From: Chloroflexota bacterium
GTDB lineage: Bacteria; Chloroflexota; Anaerolineae; UBA2200
Length of the DNA stretch: 64,000 nucleotides
NCBI GenBank assembly: GCA_014360755.1
Contig: JACIWX010000002.1
Span: forward strand, 124,001-188,000
Direction of reading: 5' to 3'
Positions 1 through 64,000 of the stretch are shown here, piece after piece (the stretch's first letter is position 1; the number at the start of each line of letters is the position of its first letter). A model generated the notes under the pieces. The model did no database searches. It was not told where the DNA came from and saw only the letters and a list, made by a program, of their open reading frames with translations. Position numbers and translations under genes: made by a program.

Positions 1-643
1 CTTTTTTCACTTCTTCCTGTGCCTGCAGCACTTCCTCCGCCGTGATGACCTGGTCTATTTTCTCAATGGGGTGTTGATATTGCTGCGCTTCGAGGATAGT
101 GATTTCGTCGGCAGGGGCAGGGTGGCCCAGCCTTATGCGCATTAGGAAGCGGTCGAGTTGCGCCTCTGGCAAGGGAAAAGTGCCCTCGTATTCGATGGGG
201 TTCTGCGTGGCGATCACCAGGAATGGCCGCGGAGTGGGGTAGGTGATGCCGTCCACTGTGACCTGCCGCTCTTCCATTGCCTCCAGCAGCGCCGATTGGG
301 TCTTGGGAGTGGCGCGGTTGATTTCATCGGTGAGCACGATCTGGGAAAGGACTGGTCCGGGGCGGAATTCGAACTGGCGCGTCTTCTGGTTGAAGACGGA
401 AACACCGGTAACATCGCTGGGCAACAAGTCAGGCGTGAACTGGATGCGCTTGAAGGTGCAGCCGATGGACTTGGCGATGGATTTGGCAAGCATTGTCTTG
501 CCCACGCCAGGCACGTCCTCGATGAGCAAATGCCCCTGGCACAGCAGGCAGATGACAGCCAGCTCGATGACCTCGTGCTTGCCAACGATGACTTTCTCTA
601 CATTGTCCATGACCTTGCGAGCGGTAGCCTGTGCCTGGTTCAT
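1..643 (-). CDS. MoxR-family AAA+ ATPase (partial, runs off the window start)
   Basis: Reverse-strand translation [81 protein letters not shown]...[30 protein letters not shown]; Walker A and B and MoxR signature. Not in the ORF track because it is open at the edge. Confidence 0.93.
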
Positions 644-711
644 ACACCCTCCTGCCTCTTTGTACCCTGTAGGATACTCTGCTTAGAGGGAAAAGTCAAG
701 AGTGCACTCAT

Positions 712-841
712 GAGAGTGTTGAAAAAGTCTTTTCAGTGTCATGCTGAACGAAGTGAAGCATCTCACAGTACTTGGGAAAGTGCGCCTAAAGTTACGCGAG
801 ACCCTTCGCTTGCTCAGGGTGACAAGATTTTCAACACTCTC
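712..841. mobile_element. MITE-like palindromic element, copy 1
   Basis: GAGAGTGTTGAAAA...TTTTCAACACTCTC terminal inverted repeats; flanks CACTCAT / CACACAT (6/7 match). Confidence 0.8.
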
Positions 842-999
842 CACACATCTCATTTGGCTCATAGCGGATGTCCGTGTATAATATCAGCGGGCAGCAATTG
901 CTGTCGTTGCATCATCGCGTTGTGCCCCATAGGGTAGGTCCCAAGGGTACGAGCGCATCATACATGCAATGACCGCGTGTATTTCATGGAGGAGTAGCA

Positions 1000-2655
1000 A
1001 TGATGCAAGGACGTCAGCGGCTGGGCAGGCGTTTCCGGGACCTGCTTGACATCATCCAGATTGCCGAGAACATCTCGGTCAAATTGCACAACGCGCTGGA
1101 TGAGGCTGCCATTTACCAGACCGTGGTGGACGAATTCGCCCAGTCCGGGAAGTACAGCGGCAGTATCCTGTTGTTATCCGATGACGGGAGCAGGCTCCAC
1201 ATGGCAGCGACCTCACTCTTCTCTTCTCCCGCGCACGGGCCAGCGATAGAACAAGCGGCTAACATCCAACTCCTGGGCTATGCGATGGATGTACAGGGAT
1301 GTGATGTCTGGAGGCCGGTGCTTGAGGAGGGCAGGACAGTCCACTATCCTGCCGCAGAGGTTGTACGCAAGTTGTTTCCCCCGCCAACCGCCGAACGCAT
1401 CGTCGAGGTCATGGACTATAAACACAAAACCTTTGTCCTCGCTCCCCTGAAGCGGAATGGTCAGATTATGGGCGTGTTAGCCATGTCCTCAACGACGCTG
1501 ACCGAGTGCCTCACCCCTTCGGTGACGAACCTCGCACTGCACATTTCCCATGCCTTGGAAATGGTCGCGGCAAGGCGCAAGCAGATGGAGGCGATGCGCG
1601 CACTGCAGGAGAGCCAGGCTACGATGCAGACCCTGATCAATGCTTCCCCTGAGGTGATCCTTTTGATGGACAGAGAGGGAAAAGTGCTCACCGGTAATCA
1701 CGCACTGGCGGAAAGCCTGGGTTATCCTCTGGACGAGATCCGCGGCAAGAACGTGCATGATTTTTTCCCTCCCGGGGTACGCGAGGAAAGGGAAGCACGT
1801 ATGCGGGAGGTCCTGGAGGGAGGCAAAGCGATATATTTCCAGGACGAACGAGCTGGCCGGTATTTTGAGCATTTTCTATACCCGGTGTTTGGTGCTATGG
1901 GCCAGGTCGAACGGATTGCTGTCTTTGCCCGAGATGTCACCGAGCGCAAACGGATGGAAGCAGAGTTGCTGCAAGCGGAAAAACTGAGGACTTTGGGAAT
2001 GCTAGCGGGAGGCATTGCCCATGCGCTGCGCAACCCGCTGGCGGTTATCTCGTCTTGTATACAGACGCTGCGCGATCATCCTCACGATGCGCGGGTATGT
2101 GCGGAGAGTGTGCCAAAGGCACAAGCGGCAGTGGAGCGTGCCGGGCATATTGTGGATAGCCTGTTGCAGTTTGCCCGCCCTACGCCCGTGCAAATGATGG
2201 CGATAGATTTGGAATCTGTGCTCAGCGCAACGCTGGAATTGCTGGTTGACCATTTGTGCATGCGCAAGGTTACCGTGCGGCGGAGATGGCGAACTGGCTT
2301 GCCGCTGGTTCATGGTAATGCGCATTTGTTGCAGCAAGTTTTTACGGAACTAATGCTCAATGCCTGCAACGCCATGCCTGATGGGGGCACGATTACGATA
2401 ACGGCTAGGGTGCCGCGGTCAGATTGGGTCGAGGTGTGTTTCCGCGATACCGGGCAGGGCATCCCACCCGAATATCTGCCCAAGATCTTCGATCCCTTCT
2501 TCACAACCAGGCCTGAAAGCGAAGGCATTGGCTTGGGGTTATCTATTGCCCAACGCATTATACAGCAGCACGGTGGCAGCATCAAGGTGCAAAGCCAGTT
2601 GGGCAAGGGATCTGTATTCGCAGTGCGCTTGCGACGGGCAGCAAAGGAGGCATAA
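1000..2655 (+). CDS. Sensor histidine kinase with GAF and PAS domains
   Basis: GAF-like N-terminus, PAS region (LINASPEVILLMDREGKVLTGNHALAESLGYPLDEIRGK), HisKA (GGIAHALRNPLAVISS), HATPase_c (DTGQGIPPEYLPKIFDPFFTTRPESEGIGLGLSI). Confidence 0.93.
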   Translation: MMQGRQRLGRRFRDLLDIIQIAENISVKLHNALDEAAIYQTVVDEFAQSGKYSGSILLLSDDGSRLHMAATSLFSSPAHGPAIEQAANIQLLGYAMDVQGCDVWRPVLEEGRTVHYPAAEVVRKLFPPPTAERIVEVMDYKHKTFVLAPLKRNGQIMGVLAMSSTTLTECLTPSVTNLALHISHALEMVAARRKQMEAMRALQESQATMQTLINASPEVILLMDREGKVLTGNHALAESLGYPLDEIRGKNVHDFFPPGVREEREARMREVLEGGKAIYFQDERAGRYFEHFLYPVFGAMGQVERIAVFARDVTERKRMEAELLQAEKLRTLGMLAGGIAHALRNPLAVISSCIQTLRDHPHDARVCAESVPKAQAAVERAGHIVDSLLQFARPTPVQMMAIDLESVLSATLELLVDHLCMRKVTVRRRWRTGLPLVHGNAHLLQQVFTELMLNACNAMPDGGTITITARVPRSDWVEVCFRDTGQGIPPEYLPKIFDPFFTTRPESEGIGLGLSIAQRIIQQHGGSIKVQSQLGKGSVFAVRLRRAAKEA

Positions 2656-2672
2656 CGCTGCAGGAGGAGGCT

Positions 2673-3402
2673 ATGGCACAGCACGCAGCACGGATATTGG
2701 TTGTGGATGACGAGCAGGATTTGCTGTGGGCGTTGCAACGCCATCTGGGTGATGAGGGCTACGAGGTGCACACCGCAGAAGATGGGGTACAAGGCTTGCA
2801 ACTGGCGCGTGCGCATCACCCCCATCTCATTATCCTGGATGTCTCCATGCCCCGCATGGATGGGATTGAAATGTGTCGAGAACTGCGCCGAGATCCGACT
2901 CTGGCTGCCACGCCCGTCCTCTTCCTGACCATGCATGGTACGGTTGATGACCGCATCAAAGGGCTGGATGAAGGAGGGGACGATTACCTAGTCAAGCCTT
3001 TTGACATTGGTGAGTTGAAAGCGCGCGTGCGCGCGCTGCTCCGCCGGGTACCTTCTGCAGCAGAACCAGAAATCCAACCCCCAGGAGCATCTCTTGGTCG
3101 TTGGTGCGCTCATCCTGGACTTGCACCGCCGAGAAGCGCGTGTAGGGGACAAGGCAGTGATCCTTACGCCCACCGAGTTTGACCTCCTGTATTACCTCAT
3201 GAAGCATCCCGATGAAGTGTTCTCCAGCCAGAGGCTGCTTCAGGCACTGTGGGGCTATGTGCCCAACCCCGCCAGTGCCAGCGTGGTGCGCTGGCACATC
3301 AACAATATCCGTCGCAAGATTGAACCAGACCCCGACCACCCCGTCTTCATCCGCACTGTGTCACGCCACGGCTATATGCTGCCTCGGGAGAATCATCTCT
3401 AG
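2673..3402 (+). pseudogene. OmpR/PhoB-family response regulator, apparent frameshift between receiver and winged-helix domain
   Basis: ORF 2673..3182 carries the receiver (ILVVDDEQDLL, LIILDVSMPRMDG, DDYLVKPF); ORF 3094..3402 in another frame carries the wHTH (ILTPTEFDLLYYLMKHPDEVFSSQRLLQALWG...VVRWHINNIRRKIEPDPDHPVFIRTVSRHGYML). Confidence 0.85.
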
Positions 3403-3474
3403 CCCTCGTATTGGTTCACCGAGAGCGCAGAAAAAGCCCGCATTGTCATGCTGAGGCGAAGCCGAAGCATCTCG
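3390..3474 (+). repeat. 85-bp direct repeat, copy A (includes response-regulator stop codon)
   Basis: gaatcatctctagccctcgtattggttcaccgagagcgcagaaaaag...gaagcatctcg. Confidence 0.85.
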
Positions 3475-3549
3475 CAGTACTCGGGAAAATACGAAAGTTA
3501 CGCGAGACCCCTTCGTTGTACTCAGGGTGACAAGATTTTCAACACTCTC
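3421..3549. mobile_element. MITE-like element, diverged copy 2
   Basis: Same core (gtcatgctgaggcgaagccgaagcatctcgcagtactcgggaaaatacg...acgcgagaccccttcg...gacaagattttcaacactctc) with a diverged left end. Confidence 0.65.
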
Positions 3550-3634
3550 GAATCATCTCTAGCCCTTGTATCGGTTCACCGAGAGCGTAGAACAAGCCCG
3601 CATTGTCATGCTGAGGCGAAGCCGAAGCATCTCG
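3550..3634 (+). repeat. 85-bp direct repeat, copy B
   Basis: gaatcatctctagcccttgtatcggttcaccgagagcgtagaacaag...gaagcatctcg; about 4 mismatches to 3390..3474. Confidence 0.85.
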
Positions 3635-4061
3635 ACGACACAGATGAAAAAATTTTCATGCAAACGCAAAACTCGCGTAAACCTAGCGTCAAACTAGCAG
3701 CAAAATTCCCCCTTTTGTGCTATAAGTAGCTGACGTTTATCGCTTGTATCTGGAAGAGAGCATCGGGGTAGACACTGAGGCCTTGTATTTTCCCTTAATA
3801 GGTGGTGAGGTCATGAAATGAGGCGGGAGAAAAGTGAGTTCTTTACGACAAGTACCGTTTATAAAAGAAGTACTTGGGTACCTTTATTTTGGGTAATGAT
3901 TGCTGTATACTATATACATAACCTCTCTGTAAACCGGGTGTGATCGCTATGTCCTCGTTGGCTTACGCTGCTTTACGCTTGGTCAACTGTTTCGTTGGTC
4001 ATGGTAGAGTAGTTGTGTTGTCTCCTTGAGGATGTCCGCGTGATAGTGCACGCAAGGGTAG

Positions 4062-4808
4062 GTGAGATACGTGGCTGCTCAGATCGAAGATGGCAAAGCA
4101 ATCAAGATCCTGCTTGTCGATAGGTGCACACTGGCTGGAGAGTTATTGGGGCCGGTCCTCAGCAGGTTTAATATAAAAATTATAGACCAGGCGTTCACTT
4201 GCGAAGAAGTGCTGCAAAAGATCAGAGAGCACTTACCAGGCGCTGTGTTGCTGAACGAGGCAATGGATAGTGCAGAGAGCGATAAACTCTGTCGCCGCAT
4301 TCTGGATTTGTACCCGCAGATTAAGGTTTTCACTTACCACTGGTTGGATGCCTGGAAATGGTTTGCTTCCCAGCAGGGGGCACAGATTGTGATGAGGCTT
4401 ACTACTATCGAAGAGATGGTGTGGGTTATTCGTGCCATTGTGCAAGAGCTGTTTTATCCCTGCTTCCCCAATCATTTACTGACTTCTTCTTCCCGCGTTT
4501 ACCCGCGGAACAACAAATTGAGAGCCTCTGGTCTCAATGATACTCAGATTTCTATCCTCAAGTTAGTTGCCAAGGGCCATAGTAACCGGGAAATCGCTCA
4601 ACACCTGTCGCTGCAAGTACAGACAATCAAGAATAATCTGAACATTATCTTTCAGGAACTGTGCGTGCAGAATCGCACGGAGGCGGTGATGGTAGCTCTG
4701 CAACGCGGCATTATCCTGTGGCAAGATGTGTTCAGTGAGTCCGAAGCTTTTGGTTCCCGCGATGATGACATGCATCGCACAGCCCGATATGCTCTCTCCT
4801 CACATTGA
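4062..4808 (+). CDS. LuxR/NarL-type regulator with degenerate (pseudo-)receiver domain
   Basis: C-terminal LuxR HTH: GLNDTQISILKLVAKGHSNREIAQHLSLQVQTIKNNLNIIFQELCVQNRTEAVMVALQRG; N-terminal receiver-like region. Confidence 0.85.
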   Translation: MRYVAAQIEDGKAIKILLVDRCTLAGELLGPVLSRFNIKIIDQAFTCEEVLQKIREHLPGAVLLNEAMDSAESDKLCRRILDLYPQIKVFTYHWLDAWKWFASQQGAQIVMRLTTIEEMVWVIRAIVQELFYPCFPNHLLTSSSRVYPRNNKLRASGLNDTQISILKLVAKGHSNREIAQHLSLQVQTIKNNLNIIFQELCVQNRTEAVMVALQRGIILWQDVFSESEAFGSRDDDMHRTARYALSSH

Positions 4809-5511
4809 TTGCCTGGAATCCACTGGGGTCCAGGGCAGATGGACATGGGCGTAATGCAGTACTTTAGTAACTCGACACAATGGGAGAAAGGCGCTAATTT
4901 ATTTTGATAAGGATATCTTGGATGCGGAGGCCGTTTTGCGTACCAAGGCGCACGTAATCGGCCTTTGTGTGGTGATTCAAGCCGTCTGATCACCTGTAAA
5001 ATCGGTTTCAACTGCTTGGAGCAGATATCAGAGTAGTTGAAGAAATGGCGACAAGCCCTCTCCCGGAGGGCTGCCAGATATTGCGTTGTTCATTATCGCG
5101 CGCTCGCTGGATGCAGGGAGTGCGGCGAGGGCGGAGCCTGCCCAGGTACCGTTCTGGCACTGTTCCTAAAGCGAAGGTGCCGGAACGGCGGAGCCTGCCT
5201 GCGATCAGGAACCTTTCGGCGCGTGAAGGGCGCGATGCATCTTCGTTTGCTTCAACTGTGACATTTCCTGTCATCTTTGAGTACATCGGGGTACCTTTTC
5301 ATTCATGCACATGAAGGCGAGGTAATCCAATGTCCGCAACCAAGCGAGTTTTCAAGAAGGTATCCACTCCCTTCGAAGCCCTCGAACCCACGGGGGCCAT
5401 CCTCATGGTCAACATGGTGGACCCGCAAATCAGCACGATGCATCCAATTCATGCTTCCCGAGCCCGTGCCGACGAAGAAGATGGGGATCAAGTAGGCGAG
5501 AAGAGGGGCAG

Positions 5512-5590
5512 GGGAGCGGAGGAGCTGGAGGCTAGGGAGCGGAGGAGCTGGAGGCTAGGGAGCGGAGGAGCTGGAGGCTAGGGAGCGGAG
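5512..5590. repeat. Tandem repeat, 23-bp unit x ~3.4
   Basis: gggagcggaggagctggaggcta repeated at 5512, 5535, 5558, partial from 5581. Confidence 0.9.
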
Positions 5591-5601
5591 GTGAATCTCA
5601 T

Positions 5602-5745
5602 TTGCACCCCGGCCCCCGTGTTCCCTGCTTAGAGGGCTGGGAGAAGCTGTACGCCGAGCGGGTGGCCATGGCCTATGGGCGGCGGTACGGCATGAAAGTG
5701 CGCATCGCCCGCTTTGAGAATTGCTACGGCCCAGAGGGGACCCTT
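5602..5745 (+). pseudogene. Fragment of NAD-dependent sugar epimerase
   Basis: EGWEKLYAERVAMAYGRRYGMKVRIARFENCYGPEGT matches the YxxxK-to-YGP stretch of GDP-mannose-3,5-epimerase-like SDR enzymes; no flanking domain. Confidence 0.7.
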
Positions 5746-5762
5746 CGACAGGCTCAGGGCAG

Positions 5763-5973
5763 GCCTGGACCGGCGGGAAGAGGCCGTTTCCTGGCTGCGG
5801 CAGGCCATTGCCCTCCACCGGGGCCAACCCTGGCAGTGAGCAGTCCAGTTGGGCGACTGGCTGGCCGAATCCGGGGACCGAGAGGGTGCCCTGGCCGCCT
5901 ACCGCCAGGCCCTGGAGTGGAAGCCGGGGGATGAGGGGATAGAAGCGAAGATCCGGGCGCTGGAGGGAAAATA
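5763..5973 (+). pseudogene. TPR-protein fragment
   Basis: LDRREEAVSWLRQAIALHRGQPWQ*AVQLGDWLAESGDREGALAAYRQALEWKPGDEGIEAKIRALEGK* with in-frame stop. Confidence 0.6.
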
Positions 5974-6027
5974 GTGCGGCGCGCAGTGGACGAGAGATAT
6001 GCCGGTTCTACTGCCGGAGGACCAGCG

Positions 6028-6264
6028 ATGGGAAAGAAACGGTTTGAAGTCAGTTACACCGAATCCGGCCTTGCGAAAGAGATTCCGGATTGGTTGGGGA
6101 AGACGATAGCCTCGGCACAAGTTGTTCATAGAGGTGCGGAAGGCTATTTGACCCTCAGGTTCACCGATGGAACAGCGAAGAAATACGGATACAGCGATTT
6201 GGGTTTCTGGGAAGAGGATTTGGAGGGAGAGGCCTGCTCCAGTCTGGGTAAACCATCGGGCTGA
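6028..6264 (+). CDS. Small hypothetical protein
   Basis: ORF MGKKRFEVSYTESGLAKEIPDWLGKTIASAQVVHRGAEGYLTLRFTDGTAKKYGYSDLGFWEEDLEG; plausible composition, no family recognised. Confidence 0.45.
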   Translation: MGKKRFEVSYTESGLAKEIPDWLGKTIASAQVVHRGAEGYLTLRFTDGTAKKYGYSDLGFWEEDLEGEACSSLGKPSG

Positions 6265-6365
6265 TGGGGAATCGCTGGTTCGACCGAAGCGAATCTGGAG
6301 ACCACTGGAGAAGTTGCCTAATCAATACTGACGAACAAACAAATCCCCGCTAAGGAGAACTTCTT

Positions 6366-8961
<2,596 letters not shown>

Positions 8962-9071
8962 AGTTTCGACAGAGTATCGCAAATTTGGGCCTGTAATTTT
9001 GCACGAACGGACGGCACCGAAACAGGAAAGCAAAGAAGGAGTAGGTCCTCCCTTGGTCTTCTCCACAAGAG

Positions 9072-9404
9072 GTACTGAGGTTCAACAAGGGGCTCTCGGG
9101 CGGTGGCTACGGCCCCCTGGTGGCAAGCGGTCAGATGCTCTCGGGGACGGGGAGCCAAAACGCAGTGGGGAACACCACCCTCACCGAGGCAGTAGTGTGC
9201 CTGGTGGGGTTCTTGGGCTACCTGGCCACGCGGGGCGGAGTGGATTGGGGGCTGACCCTCCCCCTGGCCGTGGGCGCGGTGGCCTCTACCCCCCTTTCCG
9301 CCTACACCGTAAAGAGGCTTGGCGAACGCAAGTTGCGGGCGCTTTTCGCGATAGCTATATTGGCCCTCGGTGCCGTAACCTTGGTGAAGGTTGCCTTGAG
9401 TTGA
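9072..9404 (+). pseudogene. C-terminal fragment of a second TauE/SafE permease
   Basis: LRFNKGLSGGGYGPLVASGQMLSGTGSQNAVGNTTLTEAVVCLVGFLGYLATRGGVDWGLTLPLAVGAVASTPLSAYTVKRLGERKLR; N-terminal half absent. Confidence 0.75.
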
Positions 9405-9620
9405 AGGAGGAAAAGTGGGAGCGAAGGACAGCCCGGTGGCGTTAAGCATCGCCCCCCGCGGGGGGAAGCCTGTAGAGCTTGTCGTGCCTTTAAACACCTG
9501 CTTTACACCCCGCGTTCGCTCGGGGAAAAATTCCGCTTGCTCGGCTGGGAGGAGGAACAGAAGGAGATCCACCTGGGAGTTTCACGGGTCGGCCGGCAAG
9601 GCGTGAGGAGACTTATTGAC

Positions 9621-9978
9621 CATGCGGAAAGGATCGTCGAGTTCTGTCAGGGTCTTCTATCCCGAATTTGACAGGAAGAAGGTAGTTGAGCTAATTGCCG
9701 AGAGGCTCGAGGAGCTTAAAGCAAGGTTCCCTGTTGTCCGTGTTGTCCTCTTCGGCTCCTATGCCAGGGGAAACTACACTGTGGGAAGCGACATCGACCT
9801 CCTTGTGGTTTATGCGGGCAAGCCACGGGAGGATGCCTATGCGGTTGTCAAGAAAACCCTGGGCATTCCCCGACTCGAACCTCATCTTTATACGGAGGGG
9901 GAATACGAGCGCATGAGCGAGACTTTGAGCAAGATGACAAGGGATGGTGTCGTGCTCTTCCCCCGGGGCGGGGCATAG
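9621..9978 (+). CDS. Minimal nucleotidyltransferase (MNT) domain protein
   Basis: VVRVVLFGSYARGNYTVGSDIDLLVVYAG: canonical GSxARGxxxxxSDIDLLV motif. Confidence 0.85.
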
Positions 9979-10108
9979 TGGGGAACGCCGACTGGGATGA
10001 CCCGGTGGAGCGGATAAGGCGTGATACGTGAGACGTGATACGTAAATGTAAGACGTGAAATGTGAGGGGTGGATGGGAGACATAAGGACGCACAAGGATT
10101 TGGATGTA

Positions 10109-11086
10109 ATGAACGTCCTTGTTACCGGCGCGGCCGGCTTCATCGGCTGGAAGGTCACCGAATTCCTGCTCGCCGAAGGCTACACCGTCATGGGCGTGGA
10201 CAACCTCAACGATGCCTATGATGTCCGCCTCAAGCACTGGCGCCTGGAACAGATCAAAGACCACCCCAACTTCACCTTCCATCGTCTCGACATTACGAAC
10301 CAGAGGGAACTGAGGGAATTGTGGAAACTCAAGGGAACTACACCCTTTATCGCCGTCATCAACCTGGCTGCGAGAGCAGGGGTGCGACAAAGCGTGGAAA
10401 ATCCCTGGGTCTACTATGAGACCAACGTCACTGGCACGCTCAATCTCTTGGAGCTTTGCCGTGAGTTTGGGGTGAAAAAGTTCATCCTGGCCTCCACTTC
10501 CAGCCTTTACGGGGCCAATAATCCCCGACCTTTCCGCGAGGATGCGAACACCGACGGACCCCTTTCCCCCTACGCGGCCTCCAAGAAGGCCGCCGAGGTA
10601 TTGTGCTACACATATCACTATCTCTACGACATTGACGTGACCGTGCTACGCTACTTCACAGTCTACGGGCCGGCAGGGCGACCCGATATGAGCATATTTC
10701 GTTTCATCCGCTGGATCTCAGAAGGAGAGCCCCTCGTCCTGTACGGCGACGGCACCCAGGAACGGGATTTCACTTATATAGATGACATTGCAAGAGGGAC
10801 CCTGTTTGCGCTCAAACCGCTGGGCTATGAGGTGATCAACCTGGGGAGCGACCGGCCCGTGCCCTTGCGGAAGGTGATCGCCCTTTTGGAGGATCTCATA
10901 GGGAGGCGGGCGTATATTGAGAGCCGGGCTCCGCACCCCGCGGACGTCCCGGCCACCTAGGCGGACATCTCCAAGGCCCGAAAACTTCTGGGTTGGGAGC
11001 CGCAGGTTTCCCTGGAGGAGGGGCTACGCCGGGCTGTGGCCTGGTACCGGCAAAATCGGGAATGGGCAAAGGAGCTCCGCCTGTGA
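10109..11086 (+). pseudogene. NAD-dependent epimerase (UDP-glucuronate/UDP-glucose 4-epimerase-like) with an in-frame TAG at 10958
   Basis: MNVLVTGAAGFIGWKVTEFLLAEGYTVMGVDNLNDAYD..., YAASKKAAE, YFTVYGPAGRPDMS; after TAG the frame continues [41 protein letters not shown]. Confidence 0.85.
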
Positions 11087-11134
11087 GTTTCGCGGATTGG
11101 CCGGCAAAGGCGTAAGGGAGGGTAATGGATAGAC

Positions 11135-11350
11135 ATGGAAAGGAGCCGTGACTGGATGGACCAGGCAGAAGGGGATTATGATCATCGGCGGGGGATTGTC
11201 GTCATTACTCTCTCGGCTCAGGAGATGGAAAGGCTCATCGAGGTGGCCCAGAGGTTCGGCCTGGATTTTGATGATGCTTACCAATACGCAGTTGCGGAGC
11301 GTCGAGGAAAAATCAGACAAGCGAGGCAACATAGACACGAAGGTCTATAA
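11135..11350 (+). pseudogene. Chimeric toxin-antitoxin-like remnant (HEPN-like start, PIN-associated C-terminal part)
   Basis: MERSRDWMDQAEGDYDH then VVITLSAQEMERLIEVAQRFGLDFDDAYQYAVAE, then an unrelated tail; looks like two gene ends joined. Confidence 0.4.
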
Positions 11351-11373
11351 AACTCAAAAGAAAGGAGGTCAAC

Positions 11374-12495
11374 ATGTCAGATCGAGATTTTATTCCTATG
11401 GCTGTCCCTGTTTTGGGGAACAAAGAACTTGAATACGTAACTGAAGCCGTTCGCTCCGGCTGGATTTCCTCACAGGGAAGGTATGTCTCTGAATTCGAGG
11501 AGAGTTTTAGCGCTTACTGCGGAGTTAAATATGGAATTGCTGTAACCAGTGGCACAACTGCTCTACATCTTGCCTTAGTAGTTTTAGGCATTGGTCCGGG
11601 AGATGAGGTCATCATTCCACCCCTCACGCATATTGCATGTGCTAATATGATAACCCTTACTGGTGCCAGACCTGTGCTAGTGGATTGTGCATGGGATACA
11701 TGGGGCATAGACCCCGCTAAGATTGAAGAAAAGATAACTTCACGTACAAAAGCCATTATGGTAATTCATCTCTATGGACATCCCGTGGATATGGATCCGG
11801 TCCTTGAAATTGCAGAGAAATATGGTCTGTACGTGATTGAGGATGCTGCCGAAGCTCATGGTGCGGAATACAAAGGTCGAAGAACAGGAAGCTTAGGGCA
11901 TATAGCCTGTTTTAGTTTCTATGCCAACAAAATTATCACCACTGGCGAAGGAGGAATGATCGTTACTGACGATCCCAACCTTGCAGCTAAAGCCAGGAAA
12001 TTGAGGGACCAGGCTTATGAAAAAGAGCGGCGCTTTTGGCATAGAGAATTAGGCTTCAATTATCGAATGACGAATTTGCAAGCAGCCATTGGTCTGGCCC
12101 AGATAGAGAAAATTGACCAGTTCGTCAATATCCGCAGGAGGAATGCCCATTTATATAACCAGTTACTCAACGGAATTCCGGGACTAATCCTGCCCCCCGA
12201 GGCCAATTGGGCGAAAAATGTCTATTGGATGTATTCCATCCTAGTGGACGATTCGTTTGGGATGAGCCGGGATGAGCTGATAGCCTATTTGAAGAGCAGA
12301 AATATAGACGCCCGGCCTTTCTTCTATCCGGTACACTTACAACCACTCTATGCAGATCAGTTCAAGGGTGAGAGTTACCCTGTGGCTGAGGAACTCAGCT
12401 CAAAAGGGATGAATTTGCCATCAGGCAATGAATTAACCGAAGACGAAGTGCGTCGTATAGCAGATACTATCAAATCTGCCCGAGGAGGAAGATAA
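11374..12495 (+). CDS. DegT/DnrJ/EryC1/StrS-family PLP aminotransferase (perosamine synthetase-like)
   Basis: IPMAVPVLGNKELEYVTEAVRSGWISSQGRYVSEFEESFSAYCGVKYGIAVTSGTTALHLAL; IEDAAEAHGAEYKGRRTGSLGHIACFSFYANKIITTGEGGMI. Confidence 0.95.
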   Translation: MSDRDFIPMAVPVLGNKELEYVTEAVRSGWISSQGRYVSEFEESFSAYCGVKYGIAVTSGTTALHLALVVLGIGPGDEVIIPPLTHIACANMITLTGARPVLVDCAWDTWGIDPAKIEEKITSRTKAIMVIHLYGHPVDMDPVLEIAEKYGLYVIEDAAEAHGAEYKGRRTGSLGHIACFSFYANKIITTGEGGMIVTDDPNLAAKARKLRDQAYEKERRFWHRELGFNYRMTNLQAAIGLAQIEKIDQFVNIRRRNAHLYNQLLNGIPGLILPPEANWAKNVYWMYSILVDDSFGMSRDELIAYLKSRNIDARPFFYPVHLQPLYADQFKGESYPVAEELSSKGMNLPSGNELTEDEVRRIADTIKSARGGR

Positions 12496-12496
12496 G

Positions 12497-13489
12497 ATGG
12501 CTAACACTAAGCTTCGCTTCGCTGTAATTGGCTGTGGGCGCATGGGGCTGCGCAGAATGCAGACCATTGTGGACCATCCACAAGCCGAATTGATTTGTGT
12601 GGTGGATGTAAGTGAGCAGCAAGCACGTGTTGCTGCCAATAAGTACGGCTGTCCATATTATCTTAATTATGGAGAGATTCTGTCTCGAGAGGACATTGAT
12701 TGCGTGATCGTCTCTGTGCCTAATAAATGGCACAAGGAAATAGTTGTGTCCTTTTTGAACAGCAAGAAGCACGTCTTCTGTGAGAAGCCGTTAGCCAGAA
12801 ATCCAGAGGAAGCTAAGGCCATGGTTGATGCAGCAGTTCAGAATGGGGTTACCCTTAAAACAGGATCTAATCTGCGGTTTTTCCCCAGTGTTTTAAAAGC
12901 TAAAGAATTACTTGATAGGGGTGCCATTGGCGAGCTTCTCTTTCTACGTTCATGGATTGGACATGGAGGGTGGGTCCAAGGTAGATGGTTTACGCAGCCG
13001 GAAATCGCTGGAGGAGGTACATTCCTTGACAACGGTTGCCATGTCTTGGACATTACAAGATGGTTCCTAGGTGAAATAAAGAGCTGCGTAGGAGTAATTA
13101 AGACAAGTTTATGGCCAATCGAGCCCCTTGAAGACAATGGCTTCGGGATATTTGAAACTGTAGATGGTAAAATAGCCTTCGTCCATGCGTCATGGACCGA
13201 ATGGGCCGGCTATATGTATATGGAGATCTATGGCTCAGAAGGTTACATCCGAATTGACAATAGAGGTAAGGCGTGCAAAACAATCCTTGGCAAGCGGGAG
13301 GGAGGAGAGAAGGTTTTTGACTTCTCATCTTTGCCGCCAACATCATACTGGGACGAGTTGGATGACTACATACGTGCATTGCGTGAAGGGCGTCAACCTT
13401 TACCCAGCGGATTTGATGGATTGCGTGCAGTGCAGATGGCCTGGGGAGTCTATGAATCAGCCAGAACTGGCCGGAAGATACAAATCTGA
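12497..13489 (+). CDS. Gfo/Idh/MocA-family oxidoreductase
   Basis: RFAVIGCGRMGLRRMQTI; VFCEKPLARNPEEAKAMVDAA. Confidence 0.94.
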   Translation: MANTKLRFAVIGCGRMGLRRMQTIVDHPQAELICVVDVSEQQARVAANKYGCPYYLNYGEILSREDIDCVIVSVPNKWHKEIVVSFLNSKKHVFCEKPLARNPEEAKAMVDAAVQNGVTLKTGSNLRFFPSVLKAKELLDRGAIGELLFLRSWIGHGGWVQGRWFTQPEIAGGGTFLDNGCHVLDITRWFLGEIKSCVGVIKTSLWPIEPLEDNGFGIFETVDGKIAFVHASWTEWAGYMYMEIYGSEGYIRIDNRGKACKTILGKREGGEKVFDFSSLPPTSYWDELDDYIRALREGRQPLPSGFDGLRAVQMAWGVYESARTGRKIQI

Positions 13490-13519
13490 TGACCCTCAAA
13501 TATTCTTCAGGAGGTTAAA

Positions 13520-14284
13520 ATGACTTCCGCATTTCAAGCAGATTATGCCAATTACTACGACTTACTCTACAAAGACAAGGACTATGAAGCCGAGTGCGAC
13601 TTTTTAGAGCAGATTTTCGAGCGATTTTGTAATCGAAGACCAAGGACTGTTCTTGATGTTGGTTGTGGAACAGGTGGCCATGCTATCCCTTTAGCGAGAA
13701 GGGGTTATGAAGTTACAGGGATAGACGTGTCCGAGGCTATGATTGCCATCGCTCGACAGAAGGCTGAACGAGAAGGTTTAAGCATCACCTTTCATGTTAC
13801 TAAGATGGAGAACTTGGAGTTGGACCAACGGTTTGATGTGGTGATCTCCATGTTTAATGCCATAAACTACGTGATCTCCGATGAGGGCTTGAGAGAAATC
13901 TTTACCAATATTCACCGCCATCTGACATCTGATGGGCTTTTCTTGTTTGATTTTCGGAACGGTATCACATCACTGCGCTCTTACTCGCCGTTAAGGATAA
14001 AATGGGCAGAAGATGGTCGGCTAAGGCTACTTCGGATCTCGGAAACGAAACTTGATGCTATGGAGCATTTGTTTTATACTACCTACAAATGCCTTGTGTT
14101 CGAAGGCGATAGACTGGTCAAGGAGTTTCAAGATGAACATATCGTCCGGTATCTGTTCCCGAGGGAGGTGAAGCATTTTCTCAGCGAAACAGGGTTTGAG
14201 CTCCTCTGGATGTGTCCATTCCTTGAACTGGACAAGCCCGCAAGCGAGGAAGACTGGAACATAATGGTCATAGCTAGAAAATGA
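13520..14284 (+). CDS. Class I SAM-dependent methyltransferase
   Basis: TVLDVGCGTGGHAIPLARRGYEVTGIDVSEAMIAIARQKA. Confidence 0.93.
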   Translation: MTSAFQADYANYYDLLYKDKDYEAECDFLEQIFERFCNRRPRTVLDVGCGTGGHAIPLARRGYEVTGIDVSEAMIAIARQKAEREGLSITFHVTKMENLELDQRFDVVISMFNAINYVISDEGLREIFTNIHRHLTSDGLFLFDFRNGITSLRSYSPLRIKWAEDGRLRLLRISETKLDAMEHLFYTTYKCLVFEGDRLVKEFQDEHIVRYLFPREVKHFLSETGFELLWMCPFLELDKPASEEDWNIMVIARK

Positions 14285-15759
14285 AGATGGAGAGTCTTGT
14301 GAAAAAACAAAGTATTGATGCTAGTGGAATACGGTGGGCTTTTCTGTCTAATGCGGCTTCTTACATTACTCAGCCCATTGTCTTGATCCTCTTGGCCCGC
14401 GTTTTGACCCCCTCAGACTTTGGCCTGCTCGCAATGGCCCTGACGGTGGTTACGTTTTTTGAACTCTTCAGGGATATGGGATTAAGTCAGGCACTCATTC
14501 GCCAGGAGGGCAACCCTCAAGAGTTGGCTTCCAGTGCGTTCTGGACCCAATTCGTTTTGAGCATCGCTATGTTCGGCTTCGTTTGGGCTATTGCCCCTCT
14601 GGTTGGTATGTATTATCGTGACCTTGGGGTAGTTCCTGTTCTAAGGGTTATGGCCGGCCTGTTCCTGCTTTATCCCTTTGTGGATATTCCTTATGCTTTT
14701 CTCTTGAGAGACCTTCGCTTCAGAGCCCTTTTCCTCAGGCAAGGAGTACCGGCCTTGGTGGGGGGAGGAATTTCTCTCCTCTTGGGATGGACTGGGTTTG
14801 GGGTTTGGTCCTTGGTGGTGGGGATGTTGATGGGGAGGATGACCGCCGGGGCAGTCTCCATGTGGATGGCTCGTTGGTGGCCCTCTTTTCGTATTAGCTC
14901 GGAGACTATTTCTATGTTGCGCTTCGGCAGCCAGGTGAGCTTCCAAAAGGTTTTGGGGTGGGTCATTGTCTGGTTGGACCGGTGGTTTGTTGGGAGGTTT
15001 CTGGGCACCGCCAGTCTGGGAGTCTACCAAGTTGCCATGCGAATAGGGGAAATCCCTTACTTGGCCAGTGGTTCCCCTTTAGCTTTAGTGGCCTATCCTA
15101 TTATGGCCCAAGACAGCCGAGAGAGAGCAGATATCAAGCGAAGATACCTGTCCTATTTGCAGGGTGTTGCTTTGATTGGCTTCCCGCTAGGGATTGGTAT
15201 GGTACTTATAATGCCTTTCGCGATCCCCAGCATTTTAGGGCCCAAGTGGGCCCATAGCATCAAAGTCTTTCAGGTCATCCTACTTTATCAAACCTTGGGC
15301 TGCATTGTCTCTCTTAACCCTGAGGTGTTCAAGGCACTGGGCAAGCCCGAGATCATGAGTTACTTCTTCATAGCACGGGCGATCATCTCCGTTCCTGTCT
15401 ATTTCTTCGCAGCACAGAGGGACATAATGACCCTAGCCTTGGCGCATCTGGTCCTAGTTCTGCTCTTTGCTCCCATCAACATGTTTATCACTATGCGCAT
15501 GGTAGGGCTAAAGTTGAAGCAGCTTCTCTTGGCCCTTCGCAGTGGGCTGATAATGGCGGTTGCCTTATCTTTGATAGGGCTCTTCTATTGGTGGCGAGGA
15601 GCCCAGGTGATACATAGCGATGGAGTGAACACAGCCTTGCTAGCCGTGCTATTGATCGGGGTTGGAATTTTCATTCTAAGGATGGCCGATGCGCAGGCCT
15701 TTCGTCAGATGAAGAGAATAATAATACCAAGCTTGCAAGCGGAGAGGTCGGAGGAGTAA
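14281..15759 (+). CDS. Polysaccharide flippase (Wzx/lipopolysaccharide biosynthesis family)
   Basis: Multi-TM; ITQPIVLILLARVLTPSDFGLLAMALTVVTFFELFRDMGLSQALI; 4-bp ATGA overlap with the upstream gene. Confidence 0.92.
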   Translation: MKMESLVKKQSIDASGIRWAFLSNAASYITQPIVLILLARVLTPSDFGLLAMALTVVTFFELFRDMGLSQALIRQEGNPQELASSAFWTQFVLSIAMFGFVWAIAPLVGMYYRDLGVVPVLRVMAGLFLLYPFVDIPYAFLLRDLRFRALFLRQGVPALVGGGISLLLGWTGFGVWSLVVGMLMGRMTAGAVSMWMARWWPSFRISSETISMLRFGSQVSFQKVLGWVIVWLDRWFVGRFLGTASLGVYQVAMRIGEIPYLASGSPLALVAYPIMAQDSRERADIKRRYLSYLQGVALIGFPLGIGMVLIMPFAIPSILGPKWAHSIKVFQVILLYQTLGCIVSLNPEVFKALGKPEIMSYFFIARAIISVPVYFFAAQRDIMTLALAHLVLVLLFAPINMFITMRMVGLKLKQLLLALRSGLIMAVALSLIGLFYWWRGAQVIHSDGVNTALLAVLLIGVGIFILRMADAQAFRQMKRIIIPSLQAERSEE

Positions 15760-16735
15760 TGGCTTGGACGGGAACAAATTTGTCGCTGGATTACAATGGT
15801 GAGAACTTGGTGTTTATCGTGGGGTGTCCGCGTAGCGGCACAACGTATTTGCAACGCCTAATCGCTGCTCACCCCAAGGTGCATACGGGCCAGGAATCGG
15901 ACATCTTCGACCTTTATGTAGGTCCATTGTTGCGTACTTGGAGAAGGGAGTTGCAGAACTACAGCGGGAGGGGGGGAGTGGGCCTGGCCTGCTATTTACG
16001 GGAGGACGAGTTCATAGCAATTTTGAAGGAGTTTTTGCTCAACCTTCTGCGGCCCATGCTGAAGGAGTTAGGCCCAGGAGAAATATTTTTGGAGAAGACC
16101 CCCTCGCATGCCCTGTTCATCCCTGAGATTCATGAACTGTTGCCCAAAGCACGCTTCATTCATATCCTTCGCGATCCTCGTGATGTGGTGGCTTCCCTTT
16201 TGGCAGTCGCTCGCTCCTGGGGTAAGGCATGGGCGCCAAAGAATGCAGCGCTGGCCGCCTTCCTTTGGAGGCGACATCTCCAGGCTGTTAACAGGGCTCG
16301 ATTGCTTCTTCCCGGTGACCAATTTTTCGAAGTGCGTTACGAACAATTGTGGGAGAATCCAATAGACACTCTAAAGCAAGTTAGCCATTTCATTGGATTA
16401 GAGTGGAGTGTTGAGGAGATAAAAGTGGCTGTGGAAACCAACAGACCGGACATTGTTCAAAAAGGGGGGGAACTCCCATTCCCAAGAAGGGAGAGTTCGG
16501 GATAAGAACAGGGCCAATTGTGCGTGATCCTCCTGATTTTGTCCGGAGGGGAACACCTGGCGGATGGCGGAAAGACCTGAAAATTCATCAACGCTTTGTG
16601 GTTTGGCTCATTGCCGGTCAGATTATGTGGGAGGTAGGATATCCATGGGGTCCAAAGATCGCTTTACCTCTGAGGAATGTTTTCGAGAAGTCAATGACCC
16701 GGCTTTTACGTAGGCTCAAGAAAATGGTGAGGTAA
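15759..16735 (+). pseudogene. PAPS-dependent sulfotransferase, apparent frameshift at a G7 tract (16464..16470)
   Basis: 5'-PSB FIVGCPRSGTTYLQRLIAAHPKV, 3'-PB IHILRDPRDVVASLL; after G7 the sulfotransferase-like C-terminus continues in another frame (GTPIPKKGEFGIRTGPIVRDPPDFVRRGTPGGWRKDLKIHQRF). Confidence 0.88.
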
Positions 16736-16739
16736 CATA

Positions 16740-17705
16740 ATGCCGAGGATAACGGTAATTATCCCTACCCACAATGGTGCCGATAGAATACAAGAAACTA
16801 TTGAAAGTTTGGCTCACCAGGATTTGCCCCGTAATGAATATGAGGTTATTGTAGTGGACAATGCCTCCACAGACGACACAAAAACCGTTGTAGAGGAAGT
16901 TTCTCGAAAGCATGGTTTGGAAGTTTGCTATATATACGAACCCCAATTGGGGCTGCATAATGCGCGTCATGCTGGAGCCCGTAACGCTCGAGGGGAGATT
17001 CTTGCTTACACAGACGATGACGTTATATGCGATAAAGTCTGGCTGCGTGAACTCCTTAATTGTTATGACTCCGACAAAGTTGGATGTGTCGGGGGCAAAG
17101 TGCTTCCCACGTGGGAAGTGCCCCCACCTAAATGGATACTACGTTATCCAGGAGCTCTGGCCTTGTTGGACCATGGAGATGAGGTAAAGGAACTTAAATG
17201 GCCGGAAGCTATTTATGGTTGCAACTTCTCTATTCGCCGAGATGTGCTTTTTGCTGTTGGTGGGTTCAATCCGGACAGTTTTGGGAACATATGGTTGGGA
17301 GATGGGGAAACAGGGCTGCTACGGAAAGTTTACGATGCAGGTTGGAAGGTGGTATACAATCCCAAAGCGGTTGTGTGGCACCGTATCCCAGCCGCCCGTC
17401 TAACCTTGGATTACATGAAGCGGCGCTTTGCTTATCAAGGTGCTGCTGATGCTTATACACGATACCATTACCGTGGAGTCGGACGGTTGGAACTTGTGCT
17501 TCATGGGCTGGTCTTCATGGGTTCTGCTGTAATTTTTGGCTTACTGGCAATGCTGACCGTTCCGGCTCCGATAGCAGTTCGGCACCACCAAATATTGCGG
17601 GCCTCTTACTGCTGGTCCCGGGCTGGCTATACCCTGCGTTTGTTATATGACCGGCAACTACAAGCCCTCGTAGCAAAGGAGCGGTGGCTCGAGAATGATA
17701 GATAA
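16740..17705 (+). CDS. Glycosyltransferase family 2
   Basis: RITVIIPTHNGADRIQETIESLAHQDLPRNEYEVIVVDNASTDDT; AYTDDDVI. Confidence 0.94.
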   Translation: MPRITVIIPTHNGADRIQETIESLAHQDLPRNEYEVIVVDNASTDDTKTVVEEVSRKHGLEVCYIYEPQLGLHNARHAGARNARGEILAYTDDDVICDKVWLRELLNCYDSDKVGCVGGKVLPTWEVPPPKWILRYPGALALLDHGDEVKELKWPEAIYGCNFSIRRDVLFAVGGFNPDSFGNIWLGDGETGLLRKVYDAGWKVVYNPKAVVWHRIPAARLTLDYMKRRFAYQGAADAYTRYHYRGVGRLELVLHGLVFMGSAVIFGLLAMLTVPAPIAVRHHQILRASYCWSRAGYTLRLLYDRQLQALVAKERWLENDR

Positions 17706-18009
17706 GGAGGTGGAGGATATGTCGGCTCTCTATGCACTCTTCTTTATAACCTTGGGAATCATTGGTATATTTTACTCTAAGGTCCTGTTCCGCTCGTTTC
17801 TGGCGCCGGTAGGCGTTTACAGTATCATATGGAGCGTCCTACCTTCATTGTATTATTTTAAGATCCTGCCATTGCCTGACGTCACGAATAGAACCGTGCT
17901 CACGATTTCCATTGGATGGTGTAGCTTTGTGCTAGGATCTTTTTTTGCTACGCTCGTACCTGGAGGCAAGAATCGAAATATATACTATGCATCACACCGA
18001 GGGGGATGA
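17695..18009 (+). pseudogene. Truncated membrane protein, probably N-terminus of an oligosaccharide polymerase
   Basis: Three hydrophobic segments then abrupt stop; next gene starts immediately. Family call weak. Confidence 0.45.
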
Positions 18010-18013
18010 AACG

Positions 18014-19183
18014 ATGATGGGTAGAATCCTGATTTTATATCCTGCCGGCCATCTGGACCGAACCCCTTCTGTAAAACATTTGGCTCATATTCTGGCGCAG
18101 GGGGGCTTTTTTGTTGATATCCTAACTATCAGCAACGTTACTGTCCCGAAGTCTACCTTTGCGCATGAAAATATTAATGTGCTTCATATACCAATAAAGT
18201 TGTACACATTTTACGAGCCCATTCCCTATGTGCTAGCGATGTTCTCGTTGCATGGGTTAAGGATTTATCTTCGCAATCATTACGATTGTATTATTGGCGC
18301 TGGCATTCGGGGCCTGTATGTTGGGACTTTTTGGAGTCTAATACGGAGAGTTCCTCTTGTTTACCATTCGCTAGAACTGTACCCTTCGTGGGAGAGACAC
18401 AGGTGTTTGGACCGCTTAGCTAAGGCGATAGAGCGTTGGGCGAACAGGAAATGTGCGTTTACGATTATACAGGATGAGAGCCGGGCCAAGCTGTTGGCGG
18501 AGGATAATGGTGTGCCAATGGATCGCATGATATTTATGCCGAATGCCGCTCCAGGAAAGGCTTCAAGAAAGAAAAGTATCTACATAAAAGCAAGGTTTGG
18601 GATCCCTACGGAAAAGGTGATTATTCTGTTCGCGGGGACGCTTTTCGCTAAATGGGCTCCAACACTTGCCCTAGTGCGGAGGGCGCAAGAGTGGCCTGAT
18701 GATTGGGTGCTTGTTCTGCACTCCAATACCACTCTTAGTGATGAGTGGCGAGAAACCATTAAAGCAGCTGATCGAAAGGATAGGGTGATTTTATCCTGTG
18801 ATCCCGTGCCGTATGAACAATTACACGAGATAATAGCGTCGGCAGATGTAGGCCTTGCTATATATACGAGTAACGATACCAATATGTCGAACATGGGACT
18901 TTCTTCTGGAAAGATTGCGGAATATCTAAGATGGGGCGTACCAGTGGTTGTATCCGACCTTCAGTACACGGCAGATGTGATCCGTCAGTATCACTGCGGC
19001 ATCGTTATTGATAAATTAGAGGCTCTTGAGGGTGCAATTAGACAGATTTTGTCTAATTATGAGCGGTATGCTGACGGTGCTGTGCGTTGTTTTAATGAGG
19101 TTTGGTCTCTCGACAATTATCGTTCTGTAATTGTGCAGGCTTTCATGGAAGTAATGTGGTCAAGAGAAGGTAGTGTAGGATAA
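18014..19183 (+). CDS. Glycosyltransferase, GT4/GT1-like
   Basis: GRILILYPAGHLDRTPSVKHLAHILAQGGFFVDILTISN; IPTEKVIILFAGTLF; SSGKIAEYLRWGVPVVVSDL. Confidence 0.88.
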   Translation: MMGRILILYPAGHLDRTPSVKHLAHILAQGGFFVDILTISNVTVPKSTFAHENINVLHIPIKLYTFYEPIPYVLAMFSLHGLRIYLRNHYDCIIGAGIRGLYVGTFWSLIRRVPLVYHSLELYPSWERHRCLDRLAKAIERWANRKCAFTIIQDESRAKLLAEDNGVPMDRMIFMPNAAPGKASRKKSIYIKARFGIPTEKVIILFAGTLFAKWAPTLALVRRAQEWPDDWVLVLHSNTTLSDEWRETIKAADRKDRVILSCDPVPYEQLHEIIASADVGLAIYTSNDTNMSNMGLSSGKIAEYLRWGVPVVVSDLQYTADVIRQYHCGIVIDKLEALEGAIRQILSNYERYADGAVRCFNEVWSLDNYRSVIVQAFMEVMWSREGSVG

Positions 19184-19283
19184 TTTTGTGTGCGAGTTGG
19201 AAAGGCTGGGTTCATAATAGACAAAATACAAGGAGATCTGCGAGAGGCAGTGCCACAAAATGTAGAGTTTAGGAGTAAAAACA

Positions 19284-20597
19284 GTGATTATTGCTCTGTT
19301 ATCTTTATCTCTTTTGGGCATCTTTTGTTTTATCACCAGCCGTAACTTAGGCATAAAATCAGTGTTTTTCCTTGTCCCGTTTTTTACAGCAAGTATAATT
19401 GGGTTTTGGGGAAATCCTTTTATTTTTCTCTTATTTATCCTGATAGGGGCTGCTGGGCGCCTTTTTCAATCCAGGCGTGTATATGCATTGCGTTCTGCAT
19501 ATTCGGTATTAGTAGTGTTTTGTTTTTACATGGTTATTCGAATGCTTGTTGGTCTGTCTGTAGAAAGCGGCATTAAAACGTCAGATATCGTAATAATTTC
19601 CATTTTCATGCTCATCCCAGTTGTTGCACTAATCTTGGCGTCACAATTGAGGAACTTTGATGTCCGAGGGGACTGTCTAATTCCTATTACGCTTGGAAGC
19701 GGATTGTATTATTTGCTAATAGCAATCTTTTACGCTAAGAATCTATTCGGAACTGTTCTGGAAACTCAAGGGTTCCCTCGGTTGGTTGGCATTGGGGGTA
19801 CCCATCCTGCATATACAACAGCACTTGTACCTGTAGTCATTAGCGGGTCGCTGTTTTTAATGGTTGACAATTTGGCGAAGAGGAGAGTGCACGCTCTCTT
19901 GAGTTTAATAGCTGCAACTATTGTTATGGTTCTCTCTGCATCTCGAGCAAGTCTAGTTAGTGGGACGCTTGCGTGGGTGTTGATAATGCTAGTTTTGAAA
20001 CCCTGGTTTATCCGGAGGACCTTTAGACTTGTGACCATTGTAACTCTGGTCGCTGGCCTTGGATTTTTCGTGGTTGGTCCGGAGCAAGTAAGGCATTTTC
20101 GCAGTGTTTTTGAGGGTGATCCAGAACACCGGGTTATTATCTATCCAGCTGCGGTTGAAGTTGCACGGGCTAACCTGCTCTTCGGGCTGGGAAATATTGA
20201 CTATTTTCGCGCTTATGCGCCGCCAATAATAGAAAAATATGCTGATCATATGAAACCTGGCTATTCTAGGTTGATATGGCTATATTTAGATAGAAATAGC
20301 CTCAATGTTAGTTCGACGATTCTATGGCTGCTTGTAAACGGTGGTTTGTTGGCTGTTATTCTATTTGTTTGCCTTATTCTAGCCACAACCCGCCGTTTGT
20401 TACGTGCTATACGTGCAGCACCTGAAAAAGATCGACTTGCATGGGCCTCTTTAATGGTAGGATGGGTTATTTTCCTGCTGCACTTAAGCATAATAGAAGG
20501 AATAGCACATCCTTTTCTTTGGATAATGATTATTCTTAGTCTCAGCAGGAGGTTTGGCGGTGCAGAGAGGGCACGTAGAGCCTTGGAAGAAGCATGA
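19284..20597 (+). CDS. O-antigen ligase/polymerase family membrane protein
   Basis: Polytopic; ...SASRASLVSGTLAWVLIML... typical Wzy/WaaL-like pattern. Confidence 0.8.
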   Translation: MIIALLSLSLLGIFCFITSRNLGIKSVFFLVPFFTASIIGFWGNPFIFLLFILIGAAGRLFQSRRVYALRSAYSVLVVFCFYMVIRMLVGLSVESGIKTSDIVIISIFMLIPVVALILASQLRNFDVRGDCLIPITLGSGLYYLLIAIFYAKNLFGTVLETQGFPRLVGIGGTHPAYTTALVPVVISGSLFLMVDNLAKRRVHALLSLIAATIVMVLSASRASLVSGTLAWVLIMLVLKPWFIRRTFRLVTIVTLVAGLGFFVVGPEQVRHFRSVFEGDPEHRVIIYPAAVEVARANLLFGLGNIDYFRAYAPPIIEKYADHMKPGYSRLIWLYLDRNSLNVSSTILWLLVNGGLLAVILFVCLILATTRRLLRAIRAAPEKDRLAWASLMVGWVIFLLHLSIIEGIAHPFLWIMIILSLSRRFGGAERARRALEEA

Positions 20598-20607
20598 GGT
20601 GAGCAGA

Positions 20608-21288
20608 ATGGGAACAGGCTTGCACATCCTAATGCTCTCTCCCACCCTCCCCTGGCCCCTAAACACTAGGAAGCAAGATCCGCATCTACCACTCCTGCGG
20701 GAACTGGCGCGGGCGGTACATGAGGTGACGCTCCTTACCATGTTCCATGAGCCGTGCGGCCCGGAGGACCTGGAGGCCTTGAGAGCTCACTGCTAGGAGC
20801 TCCATGTGATTCGGATCAAGAGCAGTCCCCACCTGCAGGCCGCTATGAAATCGATCGTATCTCGCAGGCCCTATCGGGTGGTCAAGGCTTTGGCCTCGCT
20901 TCCTGGCGTTCGCGTTACAGGGCGGGTAGAAGACGTGAGGCCTTACTACGCGGAGGCCAAGGTGGCTGTGGCGCCCTTCCGTTACGGCGGTGGGACGAAA
21001 TTGAAAGTGCTAGAGGCGATGGCATTGGGTGTGCCGGTAGTGGCAACCTCGGTAGGTTGTCAGGGGATAGAGGCCGTGCCGGGGAGACACCTGTTCAAAG
21101 AAGACAGCGAGGCATCCTTTGCCCAGAGGGTAGTGACCCTGTTGCAGGAGGAGAATCTGCGCCAGAGGATAGCAGCGGAAGCCCGCAAGCTGGTGGAAGA
21201 GCGCTATAGCTGGCGTGCCATTATGAGAGATACCATAGGGCGTTTAGCACGGATGGTGGAAGGTGGGCGGCAAGATGAAGCTCGTTGA
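20608..21288 (+). pseudogene. Glycosyltransferase group 1, in-frame TAG (20794) and large internal deletion
   Basis: N-terminus MGTGLHILMLSPTLPWPLNTRKQDPHLPLLRELARAVHEVTLLT, stop, then C-terminal half LPGVRVTGRVEDVRPYYAEAKVAVAPFRYGGGTKLKVLEAMALGVPVVATSVGCQGI in the same frame. Confidence 0.85.
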
Positions 21289-21466
21289 GGCACTGAATCT
21301 CCTCTGGTATGTCTGGAGGCGCAACAATTGGATGCTGGACCCTCGATCTTGGTTCGGCAGGTTCGAGGAAGCCAGGATCGATCGCCCCATCTTTCTTTTA
21401 GGCGTGCAGGGTGAAGGAGTGACCGAGTTTCTTGCTGCTTTAGAATACCCTCGAAGAGCAAATTAA
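21275..21466 (+). pseudogene. N-terminal sulfotransferase fragment
   Basis: MKLVEALNLLWYVWRRNNWMLDPRSWFGRFEEARIDRPIFLLGVQGEGVTEFL: start of a sulfotransferase-like protein ending abruptly. Confidence 0.6.
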
Positions 21467-21479
21467 AAGGAGGAGTAAT

Positions 21480-22472
21480 ATGAAAATAACACGTTATTTG
21501 CGTTTGGCTTTTCGAAGGCGTGAAGTAGCTTCCCAGATACTGAGGCATTTTCCGAAAAGAGTAGCAAAAGTAAGCAAAGAGCGCGGAATAGGTATAGGGA
21601 TCGGATATTTTCTTTATTACCTCTCGCACTATTCAGGTATACCGTTTGATAGCGCTTATTGGTGGCTGGTTAAGCGACGCTCACATGGGAGATTTGTTAA
21701 AACCCGTGTTCTAAACTTTGATATGTATCTGGACCTAAATGATCACGGGATTTCACGTCAGCTTTGGTTGGAGGGGATTCGTGAGCATGGCGCTGTCGCA
21801 GGCTATAAGAGAGAACTTTTGCACTTACGAGAGGTGGTGCGTAGTCCAATTACGATTTTAGAAGCTGGTAGCAATATAGGTTACTATGTCTTAATAGCTT
21901 ATCATACTTTGAAAGATGTGAGAATATTTGCAGTAGAGCCAGCCCCTGACAATGTCGAGCTGCTTCAACGAAACTTGAAACTGAATGGTTTAGAAAAGGT
22001 TGTCGAGGTGACAAAAGGGGGTCTAAGCGAGCAAAGCGGGAAAATGCCGTTATTCCTATCGGATGAGTCTAACGTGCATTCTATGGAGTATAACCGCTCT
22101 TCGGGGACCTATATTGATGTGCCTGTATGGAGCATAGATGACTTCCTTGAAATGAAAGGGCTTAAATCCAAAGATGTGCATGTATTGCGCATGGACACAG
22201 AAGGCCATGAATTGGCGATTCTCTTGGGGATGAAAAAAGTGCTGGATAGTAATACGCCAATGCTATGCTTTATCGAGTTTCATGATGTTCTTCTTAAAGA
22301 TGGAAGAATATATAAAGCAATAGAGTTACTGAAAAAACATGGTTTTTACCTCAGCTATGGTTGTGTCGATTATTTTATTGGAACAGTGGAAGAGTTTTGG
22401 AGTCTGGATGAATTGCCAGAAATACTTCAACGACATAGTGCTGCAGAAGTGTTTTTACGGCGAGGATATTAA
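21480..22472 (+). CDS. FkbM-family methyltransferase
   Basis: ITILEAGSNIGYYVLIAYHTLKDVRIFAVEPAPDNVELLQRNLKLNGLEKVVEVTKGGLSEQSG; VWSIDDFLEMKGLKSKDVHVLRMDTEGHELAIL. Confidence 0.92.
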   Translation: MKITRYLRLAFRRREVASQILRHFPKRVAKVSKERGIGIGIGYFLYYLSHYSGIPFDSAYWWLVKRRSHGRFVKTRVLNFDMYLDLNDHGISRQLWLEGIREHGAVAGYKRELLHLREVVRSPITILEAGSNIGYYVLIAYHTLKDVRIFAVEPAPDNVELLQRNLKLNGLEKVVEVTKGGLSEQSGKMPLFLSDESNVHSMEYNRSSGTYIDVPVWSIDDFLEMKGLKSKDVHVLRMDTEGHELAILLGMKKVLDSNTPMLCFIEFHDVLLKDGRIYKAIELLKKHGFYLSYGCVDYFIGTVEEFWSLDELPEILQRHSAAEVFLRRGY

Positions 22473-22480
22473 CGGCTTGG

Positions 22481-22861
22481 AAATAGCTAACTCGGCATTC
22501 AACTTGTTACCAGCCGCCCTTGGGCAAGGCCCAGGATATCGAGTGGCTGAGGGGCAAGCTCTCATTCAAAGAGCGTCCGGAGATCTATGCCCAGCACTGG
22601 GCTAACTCCATTCGTTGCGCTCTGGAGGATCGCGAGGAAGACATGTTAGTTGTGCGCTTCGAGGACCTGTTGCAGGAGCCTGGGAAAACACTTCGGCAGA
22701 TTTGTGAGCATGTGGAGCTGGAGTTTGATGAAGACATGCTCCCGGCGGCACACCACAAAATCCCCTTCGGCTCCCGTTTTCGGGACCGCTGGTATCCCCT
22801 GGACCCGAAGCGGGCGCTTCATTATGCGGAGAATGAGATCTCCATAGGGGCGATATTGTAA
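22481..22861 (+). pseudogene. C-terminal sulfotransferase fragment
   Basis: LTRHSTCYQPPLGKAQDIEWLRGKLSFKERPEIYAQHWANSIRCALEDREEDMLVVRFEDLLQEPGKTLRQICEHVELEFDEDMLP: sulfotransferase C-terminal pattern. Confidence 0.75.
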
Positions 22862-22988
22862 GTCTTTCGTGAAAAGCTCAGGGTATGAGCTCTTATCTTA
22901 GGATCTGGGTACCTCATAGTTGGATTATCTTGACGATCAATTAATTACGGAGTATAGTTACGATGAAAACATTGTACAGGAGAAGATT

Positions 22989-23963
22989 ATGAGTAAACGG
23001 GCTTTGGTCACAGGTGCTGGGGGTTTTATTGGGCATCACTTGGTAAAGTATCTCAAAAACAAGGGCTACTGGGTGCGCGGGGTAGACATCAAGCACCCCG
23101 AGTTTGAGCCCAGCCCCGCGGACGAGTTCGAGCTTTTGGACCTCAGGAAGTTTGAAAACTGCCTCATCACTACCCGCGGTGGTTTTGATGAAGTCTATCA
23201 TCTAGCTGCGGACATGGGCGGTATTGGTTACATTACTGCTATCCATGCCGATATTACCCGCAACAACGTTTTGATCAATGTGAATATGCTGGAAGCCTGC
23301 CGGATCAACGGGGCAGGACGGTTTTTCTTCTCCTCCTCGGCATGCGTTTATCCCCAATACAAGCAGAAGAGCCCGGATGTAACCCCACTCAGGGAGGAGG
23401 ATGCCTGGCCTGCTGATCCGGAAGAAGGCTATGGTCTGGAGAAGCTCTTCATGGAGAAGCTTTGTCAATATTATCGGGAGGATCATGGCCTCGAGACCCG
23501 TGTGGCCCGCTTCCACAACGTTTACGGCCCGTTAGGCACGTACGATGGAGGCAGAGAGAAAGCGCCGGCGGCCATTTGCCGCAAAGTGGCGCTGGCGAAG
23601 GATGGTGATGAAATAGAAGTCTGGGGTGATGGCAAGCAAACCCGTTCATTCCTCTACATTGAGGATTGCCTGGAAGGAGTCTACCGGCTGGTGCATTCAG
23701 ATTATCCTCACCCTCTTAATATTGGCTCAGACCGTCTGGTGACCATAGACGAACTCATTGACATCGTGGCCCGGATATCGGGCAAGAGTATCAAAAAGCG
23801 TTATGACCTTACCAAACCTCAGGGTGTGCGCGGCCGCAACAGCGACAACACCAAAATGCGAGAGGTCCTCGGCTGGGAGCCGCAAGTCCCCTTGGAGAAA
23901 GGCCTGGAAATCACTTACCGCTGGATCGAGGGAGAGTTGCGCAAAGCAGGGCGCATACCCTGA
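22989..23963 (+). CDS. NAD-dependent epimerase (GDP-mannose 3,5-epimerase-like)
   Basis: RALVTGAGGFIGHHLVKYLKNKGYWVRGVDIKHPEFE; HLAADMGGIGYI; SSACVYP; GYGLEKLFMEKL; FHNVYGPLGTYDGGREKAPAAICRKV. Confidence 0.93.
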   Translation: MSKRALVTGAGGFIGHHLVKYLKNKGYWVRGVDIKHPEFEPSPADEFELLDLRKFENCLITTRGGFDEVYHLAADMGGIGYITAIHADITRNNVLINVNMLEACRINGAGRFFFSSSACVYPQYKQKSPDVTPLREEDAWPADPEEGYGLEKLFMEKLCQYYREDHGLETRVARFHNVYGPLGTYDGGREKAPAAICRKVALAKDGDEIEVWGDGKQTRSFLYIEDCLEGVYRLVHSDYPHPLNIGSDRLVTIDELIDIVARISGKSIKKRYDLTKPQGVRGRNSDNTKMREVLGWEPQVPLEKGLEITYRWIEGELRKAGRIP

Positions 23964-23975
23964 GGTGAGCGCACG

Positions 23976-25220
23976 GTGATTATGGTGTCCAAGCGGCAGA
24001 ACAGGCTTTTAGTCATCAATCAATACTATACACCGGATGTGGCGTCTACCGGTCAGTACGCTGCCGAAATCTGTGAGGATCTGGCTCGGGAAGGTTTTGA
24101 AATCCACGTGGTGACCGGTCAGCCAAGCTACACCGTTTCTTCGCCAGACGCACCTCCCTTCGAAGTCCGCAATGGGGTTTACGTTTACAGAGTTCCCCTG
24201 GGCCGTTCTCGAGGACGGGAGAGGATGCGCACCAGGTTGGCCGGATACATGCGTTTTCTGGTCGGAGCATGGTGGCAGGCGCGACGCCTGGTTAGATCGA
24301 AGCCTTTTGATTTGGTGATGACCTTTCACAACCCACCTTTTGTCCCTCTCATCGGGGCATATCTGGCCAGCCGGTATGGGCTCAGGTACGTGTATGTTCC
24401 GTACGATATCCATCCGGATGTTCTTCTGGCGACCGGTTGGCGCTTACCCGCACCTCTGGTTCGACTTTGGGAGGGGTTGAACCGGTGGGTTTTTAGCCAT
24501 GCTTCCGCCGTTGTGGTGCTGGGAGAGGGAATGAAGCGCACGCTGGTCGAAGGCAAAGGGGTGCCTCGAGAGAAGGTATGGGTTATCCCCCTCTGGGGAC
24601 GCCCGGAATTGAAGCCTGTCCCGCGTGCACAATCCATCAGGGAGGAACTCGGGATTAAAGAGAACGAGCTTTTGCTCCTCTATGCCGGTAATATGGGCAT
24701 TCTACATCCGCTGGAGCCCATCATAGACGCCGCGGCCCTGTTACAGGGCCTGCCCGTTCGCATCCTCTTTCTGGGGGACGGGGCGAAGCGGGAGCGTCTT
24801 GTGAGGCGGGTGGAAAAGGAAGGTATTGGCCAGGTGAATTTCCTGCCCTATCAGCCCGAGGAGCGCTTTGCGCGACTGGTCGCCGCTGCGGATGGCTGTC
24901 TGGTGGTTCTTGAGGCGGGCTTGGAACGCTTCGCTTTGCCTTCTCGAGCCTTCACTTTTCTGTCAGCCGGTCGGCCTCTGATCACCTTGATGGCTCCCGA
25001 TGCCGATGTGGCGCGCCTAGTCACTGAAACAGGTTGCGGCTGGAATGTGACCAGCGGGCAGGAATTGGCCGATCTTGTTCGGGAGCTCCTCGAAGACCGG
25101 CAGGAGGTGCTTCGTCGGGGAAGGCGCGCAAGGGAGATTTACGATGAGCGGTTCCGGCGGGACCGGGTGATCCGGGCGTATGCCGGGGTCTTTGAGGCGG
25201 TCCTGAACCAGAGGACATAG
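23976..25220 (+). CDS. Glycosyltransferase family 4 (WbuB-like)
   Basis: LLVINQYYTPDVASTGQYAAEICEDLAREGFEIHVVTGQPSY; ELLLLYAGNMGILHPLEPIIDAAALLQ. Confidence 0.93.
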   Translation: MIMVSKRQNRLLVINQYYTPDVASTGQYAAEICEDLAREGFEIHVVTGQPSYTVSSPDAPPFEVRNGVYVYRVPLGRSRGRERMRTRLAGYMRFLVGAWWQARRLVRSKPFDLVMTFHNPPFVPLIGAYLASRYGLRYVYVPYDIHPDVLLATGWRLPAPLVRLWEGLNRWVFSHASAVVVLGEGMKRTLVEGKGVPREKVWVIPLWGRPELKPVPRAQSIREELGIKENELLLLYAGNMGILHPLEPIIDAAALLQGLPVRILFLGDGAKRERLVRRVEKEGIGQVNFLPYQPEERFARLVAAADGCLVVLEAGLERFALPSRAFTFLSAGRPLITLMAPDADVARLVTETGCGWNVTSGQELADLVRELLEDRQEVLRRGRRAREIYDERFRRDRVIRAYAGVFEAVLNQRT

Positions 25221-25275
25221 ATGAGCACAGGAAAAAGTTCCAGTGTCCTCTGCGCCTCTGTGAATTTCAAGGGAG

Positions 25276-26841
25276 GTGAATGTGAAAGCAGAAGTTGAGG
25301 AATTTGTCTTGCCCGGCGAGAGAACCACCCGTTCTTTTCTTTCCCTTTCGTCTCCTGACCGCCGGGCTTTTCTGTTAGCCGTAGACCTCCTTGCTCTTAA
25401 CGCGGGGTTGGCTGTATCCCTGGCTTTCAGGAAGCAGTACGAGCTAAATGCCCAACTTCTTCTGCGCTATCCCTTATGGTTTATCTTGTTGTCCCTCCTC
25501 TGGCTCCTTTGGGCCCGCGCTTTTGACGCCTATGATTTGCGATTGGCAGGCCGTTTTGGCTCTTCTGCTCGGGCGGTGTTTCTGGCCGGGGCGCTCACCG
25601 TCGGAATCTACCTCTTGATCCCGTACATCACGCCGCCACTACCGAGCTCCCGCTCTGCGCTCTTTGCTTTCCCCCTGCTGGCTTTTGCGTTCCTTCTCGT
25701 CGGCCGGGGGTTGTATTGTGTGGCCCTCACCCAACCCGCTTTTCACCGCCGGGTCCTCATCATCGGCGCGGGCTGGGCCGGTCGCACCATCGCGGAGGCC
25801 CTGGCCGGGCACGGGGACGGAACATACCAGGTGGTGGGCTTCGTGGATGATGACCCGGCCAAATTGGGCAAGGGAGCGTGGGAGATTGGGAACAGGGGAG
25901 AATTCACCTCTGCACCTCTGCACGTCTGCACCCGCGCTCCGAAAGCACCCCAGCACCTGTGCTCCGAAAGCACCCCTGCACCTCCGCCCCCCGGCACCTC
26001 CGCACCTCTGCTCGTGCTGGGTAACCGCCACTCCCTCCCGGCCCTGATCCGTCAACATCGCGTGGATACCCTGATTCTGGCGATCACGCACGATGTCAAC
26101 GGCGAGTTGCTGCAGACCTTGATGGACTGTCTGGAACTGGGGGTGGAGATTGTCCCGATGCCCGTCCTCTACGAGCAACTCACCAGTCGGGTGCCGGTGG
26201 AGCACGTGGGCAGCAACTGGTACGTGGCTATGCCGCTGGACCATCCCCAGACCAAACCGCTCAACCGGGCGGTCAAGCGGGCATTCGACATCGTCGGCGC
26301 TGCACTGGGCCTGCTCTTCCTTGCCCTGGCCTTCCCCTTCATCGCCTTGGCCATCTACCTGGACTCCCCCGGACCGATCTTCTACACCCAGGAGCGGGTC
26401 GGGCAGGGTGGCCGCGTCTTCAAGGTCTACAAGTTCCGGTCGATGGTCCCCAACGCGGAGCAGGGGCGGGCGGTGTGGGCGCAGGAGAACGACCCCCGGG
26501 TCACCCGGGTGGGCCGCATCCTGCGCAAGGCTCACATAGATGAATTCCCCCAGTTCCTGAACATCCTGAAGGGCGAGATGAGCGCGGTGGGGCCCCGGCC
26601 GGAGCGGCCGGAGTTCGTGGAGGAACTGGCCCGGGAGATCCCCTTTTACCGTGTGCGCCATGCGGTAAAACCCGGCATGGCCGGCTGGGGCCTGGTGAAG
26701 CAGGGGTACGGCTCATCGAAAGAGGACGCTTTGCTGAAGCTGCAATATGACCTCTACTACATCAAGCACCAGTCGCTGTGGCTGGACTTGGTCATCTTGC
26801 TGAAAACGATTGTGGATACATTCACATTGCAGGGAAGATGA
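25276..26841 (+). CDS. Undecaprenyl-phosphate sugar phosphotransferase (initiating sugar transferase, WcaJ-like)
   Basis: CoA-binding-like domain and C-terminal catalytic domain KRAFDIVGAALGLLFLALAFPFIALAIYLDSPGPIFYTQERVGQGGRVFKVYKFRSMV...GEMSAVGPRPERPEFVEEL. Confidence 0.95.
   Translation: MNVKAEVEEFVLPGERTTRSFLSLSSPDRRAFLLAVDLLALNAGLAVSLAFRKQYELNAQLLLRYPLWFILLSLLWLLWARAFDAYDLRLAGRFGSSARAVFLAGALTVGIYLLIPYITPPLPSSRSALFAFPLLAFAFLLVGRGLYCVALTQPAFHRRVLIIGAGWAGRTIAEALAGHGDGTYQVVGFVDDDPAKLGKGAWEIGNRGEFTSAPLHVCTRAPKAPQHLCSESTPAPPPPGTSAPLLVLGNRHSLPALIRQHRVDTLILAITHDVNGELLQTLMDCLELGVEIVPMPVLYEQLTSRVPVEHVGSNWYVAMPLDHPQTKPLNRAVKRAFDIVGAALGLLFLALAFPFIALAIYLDSPGPIFYTQERVGQGGRVFKVYKFRSMVPNAEQGRAVWAQENDPRVTRVGRILRKAHIDEFPQFLNILKGEMSAVGPRPERPEFVEELAREIPFYRVRHAVKPGMAGWGLVKQGYGSSKEDALLKLQYDLYYIKHQSLWLDLVILLKTIVDTFTLQGR
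25895..26022. repeat. In-frame degenerate repeat insertion within the sugar transferase gene
   Basis: cacctctgcacctctgcacgtctgcacc...cgctccgaaagcaccccagcacctgtgctccgaaagcacccctgcacctccg...; encodes FTSAPLHVCTRAPKAPQHLCSESTPAPPPPGTSAPL. Confidence 0.75.
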
Positions 26842-26874
26842 ATTAGCTGGTAGCAAGTAGCAGGCAGGAAATAT

Positions 26875-28044
26875 ATGTCAAGTTCTTTCAAGGTCTCTCG
26901 TAGTCAGCCCCCACAAGTCGTCATCATCGGCGCTTCAGCGGCTGGCCTGTTCACCGCCTACTTGCTGGCGAAAGAGGGTGTGCGCGTCCGCCTGTTTGAT
27001 GAATCGGAGCAGTTGGGTCCGCCGCCTCGCACCCTCATCGTTACCAGCCGCATCTGCGACGTCCTGGGGTTCGTCCCCAGAGAAGCCATCGTTCATCAGA
27101 CCCCTCATGTCCAGCTCTTCTCACCGGGGCGCTCGGCCAGCATTCACCTCCGCCAGCCTGACCTGATTATAGAGCGCGAGGCACTGATCCGGTTGCTAGC
27201 CAACAAGGCCAGGGCCGCTGGGGCGGAGATCTGCCTGGGCGACCGCTTCCTCGGTCTAGAGCCCGAACGTGGCGGTCTGGTCCTCAGGTTGGAGAACTCG
27301 TGCGGGCATGTAGAGCACGTGCGGACGCGAGTTCTGATCGGAGCCGATGGCGCTTCTAGCCAGGTGGCCAGAGCGATGCAGCGAGACAGCCACCAGAAGG
27401 TGTTTATCTTACAGGCCCGGGTTGTCTTGCCCCCGGGGGCCAGTCCCGACACCACCCAGGTGTGGTTCGATCCGCGGAGCACCCGCTACTTCTACTGGCT
27501 GATTCCGGAGTCGCAAGATCGCGGGGTCGTCGGCCTGATCGCTGAGAACCGGCACCAGGCCCGAAGAACACTGGACCACTTCCTTAGTGTCCAGAATCTC
27601 GAGCCCTTGGACTACCAGAGCGCACCAGTGCCGTTCTATACCCCAAACTCGGCACCCTGGAGAAGGATCTCTGGAGCGCGTATCTTCCTGGTCGGAGATG
27701 CCGCTGCTCAAGTCAAAGTAACCACAGTTGGCGGCGTGGTGACTGGGTTGCGAGGTGCACAGGCCGTGGCCCGCGCTATCTTGCAGGGCAATAACTTGGG
27801 TCAAGAATGGAGAGCCTTAGAGAGGGAGTTGAAGCTACACTTGTTCGTACGCCGAGTGCTCGACCATCTGGGTCCTTCTGACTATGACCAGTTGTTGAGC
27901 CTGGTGAATGCACGAGCGCAGAGAGTCTTGGCCGCTCGCACACGGGATGAAGCAGGTCCTGCTCTCTTCCTTTCGCTTCTCGTGGAACCCAGGCTCTTCT
28001 TGCTTGCTGCCAGACATTTTCCCTGGCGCAATGGCACCGTTTGA
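26875..28044 (+). CDS. FAD-dependent oxidoreductase (geranylgeranyl reductase-like)
   Basis: QVVIIGASAAGLFTAYLLAKEGVRVRLFDES; VLIGADGASSQVARAM; RIFLVGDAAAQVKVTTVGGVVTGLRGAQAVARAI. Confidence 0.9.
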   Translation: MSSSFKVSRSQPPQVVIIGASAAGLFTAYLLAKEGVRVRLFDESEQLGPPPRTLIVTSRICDVLGFVPREAIVHQTPHVQLFSPGRSASIHLRQPDLIIEREALIRLLANKARAAGAEICLGDRFLGLEPERGGLVLRLENSCGHVEHVRTRVLIGADGASSQVARAMQRDSHQKVFILQARVVLPPGASPDTTQVWFDPRSTRYFYWLIPESQDRGVVGLIAENRHQARRTLDHFLSVQNLEPLDYQSAPVPFYTPNSAPWRRISGARIFLVGDAAAQVKVTTVGGVVTGLRGAQAVARAILQGNNLGQEWRALERELKLHLFVRRVLDHLGPSDYDQLLSLVNARAQRVLAARTRDEAGPALFLSLLVEPRLFLLAARHFPWRNGTV

Positions 28045-28080
28045 GCATTGCCAATCCGTTGCTTTTGAGGCAGAGGAGAA

Positions 28081-29520
28081 TTGCCTATGCATATACGCTT
28101 TGGTACTGACGGGTGGAGAGCCGTTATTGCGGAGGACTTTACCTTTGAGAACATTCGCCATGTGGCACAAGCGGTAGCAGAATTCATTCACGAGCAGGCA
28201 GAAGATGCAAGCCCGTCTGCCATAGTCGGCTTTGATACCCGTTTTCTCTCTGACCGCTTTGCGATAGCCGTAGCGGAAGTGTTGGCTGGAAACGATGTGC
28301 AGGTGATTATGAGCCGTCTTGCGTGCCCGACGCCTGTAGCGTCCTTTGCTGTGCGGCACTTTGCGACTACGGCAGGGGTGATGATCACCGCCAGTCATAA
28401 TCCACCGCGTTACAACGGTTTTAAGCTTAAGGACGCTACGGGCGGTTCAGCCAGCCCTACTGCGATACGATGGGTGGAGGAAAGAATCGCTGCCAATCTC
28501 GCAAACGGCGTGCAACTGCGCATCCTGGACCAGGACCAGGCGTTGGCTCGTGGAGTCATCCGGCAACAAAATTTCTTTCCCTTTTACTTGGAACACCTCA
28601 AGCGTTTTGTGGATCTGGATGTGATTGGCAAGGCTGGATTGCGAGTGGCAGTGGATGCCATGCATGGCTCAGGTCGAGGATATCTGCGCTCGATTTTGAC
28701 CATGGCAGGATGCGATGTGATGGAGATCCGCGGTGACATGAACCCGGGATTTGGTGGAATCTACCCCGAGCCTATCGAACGCAACTTGTCAGCATTGGTG
28801 GCTGCAGTACGCGACAACCGTTGTGATCTGGGCTTGGCCACCGATGGCGATGCAGATCGCATAGGGGCAGTGGATGCCATGGGCCATTTTGTAGATCCCC
28901 AGCGGATTTTTGCGCTGGTGCTGCGGCACCTGGTTGAAAGGCGGGGATGGCGTGGCGACGTGGTGAAGACAGTGTCCACCACGCAACTGGTCAATTCTCT
29001 GGCAGCACGGTATGGTTTGACCGTCCACGAGACGCCTGTTGGGTTCAACCATGTAGCAGACCTTATGGCACGCAACAGTGCCCTGATCGGTGGGGAGGAG
29101 AGCGGAGGCATCAGCATCAGGGGGCACGTGCCCGTTGGGGATGGCATTTTGATGGGACTGCTGTTGGCAGAGATTGTTGCCTATCATGGGCAGCCTCTGC
29201 ATCAAATCGTACAAGATTTGCTCGATGATGTGGGTCCATTTCGCTACGCTCGCCGCGATGTCCATACGCGTGTTTTCGATAAGAGGGCTCTGGTCTCTGA
29301 GCTGGTCTCCTCTGCGCCGTCACAGATAGCTGGGCTTGCCGTTGTCAAGGTAAATAACCTGGACGGCGTCAAATACCTGTTGGAAGACGATAGCTGGCTG
29401 CTTATCCGACCCTCGGGTACAGAACCAGTGCTGCGCATCTACGCCGAAGGACGTAGCCCGTCCGCAGTGGAGGCTTTATTGGAAGAGGGAACTCGACTGG
29501 GGGCGAAATGGATGAAATAA
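28081..29520 (+). CDS. Phosphoglucomutase/phosphomannomutase family protein
   Basis: IRFGTDGWRAVIAEDFT; GVMITASHNPPRYNGFKLK; LATDGDADRIGAVDAMG; GEESGGISIRGHVPVGDGI; RPSGTEPVLRIYAE. Confidence 0.96.
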   Translation: MPMHIRFGTDGWRAVIAEDFTFENIRHVAQAVAEFIHEQAEDASPSAIVGFDTRFLSDRFAIAVAEVLAGNDVQVIMSRLACPTPVASFAVRHFATTAGVMITASHNPPRYNGFKLKDATGGSASPTAIRWVEERIAANLANGVQLRILDQDQALARGVIRQQNFFPFYLEHLKRFVDLDVIGKAGLRVAVDAMHGSGRGYLRSILTMAGCDVMEIRGDMNPGFGGIYPEPIERNLSALVAAVRDNRCDLGLATDGDADRIGAVDAMGHFVDPQRIFALVLRHLVERRGWRGDVVKTVSTTQLVNSLAARYGLTVHETPVGFNHVADLMARNSALIGGEESGGISIRGHVPVGDGILMGLLLAEIVAYHGQPLHQIVQDLLDDVGPFRYARRDVHTRVFDKRALVSELVSSAPSQIAGLAVVKVNNLDGVKYLLEDDSWLLIRPSGTEPVLRIYAEGRSPSAVEALLEEGTRLGAKWMK

Positions 29521-29536
29521 CGCCAGAGGGTGCCAA

Positions 29537-31189
29537 GTGATCAATTGGGCTGGTGTAGCGTCCGCTGCTCTTTGGATTATAGGGCTGGCCGTCATACTCG
29601 CTGCGCTGAGCCATGGCCACTGGTTGGGACACGAGCGAGGAGTGCGCTTTCGCACCGTCCTGGCTACCCCTGCCTGTCAAATGGCTTGCGATCTGGGACT
29701 GGCCCTAGTGTGCTCGGGGCTTTTCTTCGGCGCTGATTCTGTCTTGGAGCGCATTTTGTGGGCTGCGTTTGCCTTGTTTTATGCCGCGTTCGGATGGGTG
29801 GGGTGGCAGCGTGCCGCGAGGAAAACGAAGCCGGAACTACCAAGAACATCGCGAAATGAAGAGAGACTTGGTAACCTTGTCGCTCTCGGCAGTGATGATC
29901 CAGCTAGGCGGGCCTGGTTCGCCAAATGGGTGCAGGGGGCAGAACTATGGCTGGTCTTGGCCGCCATCCCGCTTCTACTGTTCCCTGGCCAGTATTCTCC
30001 TTGGGCTTTGGCGGGGATCGGCTTCCTGTGGGCTTCACGACTTGTGACCACCGGCCATCTCACGGCTCGCACACCCGTTGATTGGCCGATCCTGGTTCTG
30101 GTGCTCATGTTGCCGGTTGCGCTTTGGGCCTCAGCCGATGCCAGTGTGACCTGGCCGGCGCTGTATCGTCTGGTTGCTGGGATCGCGCTCTTCTATGCGG
30201 TGGTGAACTGGGTCTCGTCAACCCGGCGGCTGGCTGTGGTTGCCGCCCTGGTTGTACTAAGCGGCGTAGGGGTGGCGGCCATGGCTCCCTTCGCTGCCAC
30301 TACCTGGCCGGCTGCAAAATTGTTCAATGCGGTGCCTATCTTGACCAAACTCCTGACGCGCGGGAAGCCGCTGATGGGGGAAGACATCAATGCCAACGTG
30401 CTGGCTGGTGGTCTGGCTCTTGTCTGGCCAGTCGGGGCGTCGTTGGTCCTGGCCCGTTTCGGGGGACCTCGCCATAGGGTCGTCATTGCACGCTTGTGCT
30501 TGACCGGTTCTCTCACCCTGATGACTGCCATCCTCCTCCTGACTCAGTCGCGCGGGGCATTCCTCGCCCTCGGCGTGGCCGTGGCGGTGATGGCTGCGCT
30601 GCGCTGGCCGCTGGTACGGTTCCTGGTGCCCCTCTTCTGTGTAGCGCTCATTCTCCTACTCTGGCGGGGCGGTACCCAGCAACTTCAGCAACTGGCAGAC
30701 GTGCTGCTTAGTACAGGCACGATCAGGAGTCTGGCAAGCCGGGAGGAGGTCTGGTCGCGGGCTATCTACATGATCCAGGACTTTCCGTACACGGGGATCG
30801 GGTTGGGGACGTTTGATCTGGTGCAGCCGCTGCTGTATCCTTTCTTCCTCTCCTCCGGAGAAGCGCACCATGCCCACAACCTCTTCCTGCAGGTAGCCGT
30901 TGATTTGGGGTTGCCGGGCCTCATCGCCTACCTGGCCCTCCTGATCGGTATCGTCTTCGCTACCTGGCGGACTTGGAAAGACTGCCCTCGCCCGGTGGAC
31001 GGGGGAGTGGGAGGTGAGGGTGCCCTCGCCCTCGGCCTCCTGGGGAGCCAGACCGTGCTGGTGGTGCACGGTCTGCTGGACGCCACGGGGTGGGCGAACA
31101 AGTTGGCATTCCTGCCCTGGTTCCTTATGGGTCTGGCCGCGGCACTGCACAGCAGACAGCGGTCCGATCTCGTGAGAGGAACCTGTTGA
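29537..31189 (+). CDS. O-antigen ligase family protein
   Basis: Polytopic; LLTQSRGAFLALGVAVAVMAALRWP; YTGIGLGTFDLVQPLLYPFFLSSGEAHHAHNLFLQVAVDLGLPGLIAYLALL. Confidence 0.92.
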   Translation: MINWAGVASAALWIIGLAVILAALSHGHWLGHERGVRFRTVLATPACQMACDLGLALVCSGLFFGADSVLERILWAAFALFYAAFGWVGWQRAARKTKPELPRTSRNEERLGNLVALGSDDPARRAWFAKWVQGAELWLVLAAIPLLLFPGQYSPWALAGIGFLWASRLVTTGHLTARTPVDWPILVLVLMLPVALWASADASVTWPALYRLVAGIALFYAVVNWVSSTRRLAVVAALVVLSGVGVAAMAPFAATTWPAAKLFNAVPILTKLLTRGKPLMGEDINANVLAGGLALVWPVGASLVLARFGGPRHRVVIARLCLTGSLTLMTAILLLTQSRGAFLALGVAVAVMAALRWPLVRFLVPLFCVALILLLWRGGTQQLQQLADVLLSTGTIRSLASREEVWSRAIYMIQDFPYTGIGLGTFDLVQPLLYPFFLSSGEAHHAHNLFLQVAVDLGLPGLIAYLALLIGIVFATWRTWKDCPRPVDGGVGGEGALALGLLGSQTVLVVHGLLDATGWANKLAFLPWFLMGLAAALHSRQRSDLVRGTC

Positions 31190-31241
31190 TTGTTTCCAGG
31201 GCGAACTGCTTGAAGTAGAGCAAGTTCTGAGCTACCTATGA

Positions 31242-31372
31242 GAGGGTGTTGAAAAAGCCCTTCCAATGTCATGCTGAACGAAGTGAAGCATCTCGCAGTA
31301 CTCGAGGAAATGCGGCTAAAGTTACGCTAGACCCTTCGCTTCGCTCAGGGCGACAAGATTTTCAACACTTTT
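31242..31372. mobile_element. MITE-like palindromic element, copy 3
   Basis: GAGGGTGTTGAAAAAGCC...GACAAGATTTTCAACACTTTT; perfect 7-bp flanking direct repeat CCTATGA (31235..31241 and 31373..31379). Confidence 0.88.
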
Positions 31373-31422
31373 CCTATGATGCTAAAGTGCTGTAGCGATA
31401 TCCGCTTAAGAAAGGAATAAGG

Positions 31423-33171
31423 GTGGATACAGAAGAATTTGGAACTCTTGAAATTAGGCAGTATTTGGCAGTCTTGCAACGCTGGCTGTGGCTCATTCTC
31501 CTGGGGATATTCCTGGCTGCCGGTTCCGCCTTCGTGGTGAGCCAGCGCTCCACTCCCATCTACGAAGCCTCGGCCACTCTCTTGATTAGCGAGGGTCAGA
31601 AAGCGGCCAGCCCAGACTACACTGGTATCTTGACCAGCGAACGCCTGGCCAAGACCTACTCCGAAATGCTTAAGGGGACGCCTATATTCGACGAAGTAAA
31701 GACCCGACTCGGGCTAAGTGATGCTGAGTTCGCCAAGACGGTTAACGTGCAACTAGTGCGGGACACGCAACTCATCAGGCTGAAAGTGCGTCATCCTGAC
31801 CCTGTCCTAGCAGCCAGCATCGCCAACACCATTCCCCAGGTGTTCATTGAACAGAACGAGAAAATGCAATCGGCGCGTTTTGCTAGTTCGAAACAGAGCC
31901 TCGCCCGGGAGATGGAGGCGTTGCAGGCTGACATGGAGTCCACACAGCGCAAAATTGAGGCAGAGCGCGCCAAAGCAAATCCAGACGCAGCCGAGTTGGC
32001 GCGTCTGGAGACGCTGTTGGCTCAGTACCGCTCCAGTTACGCTGGCCTGTTACAAAGTTACGAGGAGATCCGAATGGCGGAGGCCAGAGGACTTGATACG
32101 GTAATTGTGATCGAGCCGGCAAAGGTTCCCCTGAAGCCTGTCCTGCCCCGCACGCTGATGAACACTCTGTTGGCTGGGGTGGTGGGAGCCATGCTAGCCG
32201 TGGGCACGGCCTTCTTTATCGAATACTTGGATGACACAGTCAAGAGTCCGGAGGATGTGGAACGAGTGGCGCACCTGCCCACTTTCGGGACCATCGCTCA
32301 CTTCGCCAGGTTCGGGGTCAAGGGCGAGGAGCCGATCATGGCCGTTCGTCCAAAGTCTGCCATTGCCGAGGGCTATCGCATGCTGCGCACCAACCTGCAG
32401 TTCTCCACGATGGGCATGGGTGGGTCGGGCGCGGTTCTCCTGGTCACCAGCGCGCAGCCCCTGGAGGGCAAGACCACTACCCTGGCCAACCTGGGAGTCA
32501 GCCTGGCCCAGACCGGCAAGCAGGTGCTGCTGGTTGACACTGACCTCCGTCGTCCGGCACTGCACAAGCAATTCAATCTACAGAACGAGGCCGGTCTGAC
32601 GACATTGCTCTTGGAGCGAGAGGCTGACGTGGACCGAGTCATCCAGGAAACGAGTGTGGAGGGGCTGCGTGTGCTTACGGCGGGCCGTATTCCCGCTAAC
32701 CCTGCGGAGGTACTGGACTTCGCTGAGACCACGGCCCTCCTGGAACGGCTCAGGTCATTGGCCGACTACGTGCTCCTGGATAGCCCCCCGGTGTTGAGCG
32801 CAGCGGATGCGAGCATCCTAGCCCAGAAAGTGGATGGGGTGCTGTTGGTTACTGAGATGGGGAGGACGCGTACCGAAGTGTTCCGACGCGCTGTGGCCGC
32901 TTTGGAAGGAGTGAAAGCGCGACTCCTCGGGGTGGTTCTTAACAAGATGACTGCCCGGCCGGGTGGCTATTACTACGGCTACTATTACTATTACTATTAC
33001 TATACTGACGATGAGGGCAAGACCAAGAAGCGCAAAAGAAAACGTCCCCTCTCCGCCTTAGGTCGCTTCGGGCGGCTGGGCGGGGCCATTGGGAAACTGT
33101 TTAACAGAGGTATACGCACACATATGCCGGCTGGTTCTGCCGGCGAAGACACCCAGGAACCGGGTGAATGA
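31423..33171 (+). CDS. Polysaccharide co-polymerase / tyrosine autokinase (Wzz + BY-kinase fusion)
   Basis: Wzz-like N-terminus; VLLVTSAQPLEGKTTTLANLGVSLAQTGKQVLLVDTDLRRPALHKQF; C-terminal GGYYYGYYYYYYYYTDDEGK. Confidence 0.95.
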   Translation: MDTEEFGTLEIRQYLAVLQRWLWLILLGIFLAAGSAFVVSQRSTPIYEASATLLISEGQKAASPDYTGILTSERLAKTYSEMLKGTPIFDEVKTRLGLSDAEFAKTVNVQLVRDTQLIRLKVRHPDPVLAASIANTIPQVFIEQNEKMQSARFASSKQSLAREMEALQADMESTQRKIEAERAKANPDAAELARLETLLAQYRSSYAGLLQSYEEIRMAEARGLDTVIVIEPAKVPLKPVLPRTLMNTLLAGVVGAMLAVGTAFFIEYLDDTVKSPEDVERVAHLPTFGTIAHFARFGVKGEEPIMAVRPKSAIAEGYRMLRTNLQFSTMGMGGSGAVLLVTSAQPLEGKTTTLANLGVSLAQTGKQVLLVDTDLRRPALHKQFNLQNEAGLTTLLLEREADVDRVIQETSVEGLRVLTAGRIPANPAEVLDFAETTALLERLRSLADYVLLDSPPVLSAADASILAQKVDGVLLVTEMGRTRTEVFRRAVAALEGVKARLLGVVLNKMTARPGGYYYGYYYYYYYYTDDEGKTKKRKRKRPLSALGRFGRLGGAIGKLFNRGIRTHMPAGSAGEDTQEPGE

Positions 33172-33387
33172 GTGCCGTAGAGAGCTTTCTCGCTGGTTAG
33201 TGCAGTGGATTATCGTGTCAGGCTGATCGTGGTTTGTGGAAGCTATTCAAGCTGCGTAACGAGGGTTTGATGAGAAAGGAGGGAGAAACTGGACATAATA
33301 TTACATCGCTTCGTTTGCGAAAGGTAAGCCGGGCTTCTTGAGTGGCATCTAATTAAGGTGCTAGAGTACCAGAAAGGAGTGAAAACC

Positions 33388-34026
33388 ATGAACCGAGAAA
33401 TAATGGATTCTGAGCAGCGAACACGAACAAGATCGAAGTTTGTGTTCCTTATTGGGGGGTTGGTCCTTCTTTTGTGGTTAGCCAGCCTTGGTGGCTCGTG
33501 GGCGATGCCTGGGAATGCAGCGTTCTTGCAGTCGGGATGTATCTATGGCACGATCGCGGTTGGAGGAGCGCAGACTCCGGGGAGTACAATCCCTGTGCCC
33601 TGCCAACCTTACATCGTGTATGCAGAGATATGCGGCTACACTATCCCCCCATGCACCATCCCGCCCTGTACCATTCCCGCGGCGGCCGATCAGAATGGGA
33701 ACTTTACGGTGTGTGGAATTACACCGGGCACCTACAACGTGGTCGTGCGCGGGTTCAACACTTTGGCCAACAAGCGGACAGGCATTGCTGTGCCCGCAAA
33801 TGGGACCATTCCTGTGGATTTCGGCACCCTCACTCCAGGGGATGCTAGCGGCAATAACGTAGTGGACATCCTGGACTATTCTATCCTAGCCACTGCTTAT
33901 GCCACCTGCTCGGGCGGACTGGGTTGGGACCCGAGGGCAGACTTTAACTGCAGCGGGTGCATCGAGATCCTGGACTATAGTTTGCTGGCGACGTACTATA
34001 CCTATACCGGCGATGCTTGCCCGTAG
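33388..34026 (+). CDS. Secreted protein with carboxypeptidase-regulatory-like domain and dockerin repeats
   Basis: N-terminal hydrophobic signal; GNFTVCGITPGTYNVVVRGFNTL; dockerin-like pair GDASGNNVVDILDYSILATAY / ADFNCSGCIEILDYSLLATYY. Confidence 0.85.
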   Translation: MNREIMDSEQRTRTRSKFVFLIGGLVLLLWLASLGGSWAMPGNAAFLQSGCIYGTIAVGGAQTPGSTIPVPCQPYIVYAEICGYTIPPCTIPPCTIPAAADQNGNFTVCGITPGTYNVVVRGFNTLANKRTGIAVPANGTIPVDFGTLTPGDASGNNVVDILDYSILATAYATCSGGLGWDPRADFNCSGCIEILDYSLLATYYTYTGDACP

Positions 34027-34061
34027 TCTATACCTGAGAATTTCCTAACACAAAGGAGGAT

Positions 34062-35282
34062 TTGATCATGAGACAGATTCTGATTGCCAGGCTACCAGCT
34101 ATACGGCGGGCGAGGACTGCGTTCGGTGCCTTGTTGTTGGTCATTTCCTTTGTCCTGGCCAGCGTGCTCTCCGGAGCTGCTGCCTCGGCGTTGCCCACGA
34201 GGACGGTGGCCGGCGCAGAGAAAGCGGCGCTGACGCTGCAAGGATTGAGTTTGTCGCCATCCGCACGGACCACATACAGGACCTGGACCTTCACCTTGGA
34301 CATCATGGTCAACTGCGGAACTAATGCTGATGGTGTGGTTACACTGGTGACCTTTAATCCCACATACTTACAAGTGGTTTCTGTTACGCCAGATACATCG
34401 CAGTTTCCAAATGTCCTGCGGAATACATACAACAACTCGGCGGGTACCGTGAATTATGATGCTGGTGCGCCTTTACTCTGTCACCAGCAAGGCAATTGCC
34501 CATCAGGTACTGTGCGCATCGCTACCATCACTTTCCGTGCCAAGCTCGAGACATCGCCCACCACGTACGTGGGCATCAGTGGCCAGGTAACCTGGAGTGG
34601 CGCCTATATCTTTAGTGGGACAGGAAGCGGCAGCACGATCACCATCTTGTCTGCTCCTACACCCACCGCGACGTTCACCCCAACGCGGACGTCCACACCT
34701 ACCGCAACGTTTACCCCCACGCTGACGCCCACACCCGTGGGAGCCAAGTATAAAGACGCCAATTACAATGGCATCCCAGACGACGATGAGGAGCTGCTCG
34801 GGGGCTGGACAATCCGTGTGCGCAATGTCCGCGGTGTACTTGTCTACGAGACCGAAACGGTGAACGATCCGACGCGACCGGACTTTGGTAAGTGGTATTT
34901 GCCCTCCATACTGCCTGAAGGTGTCTACACCATTGAGGAAGTAATGAAGCCAGGCTGGGTCCAGACAGGTCCTCGCACATGGGATATGAAATACCTTATC
35001 TACTGGTTTGGTGATGGCACTTACATCCTATTGGGTCCAACTCCTGTGGGCTTTCGCAACTTTGACTTTGGCAACATTGACAAAACACCTACTGCCACGC
35101 CAACCGTGTCTCCCACCCACACCGCAACACCAACGCATACCCCGACCGAGACGGCTACGCCAACTTACACACCGACTAGGACAGCCACGCCGACCTACAC
35201 ACCCACTAAGACCACCACGCCGACCGTCATACCGCTCTACCGTATATATCTGCCCATCGTTATGAGAAACTACCACCACTAA
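34062..35282 (+). CDS. Secreted cohesin-like domain protein with Thr/Pro linkers and SdrD/Cna-B-like domain
   Basis: Cohesin-like region (WTFTLDIMVNCGTNADGVVTLVTFNPTYLQVVSV...GTVNYDAGA...GTVRIATITFRAKL); TPTATFTPTRTSTPT linkers; GAKYKDANYNGIPDDDEELLGGWTIRV; C-terminus IYLPIVMRNYHH. Confidence 0.8.
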   Translation: MIMRQILIARLPAIRRARTAFGALLLVISFVLASVLSGAAASALPTRTVAGAEKAALTLQGLSLSPSARTTYRTWTFTLDIMVNCGTNADGVVTLVTFNPTYLQVVSVTPDTSQFPNVLRNTYNNSAGTVNYDAGAPLLCHQQGNCPSGTVRIATITFRAKLETSPTTYVGISGQVTWSGAYIFSGTGSGSTITILSAPTPTATFTPTRTSTPTATFTPTLTPTPVGAKYKDANYNGIPDDDEELLGGWTIRVRNVRGVLVYETETVNDPTRPDFGKWYLPSILPEGVYTIEEVMKPGWVQTGPRTWDMKYLIYWFGDGTYILLGPTPVGFRNFDFGNIDKTPTATPTVSPTHTATPTHTPTETATPTYTPTRTATPTYTPTKTTTPTVIPLYRIYLPIVMRNYHH

Positions 35283-35401
35283 GCTGCTTAGTGCGGAGCA
35301 ATGTGTTTTGCGGTCTCCTGGCGTGAACTCACGCTAGGAGGCTGCCTAATGCTATCTCATGTTTTCGCAAGTAAATCGAACGGAGTGACTGAGCAATATC
35401 A

Positions 35402-36913
35402 ATGTATGGACGTCGATCTTTTTGCTGTCAAGCGCTGGCTACCCTGGCGATATTTGCATTACTGTCCTCTATGGCTCGTGCCCAAGGTCCATTGTACCCG
35501 TTGCCCACCGCTCGCTTCGGCGTAGACATGGTGAAAAAATTCGGCCTGATTACAGATTATGATGTGGCATCTCTGCATCTCGCTTGGTATTCCGATTGGG
35601 GCACTAGTCTGAATCCGCTTCGACCCGGTGGCATTGAATATGCGCAACTCATCGGCGTCCGTAACGGGGTGATCTCGCCGCCTCTGGATCAACTGGGCCC
35701 CATGATTGATGCCAACCCGGGTTATCTGTGGATAATCGGTAATGAGCCCGAATGTATCTGGCAAGACAACTGTACTCCCGAACAGTACGCGGCCGTCTAT
35801 CACCAGTTGTACACTTTCATCAAGGGGCGCGATCCCACCGCTCAGGTGGCCATCGGCGGCGTGGTTCAGCCCACGCCGCTGCGCCTCAAATGGCTGGACC
35901 GGGTACTGGACTATTACCAAGCCACCTACGGCGAGCCCATGCCGGTGGATGTGTGGAATATCCATAATATGATCCTTCAGGAACTTAAGGGCTCGTGGGG
36001 CTGTGAGATCCCACGAGGTTTGACCGAGACTAGCGGCCGGCTGTACACCGTCCAGGATAACGACAATATCAACTACTTTGTGCAACACATCGTGGATTTC
36101 CGGACCTGGATGCGCGACCGAGGCCAGCGGGACAAACCGCTCTTCATCACAGAGTACGGCGTGCTAATGCCCGTGCAATACGGCTTCACGCCGGAACGGG
36201 TGAACGCCTATATGGACGCCACGTTTGACTATCTGATGACGGCCCGCGACCCTGACCTGGGCTACCCGGCCGACGGCAACCGCCTGGTGCAGCGTTGGCT
36301 ATGGAATAGTCTGAACGACCAGCCCTGGGATCCGAGCACAGGTGAGGGATTCAATGGCGCGCTATTTGACTACCGGTATCCGGTATATCCTGGAGTGATC
36401 ACGCCAATGGGGATCAATTTCCGGGAGTACACTGAGGCTTTAGTCGCTGGCCAGGTATGCCTTACTGGAGGCATTAGCTTGAAAGGACGGGCTATCAAGC
36501 CAGATCCTTCCTATGCCATCACAGTAACAGTGACTCTCTACCCCGTTGGCGGTGGCGACCCGGACGTCCGCACTGCACGGACGGACGCCACAGGCCACTT
36601 TGGCTTATGCCACCTATCACCAGGCACGTATGATATCGTGGCCAAAGGTTACAACACCCTGACAAAGCGCGTGAACGGCGTGCAGGTAACTGATGATACT
36701 CCTATTATAGAGTTCGGTCTTCTGACTCCCGGCGATGCCAATGACGACAACTGCATTGGCATCCTTGACTATTCTATCCTCGCCGCGGCCTACGGGAAAT
36801 GTGTTGGCACGCCTGATTTCGACGCTCGCGCCGACTTTAGTGGTGATCGCTGTATCGGCATCCTAGATTATTCAATGTTAGCTACTCACTACTCGGAGTG
36901 TGGGGTACCCTGA
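35402..36913 (+). CDS. Secreted glycoside-hydrolase-like (TIM barrel) protein with C-terminal dockerin
   Basis: YLWIIGNEPECIWQDNCTPEQYAAVYHQLYTFIKGRDPTAQVAIGGVVQPTPLRLKWLDRVLDYYQ...KPLFITEYGVLMP; dockerin GDANDDNCIGILDYSILAAAYGK / ADFSGDRCIGILDYSMLATHYS. Confidence 0.83.
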   Translation: MYGRRSFCCQALATLAIFALLSSMARAQGPLYPLPTARFGVDMVKKFGLITDYDVASLHLAWYSDWGTSLNPLRPGGIEYAQLIGVRNGVISPPLDQLGPMIDANPGYLWIIGNEPECIWQDNCTPEQYAAVYHQLYTFIKGRDPTAQVAIGGVVQPTPLRLKWLDRVLDYYQATYGEPMPVDVWNIHNMILQELKGSWGCEIPRGLTETSGRLYTVQDNDNINYFVQHIVDFRTWMRDRGQRDKPLFITEYGVLMPVQYGFTPERVNAYMDATFDYLMTARDPDLGYPADGNRLVQRWLWNSLNDQPWDPSTGEGFNGALFDYRYPVYPGVITPMGINFREYTEALVAGQVCLTGGISLKGRAIKPDPSYAITVTVTLYPVGGGDPDVRTARTDATGHFGLCHLSPGTYDIVAKGYNTLTKRVNGVQVTDDTPIIEFGLLTPGDANDDNCIGILDYSILAAAYGKCVGTPDFDARADFSGDRCIGILDYSMLATHYSECGVP

Positions 36914-37467
36914 TGCGAGGGTTGGATATACTTTCTAGGCTCGTAGTAGCCTTGTGCCTGGGACTGGTGTTTGTTACAACCTACGGGTTGGGGAACACTT
37001 CGTGGGCTCTTCCAGGCCATGCCTCGCCTGGGCACACAATACCGACACTTCCACCCATAGACAGCACAGAGACGCCATCGCCCACACCTAGCTCGACCTT
37101 TACCTTGACACCGACTCCCATGGGGACGCCTCTTGCGACCAGTACGGCCACCCACACGATTACTCCGTCTCCCACTGCTTCGAGTACACCGGATATCACA
37201 AACACGCCATCCCTCACTGTGACTCCATCTCCCACTGCTTCGTGTACGCCGACTTCCACAGTTACACCGTCTCCTACTGTCTCGAACACACCGACCTTCA
37301 CAGCTACGCCGTCACCTACTGCTTCGAGCACATCAGCTATTACAGCTACTCCGTCGCCCATTGTCACGGAAAGCCTTACTCCCTCCCCCAGCCCAACGCC
37401 GCACAGGATAGCTTTCCTGCCATTTGTAGCCCGCCAAGTGAGACAGGAGCCACAGATCAACCAGTAG
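36913..37467 (+). CDS. Thr/Ser/Pro-rich secreted protein
   Basis: N-terminal signal-like LVVALCLGLVFVTTYGLGNTSWA; 14-aa repeats TVTPSPTVSNTPTF / TATPSPTASSTSAI; C-terminal RIAFLPFVARQ. Confidence 0.7.
   Translation: MRGLDILSRLVVALCLGLVFVTTYGLGNTSWALPGHASPGHTIPTLPPIDSTETPSPTPSSTFTLTPTPMGTPLATSTATHTITPSPTASSTPDITNTPSLTVTPSPTASCTPTSTVTPSPTVSNTPTFTATPSPTASSTSAITATPSPIVTESLTPSPSPTPHRIAFLPFVARQVRQEPQINQ
37160..37365. repeat. Degenerate 42-bp tandem repeat encoding Thr/Ser/Pro-rich linker
   Basis: acnccgtctcccactgcttcgagtacaccg... spaced at ~42 bp. Confidence 0.7.
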
Positions 37468-37711
37468 TCTCGTTACTAAGCTTCCGATCTGGGATCCTCT
37501 TCCTGTTTCGTTGATCTCCACAGCGTTTCTACCGGTAGTGTCGAGGGGGCAGCAAAATGGTATGTGAGCTCTGAGCCGCTCTGTCCCATACTACTGTGCG
37601 ATTATATGTGGGCTTCTAGCACTTGTGTTCCATAATGCCAATCGGTCGCCGATCGTACTAAAGGTAGGTCCAAGGAAAGATAGATGGCCTTGGACGTAGG
37701 AGTGCAGTATT

Positions 37712-38290
37712 ATGACCGAGCCACGGGAGGATCGGTGTTACGTCGTTCTCAAGCGAGCTATGGACATAGTAGGCGCATTACTAGGTCTCTTCTTTCTTAG
37801 CTTCTTGTTTTTGCCGATTGCTATTGCCATCAAATTGAACTCGCAGGGACCTATTTTCTTTGTCCAGACCCGAGTAGGGAGGGGTGGTCGGCTTTTCTCC
37901 ATGTATAAATTCCGTACCATGTATCTAGACTCGCCAGCGCTTGGCAAAGTGCCGTTGGATGAGGATACTCGTGTCACAACGGTGGGCCGATTCTTGCGTC
38001 GAATGGGCCTGGATGAGATGCCGCAGTTCATCAATGTGCTAAAGGGGGAGATGAGCCTGGTTGGACCACGCCCGGAGCTGCCGGAACTCTTTGCTGCATA
38101 CGCGCCCTGGCAGCGCCGCAGGATTGAGGTTCTACCCGGGGTTACAGGGTGGTGGCAGGTGAATGGACGTAAGCAGCCGATGATTGACTACATCCATTAT
38201 GACATCTATTACGTAGAGAACCGGTCATTGGCGCTGGATCTCAAAATTCTACTGATGACAATCCCTGCACTGATGCGCAGCGAAGCCTAG
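37712..38290 (+). CDS. Bacterial sugar transferase (catalytic domain only)
   Basis: LKRAMDIVGALLGLFFLSFLFLPIAIAIKLNSQGPIFFVQTRVGRGGRLFSMYKFRTM; GEMSLVGPRPELPELF; GVTGWWQVNGR. Confidence 0.95.
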   Translation: MTEPREDRCYVVLKRAMDIVGALLGLFFLSFLFLPIAIAIKLNSQGPIFFVQTRVGRGGRLFSMYKFRTMYLDSPALGKVPLDEDTRVTTVGRFLRRMGLDEMPQFINVLKGEMSLVGPRPELPELFAAYAPWQRRRIEVLPGVTGWWQVNGRKQPMIDYIHYDIYYVENRSLALDLKILLMTIPALMRSEA

Positions 38291-38996
38291 TTCCCACCAT
38301 GGACCAAACGGCGCTGCACAAGCTCGGTTAACTACCCTTGTGAGTCAGGTCCTGGTGAGAGCAATAGCGATTGAGTGTCTTGCCAGGGAAATTACTTAGA
38401 AAAGCAGGAGCGTACTCGGCAGCGGGATTACTCATAACCTGTGTAGCAATGCGGAACAGATACTTTGTTGCAAACGTACGTAATGCAAAACGGATCAGTA
38501 GACATTGATATGGTAACTTGCGACACCTCGAGTGCTTCACAGGTTGTCTGATAGCTCCAATTCGTGCCACCTTCACCGCAATCCGTTTTGAGCAGGATCA
38601 CCGCTTGCCTTACTTTGCTAGCAGGTGCCTTTGGGAGATTTTTCAGTTGTGAGCGTTCGCCTTTTCAACTGCGCGAGCATTTTGGTCATTGCTCTTACTC
38701 TCCATGTTTCCATAATATCCATGGCGACAAGAAGTTACCAAGCTAAAATTGAGCAGACAAACTACTACGTTTCCACCACTAAGGGGCAAGTTGGGAAACA
38801 GGCTGTCTTCTACAGTTTATCTAAACGCAAGATAGATCTAATCACCGCAACAGCAACTAAAGGTGCCATCGTCCCGGCTGTGTTCGGAGTGCGGAAAGTG
38901 CGATTTGCCAATACTTGCCTCTGGTTATTGAAGGCGGTGTATATCATTCCATGAGCAGTAATTGTTAAGGCAGCACACGAAGTTTTATGTCTTCAG

Positions 38997-39031
38997 GAAC
39001 CCAGGTTCTCCCAGAACCTGGGTTCTTTTTT
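38997..39031 (+). terminator. Rho-independent terminator-like hairpin
   Basis: GAACCCAGGTTCTcccAGAACCTGGGTTC followed by TTTTTT. Confidence 0.8.
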
Positions 39032-39078
39032 GGCCTCTAGCCGGAGAAGGCGTACAATGACCGCCACAGACTATCACT

Positions 39079-39588
39079 ATGGAGGAAGGTCTCATGCCTT
39101 TAGCACCCAAGAGAATGCGCGATTCGCAGACCGTGATCAGCCACCTGATGCAACTGACCGATGCCAACCCGGTGGGTAATGTGCACGGCGGCGTCATCAT
39201 GCGTCTGGTGGACGAAGTGGCGGGCATTGCCGCAGCCAGGCACGTGGGGAGGCCTGTGGTCACCGTAGCGATTGATTCCATGTCCTTCTATTCGCCCATC
39301 TATGTGGGCAACCTCGTTACGGTGAAAGCGTCGCTGAACTATGTGGGACGGACGTCTATGGAAGTAGGCGTGCGCGTGGAGGCGGAGGATGTGTTGACGG
39401 GCCAAATTACGCATACCAACTCGGCATATCTGGTATATGTAGCACTGGATGAGAACGGACAGCCGGTGGAGGTCCCGCCCCTCATCGCAGAGACGCCCGA
39501 AGAGGAACGCTGGATGATGGAGGGCAAACGCCGCCAAGAAGAGCGGCTGCGCCGGCGGCGCGCCGACGAAGCGCAGCGGGAATCATAG
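39079..39588 (+). CDS. Acyl-CoA thioesterase (hot-dog fold, YciA/BACH-like)
   Basis: DSQTVISHLMQLTDANPVGNVHGGVIMRLVDEVAGIAAARHVGRPVVTVAIDSMSFYSPIYVGNLVTVKASLNYVGRTSMEVGVRVEAED. Confidence 0.93.
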   Translation: MEEGLMPLAPKRMRDSQTVISHLMQLTDANPVGNVHGGVIMRLVDEVAGIAAARHVGRPVVTVAIDSMSFYSPIYVGNLVTVKASLNYVGRTSMEVGVRVEAEDVLTGQITHTNSAYLVYVALDENGQPVEVPPLIAETPEEERWMMEGKRRQEERLRRRRADEAQRES

Positions 39589-39620
39589 GGTGGGAGCCCC
39601 ATCTGCTAATGCAGGCGCAG

Positions 39621-40201
39621 GGGTGTAGTTCACTTTTGGGGCAAGAAATGCCTTGCATAGCCTCAGGCGGATGAAAAGCAGCCAAGTTTGGACAAGGACA
39701 ATCACTGTCAGCAGATTGGGGAACGGATGGAACGGATTCGCTCCTCAAGTAGATGGGGCTATCTTATACCCAGCGTGGACTGTGGTCCACGCCGAGCGTG
39801 AGATTGCTCCAGGTGGACCACCCGCCGTCCACGCCAAACGTGAGAGCACCTGCTTTCCCGTTGTCATTCTGAGCCGCGTAGCGGCGAAGAATCTCCCTCA
39901 GTTCCATGAGACCCCTCGGCTTCGTTCAGGGTGACGCAGGAGACCACCTCACCTGGGCATGGGAGCCCAGGCGCAGATGATGCCAGGGAATCAATTCCCT
40001 GGCAGGCTCAAGGGCAAACTCCGCTGTCCACGCTTCAGGGATCTTACACAGACCTGACAGGTCTTCAAGGCCTGTCAGGTCTAATCCATCCCGCTCCAGG
40101 CGGAGCACAGTCCGCCGTCTACACCAAGCGTGAAACTGCTCCGGGTGGACCACCCGCCGTCCACGCTTATCCATATTCTGCCCCCAAACTGAACTACACC
40201 C
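39621..40201. mobile_element. Putative non-autonomous element: ~25-bp imperfect terminal inverted repeats around ~580 bp without a convincing ORF
   Basis: gggtgtagttcacttttggggcaagaa (left) versus reverse complement of right end gggtgtagttcagtttgggggcagaa; CAGGCGC near both outer edges. Confidence 0.55.
40051..40082. repeat. Perfect palindrome / hairpin
   Basis: GACCTGACAGG-tcttcaagg-CCTGTCAGGTC. Confidence 0.85.
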
Positions 40202-40252
40202 TCTCACCAGGCGCGAATTGACAGAGGCACAGGAAAGGGTACAATATATGCG

Positions 40253-40921
40253 GTGGGACTTATGACGCGTGAACGCAGCACGACCAATCCAATCCTCATT
40301 ATTGGCGTTGCCGGTGGCACCGCTTCAGGCAAGACGACGGTTGTCCAAGCCATCCTCGACCGTGTGGGGCGCGAACGCATCGCCTATATCCAGCACGATT
40401 CCTACTACAAGGACTTGAGCCATCTCCCGCTGGAGGAACGCCGCAAATTCAACTTTGACCATCCGGATGCCCTGGATACACCCTTGCTGGTGCAACACTT
40501 GAAGGAACTGCGGGCGGGCCGCTCTGTCCAAGTCCCTGAGTATGATTTTGCCACTTATTGCCGTCTTCCCCAGACGCGCACAGTCTATCCGCGTCCCGTC
40601 GTGATCGTAGAAGGCATCCTCATCCTGACTGAGCCTGCATTGCGCGAGTTGATTGACCTGAAGATCTATGTGGATACGGATGCGGATTTGCGCTTGATAC
40701 GCCGTATCCAACGGGACATTGCCGAGCGCGGGCGTACGGTTGAATCGGTCATCGAACAGTACCTGGCGACGGTTCGACCGATGCATCTGGAATTCGTGGA
40801 GCCTTCCAAACGCTATGCGGATGTCATCATCCCCCTGGGCGGCCACAACGTCGCCGCATTGGAACTGGTCACGGCCAGGATTCTCACCCTGCTGGATAGC
40901 GCAGAACCAGAGAGGGACTGA
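40253..40921 (+). CDS. udk: Uridine kinase
   Basis: ILIIGVAGGTASGKTTVVQAILDRVG; YIQHDSYYKDLSHLPLEERRKFNFDHPDALDTPLLVQHLKEL. Confidence 0.96.
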   Translation: MGLMTRERSTTNPILIIGVAGGTASGKTTVVQAILDRVGRERIAYIQHDSYYKDLSHLPLEERRKFNFDHPDALDTPLLVQHLKELRAGRSVQVPEYDFATYCRLPQTRTVYPRPVVIVEGILILTEPALRELIDLKIYVDTDADLRLIRRIQRDIAERGRTVESVIEQYLATVRPMHLEFVEPSKRYADVIIPLGGHNVAALELVTARILTLLDSAEPERD

Positions 40922-40991
40922 TGCTTTCCCCACCTGCTGCGCGATCCCTCGAGTCCCTTCGTATTTGCGCATATTACCTGAAGGAGGGCAC

Positions 40992-42497
40992 ATGCCTGCT
41001 CTGCAGACCTTGATCCTGATTGGTTGGAGCCTCGCCGCGATGCTTGTGCCGGTAGGCTTGGCACTGTTAGCCATTGGCGCTGCCCGCGAGGAGCGCGCCG
41101 AGGAGGTGGCGACGACCGCGCTCTTGGCATTGGCGGCAGCAGCCATTGGCTATCTCTGTTGCGGCTTTGCCTTCCAGTTTGGCGGTGTCGCTTTTGTCTC
41201 GGGTATGCCGGGGCTGCAAAGCCTGACCGCCGAGTGGTCGCCGCTGGATGTGGCGTGGGGACCAGGCTGGGGCATGCTCGGCTTGCGCGGCTTCTTCCTC
41301 AGCGGTGAGGTGTATCACACTGATGTGTACCTCCTCTTTTTCTCGCATCTGGCAGGGGTGACCACGGCGGTGCTGGTCACCCTGCTGGCGCTGTGCCACC
41401 ATATCAGGCGCATTTATCTGCTCATCATTGGCTTGCTAGTCTCGGGTTTGATTTATCCCTTGGTTGGCAACTGGGTGTGGGGCGGAGGCTGGCTGGCAAA
41501 CCTGGGGTTAAACCTCCATCTAGGGCACGGGTTTGTGGAAGTAGCAGGGGCAGGGACGATTTTCTTGCTGGGTGCGCTCGTCGCAGGGAGCGTTTTCCTC
41601 CTCATCAAGCCCCGTCGTGCTCCCGAGATGGGGACAGCCAAGTTGCCTCCCATCCATTTCCCCTTGCTTATGGTAGTAGGAGCCTTGTTAGCCGTGGCTG
41701 GCTGGCCAGGGTTGGTGCTGGCAAACCCTTTGATCCATGACCAAGTGGCAGCGCCGCTTGTCGTAGTGAACTTGTTGCTCGGCGCTGCGGGCGCAGCGCT
41801 GTTCGTTTCGTTGTACACCTGGTTTGTTACGGATTCGCCCAATGCCCTGGCGATAGGGCGGGGCACAGTGGCTGGTCTGGTGGCGGTAAGTGCTGCCTGC
41901 GCTTTCGTGCCGGCTTGGGCTGCTTTGGTGATTGGCGTCACGGGTGGGTTGTTGTTCCTGCTGAGCCTCTATGTCCTGGAACAGTGGCTGCGGCTGGACG
42001 ATCCCGCTGGGACCATGGCTACGTTCGCTGTTCCTGCTATCTGGGGCATCCTCGCCGTGGCCATTTTCGCCGATGGGCGTTGGGGTGCGGGTTGGAATGG
42101 CGTAGGCATAGAGGAGTATTTGGGTATTCCGGGCCAGGGTGTGTCTGGGTTGCTCCTCGCCAGTGGTTACCAACCAGCGGGGAAAGTCCAGTTGTACGCC
42201 CAATTGACCGGCTTGGGCGCGCTGATGGTTGCCGCACTGCTCCTGCCCTGGCTGATTTGGAAAACAGTGCTGTGGATTCACGCCATGGGCAGGCGGGTCA
42301 CTGTTGCTCCGGCGGAAGCGCCTGCTGGTGCTCCTGCTCAACAAGAACTCGGTGAATCCCCTCCGGCTGAGCCGTCTCCTGAGGCTCCCGCCGAGGAACT
42401 GCCCACTCCTGAAGCACGCGGGGGCGAGCCGGCACCCCCAGAGGCATCTGCTGAGGAGCAACTGCCTCCAGAGGCAGAGGGTGCGGTGGAACCTTGA
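40992..42497 (+). CDS. Divergent ammonium transporter (Amt)-like membrane protein with Pro/Glu/Ala-rich C-terminal tail
   Basis: Polytopic; LVGNWVWGGGWLANLGLNLHLGHGFVEVAGAGTIFLLGALVAG; VLEQWLRLDDPAGTMATFAVPAIWGILAVAIFADG aligns with Amt core motifs. Confidence 0.8.
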   Translation: MPALQTLILIGWSLAAMLVPVGLALLAIGAAREERAEEVATTALLALAAAAIGYLCCGFAFQFGGVAFVSGMPGLQSLTAEWSPLDVAWGPGWGMLGLRGFFLSGEVYHTDVYLLFFSHLAGVTTAVLVTLLALCHHIRRIYLLIIGLLVSGLIYPLVGNWVWGGGWLANLGLNLHLGHGFVEVAGAGTIFLLGALVAGSVFLLIKPRRAPEMGTAKLPPIHFPLLMVVGALLAVAGWPGLVLANPLIHDQVAAPLVVVNLLLGAAGAALFVSLYTWFVTDSPNALAIGRGTVAGLVAVSAACAFVPAWAALVIGVTGGLLFLLSLYVLEQWLRLDDPAGTMATFAVPAIWGILAVAIFADGRWGAGWNGVGIEEYLGIPGQGVSGLLLASGYQPAGKVQLYAQLTGLGALMVAALLLPWLIWKTVLWIHAMGRRVTVAPAEAPAGAPAQQELGESPPAEPSPEAPAEELPTPEARGGEPAPPEASAEEQLPPEAEGAVEP

Positions 42498-43129
42498 TGC
42501 GCTTGGAGCAAGCGGATGACCTCTTCATCGGAAGTCTGGTCGAAGATGGCGTAGAACGCGCCCACCGCCCAAAAAATCTCGGGCGTGTACAGGCAGACGA
42601 CCTGATCCGCTTCCCGCGACAGGAGCTGAATGGTATCCGCTGGGCCAACGGGGACTGCCAAGATCAGACGGGCGGGCTTGCGCTGTTTGATGGCGCGCAG
42701 GCTAGCCAGAATGGTTGCGCCAGTGGCTACCCCATCGTCCACCAGGATGACCGTTTTCCCCTCCAGTTGCGGTTCGGGCCGTGAGCCTCGGTATGTGGCT
42801 AGTCGCCGTTGGATCTCTTGGCGTTGGCGCTCCGTCTCTCTTTGCACGTAGTCCTCAGGCACGCCAATGCGCTCGATGAGGTTGTAATCCAGGACCAGGG
42901 TGCCATCGCTGGCGACGGCGCCGATGGCTAACTCTGGGTTGTACGGTGCGCCGATCTTGCGCGTGATGTACACATCGAGGGGGGCACCCAATTTCTTGGC
43001 TACTTCGGCAGCGACAACTACGCCGCCACGCGGGATGCCCAGGACAATGACATCCTTTTGGTCACGGAGCGAGGCGAATTCTTTCGCCAAGAGTTGTCCT
43101 GCTTCGCGTCGGTCTCGGAATTGCATCAT
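42338..43129 (-). CDS. Phosphoribosyltransferase domain protein
   Basis: DVIVLGIPRGGVVVAAEVAKKLGAPLDVYITRKIGAPYNPELAIGAV; KTVILVDDGVATGATILASLRAI. Confidence 0.92.
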   Translation of the reverse strand: MMQFRDRREAGQLLAKEFASLRDQKDVIVLGIPRGGVVVAAEVAKKLGAPLDVYITRKIGAPYNPELAIGAVASDGTLVLDYNLIERIGVPEDYVQRETERQRQEIQRRLATYRGSRPEPQLEGKTVILVDDGVATGATILASLRAIKQRKPARLILAVPVGPADTIQLLSREADQVVCLYTPEIFWAVGAFYAIFDQTSDEEVIRLLQAHQGSTAPSASGGSCSSADASGGAGSPPRASGVGSSSAGASGDGSAGGDSPSSC

Positions 43130-43149
43130 TGCCTCCTTGCATAGAGCGT

Positions 43150-43632
43150 TCAGGGCACAGCAAGCGCCAGGGCTTTCTCCACTGCCTCCTGTGCTGTCTG
43201 TGCACGGACAATCGCCTGGTTTTCCCGGCCGTCCTTGGCTAGTTGCCAGGTGTACAAGCCCACAACGGGTATGCCCAGTTTCAAGGCATGGGCGATCTCG
43301 GAAAGGGTGCCATATTCACCGTGGATGGCGATCACGGCTTGGGCGGATTGCACCACCAGGACATTGCGCGCTTCGCCCATGCCAGTAACAATGGGAATGT
43401 CTACATAGCGGTTGGCTTCACGGCGTGAGGTCCCCGGCAGGATGCCCACAGTAACGCCGCCAGCGGCTTTAGCGCCGCGGCAGGCGGCTTCCATCACGCC
43501 ACCTAAGCCACCGCATATCAACACCGCTCCGCGTTTTGCCAGTTCCTGCCCGACTGCTTCAGCCAATGCCGCAACCTCTGCGGAGCAGCGACCAGCGCCA
43601 ATCACTGCAATGAACATCGCCCGCCCTCCCAA
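43150..43632 (-). CDS. TIGR00725/LOG-like Rossmann-fold protein
   Basis: FIAVIGAGRCSAEVAALAEAVGQELAKRGAVLICGGLGGVMEAACRGAKAAGGVTVGILPG; GEYGTLSEIAHALKLGIPVVGL. Confidence 0.9.
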   Translation of the reverse strand: MGGRAMFIAVIGAGRCSAEVAALAEAVGQELAKRGAVLICGGLGGVMEAACRGAKAAGGVTVGILPGTSRREANRYVDIPIVTGMGEARNVLVVQSAQAVIAIHGEYGTLSEIAHALKLGIPVVGLYTWQLAKDGRENQAIVRAQTAQEAVEKALALAVP

Positions 43633-43636
43633 TGGT

Positions 43637-44218
43637 TTACCCGAGCGGGACAGTTGACAGACGGGTGTATACTGCCCCGGTGGGGCGCAAGTCGCTGCGT
43701 ATCAGGTGCACCTCGCGCACGAGCATCGAGGCGCTGGTGTCCACCTGAACCGCTGCAATGCGTTTTGCCATTTCCTCCCGTTCATTCGGGCGAGCGTAAT
43801 CGCGAATCCGCGCTAGGGTGAGGTGGGGTTGGAAGCCGCGCTTTTCGGGAGGGAAGCCGATAGCATTCAGTGCAGATTCTACGGAACGTTGCAATTGCAA
43901 CAGCGTTTCCACCTCTCCGTCTACGCCGACCCACACCACACGCAACCGGCGGGCATTGGGGAAAAAGCCGGGTTGGGACAGGGAGATGGTGAATGGCGCA
44001 AAGGAATGGCAGCCACGCTCTATGGCCTGGGTGATCTCCGGCACGCGTTCGGGCGATATATTGCCCAGGAATTTGAGCGTTAGGTGGATGCCATCCGGGG
44101 CTACCCAGCGGCCAATGCGGGCTATGGCTGCGCGTTTCAGTTCCTCCTGTACTTGGCGGAGGATATCTTTCAACGTGTTGTCCAGTTCAATGGCGACGAA
44201 AGTGCGAATCTGTTCCAT
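43637..44218 (-). CDS. thpR: RNA 2',3'-cyclic phosphodiesterase
   Basis: Two HxTL/HLTL motifs (GIHLTLKFLGNI, QPHLTLARI); FVAIELDNTLKDIL N-terminus. Confidence 0.93.
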   Translation of the reverse strand: MEQIRTFVAIELDNTLKDILRQVQEELKRAAIARIGRWVAPDGIHLTLKFLGNISPERVPEITQAIERGCHSFAPFTISLSQPGFFPNARRLRVVWVGVDGEVETLLQLQRSVESALNAIGFPPEKRGFQPHLTLARIRDYARPNEREEMAKRIAAVQVDTSASMLVREVHLIRSDLRPTGAVYTRLSTVPLG

Positions 44219-44236
44219 AGAGTGCCTCCTGTAGCC

Positions 44237-45082
44237 TTATTCCAAGCGGCTTATGTGCAACAAGCGCGCTGCATTGCCGCCTAGCAGCGCCTCGCGTGCA
44301 TCTGCCGAGAGGTCTGTTTCGCGGATGCGTTGGAGGAAGCGCCCCTGGCTAATCAGTGGATAATCCGTAGCAAAGAGCATCTTTTGGGGGATAATCTGCG
44401 CTGCCAAGGGGAAGATGTCATCCCGGTACAGGTACAACGAAGCGGACGTGTCGTAGTAAACGTGCCGCAGGGCTTGCTGTACTTCGGGCATCAACTCGTA
44501 GAAAAACAAGCCCCCGCCCCAGTGTGCTGCCACCAAAGTGGTCTCAGGATGGCGTACCGCCAGGTGGTAGAAGGACTGCAGGGTGCTTTTGCTCTTGCCA
44601 GGGTAGTAGTGGCCCACTGGCTCGTTGGTGTGGATAAGCACAGGGCGTTTCCAATACGCCATTTGCTGCATGACCTCATCCAGGCAAGGGTCATCCAGGG
44701 CATACCCCTGGCCCTCTGGCATCAGTTCTCCCAAGCCGTGCAATCCCTTCTGCATGCAACGCTCCAGTTCGGCAGCAGCTCCCTCAACTGCTGGGTTGAC
44801 CACGGCAAAGCCCAAAAGGCGCTCCGGCCAGCGGGAAACGGATTCCAGTACATACTCATTGGCTTCGCGGCACAACCCTGGGTCTGCCCAGGCAAAGCCA
44901 AAGCTCACTGCCATATCTACTCCGCTCGCGTTCATCTCGGCGATGAGTTCATCCGCGCTGGCCATCCTTGCCTGCGGACGCGCATAGAGCAAGCGAAACC
45001 AAGCATCGCGCTCTAAGTAGGTGTCGCGCCTAGCGATGACCTCAGGTGGGAAGATATGCGTGTGAAAGTCAATAATAGGCAC
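44237..45082 (-). CDS. Amidohydrolase (metal-dependent, TIM-barrel)
   Basis: MPIIDFHTHIFPPEVIARRD; TTLVAAHWGGGLFFYELMPEV; MLFATDYPLISQGRFLQRIRE. Confidence 0.92.
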   Translation of the reverse strand: MPIIDFHTHIFPPEVIARRDTYLERDAWFRLLYARPQARMASADELIAEMNASGVDMAVSFGFAWADPGLCREANEYVLESVSRWPERLLGFAVVNPAVEGAAAELERCMQKGLHGLGELMPEGQGYALDDPCLDEVMQQMAYWKRPVLIHTNEPVGHYYPGKSKSTLQSFYHLAVRHPETTLVAAHWGGGLFFYELMPEVQQALRHVYYDTSASLYLYRDDIFPLAAQIIPQKMLFATDYPLISQGRFLQRIRETDLSADAREALLGGNAARLLHISRLE

Positions 45083-45174
45083 AGCGGTATTTTCGCACAG
45101 GCAGGCATAAAAGTCAAAAGGCTGATTGGTTGTGCGTTCTTGCTTTTTTCACAGAAACGGGGTATTATTGTCTC

Positions 45175-45849
45175 ATGAAACGTGGTTCCCAAGTGAAGAT
45201 AGCAGCATCTATATTATCAGCAGACTTTGCTCGCCTTGGAGAACAGGTGAAAGAGGCAGAGGCAGGTGGGGCTGATTATATCCACATTGATGTGATGGAT
45301 GGCTGCTTTGTGCCCAATATCTCCTTCGGCCCCATGATCGTTGAGGCAGTGCGTCGCGTGACCACTTTGCCCTTGCCTACCCACCTCATGATTGTAGAGC
45401 CGGAACGGTATATCTCAGACTTTGTCTCTGCGGGGGCAGATTGGATCTTGGTGCATTGGGAAACTTGTCCCCATTTGCACCGCACGATCCAGCAAATCAA
45501 GGGCTATGGTGTAAAAGCTGGCGTGGTGCTTAACCCGGCCACGCCAGCTACGTGTTTGCAAGAGATTCTGGAATATGTGGATTCGGTTCTGGTCATGACG
45601 GTCAACCCGGGGTTCGGGGGGCAGAAATTTATAGATAGCATGCTCCCCAAGATCAGACAGGTAAAGCGCATGTTGGATGAGCGCAACCTGCCCGCAGTGA
45701 TCCAGGTTGATGGTGGCATTGACGCCCGGACAGCGCCGTTGGTGGTGGAAGCAGGTGCTACTGTGCTTGTCGCTGGGCAGGCAGTATTCGGTACCAACGA
45801 ACCCGTAGCACAGGCAATTTCCAGGATACGAAGGAGCATCGAGTCCTAG
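45175..45849 (+). CDS. rpe: Ribulose-phosphate 3-epimerase
   Basis: VKIAASILSADFARLGEQVKEAEAGGADYIHIDVMDGCFVPNISFGP; VNPGFGGQKFI; QVDGGID. Confidence 0.97.
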   Translation: MKRGSQVKIAASILSADFARLGEQVKEAEAGGADYIHIDVMDGCFVPNISFGPMIVEAVRRVTTLPLPTHLMIVEPERYISDFVSAGADWILVHWETCPHLHRTIQQIKGYGVKAGVVLNPATPATCLQEILEYVDSVLVMTVNPGFGGQKFIDSMLPKIRQVKRMLDERNLPAVIQVDGGIDARTAPLVVEAGATVLVAGQAVFGTNEPVAQAISRIRRSIES

Positions 45850-45871
45850 TTGCAGGTGTTACACAAGAAAA

Positions 45872-45898
45872 AAGCCAGCACCTGCGGGTGCTGGCTTC
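45872..45898. terminator. Bidirectional terminator-like hairpin between rpe and rpmB
   Basis: aaaaAAGCCAGCACCtgcgGGTGCTGGCTT. Confidence 0.75.
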
Positions 45899-45916
45899 CT
45901 GGGAAAAGAGGCAGGC

Positions 45917-46099
45917 TTACGCCTTGTGCAAAGTGCGCAGGCAGCGGGTGCATACGTTCAGACGCCTGACCGTGTTGCCCTGGCGAATGGTTACTTTTTG
46001 AATGTTGGGCAGCCAGCGACGGTTAGTAGCCCTTTTGGAGTGACTTACGTTATGACCGTACTGTGGTCCCTTTCCACAAATATCACATTTAATAGTCAT
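45917..46099 (-). CDS. rpmB: 50S ribosomal protein L28
   Basis: [60 protein letters not shown]. Confidence 0.97.
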
Positions 46100-46198
46100 T
46101 TGAAACTACCCTCTCTTGGTTTGATATAGATGACATGGGTTGGAAAAAGCAAGTTATATTACCACAAGAATGCATTTTAGGCAAGTTTCATAGAAACA

Positions 46199-46582
46199 GT
46201 GATGGGGAGTTTGCCAATGGCTGAGGAGCGCAGATTGGGCCGAATTGAAGTTTCTCCGGTAGCGATTGCTGGACTGGCGGCTGCTGCAGTCCTGGAATGC
46301 TATGGTGTGGTCGGCATGGCACACCGAACACTCAGCGGTGCTTTGGCTGAAGTATTGCACCGGGACGATTACCGCCGGGGAGTCCAGGTCAGGGTGGTCA
46401 ATCAACGAATCATCATTGACCTGTACGTGGTTCTCGAATATGGTGTCCGCATCAGCGAAGTAGCGCATAACATTATGGAAAACGTCAAATTCCGTGTGGA
46501 AAAAGCCTTGGGCGTTCCTATTGATGAGGTCAATGTCCACGTACAAGGCCTGCGAGTTAGCACAAACAGCAGCGAAGAGTGA
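46199..46582 (+). CDS. Asp23/Gls24-family protein (paralogue 1)
   Basis: LGRIEVSPVAIAGLAAAAVLECYGVVGMAHR...VIDLYVVLEYGVRISEVAHNIMENVKFRVEKALGVPIDEVNVHVQGLRVS. Confidence 0.92.
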   Translation: MMGSLPMAEERRLGRIEVSPVAIAGLAAAAVLECYGVVGMAHRTLSGALAEVLHRDDYRRGVQVRVVNQRIIIDLYVVLEYGVRISEVAHNIMENVKFRVEKALGVPIDEVNVHVQGLRVSTNSSEE

Positions 46583-46634
46583 GCGACGAGTGATCCGTCG
46601 CACATTGCTGTGGTTGAGATGGAGGTAAGTTTTA

Positions 46635-48320
46635 TTGGCTGGACAACATGGCATTGGCGAGGGAGGTCTGCAACCAACGCCGCCTGCGAGGAAAGAAGAC
46701 AAATCAACAACCTGTGATGGATATGAACTGAGGAGACTCATTGAAAGCAGCACTGCTTGGCTAGAAGCACATATTGATTATATCAATTCGCTCAATGTCT
46801 ACCCAGTGCCTGATGGAGATACGGGCACCAACATGTATTTGACCATGCAAGCAGCTCTGCGGGAGATCTCTACGGTTTCAGACAACTCAGTAACGGCTGT
46901 GACGCGTGCTTTGGCGCATGGTGCGCTGATGGGTGCGCGCGGGAACTCGGGAGTCATCCTCTCGCAAATATGGCGCGGAGTAGCCAAGTATTTAGATGGC
47001 AAAGAGCAAATCACTGCTTCTGACTGGGCACTTGCCCTGCGCGAAGGCGCCACGACAGCGTATAAAGGTGTGCTACGGCCAGTGGAAGGGACGATCTTGA
47101 CTGTCGTGCGGGAGGCTGCTGAAGCAGCAACGCGTGCTGCTGCGGAGAGCAACGACATCTCCTATGTGCTCGAACGGACCGTGGAGCGAGCGCAGGATGC
47201 GCTTGCGCGCACCCCGGAATTGTTGCCAGTGCTCAAAGAGGCCGGAGTGGTTGACGCAGGCGGACAAGGACTGTGTATCATCCTGGAAGGGTTTTTGCGC
47301 CATTTGCGCGGAGAGCAAATTTCCCTAAAACTGGAACCAAGAGCAGCGGCTAGACTAGAGCAAGAACCGACCCCCGAGGGGGAATACGGCTATGACATCC
47401 AGTTCCTCATCGAGGGGCAAAACTTGCCTATTGATGACATCCGCACTGCCATAGAGGCAATGGGCGAAAGCGTCCTAGTGGTGGGAGATGCCAACACCAT
47501 CAAAGTGCATGTACACTCGGATGACCCTGGCCGCGTTATCAGTTATGCCACAAGCAAGGGAACCTTGCGCGATGTGGTCGTGGAGAACATGCAGCTGCAA
47601 TATCGGCAATTCCTTGCCCAACAGAAGCAGGAACCAAGGCCTGCCCCTGCTGCTCAGCCTTTGAGCGATATTGGTATTGTCGTAGTGGTGAACGGGGATG
47701 GGCTGAGGCGTGTTTTTGAAAGTTTAGGAGCAGGCGCCACCGTGCCAGGAGGGCAGACGATGAACCCCAGCACGGAAGAGCTGCTACAAGCCATAGCGAG
47801 CCTTCCTGCGAACAAGGTGATTGTCTTGCCCAACAACCCCAATGTCATCCTGGCAGCACAACAGGCACAGCGCATGTCAAGTAAAGAAGTGGTCATCGTT
47901 CCAACCAAGTCGATACCCCAGGGCATCAGTGCCCTATTAGCCTTTAACTACCAGAGCGACTTGAAAACCAATGCAGACCTGATGGAACGGGCAGCTTCTC
48001 AAATTCAAACGATCGAGATTACCAATGCCATCCGCTCGGTACAAATCAACGGCTTGAAAGTCCAGGAGGGTCAGTTCATTGGCTTGCTCAACGGAGAACT
48101 AGTTGAGGCAAATGATGACTTGCAAAAGGTAACACAGGCAGTCTTGCAACGGATAGACATGACGCGGTATGAAATTATCACGGTTTATTGGGGAGATGCT
48201 GTTACTCAAGAGCAGGCTGAGCAACTCGCATCCTGGATCGCTGAACGTTATCCCGACAAGGAAGTCGAATTGGTGGAGGGCAAGCAGCCCTATTACCATT
48301 ATATTATTTCAGTAGAATAA
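46635..48320 (+). CDS. fakA: DAK2/DhaL-domain fatty-acid kinase-like protein
   Basis: LEAHIDYINSLNVYPVPDGDTGTNMYLTMQAALREI; AHGALMGARGNSGVILSQIWRG; followed by a DegV gene. Confidence 0.94.
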   Translation: MAGQHGIGEGGLQPTPPARKEDKSTTCDGYELRRLIESSTAWLEAHIDYINSLNVYPVPDGDTGTNMYLTMQAALREISTVSDNSVTAVTRALAHGALMGARGNSGVILSQIWRGVAKYLDGKEQITASDWALALREGATTAYKGVLRPVEGTILTVVREAAEAATRAAAESNDISYVLERTVERAQDALARTPELLPVLKEAGVVDAGGQGLCIILEGFLRHLRGEQISLKLEPRAAARLEQEPTPEGEYGYDIQFLIEGQNLPIDDIRTAIEAMGESVLVVGDANTIKVHVHSDDPGRVISYATSKGTLRDVVVENMQLQYRQFLAQQKQEPRPAPAAQPLSDIGIVVVVNGDGLRRVFESLGAGATVPGGQTMNPSTEELLQAIASLPANKVIVLPNNPNVILAAQQAQRMSSKEVVIVPTKSIPQGISALLAFNYQSDLKTNADLMERAASQIQTIEITNAIRSVQINGLKVQEGQFIGLLNGELVEANDDLQKVTQAVLQRIDMTRYEIITVYWGDAVTQEQAEQLASWIAERYPDKEVELVEGKQPYYHYIISVE

Positions 48321-48336
48321 TGGGGAGAGGCATAGT

Positions 48337-49173
48337 ATGATCAGGATAGTGACAGACAGTTCATCCGATATATCGCCACAAACTGCTGCAGAACTAGGCA
48401 TAACTGTCGTGCCTATCAGGATCAACTTTGGGTCTAGGGTCTATTACGATAGCGTAGACATAGACTCAAGCCAATATTACCACTTGTTGGGCAAAAGCAA
48501 GTTTCTACCCATTGCGGAGCCCCCTTTGCCTGAGGAATTTCAACAGGCATATCACCGGCTGCTGAAGAACACCGACCAAATCTTGTCTATCCATGTCTCC
48601 TCAAGATTGAATAAGACGGTGCAAGCAGCCCAGGAAGCAGCCAGGACTTTTCTAGGTCGGAGTAAGATCACCGTATTCGATTCACACATGATTTCGTGGG
48701 GGTTGGAAAGCTTGGTTGTGGCTGCTGCCGAAGCGGCCCAGCGGGGGCTTTCTGTTACCGAGATTGTGCGCACGATCCGAGGGATGATCCCTCATATCTA
48801 CATGGTCTTTTTTGCGGAAAACTTGGATTATTTAGAACGTCTTGCTCACCCAGCCCGGGGGCGTTCTCTGGCAAACGGATTTCCAGGAGCCAAACCGCTC
48901 CTCATTGTGGAAGAAGGTGAAATCATACCGCTGGACAAAATTCGTTCCAGAGGACGATCGGTTGATCGCCTCTTTGAATTCGTGGCGGAGTTTGCACGCT
49001 TTGAAAAGGCCGTAGTGCTGTACGGCCGTGTTGCAGAGGATGCGCAGATGCTCTTTACGCGCCTCTGCGAAACTTTCCCTACCAAGGAGCTGGATATCAG
49101 GCCTTATGGGCCAACCCTTGCCACTTATTTTGGCCCGGAAGCGCTGGGGGTAGTCGTTTACGAAGGAATGTAA
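48337..49173 (+). CDS. DegV-family protein (fatty-acid binding, FakB-like)
   Basis: IRIVTDSSSDISPQTAAELGITVVPIRINFGSRVYYDSVDID. Confidence 0.95.
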   Translation: MIRIVTDSSSDISPQTAAELGITVVPIRINFGSRVYYDSVDIDSSQYYHLLGKSKFLPIAEPPLPEEFQQAYHRLLKNTDQILSIHVSSRLNKTVQAAQEAARTFLGRSKITVFDSHMISWGLESLVVAAAEAAQRGLSVTEIVRTIRGMIPHIYMVFFAENLDYLERLAHPARGRSLANGFPGAKPLLIVEEGEIIPLDKIRSRGRSVDRLFEFVAEFARFEKAVVLYGRVAEDAQMLFTRLCETFPTKELDIRPYGPTLATYFGPEALGVVVYEGM

Positions 49174-49213
49174 TAAGCCCTCAAACTCATTTTCGGTGGA
49201 TAGATGAAAGGCC

Positions 49214-51649
49214 ATGGGCTTGGATTTTGAGAAGCTGATCAAAATATTAACTGCCGAACACGCAGACGGTTGCCAGAACCGCATGGTTATCGGTGGCCTG
49301 GACAAATTCATGACAACCTGGCTTCAGGCAACCGAGAAGGAATCGCTGTCAAAAGACCAAAAAGAGCAAGTAGCGGGAGTCGCGGCATGCCTCCAGGGAT
49401 ACGCACAGAAACCGATTGCAGAGCGTTTGGTGGCAATCCAAAGAGCTTTGGAAATGCTCCAATCCCTTGGCCTCGGACAAAACAGGGAAGGAGGGCGCGG
49501 ACCTAGGCAGAGTGAGGCGCCACGCAATGGACGGTCCAAAGCCGAGCAGGCAGGCTCTGGACTCAAATCCCCTGTCACAGCCGTACGTGGCGTGCAATCT
49601 GCTTTAGCCCGCAGATTAGCGCAGCTGGGTGTGCATACCGTCGAGGATTTGCTTTACCTCTTCCCACGCCGCTACGATGACTTTAGCAATCTGAAAACCA
49701 TCCGCGATCTCAGGTATGGCGAGGAAGTAACGATCATTGGCGTCGTGCAGGAAGCACAAAATCAGCAAACGCGCAGCGGCAAAATGCTGACCAAGGCTGT
49801 GATCTCCGATGGCACTGGTTTTGTGGAAGCAATTTGGTTCAACCAACCTTATCTCCTGCGGCAGTTAACACGGGGCCGCCAGATTGTTTTGAGCGGCCGC
49901 GTTGACCAATACCTAGGTCGCTTGACTTTCCAGTCCCCTCAATGGGAACGCTTGACCGGCGATCTCGTTCACACTGGTCGTTTGGTGCCGGTGTACCCCT
50001 TGACATCTGGGTTGACCGCTCGGCGCATGCGCTCCCTGATCAAGTCGGCTGTCGAGGAATGGGCACCCCGGGTCGTGGATTGCCTGCCCCAATCGCTGCG
50101 TGAGACTTATAACCTGGTGGACATGGTGACAGCGATTCAGCAGGTTCATTTTCCCGATAATTGGGATTCCCTCGCCCGTGCTCGTCAACGTCTTTGCTTT
50201 GAAGAGTTCCTCCTGATCCAATTGGGAGTGATGGGGCAACGTATTGCCTGGCAGAAGCAGCCAGGCCGGCCTATGGTGGTAGACCAGGCTATGCTGAACG
50301 CTTTTATGAATGCCTTGCCGTTCAAACTGACCGCTGCACAACAGCGTGCTTTGCGGGAGATCACAGAGGATTTGCAGCGCCCGCATCCCATGAGCCGCCT
50401 TTTGCAAGGCGACGTCGGTTCCGGCAAGACGGTGGTGGCTCTGGGAGCCATGCTAGTAGCGGTAGCAAATGGCATGCAGGCTGTGCTGATGGCTCCGACC
50501 GAAATCCTCGCAGAGCAGCATTACAAGACATTGACTGCTTTGTTGCAAAATGCAGCGGACGCACTCCAAGGGCATGTGGCGACCACCGCGCGCCTAATGG
50601 CTCAGGCGCGTGTTGGCTTGCTGATAGGCAGTCTGAGCGCGGCGGAAAAAGAGGAGCGGCGACGTCAAATCGCCAATGGCGAATTGGACATCATCGTGGG
50701 TACCCATGCCCTGATTCAAGAGGGGGTCAGTTTTAAAGACCTAGGGTTGGCAATCGTGGATGAACAACATCGCTTTGGCGTGGCTCAGCGCGCTGCTTTA
50801 CGCCAAAAAGGGTATAACCCGCACATGTTGGTGATGAGCGCAACGCCTATTCCGCGCACACTTGCTTTGACCATTTATGGCGATTTGGATCTCTCTGTGA
50901 TTGATGAGCTTCCGCCCCACCGCCAGAAAATCATTACCAGATGGCTTGCACCACGGGAGCGAGAGCGGGCATACGCCTTCTTACGTGCACAGATCGAAAA
51001 AGGTCGACAAGCGTTTATCATTTGCCCGCTCATTGAAGAATCTGAGAAAATTGAAGCAAAAGCAGCCGTGAATGAATACGAGCGCTTGCGAGACGAGATC
51101 TTCCCTGATTTACGGTTAGCCTTGTTGCATGGACGAATGAGGAGTGCAGATAAGGAAGAAGTAATGGCGCGCTTTCGCAATGGAGAATACGACATACTAG
51201 TTACGACGCCGGTAGTCGAAGTAGGTATTGATGTGCCCAATGCTACCGTGATGCTGGTCGAGGGAGCTGATCGCTTTGGCTTGGCTCAACTTCATCAGTT
51301 CCGCGGGCGCGTAGGTCGTGGTGAACATCAGTCCTATTGTTTGCTGTTGGCCGAGTCCCCGTCCTTTGATGCAGAGCACCGATTGAAGATTATTGAAACG
51401 ACACAAGATGGCTTTCTGTTGGCTGAAGAGGACCTCAAGATGCGTGGCCCGGGGGAATTCTTTGGTACACGTCAGAGTGGCTTGCCCGATTTAAAGGTAG
51501 CAAAAATAGGCGATGTCCGCATTCTGGAGCAGGCGCGGCGTGCGGCACGGGATTTGCTTCGCCAGGATCCAGTCCTATCACAGCCTGAGCACCAGTTGCT
51601 GGCGCAAAGAGTGCGCGAATTCTGGGGTAGGGAAACCGATTTAAGCTGA
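49214..51649 (+). CDS. recG: ATP-dependent DNA helicase RecG
   Basis: SRLLQGDVGSGKTVVALGAML; VDEQHRFGVAQRAALRQKG; MSATPIPRTLALTIYGDLDLSVIDELPPHRQKI; QFRGRVGRGEHQSYCLL. Confidence 0.97.
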   Translation: MGLDFEKLIKILTAEHADGCQNRMVIGGLDKFMTTWLQATEKESLSKDQKEQVAGVAACLQGYAQKPIAERLVAIQRALEMLQSLGLGQNREGGRGPRQSEAPRNGRSKAEQAGSGLKSPVTAVRGVQSALARRLAQLGVHTVEDLLYLFPRRYDDFSNLKTIRDLRYGEEVTIIGVVQEAQNQQTRSGKMLTKAVISDGTGFVEAIWFNQPYLLRQLTRGRQIVLSGRVDQYLGRLTFQSPQWERLTGDLVHTGRLVPVYPLTSGLTARRMRSLIKSAVEEWAPRVVDCLPQSLRETYNLVDMVTAIQQVHFPDNWDSLARARQRLCFEEFLLIQLGVMGQRIAWQKQPGRPMVVDQAMLNAFMNALPFKLTAAQQRALREITEDLQRPHPMSRLLQGDVGSGKTVVALGAMLVAVANGMQAVLMAPTEILAEQHYKTLTALLQNAADALQGHVATTARLMAQARVGLLIGSLSAAEKEERRRQIANGELDIIVGTHALIQEGVSFKDLGLAIVDEQHRFGVAQRAALRQKGYNPHMLVMSATPIPRTLALTIYGDLDLSVIDELPPHRQKIITRWLAPRERERAYAFLRAQIEKGRQAFIICPLIEESEKIEAKAAVNEYERLRDEIFPDLRLALLHGRMRSADKEEVMARFRNGEYDILVTTPVVEVGIDVPNATVMLVEGADRFGLAQLHQFRGRVGRGEHQSYCLLLAESPSFDAEHRLKIIETTQDGFLLAEEDLKMRGPGEFFGTRQSGLPDLKVAKIGDVRILEQARRAARDLLRQDPVLSQPEHQLLAQRVREFWGRETDLS

Positions 51650-51663
51650 GAAGCGAGGTGAAA

Positions 51664-52191
51664 ATGACCATAGCCATCTACCCAGGTACTTTTGATCCCA
51701 TTACCAATGGCCACATAGATATTGCTACCCGTGCTTCTTCGCTCTTTGAACATTTGATTGTGGCGGTCTATGATCGGCCACTCAAAAACCTGCTGTTCTC
51801 CACCATGGAACGGGTGTCCATGGCAGGAGAGGCGCTGAAAGAGTTACCCAATGTTACCGTTCAGGCCTACAGCGGTTTGACGGTCAGGTTTGCCCGTAGT
51901 GTGGGCGCCCGTGTCATCGTACGCGGTTTGCGGGCACTGTCAGATTTCGAGTTAGAGTTTCAGATGGCCTTGACGAACCGCAAACTAGCCCCTGAGATCG
52001 ACACCGTGTGCTTGATCACCAGCCAGGAATACACTTTCCTGAGTTCCAGCGTCATTAAGGAGATCGCCATGGTGGGAGGGTGCGTGGATGCTATGGTCCC
52101 ACAGCATGTCGCTAGGGCTCTGAAAGAAAAGTTCCATTCCCTTGGTTCAGAAGCAGGCTCGAAAGTGCAGATTGTGTCGCTGCGGGATTAG
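51664..52191 (+). CDS. coaD: Pantetheine-phosphate adenylyltransferase
   Basis: TIAIYPGTFDPITNGHIDIATRASSLFEHLIVAVYDRP; SQEYTFLSSSVIKEIAMVGG. Confidence 0.97.
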   Translation: MTIAIYPGTFDPITNGHIDIATRASSLFEHLIVAVYDRPLKNLLFSTMERVSMAGEALKELPNVTVQAYSGLTVRFARSVGARVIVRGLRALSDFELEFQMALTNRKLAPEIDTVCLITSQEYTFLSSSVIKEIAMVGGCVDAMVPQHVARALKEKFHSLGSEAGSKVQIVSLRD

Positions 52192-52316
52192 TAGGAAACC
52201 AGGAAAAAGTAACCCCATGCCGATAGCGCGTGGCACCGGGAACGCTCGTTTAGCGCAGATGCTAGCTGGGTGAGCTCTACGAGGTGTACATCTTTCGATG
52301 AAAGGTGGTAATCACC

Positions 52317-52781
52317 ATGGACATCTTGACACTAATTGATCGTTTAGAAACCTTGGTCAATGAAGGTTGGCGTATCCCATTCACTGCGAAAACCGTTGTG
52401 GACGAAAATGCCTTCTTCGATCTCATTGACCAAATGCGCGTTTCTATTCCACAGGAGATAAAACGCGCCAATGACCTGCTCCAAGAGCGCGACCGCCTAT
52501 TGGCTACAGCGGCTCAAGAGGCTGAACGCATTATCGCAGAAGCGCGCGAAAAAGCAGCGCGTCTGGTGGATGAACATGAAATCGTCGCGGCAGCCCGCGC
52601 TGAGGCGGAAAGCATCAAAGCGGAGGCACAACGCGAGGCGGAGGACATTTGCAAAGGTGCAGATGAATATGCCATGGGTGTCCTCACCCAGTTAGAATCC
52701 GAGTTGTCCTCCTTGCTCAAGACTACTTCCAACGGCATCGAACAACTGCGCAGGGGGCGTATGCAGCCACCTTCTGAATAG
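52317..52781 (+). CDS. Coiled-coil protein (ATP synthase b-subunit/DivIVA-like composition)
   Basis: MDILTLIDRLETLVNEGWRIPFTAKTVVDENAFFDLIDQMRVSIPQEIKRANDLLQERDRLLATAAQEAERIIAEAREKAARLVDEHEI; downstream of coaD. Confidence 0.8.
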   Translation: MDILTLIDRLETLVNEGWRIPFTAKTVVDENAFFDLIDQMRVSIPQEIKRANDLLQERDRLLATAAQEAERIIAEAREKAARLVDEHEIVAAARAEAESIKAEAQREAEDICKGADEYAMGVLTQLESELSSLLKTTSNGIEQLRRGRMQPPSE

Positions 52782-52817
52782 GCGGTGCAAACCCGTTCGC
52801 GGCGTAAGCCAGACATG

Positions 52818-52971
52818 GAGAGTGTTGAAAAAGCCCTTTCAGTGTCATGCTGAACGAAGTGAAGCATCTCACAGTACTTGGGAAAATACGGCTAAAGTTA
52901 CGCGAGACCCCTTCGTTGTACTCAGGGCAGGCTCTTCGCTTGCTCAGGGTGACAAGATTTTCAACGCTCTC
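52818..52971. mobile_element. MITE-like palindromic element, copy 4 (long subtype)
   Basis: GAGAGTGTTGAAAAAGCCC...TTTTCAACGCTCTC; flanks AGACATG / AGGCATG (6/7 match). Confidence 0.83.
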
Positions 52972-53070
52972 AGGCATGAGCGTTTGACACAATACCCGCA
53001 GTGTCCTATAATGCGCCCTGCGGCAAACGCCGGGGACATATAACATTCTGAATGAGTAGGTATTCTTGCT

Positions 53071-53589
53071 GTGCGATTTAACGTAGCGCAATTGCTGAAA
53101 TCTCCTGCTGGCACCAGCAGAGAGTATGATCTTGATGAAGACATCACAGATATTGATGAGTACCTGGATGTTGTCGCTGCATTGATTGGCAGAGTCAGGT
53201 TCCTCCGAACAGACAACGGAATCCTTGTAACAGGACATGTACGGACAGAAATCCGTGTACCCTGTCGGCGTTGCCTAACACCGGTAACTGTGCTCATTGA
53301 ACTGGATTTGGAGGAGCAGTTCCGTCCTTCTGTGGACATATGGACTGGAGCGATCCTGCCTCTAGAACCGGGTGAAGAAGAAGCAACAAGGACTGATGCG
53401 CATCACATTCTAGATTTAACCGAAGTGGTGCGCCAGAATTTGCTCATTAATGTGCCTATGGCACCATTGTGCAGTCCGCAATGTCGGGGTTTGTGCCCGC
53501 AGTGCGGAGCCAATCTCAATGAAGGGCCATGCGGTTGTCATTATGAGGAAAGTGACCCCCGGCTGGCCATCTTACGTGGCTTGTTGTAG
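53071..53589 (+). CDS. DUF177/YceD-family protein
   Basis: VRTEIRVPCRRCLTPVTVLIELDLEEQFRP; PMAPLCSPQCRGLCPQCGANLNEGPCGC; upstream of rpmF. Confidence 0.93.
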   Translation: MRFNVAQLLKSPAGTSREYDLDEDITDIDEYLDVVAALIGRVRFLRTDNGILVTGHVRTEIRVPCRRCLTPVTVLIELDLEEQFRPSVDIWTGAILPLEPGEEEATRTDAHHILDLTEVVRQNLLINVPMAPLCSPQCRGLCPQCGANLNEGPCGCHYEESDPRLAILRGLL

Positions 53590-53614
53590 TCTATGTAGAA
53601 AGGAGTTCTGCGTC

Positions 53615-53815
53615 GTGGGAGCATTACCGAAAAGGAAAATATCGAAGGGACGGCGCGATCGCAGGCGCAGCCATCTGGCGCTGAAAACGACCAAGTTGGT
53701 GCCTTGCCCACAATGCCATGAATTGCGCCTTCCTCACCATGTATGCCCATCTTGTGGAAGTTACAAGGGTACTGAGGTAATCAAAATCAAGACGAAAGCC
53801 AAAAAAGAATCTTAG
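53615..53815 (+). CDS. rpmF: 50S ribosomal protein L32
   Basis: GTG start; VGALPKRKISKGRRDRRRSHLALKTTKLVPCPQCHELRLPHHVCPSCGSYKG. Confidence 0.95.
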   Translation: MGALPKRKISKGRRDRRRSHLALKTTKLVPCPQCHELRLPHHVCPSCGSYKGTEVIKIKTKAKKES

Positions 53816-53832
53816 CATGAGCACTGCTGGAC

Positions 53833-53962
53833 GAGAGTGTTGAAAAAGCCTTTCCAATGTCATGCTGAACGGAGTGAAGCATCTCGCAGTACTTGGGAAA
53901 AGAGGCTAAAGTTACGCGAGGCCCTTCGCTTCGCTCAGGGTGACAAGATTTTTCAACACTCT
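53833..53962. mobile_element. MITE-like palindromic element, copy 5
   Basis: GAGAGTGTTGAAAAAGCC...TTTTTCAACACTCT; CTGGAC repeated at 53827..53832 and 53963..53968. Confidence 0.85.
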
Positions 53963-54035
53963 CTGGACCAAGAAACATGGTGTAAGCAAAACATGCAGCG
54001 GAAAGGTCTCATGCGAAAAGTACGGGGATAGCCTG

Positions 54036-54998
54036 ATGATCAAAACACAACTCTGCGATTTGCTGGGTATTGAACATCCCATTCTACAAGGGGGGATGGC
54101 TTGGGTTTCCACGCCGCCTCTAGTAGTGGCTGTCTCTGCAGCGGGTGCTTTGGGTATCTTGGGAGCAGGGAATGCCCCGCCCAATTTGGTGGAAACGCAG
54201 GTACGTGAGATCAAAGCGCGCACCCATAAACCCTTTGGGGTAAACGTACCCATGTTTTCCCCGTTTGTGCAAGATGTCTTGGATATCTGTGTGCGCGAAA
54301 AGGTGCCTGTGGTTACTACAGGAGCGGGGAATCCCAGCTCCTATATTCCTGCGCTCAAGCAGGCTGGCATTCGAGTCATACCGGTAGTAGGGTCTGTGGC
54401 GCTCGCCAAACGACTGGAGCGAGCGGGAGCGGATGCAGTGATCGCTGAGGGAATGGAATCAGGCGGTCATATTGGCGATGTAGGAACGTTACCCTTGGTG
54501 CCTCAGGTGGTGGATGCAGTGAAGATTCCTGTCATCGCAGCCGGAGGGATTGCCGATGGACGTGGTTTGGCAGCAGCGCTCGCACTAGGAGCAGTGGGCA
54601 TCCAGATGGGCACGCGCTTTATTTGCACCAAGGAGTGCGCTGTACACCCGAATTACAAAGACATGATTGTCAAAGCCGGTGACCGTGCGACCATTACTAC
54701 GGGGCACAGCCTGGGCCATCCCGTGCGTGCTCTGCGCAACCCGATGACACGCAAATTCGAAGAGATGGAGAAGCAAAGCCTTACCGAAGAGGCTCTGATC
54801 GAGTTTGGCACGGGCAAGCTGCGACTGGCTGCCATAGAAGGGGATGTAGTAGAAGGTTCATTTATGGCCGGGCAAAGTTGTGGCTTGGTGCACGATATCC
54901 CGTCGGTAGCAGAATTGATCCAACGCATTATTTCCGAGGCAGAGGGAATCTTGCTGCATTTGCCGCGTTACGTTATCCATGGCAGTAACTCCCGATGA
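54036..54998 (+). CDS. fabK: Enoyl-ACP reductase II / nitronate monooxygenase family
   Basis: LLGIEHPILQGGMAWVSTPPLVVAVSAAGALGILGAG; AGADAVIAEGMESGGHIG; PVIAAGGIADGRGLAAALALGAVGIQMGTRF; in operon with fabD and fabG. Confidence 0.9.
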   Translation: MIKTQLCDLLGIEHPILQGGMAWVSTPPLVVAVSAAGALGILGAGNAPPNLVETQVREIKARTHKPFGVNVPMFSPFVQDVLDICVREKVPVVTTGAGNPSSYIPALKQAGIRVIPVVGSVALAKRLERAGADAVIAEGMESGGHIGDVGTLPLVPQVVDAVKIPVIAAGGIADGRGLAAALALGAVGIQMGTRFICTKECAVHPNYKDMIVKAGDRATITTGHSLGHPVRALRNPMTRKFEEMEKQSLTEEALIEFGTGKLRLAAIEGDVVEGSFMAGQSCGLVHDIPSVAELIQRIISEAEGILLHLPRYVIHGSNSR

Positions 54999-55966
54999 AC
55001 AGCGAGGAATTGAAGGCTCCAACACAGAACAAGTTGGCATTTGTCTTCCCCGGCAGCGGCTCTCAGTATGTCGGCATGGGCCGGGATATATATGACCAGT
55101 ACCCGGCTGCAAGACGCCTTTTCGAAGAAGCGGATGCTGTCCTCCAATTTCCCCTATCTCGGTTGTGTTTCGAGGGGCCGGAAGAAGAACTGATGGACGC
55201 AGTCAATGTCCAACCCGCTATGGTTACCGTTAGCGCCGCGTTGTTGGTTGCTTTACGGGAACACTCGCTTCTGGGGAGTACACGCCAAGGGGTATCCCCT
55301 GCTTTCGTGGCAGGCCATAGCACGGGGGAATATACGGCTTTATTTGCAGCCGCGGTGCTTGATTTCCCCTCGCTGTTGCGCCTAGTTCGCGAGCGTGGTC
55401 GTTTGATGCGCGAGGCAGGAAATGAAGAGCCAGGTGCCATGGCAGCAGTATTAGGTCTAGAAGCAGCACCATTGCACGCTATTTGCGCTGCGGTAGGTGA
55501 TGTATGGGTTGCGAACGACAACGCGCCCGGGCAAATCGTGCTTTCGGGCAGCAAACCGGCATTGGAAAAAGCGCTGCAACTGGCTATGGAGAGAGGGGCC
55601 AAAAGAGTCGTCCCATTGGCGGTAAACATTGCGTCTCACTCTCCGTTGATGGGACCCGCCGCAGCATCCTTTGCAGCAATCCTAGATGGGTTGACATTGA
55701 AAAAGGCGCAGGTGCCTATCGTGGGCAATGTCACTGCCACAGCCTTGGTGGAGCCAGCGGATATTCGCCGTGAGTTGGTACAGCACCTCACTTCCTCGGT
55801 GCGCTGGGTGGAATCGGTGCGTTACATGATCGCTCATGGCGTGCAAACGTTTATCGAGATTGGCCCAAAGGATGTGTTGAGCGGGTTGATCAAGCGCATT
55901 GACCGCAATGTGCGTGTTTTCCATGTGGGTACAGTGCAGGATATAGAGGCACTGGAGGGGCTATGA
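54995..55966 (+). CDS. fabD: Malonyl-CoA:ACP transacylase
   Basis: [53 protein letters not shown] overlap with the previous gene. Confidence 0.95.
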
Positions 55967-56712
55967 GAGAATTAACAGGTCGGGTAGCTGTCGTAACTGG
56001 TGCGTCGCGTGGAATTGGGCGTGCTATCGCGGTGAAACTAGCCAGCCTGGGAGCAAAAGTAGTAGTCAATTATCGCAGCAATCAGGCGGCGGCGGAGGAA
56101 GTCGTCCAACAGATCCAGGGAATGGGCGGGGAGGCGATCGCGGTACAAGCCGATGTCAGCAATTACGCAGAGGCACAGAGGTTGATTCAAAATGCGTTGG
56201 ATCACTTTGGGCGGCTGGATATCTTGGTGAACAATGCAGGTACCACCCGTGATGCGCTTTTGGTGCGCATGTCCGAAGAGGATTGGGATGTCGTGATTAA
56301 CACCAATTTGAAAGGGGCGTTCAATTGCACCAAGGCTGCCCAGCGTACAATGATCAAGCAGCGTTACGGTCGTATCGTCAATATTACTTCCATCGCGGGG
56401 CTGGCTGGCAATCCAGGCCAGGCAAACTATGCTGCCGCCAAAGCAGGCCTGGTTGGTTTTACCAAAGCAGTGGCCAAAGAGTTGGGCTCGCGCAATATCA
56501 CCGTCAATGCGGTGGCCCCGGGCTATGTCCCTACGGATTTGACTGCTACCTTACCTCCGGAGTTAGTCGCAAAAGGCATAGAAATGACACCCTTAGGCCG
56601 CCCAGGAACCCCAGAGGATATTGCGAACGCGGTGGCTTTTCTGGTTTCTGATGAAGCGAGTTATATTACTGGACAGGTGTTGTCTGTAGATGGCGGATTG
56701 GCAATGCAGTAA
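55963..56712 (+). CDS. fabG: 3-oxoacyl-ACP reductase
   Basis: [81 protein letters not shown]. Confidence 0.96.
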
Positions 56713-56740
56713 TGGTGATAAAGGAGAAGGAGAAAGCTCA

Positions 56741-57076
56741 ATGACAGAGCGCAAATTGGGGACAGTGGTCATTTCTCCAGCGGTTCTAGCAACCATCGCC
56801 CGACTGACGACGCTGTCCGTGCCGGGCGTGGTGCAGATGAGTCCATTCGGCGTGCACCGATTCTTGGGAGCACGCCAAGGCGGCGGTGTCAAAGTGCAGG
56901 TCATTGATGAAGCAGTGATCCTAGATATCTACATCGTTGCTGCTGCCGATGTCAATATGTTACAATTGAGCCGCGAGATACAGTCCAAAGTGGCTCGTGC
57001 GATTCGCGAAATCGTGGGCATGGCTGTCAATGAAGTGAACGTGCACATCGTGGATGTGGAGGCGCCCTCAGGTTAG
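56741..57076 (+). CDS. Asp23/Gls24-family protein (paralogue 2)
   Basis: LGTVVISPAVLATIARLTTLSVPGVVQMSP...VILDIYIVAAADVNMLQLSREIQSKVARAIREIVGMAVNEVNVHIVDVE. Confidence 0.92.
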   Translation: MTERKLGTVVISPAVLATIARLTTLSVPGVVQMSPFGVHRFLGARQGGGVKVQVIDEAVILDIYIVAAADVNMLQLSREIQSKVARAIREIVGMAVNEVNVHIVDVEAPSG

Positions 57077-57085
57077 GGTTCATAG

Positions 57086-57511
57086 ATGAAAACCAGGCGT
57101 CAAGCCCGTATTGTGGCTTTGCAAACCTTATTCGAAGTGGATAGTGTACACCATCCAGCCAAGGTGGTCTTGGCACAGCGCTTCGCGGAGAAGCCTTTGC
57201 CGGCTGAAGGAAAGGCTTTTGCCAGACAGTTGGTCATGGGGGTATTGGAGCACCAGCCTGCTCTGGATGCAATTATCCAGAGCATTGCAACCGATTGGCC
57301 ATTGGAACAGATGGCCATTGTAGACCGGAACATCTTGCGCATTGCAGTCTACGAAATCACAGTAGATGGGCAAACACCGGTGAAAGTGGCAATCAATGAA
57401 GCAGTGGAGCTAGCCAAGCTATTTGGAAGTGATAGTTCGCGACGCTTTGTCAATGGAGTATTGGGTACGCTGGTGTCCAATCGTGGTATCGTGTCCGAGG
57501 AGCAGGTTTGA
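57086..57511 (+). CDS. nusB: Transcription antitermination factor NusB
   Basis: RRQARIVALQTLFEVDSV; AIVDRNILRIAVYEI; KVAINEAVELAKLFGSDSSRRFVNGVLGTL. Confidence 0.96.
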   Translation: MKTRRQARIVALQTLFEVDSVHHPAKVVLAQRFAEKPLPAEGKAFARQLVMGVLEHQPALDAIIQSIATDWPLEQMAIVDRNILRIAVYEITVDGQTPVKVAINEAVELAKLFGSDSSRRFVNGVLGTLVSNRGIVSEEQV

Positions 57512-57557
57512 CGGCATGATTTTGCGGAGAACTGATTGACAAAGGCAGTCTGACTAA

Positions 57558-57711
57558 GAGGGTGTTGAAAAAGCTCTTCCAATGTCATGCTGAACGAAGT
57601 GAAGCATCTCGCAATACTCGGGAAAATACGGCTAAAGTTACGCGAGACCCCTTCGTTATACTCAGGGCAGGCTCTTCGCTTCGCTCAGGGTGACAAGATT
57701 TTCAACACTCT
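57558..57711. mobile_element. MITE-like palindromic element, copy 6 (long subtype)
   Basis: GAGGGTGTTGAAAAAGC...GATTTTCAACACTC; TCTGACTAAGAG present at 57549..57560 and 57711..57722. Exact boundaries ambiguous by a few bases. Confidence 0.92.
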
Positions 57712-57743
57712 CTGACTAAGAGGATGCGCTAAGGGTAGGCTCT

Positions 57744-58454
57744 ATGGCGAATGAAGTACAGATGACTGTTATCGAACACCTGGAGGAACTGCGTCAGCGT
57801 TTGCTGAAATGCTTGATTGCAGTGGCGGTTACAACCACTCTGTCTTTTGCCTTCACCACCCAAATTATGCGCATTCTGATTGCTCCAGCAGGCATCAAAC
57901 CAGTTTTCCTGCGGCCTACAGAGATGTTCATCACCTATTTCAGGGTAGCCTTGCTGTCCGGTAGTATTTTGGCGATGCCGGTGATTGTGTACCAGGTTAT
58001 CCAATTTATATGGCCAGGCCTTCAGAGCAGCGAGCGCTCTTATGTACGCATTATCGTCCCAGCAGCGACGCTCTCTTTTATCCTAGGAGTGCTATTCACC
58101 TATTTTGTGCTGTTGCCTTTTTCTTTGCGCTATTTGGTTTCCTTTGGCGGTGATCTGGTAGAGGCCAAGTGGGCCATTGGTGAGTATATCTCATTTGTGA
58201 CCACGCTCCTCTTTTGGTCTGGCGTGGTTTTCGAAACGCCGCTGATTGTCTACTTCCTGGCACGTTGGCGTATTGTCTCACCGCAATTTCTGTCACGGAA
58301 TCGCAAATTTGCCGTCTTGCTCATTGCGGTGATTGCGGCGGTCATCACGCCCACCCCCGATCCCTTCAACATGGGGTTGGTGATGATTCCCTTATTGCTG
58401 ATGTACGAAGCGGGTATTCTATTGGCCAAACTGGCCTATCGAGGGCGTTCGTGA
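57744..58454 (+). CDS. tatC: Sec-independent protein translocase TatC
   Basis: TVIEHLEELRQRLLKCLIAVAVTTTLSFAF; ELRQR and PTPDPFNMGLVMIPLLLMYEAGILLAKL. Confidence 0.95.
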   Translation: MANEVQMTVIEHLEELRQRLLKCLIAVAVTTTLSFAFTTQIMRILIAPAGIKPVFLRPTEMFITYFRVALLSGSILAMPVIVYQVIQFIWPGLQSSERSYVRIIVPAATLSFILGVLFTYFVLLPFSLRYLVSFGGDLVEAKWAIGEYISFVTTLLFWSGVVFETPLIVYFLARWRIVSPQFLSRNRKFAVLLIAVIAAVITPTPDPFNMGLVMIPLLLMYEAGILLAKLAYRGRS

Positions 58455-58508
58455 AAAACGCCCCAACGTCGTAACTGCATTTTATCCAAGGTCGAAGGAG
58501 CCTTTGGA

Positions 58509-59432
58509 ATGCCCCCTATCAAGAATTACCAGCAGTTGCTTGCAGCAGCCGCTGCGGTAGGGCCAGTCCCGGTGGTGATTGCTGCGGCACATGAATACGA
58601 AGTGTTGCAAGCTGCCTGCGAAGCACAGGCACAAGGTATCATTCGTGCTATACTGGTCGGGCGCGCTCAGAGCATCCGCCAAATTGCCCACGCAAACGGC
58701 TTAAACCTTGGCACGATGCACATCATAGACGAGGAAGATGAGGCAACCGCGGCTGAGAAAGCCATGCGCCTGGTGTCCCAGGGTGAAGCGAAGGTGGCCA
58801 TTAAGGGACAAGTGCAAACTAGCACTTTTCTCCGTGCAGCCTTGGCGCGTGAGGTGGGCTTGAGAACGAATCGCCTAATTTCCCATGTGGGCGTTTTTGA
58901 AGTGCCCGGTTTCGACCGTTTGCTTTTCATCTCGGATGGCGGCGTTGTGCTCTATCCCACCAAAGAGCAGAAAATTGAGATCATCAGCAATAGCATTGCT
59001 GTAGCGCGTGGATTTGGCATTCAACAGCCGAAAGTAGCTCTTTTGGCTGCTGCGGATGAGGTTGTTGCGGACCTGCCGGTAACTGTTGAGATTGCTGAAA
59101 TTGTTGCCATCATGCAAGAGCGGTGGCTGGCGGAGGGCGCGTTGGTAGATGGGCCTTTTCTCCTCGATACGGCGGTGTCACCTGAGATCGCCAGACAGCG
59201 CGGGCGGGTCGGGCCAGTTGCTGGCTATGCCGAAGTGTTGGTTGGCCCAGACGTAGAATCCGTAAATATCATGGCGAAAGGGATTACGTATTTCGCTGGA
59301 GGCCGCATGGCCGGCTTAGTAGTTGGTGGGAAAGTGCCTTTGGTGGTTGGCTCACGGGCTGATCCCCCTGAGACACGTCTCGTGTGTATCGCTGCCGGAG
59401 CTTTGCTCGCGGCAGAATATGGGAATTCTTAG
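58509..59432 (+). CDS. Phosphate acetyl/butyryltransferase-family protein
   Basis: EYEVLQAACEAQAQGIIRAILVGR; AEKAMRLVSQGEAKVAIKGQVQTSTFLRAAL; EIARQRGRVGPVAGYAEVLVGPDVESVNIMAKGITYFAGGRMAGLVVGGKVPLVVGSRADP. Confidence 0.9.
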   Translation: MPPIKNYQQLLAAAAAVGPVPVVIAAAHEYEVLQAACEAQAQGIIRAILVGRAQSIRQIAHANGLNLGTMHIIDEEDEATAAEKAMRLVSQGEAKVAIKGQVQTSTFLRAALAREVGLRTNRLISHVGVFEVPGFDRLLFISDGGVVLYPTKEQKIEIISNSIAVARGFGIQQPKVALLAAADEVVADLPVTVEIAEIVAIMQERWLAEGALVDGPFLLDTAVSPEIARQRGRVGPVAGYAEVLVGPDVESVNIMAKGITYFAGGRMAGLVVGGKVPLVVGSRADPPETRLVCIAAGALLAAEYGNS

Positions 59433-59484
59433 CCGCAGAGGCTGCGAGAACTTGCTTTCTACACTTTTCAGAGGAGATACTTCG

Positions 59485-60807
59485 ATGAAGAAGAGCAGAG
59501 TGTTAATTATGGGTGCGGCGGGACGCGATTTTCACAATTTTAACGTGTGTTTTCGCAATAACCCCCTTTATGAAGTGGTAGCCTTCACTGCCACGCAAAT
59601 ACCCAATATCGAAGGTCGCACCTACCCTCCAGAGTTGGCTGGCGAACTCTACCCCGCTGGCATCCCCATTTATCCCGAAGACGAACTCGACAAACTCGTC
59701 CGTGAGTTGGATATAGACCAGGTGGTCTTTGCTTACAGTGATGTGCCTCATGAGTACGTGATGCACAAAGCGTCCCAGGTGCTGGCGGCAGGCGCTGATT
59801 TCCGTTTGATGGGCACTAAAGAGACCATGCTGAAGGCTAAAGTCCCAGTGGTTTCTGTATGTGCCGTGCGTACTGGGAGTGGGAAAAGCCAGACAACACG
59901 GCGTGTTTCGGACATCCTGCGCCAGATGGGGAAAAAAGTAGTCGTCGTGCGGCATCCCATGCCTTATGGCAATCTGGTCAAACAGATTTGCCAGCGCTTT
60001 GCCACTTACGACGACCTAGATAAGTACGAGTGTACCATTGAAGAGCGCGAAGAATACGAACCTCATCTGGATAGAGGCACCATTGTCTACGCGGGTGTGG
60101 ATTACGAACGGATTCTGCGCCAGGCGGAGCAGGAAGCGGAGATCCTCTTATGGGATGGCGGTAACAACGATTTGCCGTTTTACCGACCTGATCTACATAT
60201 CGTGGTTACAGACCCCCACCGTGCCGGCCATGAACTGCGTTATCATCCCGGTGAAGCCAATTTGCGCATGGCGGACGTGGTTGTCATTAACAAGATAGAT
60301 ACATCGCAGCCAGACAAGATGGAAATAGTCCGTCACAATATCCTTGCGGTGAATCCCCGTGCCACTGTTGTGGACGCAGCGTCGCCTATCTTTGTGGATG
60401 ACCCCCAGGCAATCAGGGGACGCAAGGTCTTGGTAGTCGAGGATGGGCCAACCCTGACTCACGGAGAGATGTCTTACGGAGCGGGAGTTGTAGCAGCACG
60501 GCGCTTTGGAGCGGCTGAGATTGCCGATCCACGGCCCTACGCGGTCGGCTCGATTGCGGAAACTTACCGCAAGTACCCCAATACCGGCCCCGTATTGCCT
60601 GCAATGGGCTACGGTGCCAAGCAAATTCAAGAGTTGGAACAAACGATTAACGCCACACCCTGTGATTTGGTCATCGTGGCTACGCCAATTGATCTGCGGC
60701 GGGTGATCCAGATCAACCGGCCGATGCAACGCGTGCGCTATGAACTGCAAGAAATTGGGCGACCCACCTTGCAGGATGTGCTCAGCGCACGATTCAATTT
60801 TGACTAG
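59485..60807 (+). CDS. GTPase related to cyclic 2,3-diphosphoglycerate synthetase
   Basis: VLIMGAAGRDFHNFNVCFRNNPLYEVVAFTATQIPNIEGRTYPPELAG; VSVCAVRTGSGKSQTTRRVSDILRQMGKKVVVVRHPMPYG; ADVVVINKIDTSQPDKMEIV. Confidence 0.85.
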   Translation: MKKSRVLIMGAAGRDFHNFNVCFRNNPLYEVVAFTATQIPNIEGRTYPPELAGELYPAGIPIYPEDELDKLVRELDIDQVVFAYSDVPHEYVMHKASQVLAAGADFRLMGTKETMLKAKVPVVSVCAVRTGSGKSQTTRRVSDILRQMGKKVVVVRHPMPYGNLVKQICQRFATYDDLDKYECTIEEREEYEPHLDRGTIVYAGVDYERILRQAEQEAEILLWDGGNNDLPFYRPDLHIVVTDPHRAGHELRYHPGEANLRMADVVVINKIDTSQPDKMEIVRHNILAVNPRATVVDAASPIFVDDPQAIRGRKVLVVEDGPTLTHGEMSYGAGVVAARRFGAAEIADPRPYAVGSIAETYRKYPNTGPVLPAMGYGAKQIQELEQTINATPCDLVIVATPIDLRRVIQINRPMQRVRYELQEIGRPTLQDVLSARFNFD

Positions 60808-60915
60808 AAATGTGATAAAAAGCCTGTCTCGTTTGGGAGAGGAGGTGAAGGGTATCGAGCAATAACAATACAAGTGCTCGTGGGAACGATTATCTACTCA
60901 GAGAGGAGGTTATCT

Positions 60916-62067
60916 ATGCCCAAAGAAGTGGCCATTATTGGCGTAGGCTATGCTGGTTTTCGTGCCTTGACGCCAGAGGTGTCGTACAAGGAATTGATGT
61001 ACGAGGCAGCGGTCAAAGCATATGAAGACGCAGGCGTAGATCCGCGCCGCGACATCGAAAGCTTTGTAACCGTCGCCGAAGACTTTACAGAAGGCACGAG
61101 CATTTTTGATGAGTACGTCCCTGACCAATTGGGAGCGGTGCTCAAACCGGTCCACACCATCTCCGGGGAAGGGTTGCATGGTTTCATTGCCGCTTACCTG
61201 CAGGTCCTCACCGGTGCAATGGACATTGTCGCTGTGGAAGCGCACAGCAAGGCATCGAATATTCTCACTCCTGATGAGATCATGGCTTTTGCCATGGATC
61301 CGGTATACAACCGCCCCTTGCGGGCTAATCCCCATTTCATCGCCGGCCTGGAGATGAACCGTTACCTCTGTGAAACAGGAACTACTAGGGAGCAATGTGC
61401 CTTGGTGGTTGCGAAGAACAAACACAACGCTTTGTACAACCCCCTTGCTGCCTATGGCGCTAGTATCGCCGTTGAAGATGTCCTAGAATCTGAGATGGTC
61501 TCTTATCCTCTTTCGCGCTTGGACATGAGCCCGCGTGCAGATGGGGCCATCGTCATGGTTTTGGCTGCTAGAGAACGCGCCGAGGAATTGAGCGACATAC
61601 CCATCTGGATTCGCGGCGTAGGATGGTGTAACGACTCCTTCTCTTTGGAAAATCGGGATTGGACCAATGCCATCTATGCCGCGAGGGCAGCGGAAATGGC
61701 TTACCGTATGGCAGGCATCCGGACTCCCTGGCAGGAATTGGATTTCGCCGAGATTGACGATACATTCTCCTACAAGGAGCTGCAACACATGGAAGCCCTG
61801 CGGCTCTGTCGTCCAGGAGAGGCGGGGCTGTTAGTAGAGGATGGGGCTACTGAGATTGGCGGTGAATTTCCGGTGAATCCTTCAGGGGGTAGCCTGGGGA
61901 TGGGGCATTTGCTAGATGCTTCAGGATTGGCGCGGCTGCTAGAAGTTGTATTGCAACTGCGTGGCGAGGCGGGCCAACATCAACTCTCCGATGTGGAGAC
62001 TGGTTTGGCTTTTGGCTGGCGCGGCCTGCCCACGACGAGTGGCGCTGCCGTCATCCTGAGCAATTGA
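60916..62067 (+). CDS. Thiolase-fold protein 1 (SCP2-thiolase/Ltp2-like)
   Basis: MPKEVAIIGVGYAGFRALTPEVSYKELMYEAAVKAYEDAGVDPRRDIESFV; NPSGGSLGMGHLLDASGLARLLEVVLQLRGEAGQHQ. Confidence 0.88.
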   Translation: MPKEVAIIGVGYAGFRALTPEVSYKELMYEAAVKAYEDAGVDPRRDIESFVTVAEDFTEGTSIFDEYVPDQLGAVLKPVHTISGEGLHGFIAAYLQVLTGAMDIVAVEAHSKASNILTPDEIMAFAMDPVYNRPLRANPHFIAGLEMNRYLCETGTTREQCALVVAKNKHNALYNPLAAYGASIAVEDVLESEMVSYPLSRLDMSPRADGAIVMVLAARERAEELSDIPIWIRGVGWCNDSFSLENRDWTNAIYAARAAEMAYRMAGIRTPWQELDFAEIDDTFSYKELQHMEALRLCRPGEAGLLVEDGATEIGGEFPVNPSGGSLGMGHLLDASGLARLLEVVLQLRGEAGQHQLSDVETGLAFGWRGLPTTSGAAVILSN

Positions 62068-62079
62068 GAGGAGGTCAAC

Positions 62080-63252
62080 ATGGGTCTGAGAAAAGTAGCC
62101 GTGGTGGGAGCAGGAATGACCAAGTTTGTCCGGCGTGCCCAGGAAACCGGCAAGGAATTGGCTTATGAGGCTGCCAAAATGGCTCTAGATTCCTGCGAGT
62201 TGACGCTGGATGATGTGGATGGCGTAGCCCTTGGCACAGCCCCAGATGCTTTTGACGGCGTGCACATGAAGGGTGAATACCTGAGCGATGGCGCTGGAGC
62301 CTGGCGCAAGCCGTTCATGCGCTCTTATGTGGGGGGTGGCACGGGGGTGTTTGCGCCCATACAAGGTTGGTATCATGTCGCCTCCGGACTGTTCGATGTC
62401 TGCCTAGTGGTTTGTGAGGAGAAGATGTCCAGTTGCCAGCCTCACCCACAAGGTGCATTCCTCACCATTTTCGACCACACCACTGAGCGCCCATTGGGGC
62501 CCAACCTGCTGTGGATTTTTGCGCTGGAAATGAACCGCTATATGCAGACGTACGGCTTGCAGAAGAAAGACATTGCCCTGGTATCGGTGAAAAACAAGCG
62601 CAACGCGGCAGATCATCCCTGCGCTTTGCTGGGTGACCCCAACATTACGGTGGAAGATGTCCTGAAATCCGAGGTGCTGGCTTGGCCTGTGCAGCGCCTG
62701 GATGTCAGCCCCGTCACCGATGGCGCCGTGGCTTTGGTGCTTGCTGCGGAAAACGTAGCCAAGCGCATTACGGATAAACCTGTGTGGATCAAAGGCGTTG
62801 GATGGTCGCTGGACACCGCTTACTGGACAAACCGCGACCTCTACTACCCCAAGTACGTGGAATATGCGGCGCGCATGGCTTATGAAATGGCTGGCATCCG
62901 CGAACCACGCAAGGAAATCCACATTGTTGAGCCTTATGATCCATTTGATTACAAGGAATTGCACCACCTAGAGGGGCTGCTTCTAGCAGATAAAGGCGAA
63001 GCTCCCCGCCTGACCGCTGAAGGCGTGACCGCACGCACAGGCAACATGCCCGTTTGCCCTTCCGGCGGGCTGTTGGGTGTGGGCAACCCTATCGCTGCGG
63101 CGGGCTTGATGAAGGTAGCCGAGATCTTCTGGCAACTGCGCGGCGAAGCGGGCAAGCGCCAGGTGCCAGGCAAGCCCATCACCGGGCTAGCGCAAGCCTG
63201 GGGCGACCTGATGCAGGTGGGCACCGTGATTATTTTGGGAATCGGGGGATAG
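62080..63252 (+). CDS. Thiolase-fold protein 2 (SCP2-thiolase/Ltp2-like)
   Basis: LRKVAVVGAGMTKFVRRAQETGKELAYEAAKMALDSCELTLDDVDGVALG; VCPSGGLLGVGNPIAAAGLMKVAEIFWQLRGEAGKRQ. Confidence 0.88.
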   Translation: MGLRKVAVVGAGMTKFVRRAQETGKELAYEAAKMALDSCELTLDDVDGVALGTAPDAFDGVHMKGEYLSDGAGAWRKPFMRSYVGGGTGVFAPIQGWYHVASGLFDVCLVVCEEKMSSCQPHPQGAFLTIFDHTTERPLGPNLLWIFALEMNRYMQTYGLQKKDIALVSVKNKRNAADHPCALLGDPNITVEDVLKSEVLAWPVQRLDVSPVTDGAVALVLAAENVAKRITDKPVWIKGVGWSLDTAYWTNRDLYYPKYVEYAARMAYEMAGIREPRKEIHIVEPYDPFDYKELHHLEGLLLADKGEAPRLTAEGVTARTGNMPVCPSGGLLGVGNPIAAAGLMKVAEIFWQLRGEAGKRQVPGKPITGLAQAWGDLMQVGTVIILGIGG

Positions 63253-63261
63253 GAGGAGAAG

Positions 63262-63771
63262 ATGACTGCAAAGATCAAGGAATTCCCTGGTGTGGGGCTG
63301 CGTGAATCTGACTTTACCGAGCGGAAAGTGCTTTTCACCGAGTGGAAACCAGATGCGCGCTACGCCTGGGATGCAGGTGTTGCTATCGGCCGCTATCTGG
63401 CAGAACTAAAGGAAGGGCGTATCATCGGGGTGCGCTGCCATCATTGCCGGCGCACTGTTGTGCCGCCGCGCATCTTTTGCGAATGGTGCTTCCGGCCCAT
63501 GGACGAGTGGGTGTACTTGGAAGACCATGGCGTAGTGAATACTTTCTCCATCTGCTATGTGCAGTGGGATATGGAGCGCCTCGAAGAACCGCTTATCCCT
63601 GCCGTGATCGAGATTGCCGGCGCATCTAAGGGGGTGGGGATTCTGCACCTGCTGGGTGAAGTGGATCCCCGAGAAGTTAAAATCGGCATGAAAGTCAAAG
63701 CGGTATGGAAGCCCGCAGCGGAGCGCATCGGAGCGATCACCGATATCCGCTACTTCAAGCCCATCAATTGA
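63262..63771 (+). CDS. Zn-ribbon/OB-fold DUF35 protein 1
   Basis: GRIIGVRCHHCRRTVVPPRIFCEWCFRPMDEWVYLEDHGVVNTFSICYVQW. Confidence 0.9.
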   Translation: MTAKIKEFPGVGLRESDFTERKVLFTEWKPDARYAWDAGVAIGRYLAELKEGRIIGVRCHHCRRTVVPPRIFCEWCFRPMDEWVYLEDHGVVNTFSICYVQWDMERLEEPLIPAVIEIAGASKGVGILHLLGEVDPREVKIGMKVKAVWKPAAERIGAITDIRYFKPIN

Positions 63772-63782
63772 GGAGGTAGTCC

Positions 63783-64000
63783 ATGGCTCTGCTAGAGAAG
63801 GTGGATAAGAATATTGAAGCGCGAGCCTGGCAAGGAGAGATTCCTATCCAGAGTCGGTATACTTGTGGCCTGGCTGGCGAAAAATTCTTCCGCGAGATCA
63901 TGGAGAATGGCCGTTTCGCAGGCACGCACTGTGCTGAATGCGAGTACACGTACGTTCCACCCACCATTTACTGCGAACGCTGCTTCGCCAAGTTAGATGA
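63783..64000 (+). CDS. Zn-ribbon/OB-fold DUF35 protein 2 (partial, runs off window end)
   Basis: MALLEKVDKNIEARAWQGEIPIQSRYTCGLAGEKFFREIMENGRFAGTHCAECEYTYVPPTIYCERCFAKLD. Confidence 0.85.
   Translation, partial: MALLEKVDKNIEARAWQGEIPIQSRYTCGLAGEKFFREIMENGRFAGTHCAECEYTYVPPTIYCERCFAKLD

Follow-up and report, generated by a model that had tools for sequence, protein, structure and literature searches.

The palindromic repeats scattered through the window, that is, the whole stretch of 64,000 nucleotides analysed here, belong to a family that very probably represents MITEs moved in trans by a transposase from an IS of the IS5/IS1182 type that carries matching ends, to judge from sequence comparisons. 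The host is a Chloroflexota bacterium of the class Anaerolineae, whose draft genome (G000) comprises 2.98 Mb and is 94% complete. The elements are short, non-coding, and multi-copy, have their ends in common with an IS, are flanked by a duplication of fixed length, and occupy sites that are empty in a relative. An IS5/IS1182-type transposase would recognize the MITE ends, excise or copy the element, and join it at a staggered cut of ~7 bp, and repair of the gaps would then leave direct repeats of 6–8 bp around it.

A first-pass annotation counted six copies of one element in the window. Five of these are clean (712, 31242, 52818, 53833, and 57558), whereas the one at 3421 is a mosaic. The copies, with the flanking duplications of the sixth, are as follows:

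57558..57712, + strand: MITE copy 6, 155 bp, ends GAGGGTGTTGAAAAA...TTTTCAACACTCTC, directly 5′ of the ORF starting at 57744
57551..57557, no strand: left target duplication of copy 6, TGACTAA
57713..57719, no strand: right target duplication of copy 6, TGACTAA (7/7 versus left)
53833..53963, + strand: MITE copy 5, 131 bp, duplication CTGGAC (6/6), site empty in the same-genus genome G001
52818..52971, + strand: MITE copy 4, 154 bp, duplication AGACATG/AGGCATG (6/7), site empty in G001
31242..31372, + strand: MITE copy 3, 131 bp, duplication CCTATGA (7/7)
712..841, + strand: MITE copy 1, 130 bp, duplication CACTCAT/CACACAT (6/7)
3421..3549, + strand: copy 2, a mosaic of two sub-families with a degenerate left end, within a 160-bp tandem duplication (3390–3634)

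Intact GAGRGTGTTGAAAA...TTTTCAACACTCTC ends and a flanking duplication of 6–7 bp are thus present in five of the six copies, the CTGGAC of copy 5 having one base in common with the right element end. The duplications read by hand at copies 1, 3, 4, and 5 were recovered as noted (6/7, 7/7, 6/7, and 6/6), while the 12-bp repeat reported around copy 6 is reduced to TGACTAA (7/7), the remainder being a GAG found, by coincidence, in the element end as well as behind the right copy. Copy 2 has an intact right half and a left end, GAGCGCAGAAAAAGCCCGC, from the other sub-family; it shows no duplication of its own because of this foreign left end and its location in the tandem duplication (repeat D5), which combines segments from two MITE sub-families; these seem to have recombined at a GAAGCATCTCG motif that both contain.

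Searching the 2.98-Mb draft genome for the end GAGNGTGTTGAAAA gave 198 exact matches and 263 at ≤1 mismatch, against none at either setting for the reversed control; the 263 ends therefore correspond to roughly 130 MITE copies. The elements carry terminal inverted repeats of ~15 bp (GAGRGTGTTGAAAAA), range from 96 to 204 bp in length, and lie between genes according to an ORF heuristic. Their main size classes are about 131, 154, and 178–204 bp, with palindromic inserts in the arms distinguishing the larger ones; the interior of a second sub-family is different. Nearest-neighbour identity among copies reaches 99.2% with a median of 95.7%, and MITE activity therefore appears to have been fairly recent. 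Solitary ends were considered as candidates for a full IS, and those inspected were MITEs with one diverged end. No match was obtained when viral contigs were scanned with the MITE pattern or when phages were searched with the MITE. Elements with the same ends and unrelated interiors are present in further genera and families within Anaerolineae (L070 in G084, L086 in G098, L089 in G001, and L090 in G002), that of G084 being 90 bp long with a 7-bp duplication.

The duplication of ~7 bp seen in the window holds across the genome. Among 80 aligned copies, with boundaries set at GAG/CTC, exact duplications of 6 bp (n = 12), 7 bp (n = 26), or 8 bp (n = 10) flank 48; one further copy has a 9-bp duplication, and 17 have a duplication with one mismatch. 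In total, a duplication of at least 6 bp with ≤1 mismatch is found in 66 of the 80 copies, far above chance: shuffling the right flanks among copies yields ~0.7 exact duplications and ~0.8 with one mismatch, or ~1.5 in all, and shifted flanks give at most one. The length is fixed, with a mode of 7 and a range of 6–8 bp. At the 26 exact 7-bp targets, C immediately precedes 16 and G immediately follows 11.

Orthologous sites could be compared in G001, contig C4 of which is syntenic with the right-hand part of the window. The conserved flanks of copies 4 (52818), 5 (53833), and 6 (57558) are separated by 30, 72, and 72 bp in G001 versus 189, 220, and 234 bp in the host, respectively, so the element is absent from the orthologous gap for all three testable copies, with the exact empty-site junction unreadable because the intergenic flanks have diverged. 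Synteny is lost beside copy 1, and copy 3 is unspanned by a syntenic match. Together, the fixed duplication and the empty sites bear out the proposal that these repeats arose by transposase-mediated insertion and are not merely repetitive extragenic sequence. G001 itself has 13 exact ends; those inspected belong to a 119-bp element whose interior differs and whose duplication is 6 bp long (L089) and to degenerate relatives (L260 and L264). Given these findings, the expansion looks lineage-specific, and we infer that MITE copy number grew mostly in the lineage of the host.

The probable partner, an IS with matching ends that the first-pass annotation missed and suggested seeking, lies on contig C19, where the single DDE_Tnp_1 match of the whole genome is located (L062). 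This IS (L062 823–2216, 1.39 kb) is bounded by GAGAGTGTTGAAAAAG and GAGGGTGTTGAAAAAG, 1394 bp apart, which are the same 15-bp ends as those of the MITE; the ends alone are common, the interiors being unrelated. Outside the MITEs, end-pattern searches returned only the two ends of this IS, other pattern searches gave MITE ends only, and a second IS bounded by such ends did not turn up in the 94%-complete draft. The transposase has DUF772 and DDE_Tnp_1 domains that extend across two frames, since an additional G, the seventh in a G-run (L062:1455–1470), interrupts its reading frame, and the split copy scores 80.7 + 60.2 against the NCBIfam model IS5_4 (cut-off 140). With the frame broken, a normal protein could not be made unless by frameshifting or slippage, or unless the G is an assembly error, which renders current mobility uncertain. 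The run differs among three related IS copies, with 7 (L062:1455–1470), 5 (L153:795), and 6 G (L154:493); six alone keeps the frame, the G006 copies being out of frame with G5 and in frame with G6. It is quite unlikely, compared with decay or assembly error, that the run serves as a slippage-prone on/off switch for the IS and for bursts of MITE movement.

Most relatives of the C19 transposase are encoded by one ORF of 386–428 aa, and these IS carry the same ends as the C19 copy. Four of the five full-length relatives pass the IS5_4 cut-off of 140 (145.5, 151.3, 145.9, and 156.9; the fifth scores 135.9), while the IS1182 model NF033551 gives them 187–212 bits, under its cut-off of 270, yet is the best model by E-value. 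Duplications of 8, 8, and 6 bp flank the copies at L155, L164/L183, and L166, respectively. None was found at L159, L160, L162, and L163, for which both flanks are present, and longer duplications of up to 1 kb were sought without success at the IS copies that have no short one. IS1272, of the IS1182 family, is reported to replace target inverted repeats and to generate no duplication (PMC5678879); such replacement was considered for five duplication-less IS copies and rejected, as their flanks are not complementary. The strongest test came from IS-bearing contigs matching those of Bellilinea caldifistulae GOMI-1 (G201), with 15 left and 18 right IS ends near contig borders. Here, 13 of the 15 left flanks have a matching right flank, the match extending over 7 bp (n = 7), 8 bp (n = 3), 9 bp (n = 1), or 10 bp (n = 2). 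The matched flanks are mostly on different contigs, so that the pairing is made by the duplication itself, but it is convincing because the number expected at 7 bp is as small as 0.016. With the transposase as query, tblastn against plasmids gave no match and viral contigs one distant match.

Since the resident IS has the same ends and its relatives give the same 7-bp duplication, movement in trans by a transposase encoded outside the window, as originally suggested, is supported. A C19-type transposase, from an intact earlier copy of the IS or a close relative, is the inferred mover. Against the C19 IS itself in this role stand its broken frame, the lack of a visible duplication around it, and the four duplication-less relatives, and another IS may be missing from the assembly.

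The absence of duplications around the C19 copy and at several of its close relatives also speaks for a different course of events, in which a transposase of another family with the same ends moved the MITE and the C19 IS is a bystander. In keeping with this, a transposase in G027 (L082) that seems to be unrelated is followed by a similar end, GAGGGTGTGGAATAA, and other Anaerolineae families (G066, G080, G084, and G098) have 52–168 such ends with no P0002-like transposase at E ≤ 1e-20. However, the host genome yielded no second IS bounded by such ends, and the Bellilinea relatives of the C19 IS produce exactly the 7-bp duplication, which makes a bystander unlikely.

It is very improbable that the MITE is kept as a host-selected RNA or terminator element whose mobility is only ancestral. 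The whole element folds up as a single long hairpin, whichever strand is taken, with an MFE well below that of shuffled sequences (−59.5 versus −37.7 ± 3.9; −62.0 versus −32.4 ± 3.9), and between co-directional genes 17 copies are oriented with the genes and 4 against (two-sided binomial ~0.007), a bias that is small and unexplained. Nevertheless, no compensatory base-pair changes occur in 48 predicted pairs across 27 copies, a long hairpin without covariation being as expected from the palindromic build; an Rfam search of window positions 52000–60000, around copies 4–6, gave zero matches; and the sites are not conserved in G001. Spread as a REP/BIME-type repeat by a RAYT, the HUH transposase of REP/REPIN systems, which are not known to leave a target duplication, can practically be dismissed despite the intergenic, palindromic, high-copy nature of the MITE and the GCGAAGCGAAG palindromes inside it, because its ends match a DDE IS and fixed duplications, such as the 7-bp ones here, are not expected from Y1/HUH transposition.

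MITEs with IS1182-type ends are already known. MITEPye1 of Paracoccus yeei, with IS1182-family ends of 18 bp, 4-bp duplications, and 1–3 chromosomal copies, resembles the present family in having IS-type ends and no transposase, in forming hairpins, in its intergenic location, and in its presumed movement in trans (PMC11578231). In contrast, the present family has ~15-bp ends, ~7-bp duplications, and roughly 130 copies; what is new is a family with a 7-bp duplication and a high copy number. The Anaerolineae IS5/IS1182-type IS (B. caldifistulae, L164, and L155) have the same terminal repeats, duplications of 6–10 bp, and DUF772 plus DDE_Tnp_1 domains, but differ from the MITE in being autonomous, 1.34–1.47 kb long, and unrelated in their interiors. 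A 7-bp duplication in this group is of interest in that the IS1182-family examples compared here show 4 bp (PMC11578231, PMC3281130) or, as for IS1272, none; the IS1272 transposase family is related by NCBIfam model, whereas the MITE here does duplicate its target. REP/REPIN-RAYT repeats are likewise intergenic palindromes of high copy number moved in trans (PMC2817692, PMC3116915), unlike the present family with its DDE-type ends and duplication. No described MITE in Anaerolineae was found in the literature searched, and the case is complete in that the copies and the length of their duplication, the empty sites, and an IS as plausible partner are all documented; it is otherwise ordinary biology, a clear but ordinary bacterial MITE. 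Elsewhere in the window, at 37144–37347, there are tandem repeats of 42–60 bp (family D4), apparently within an ORF.
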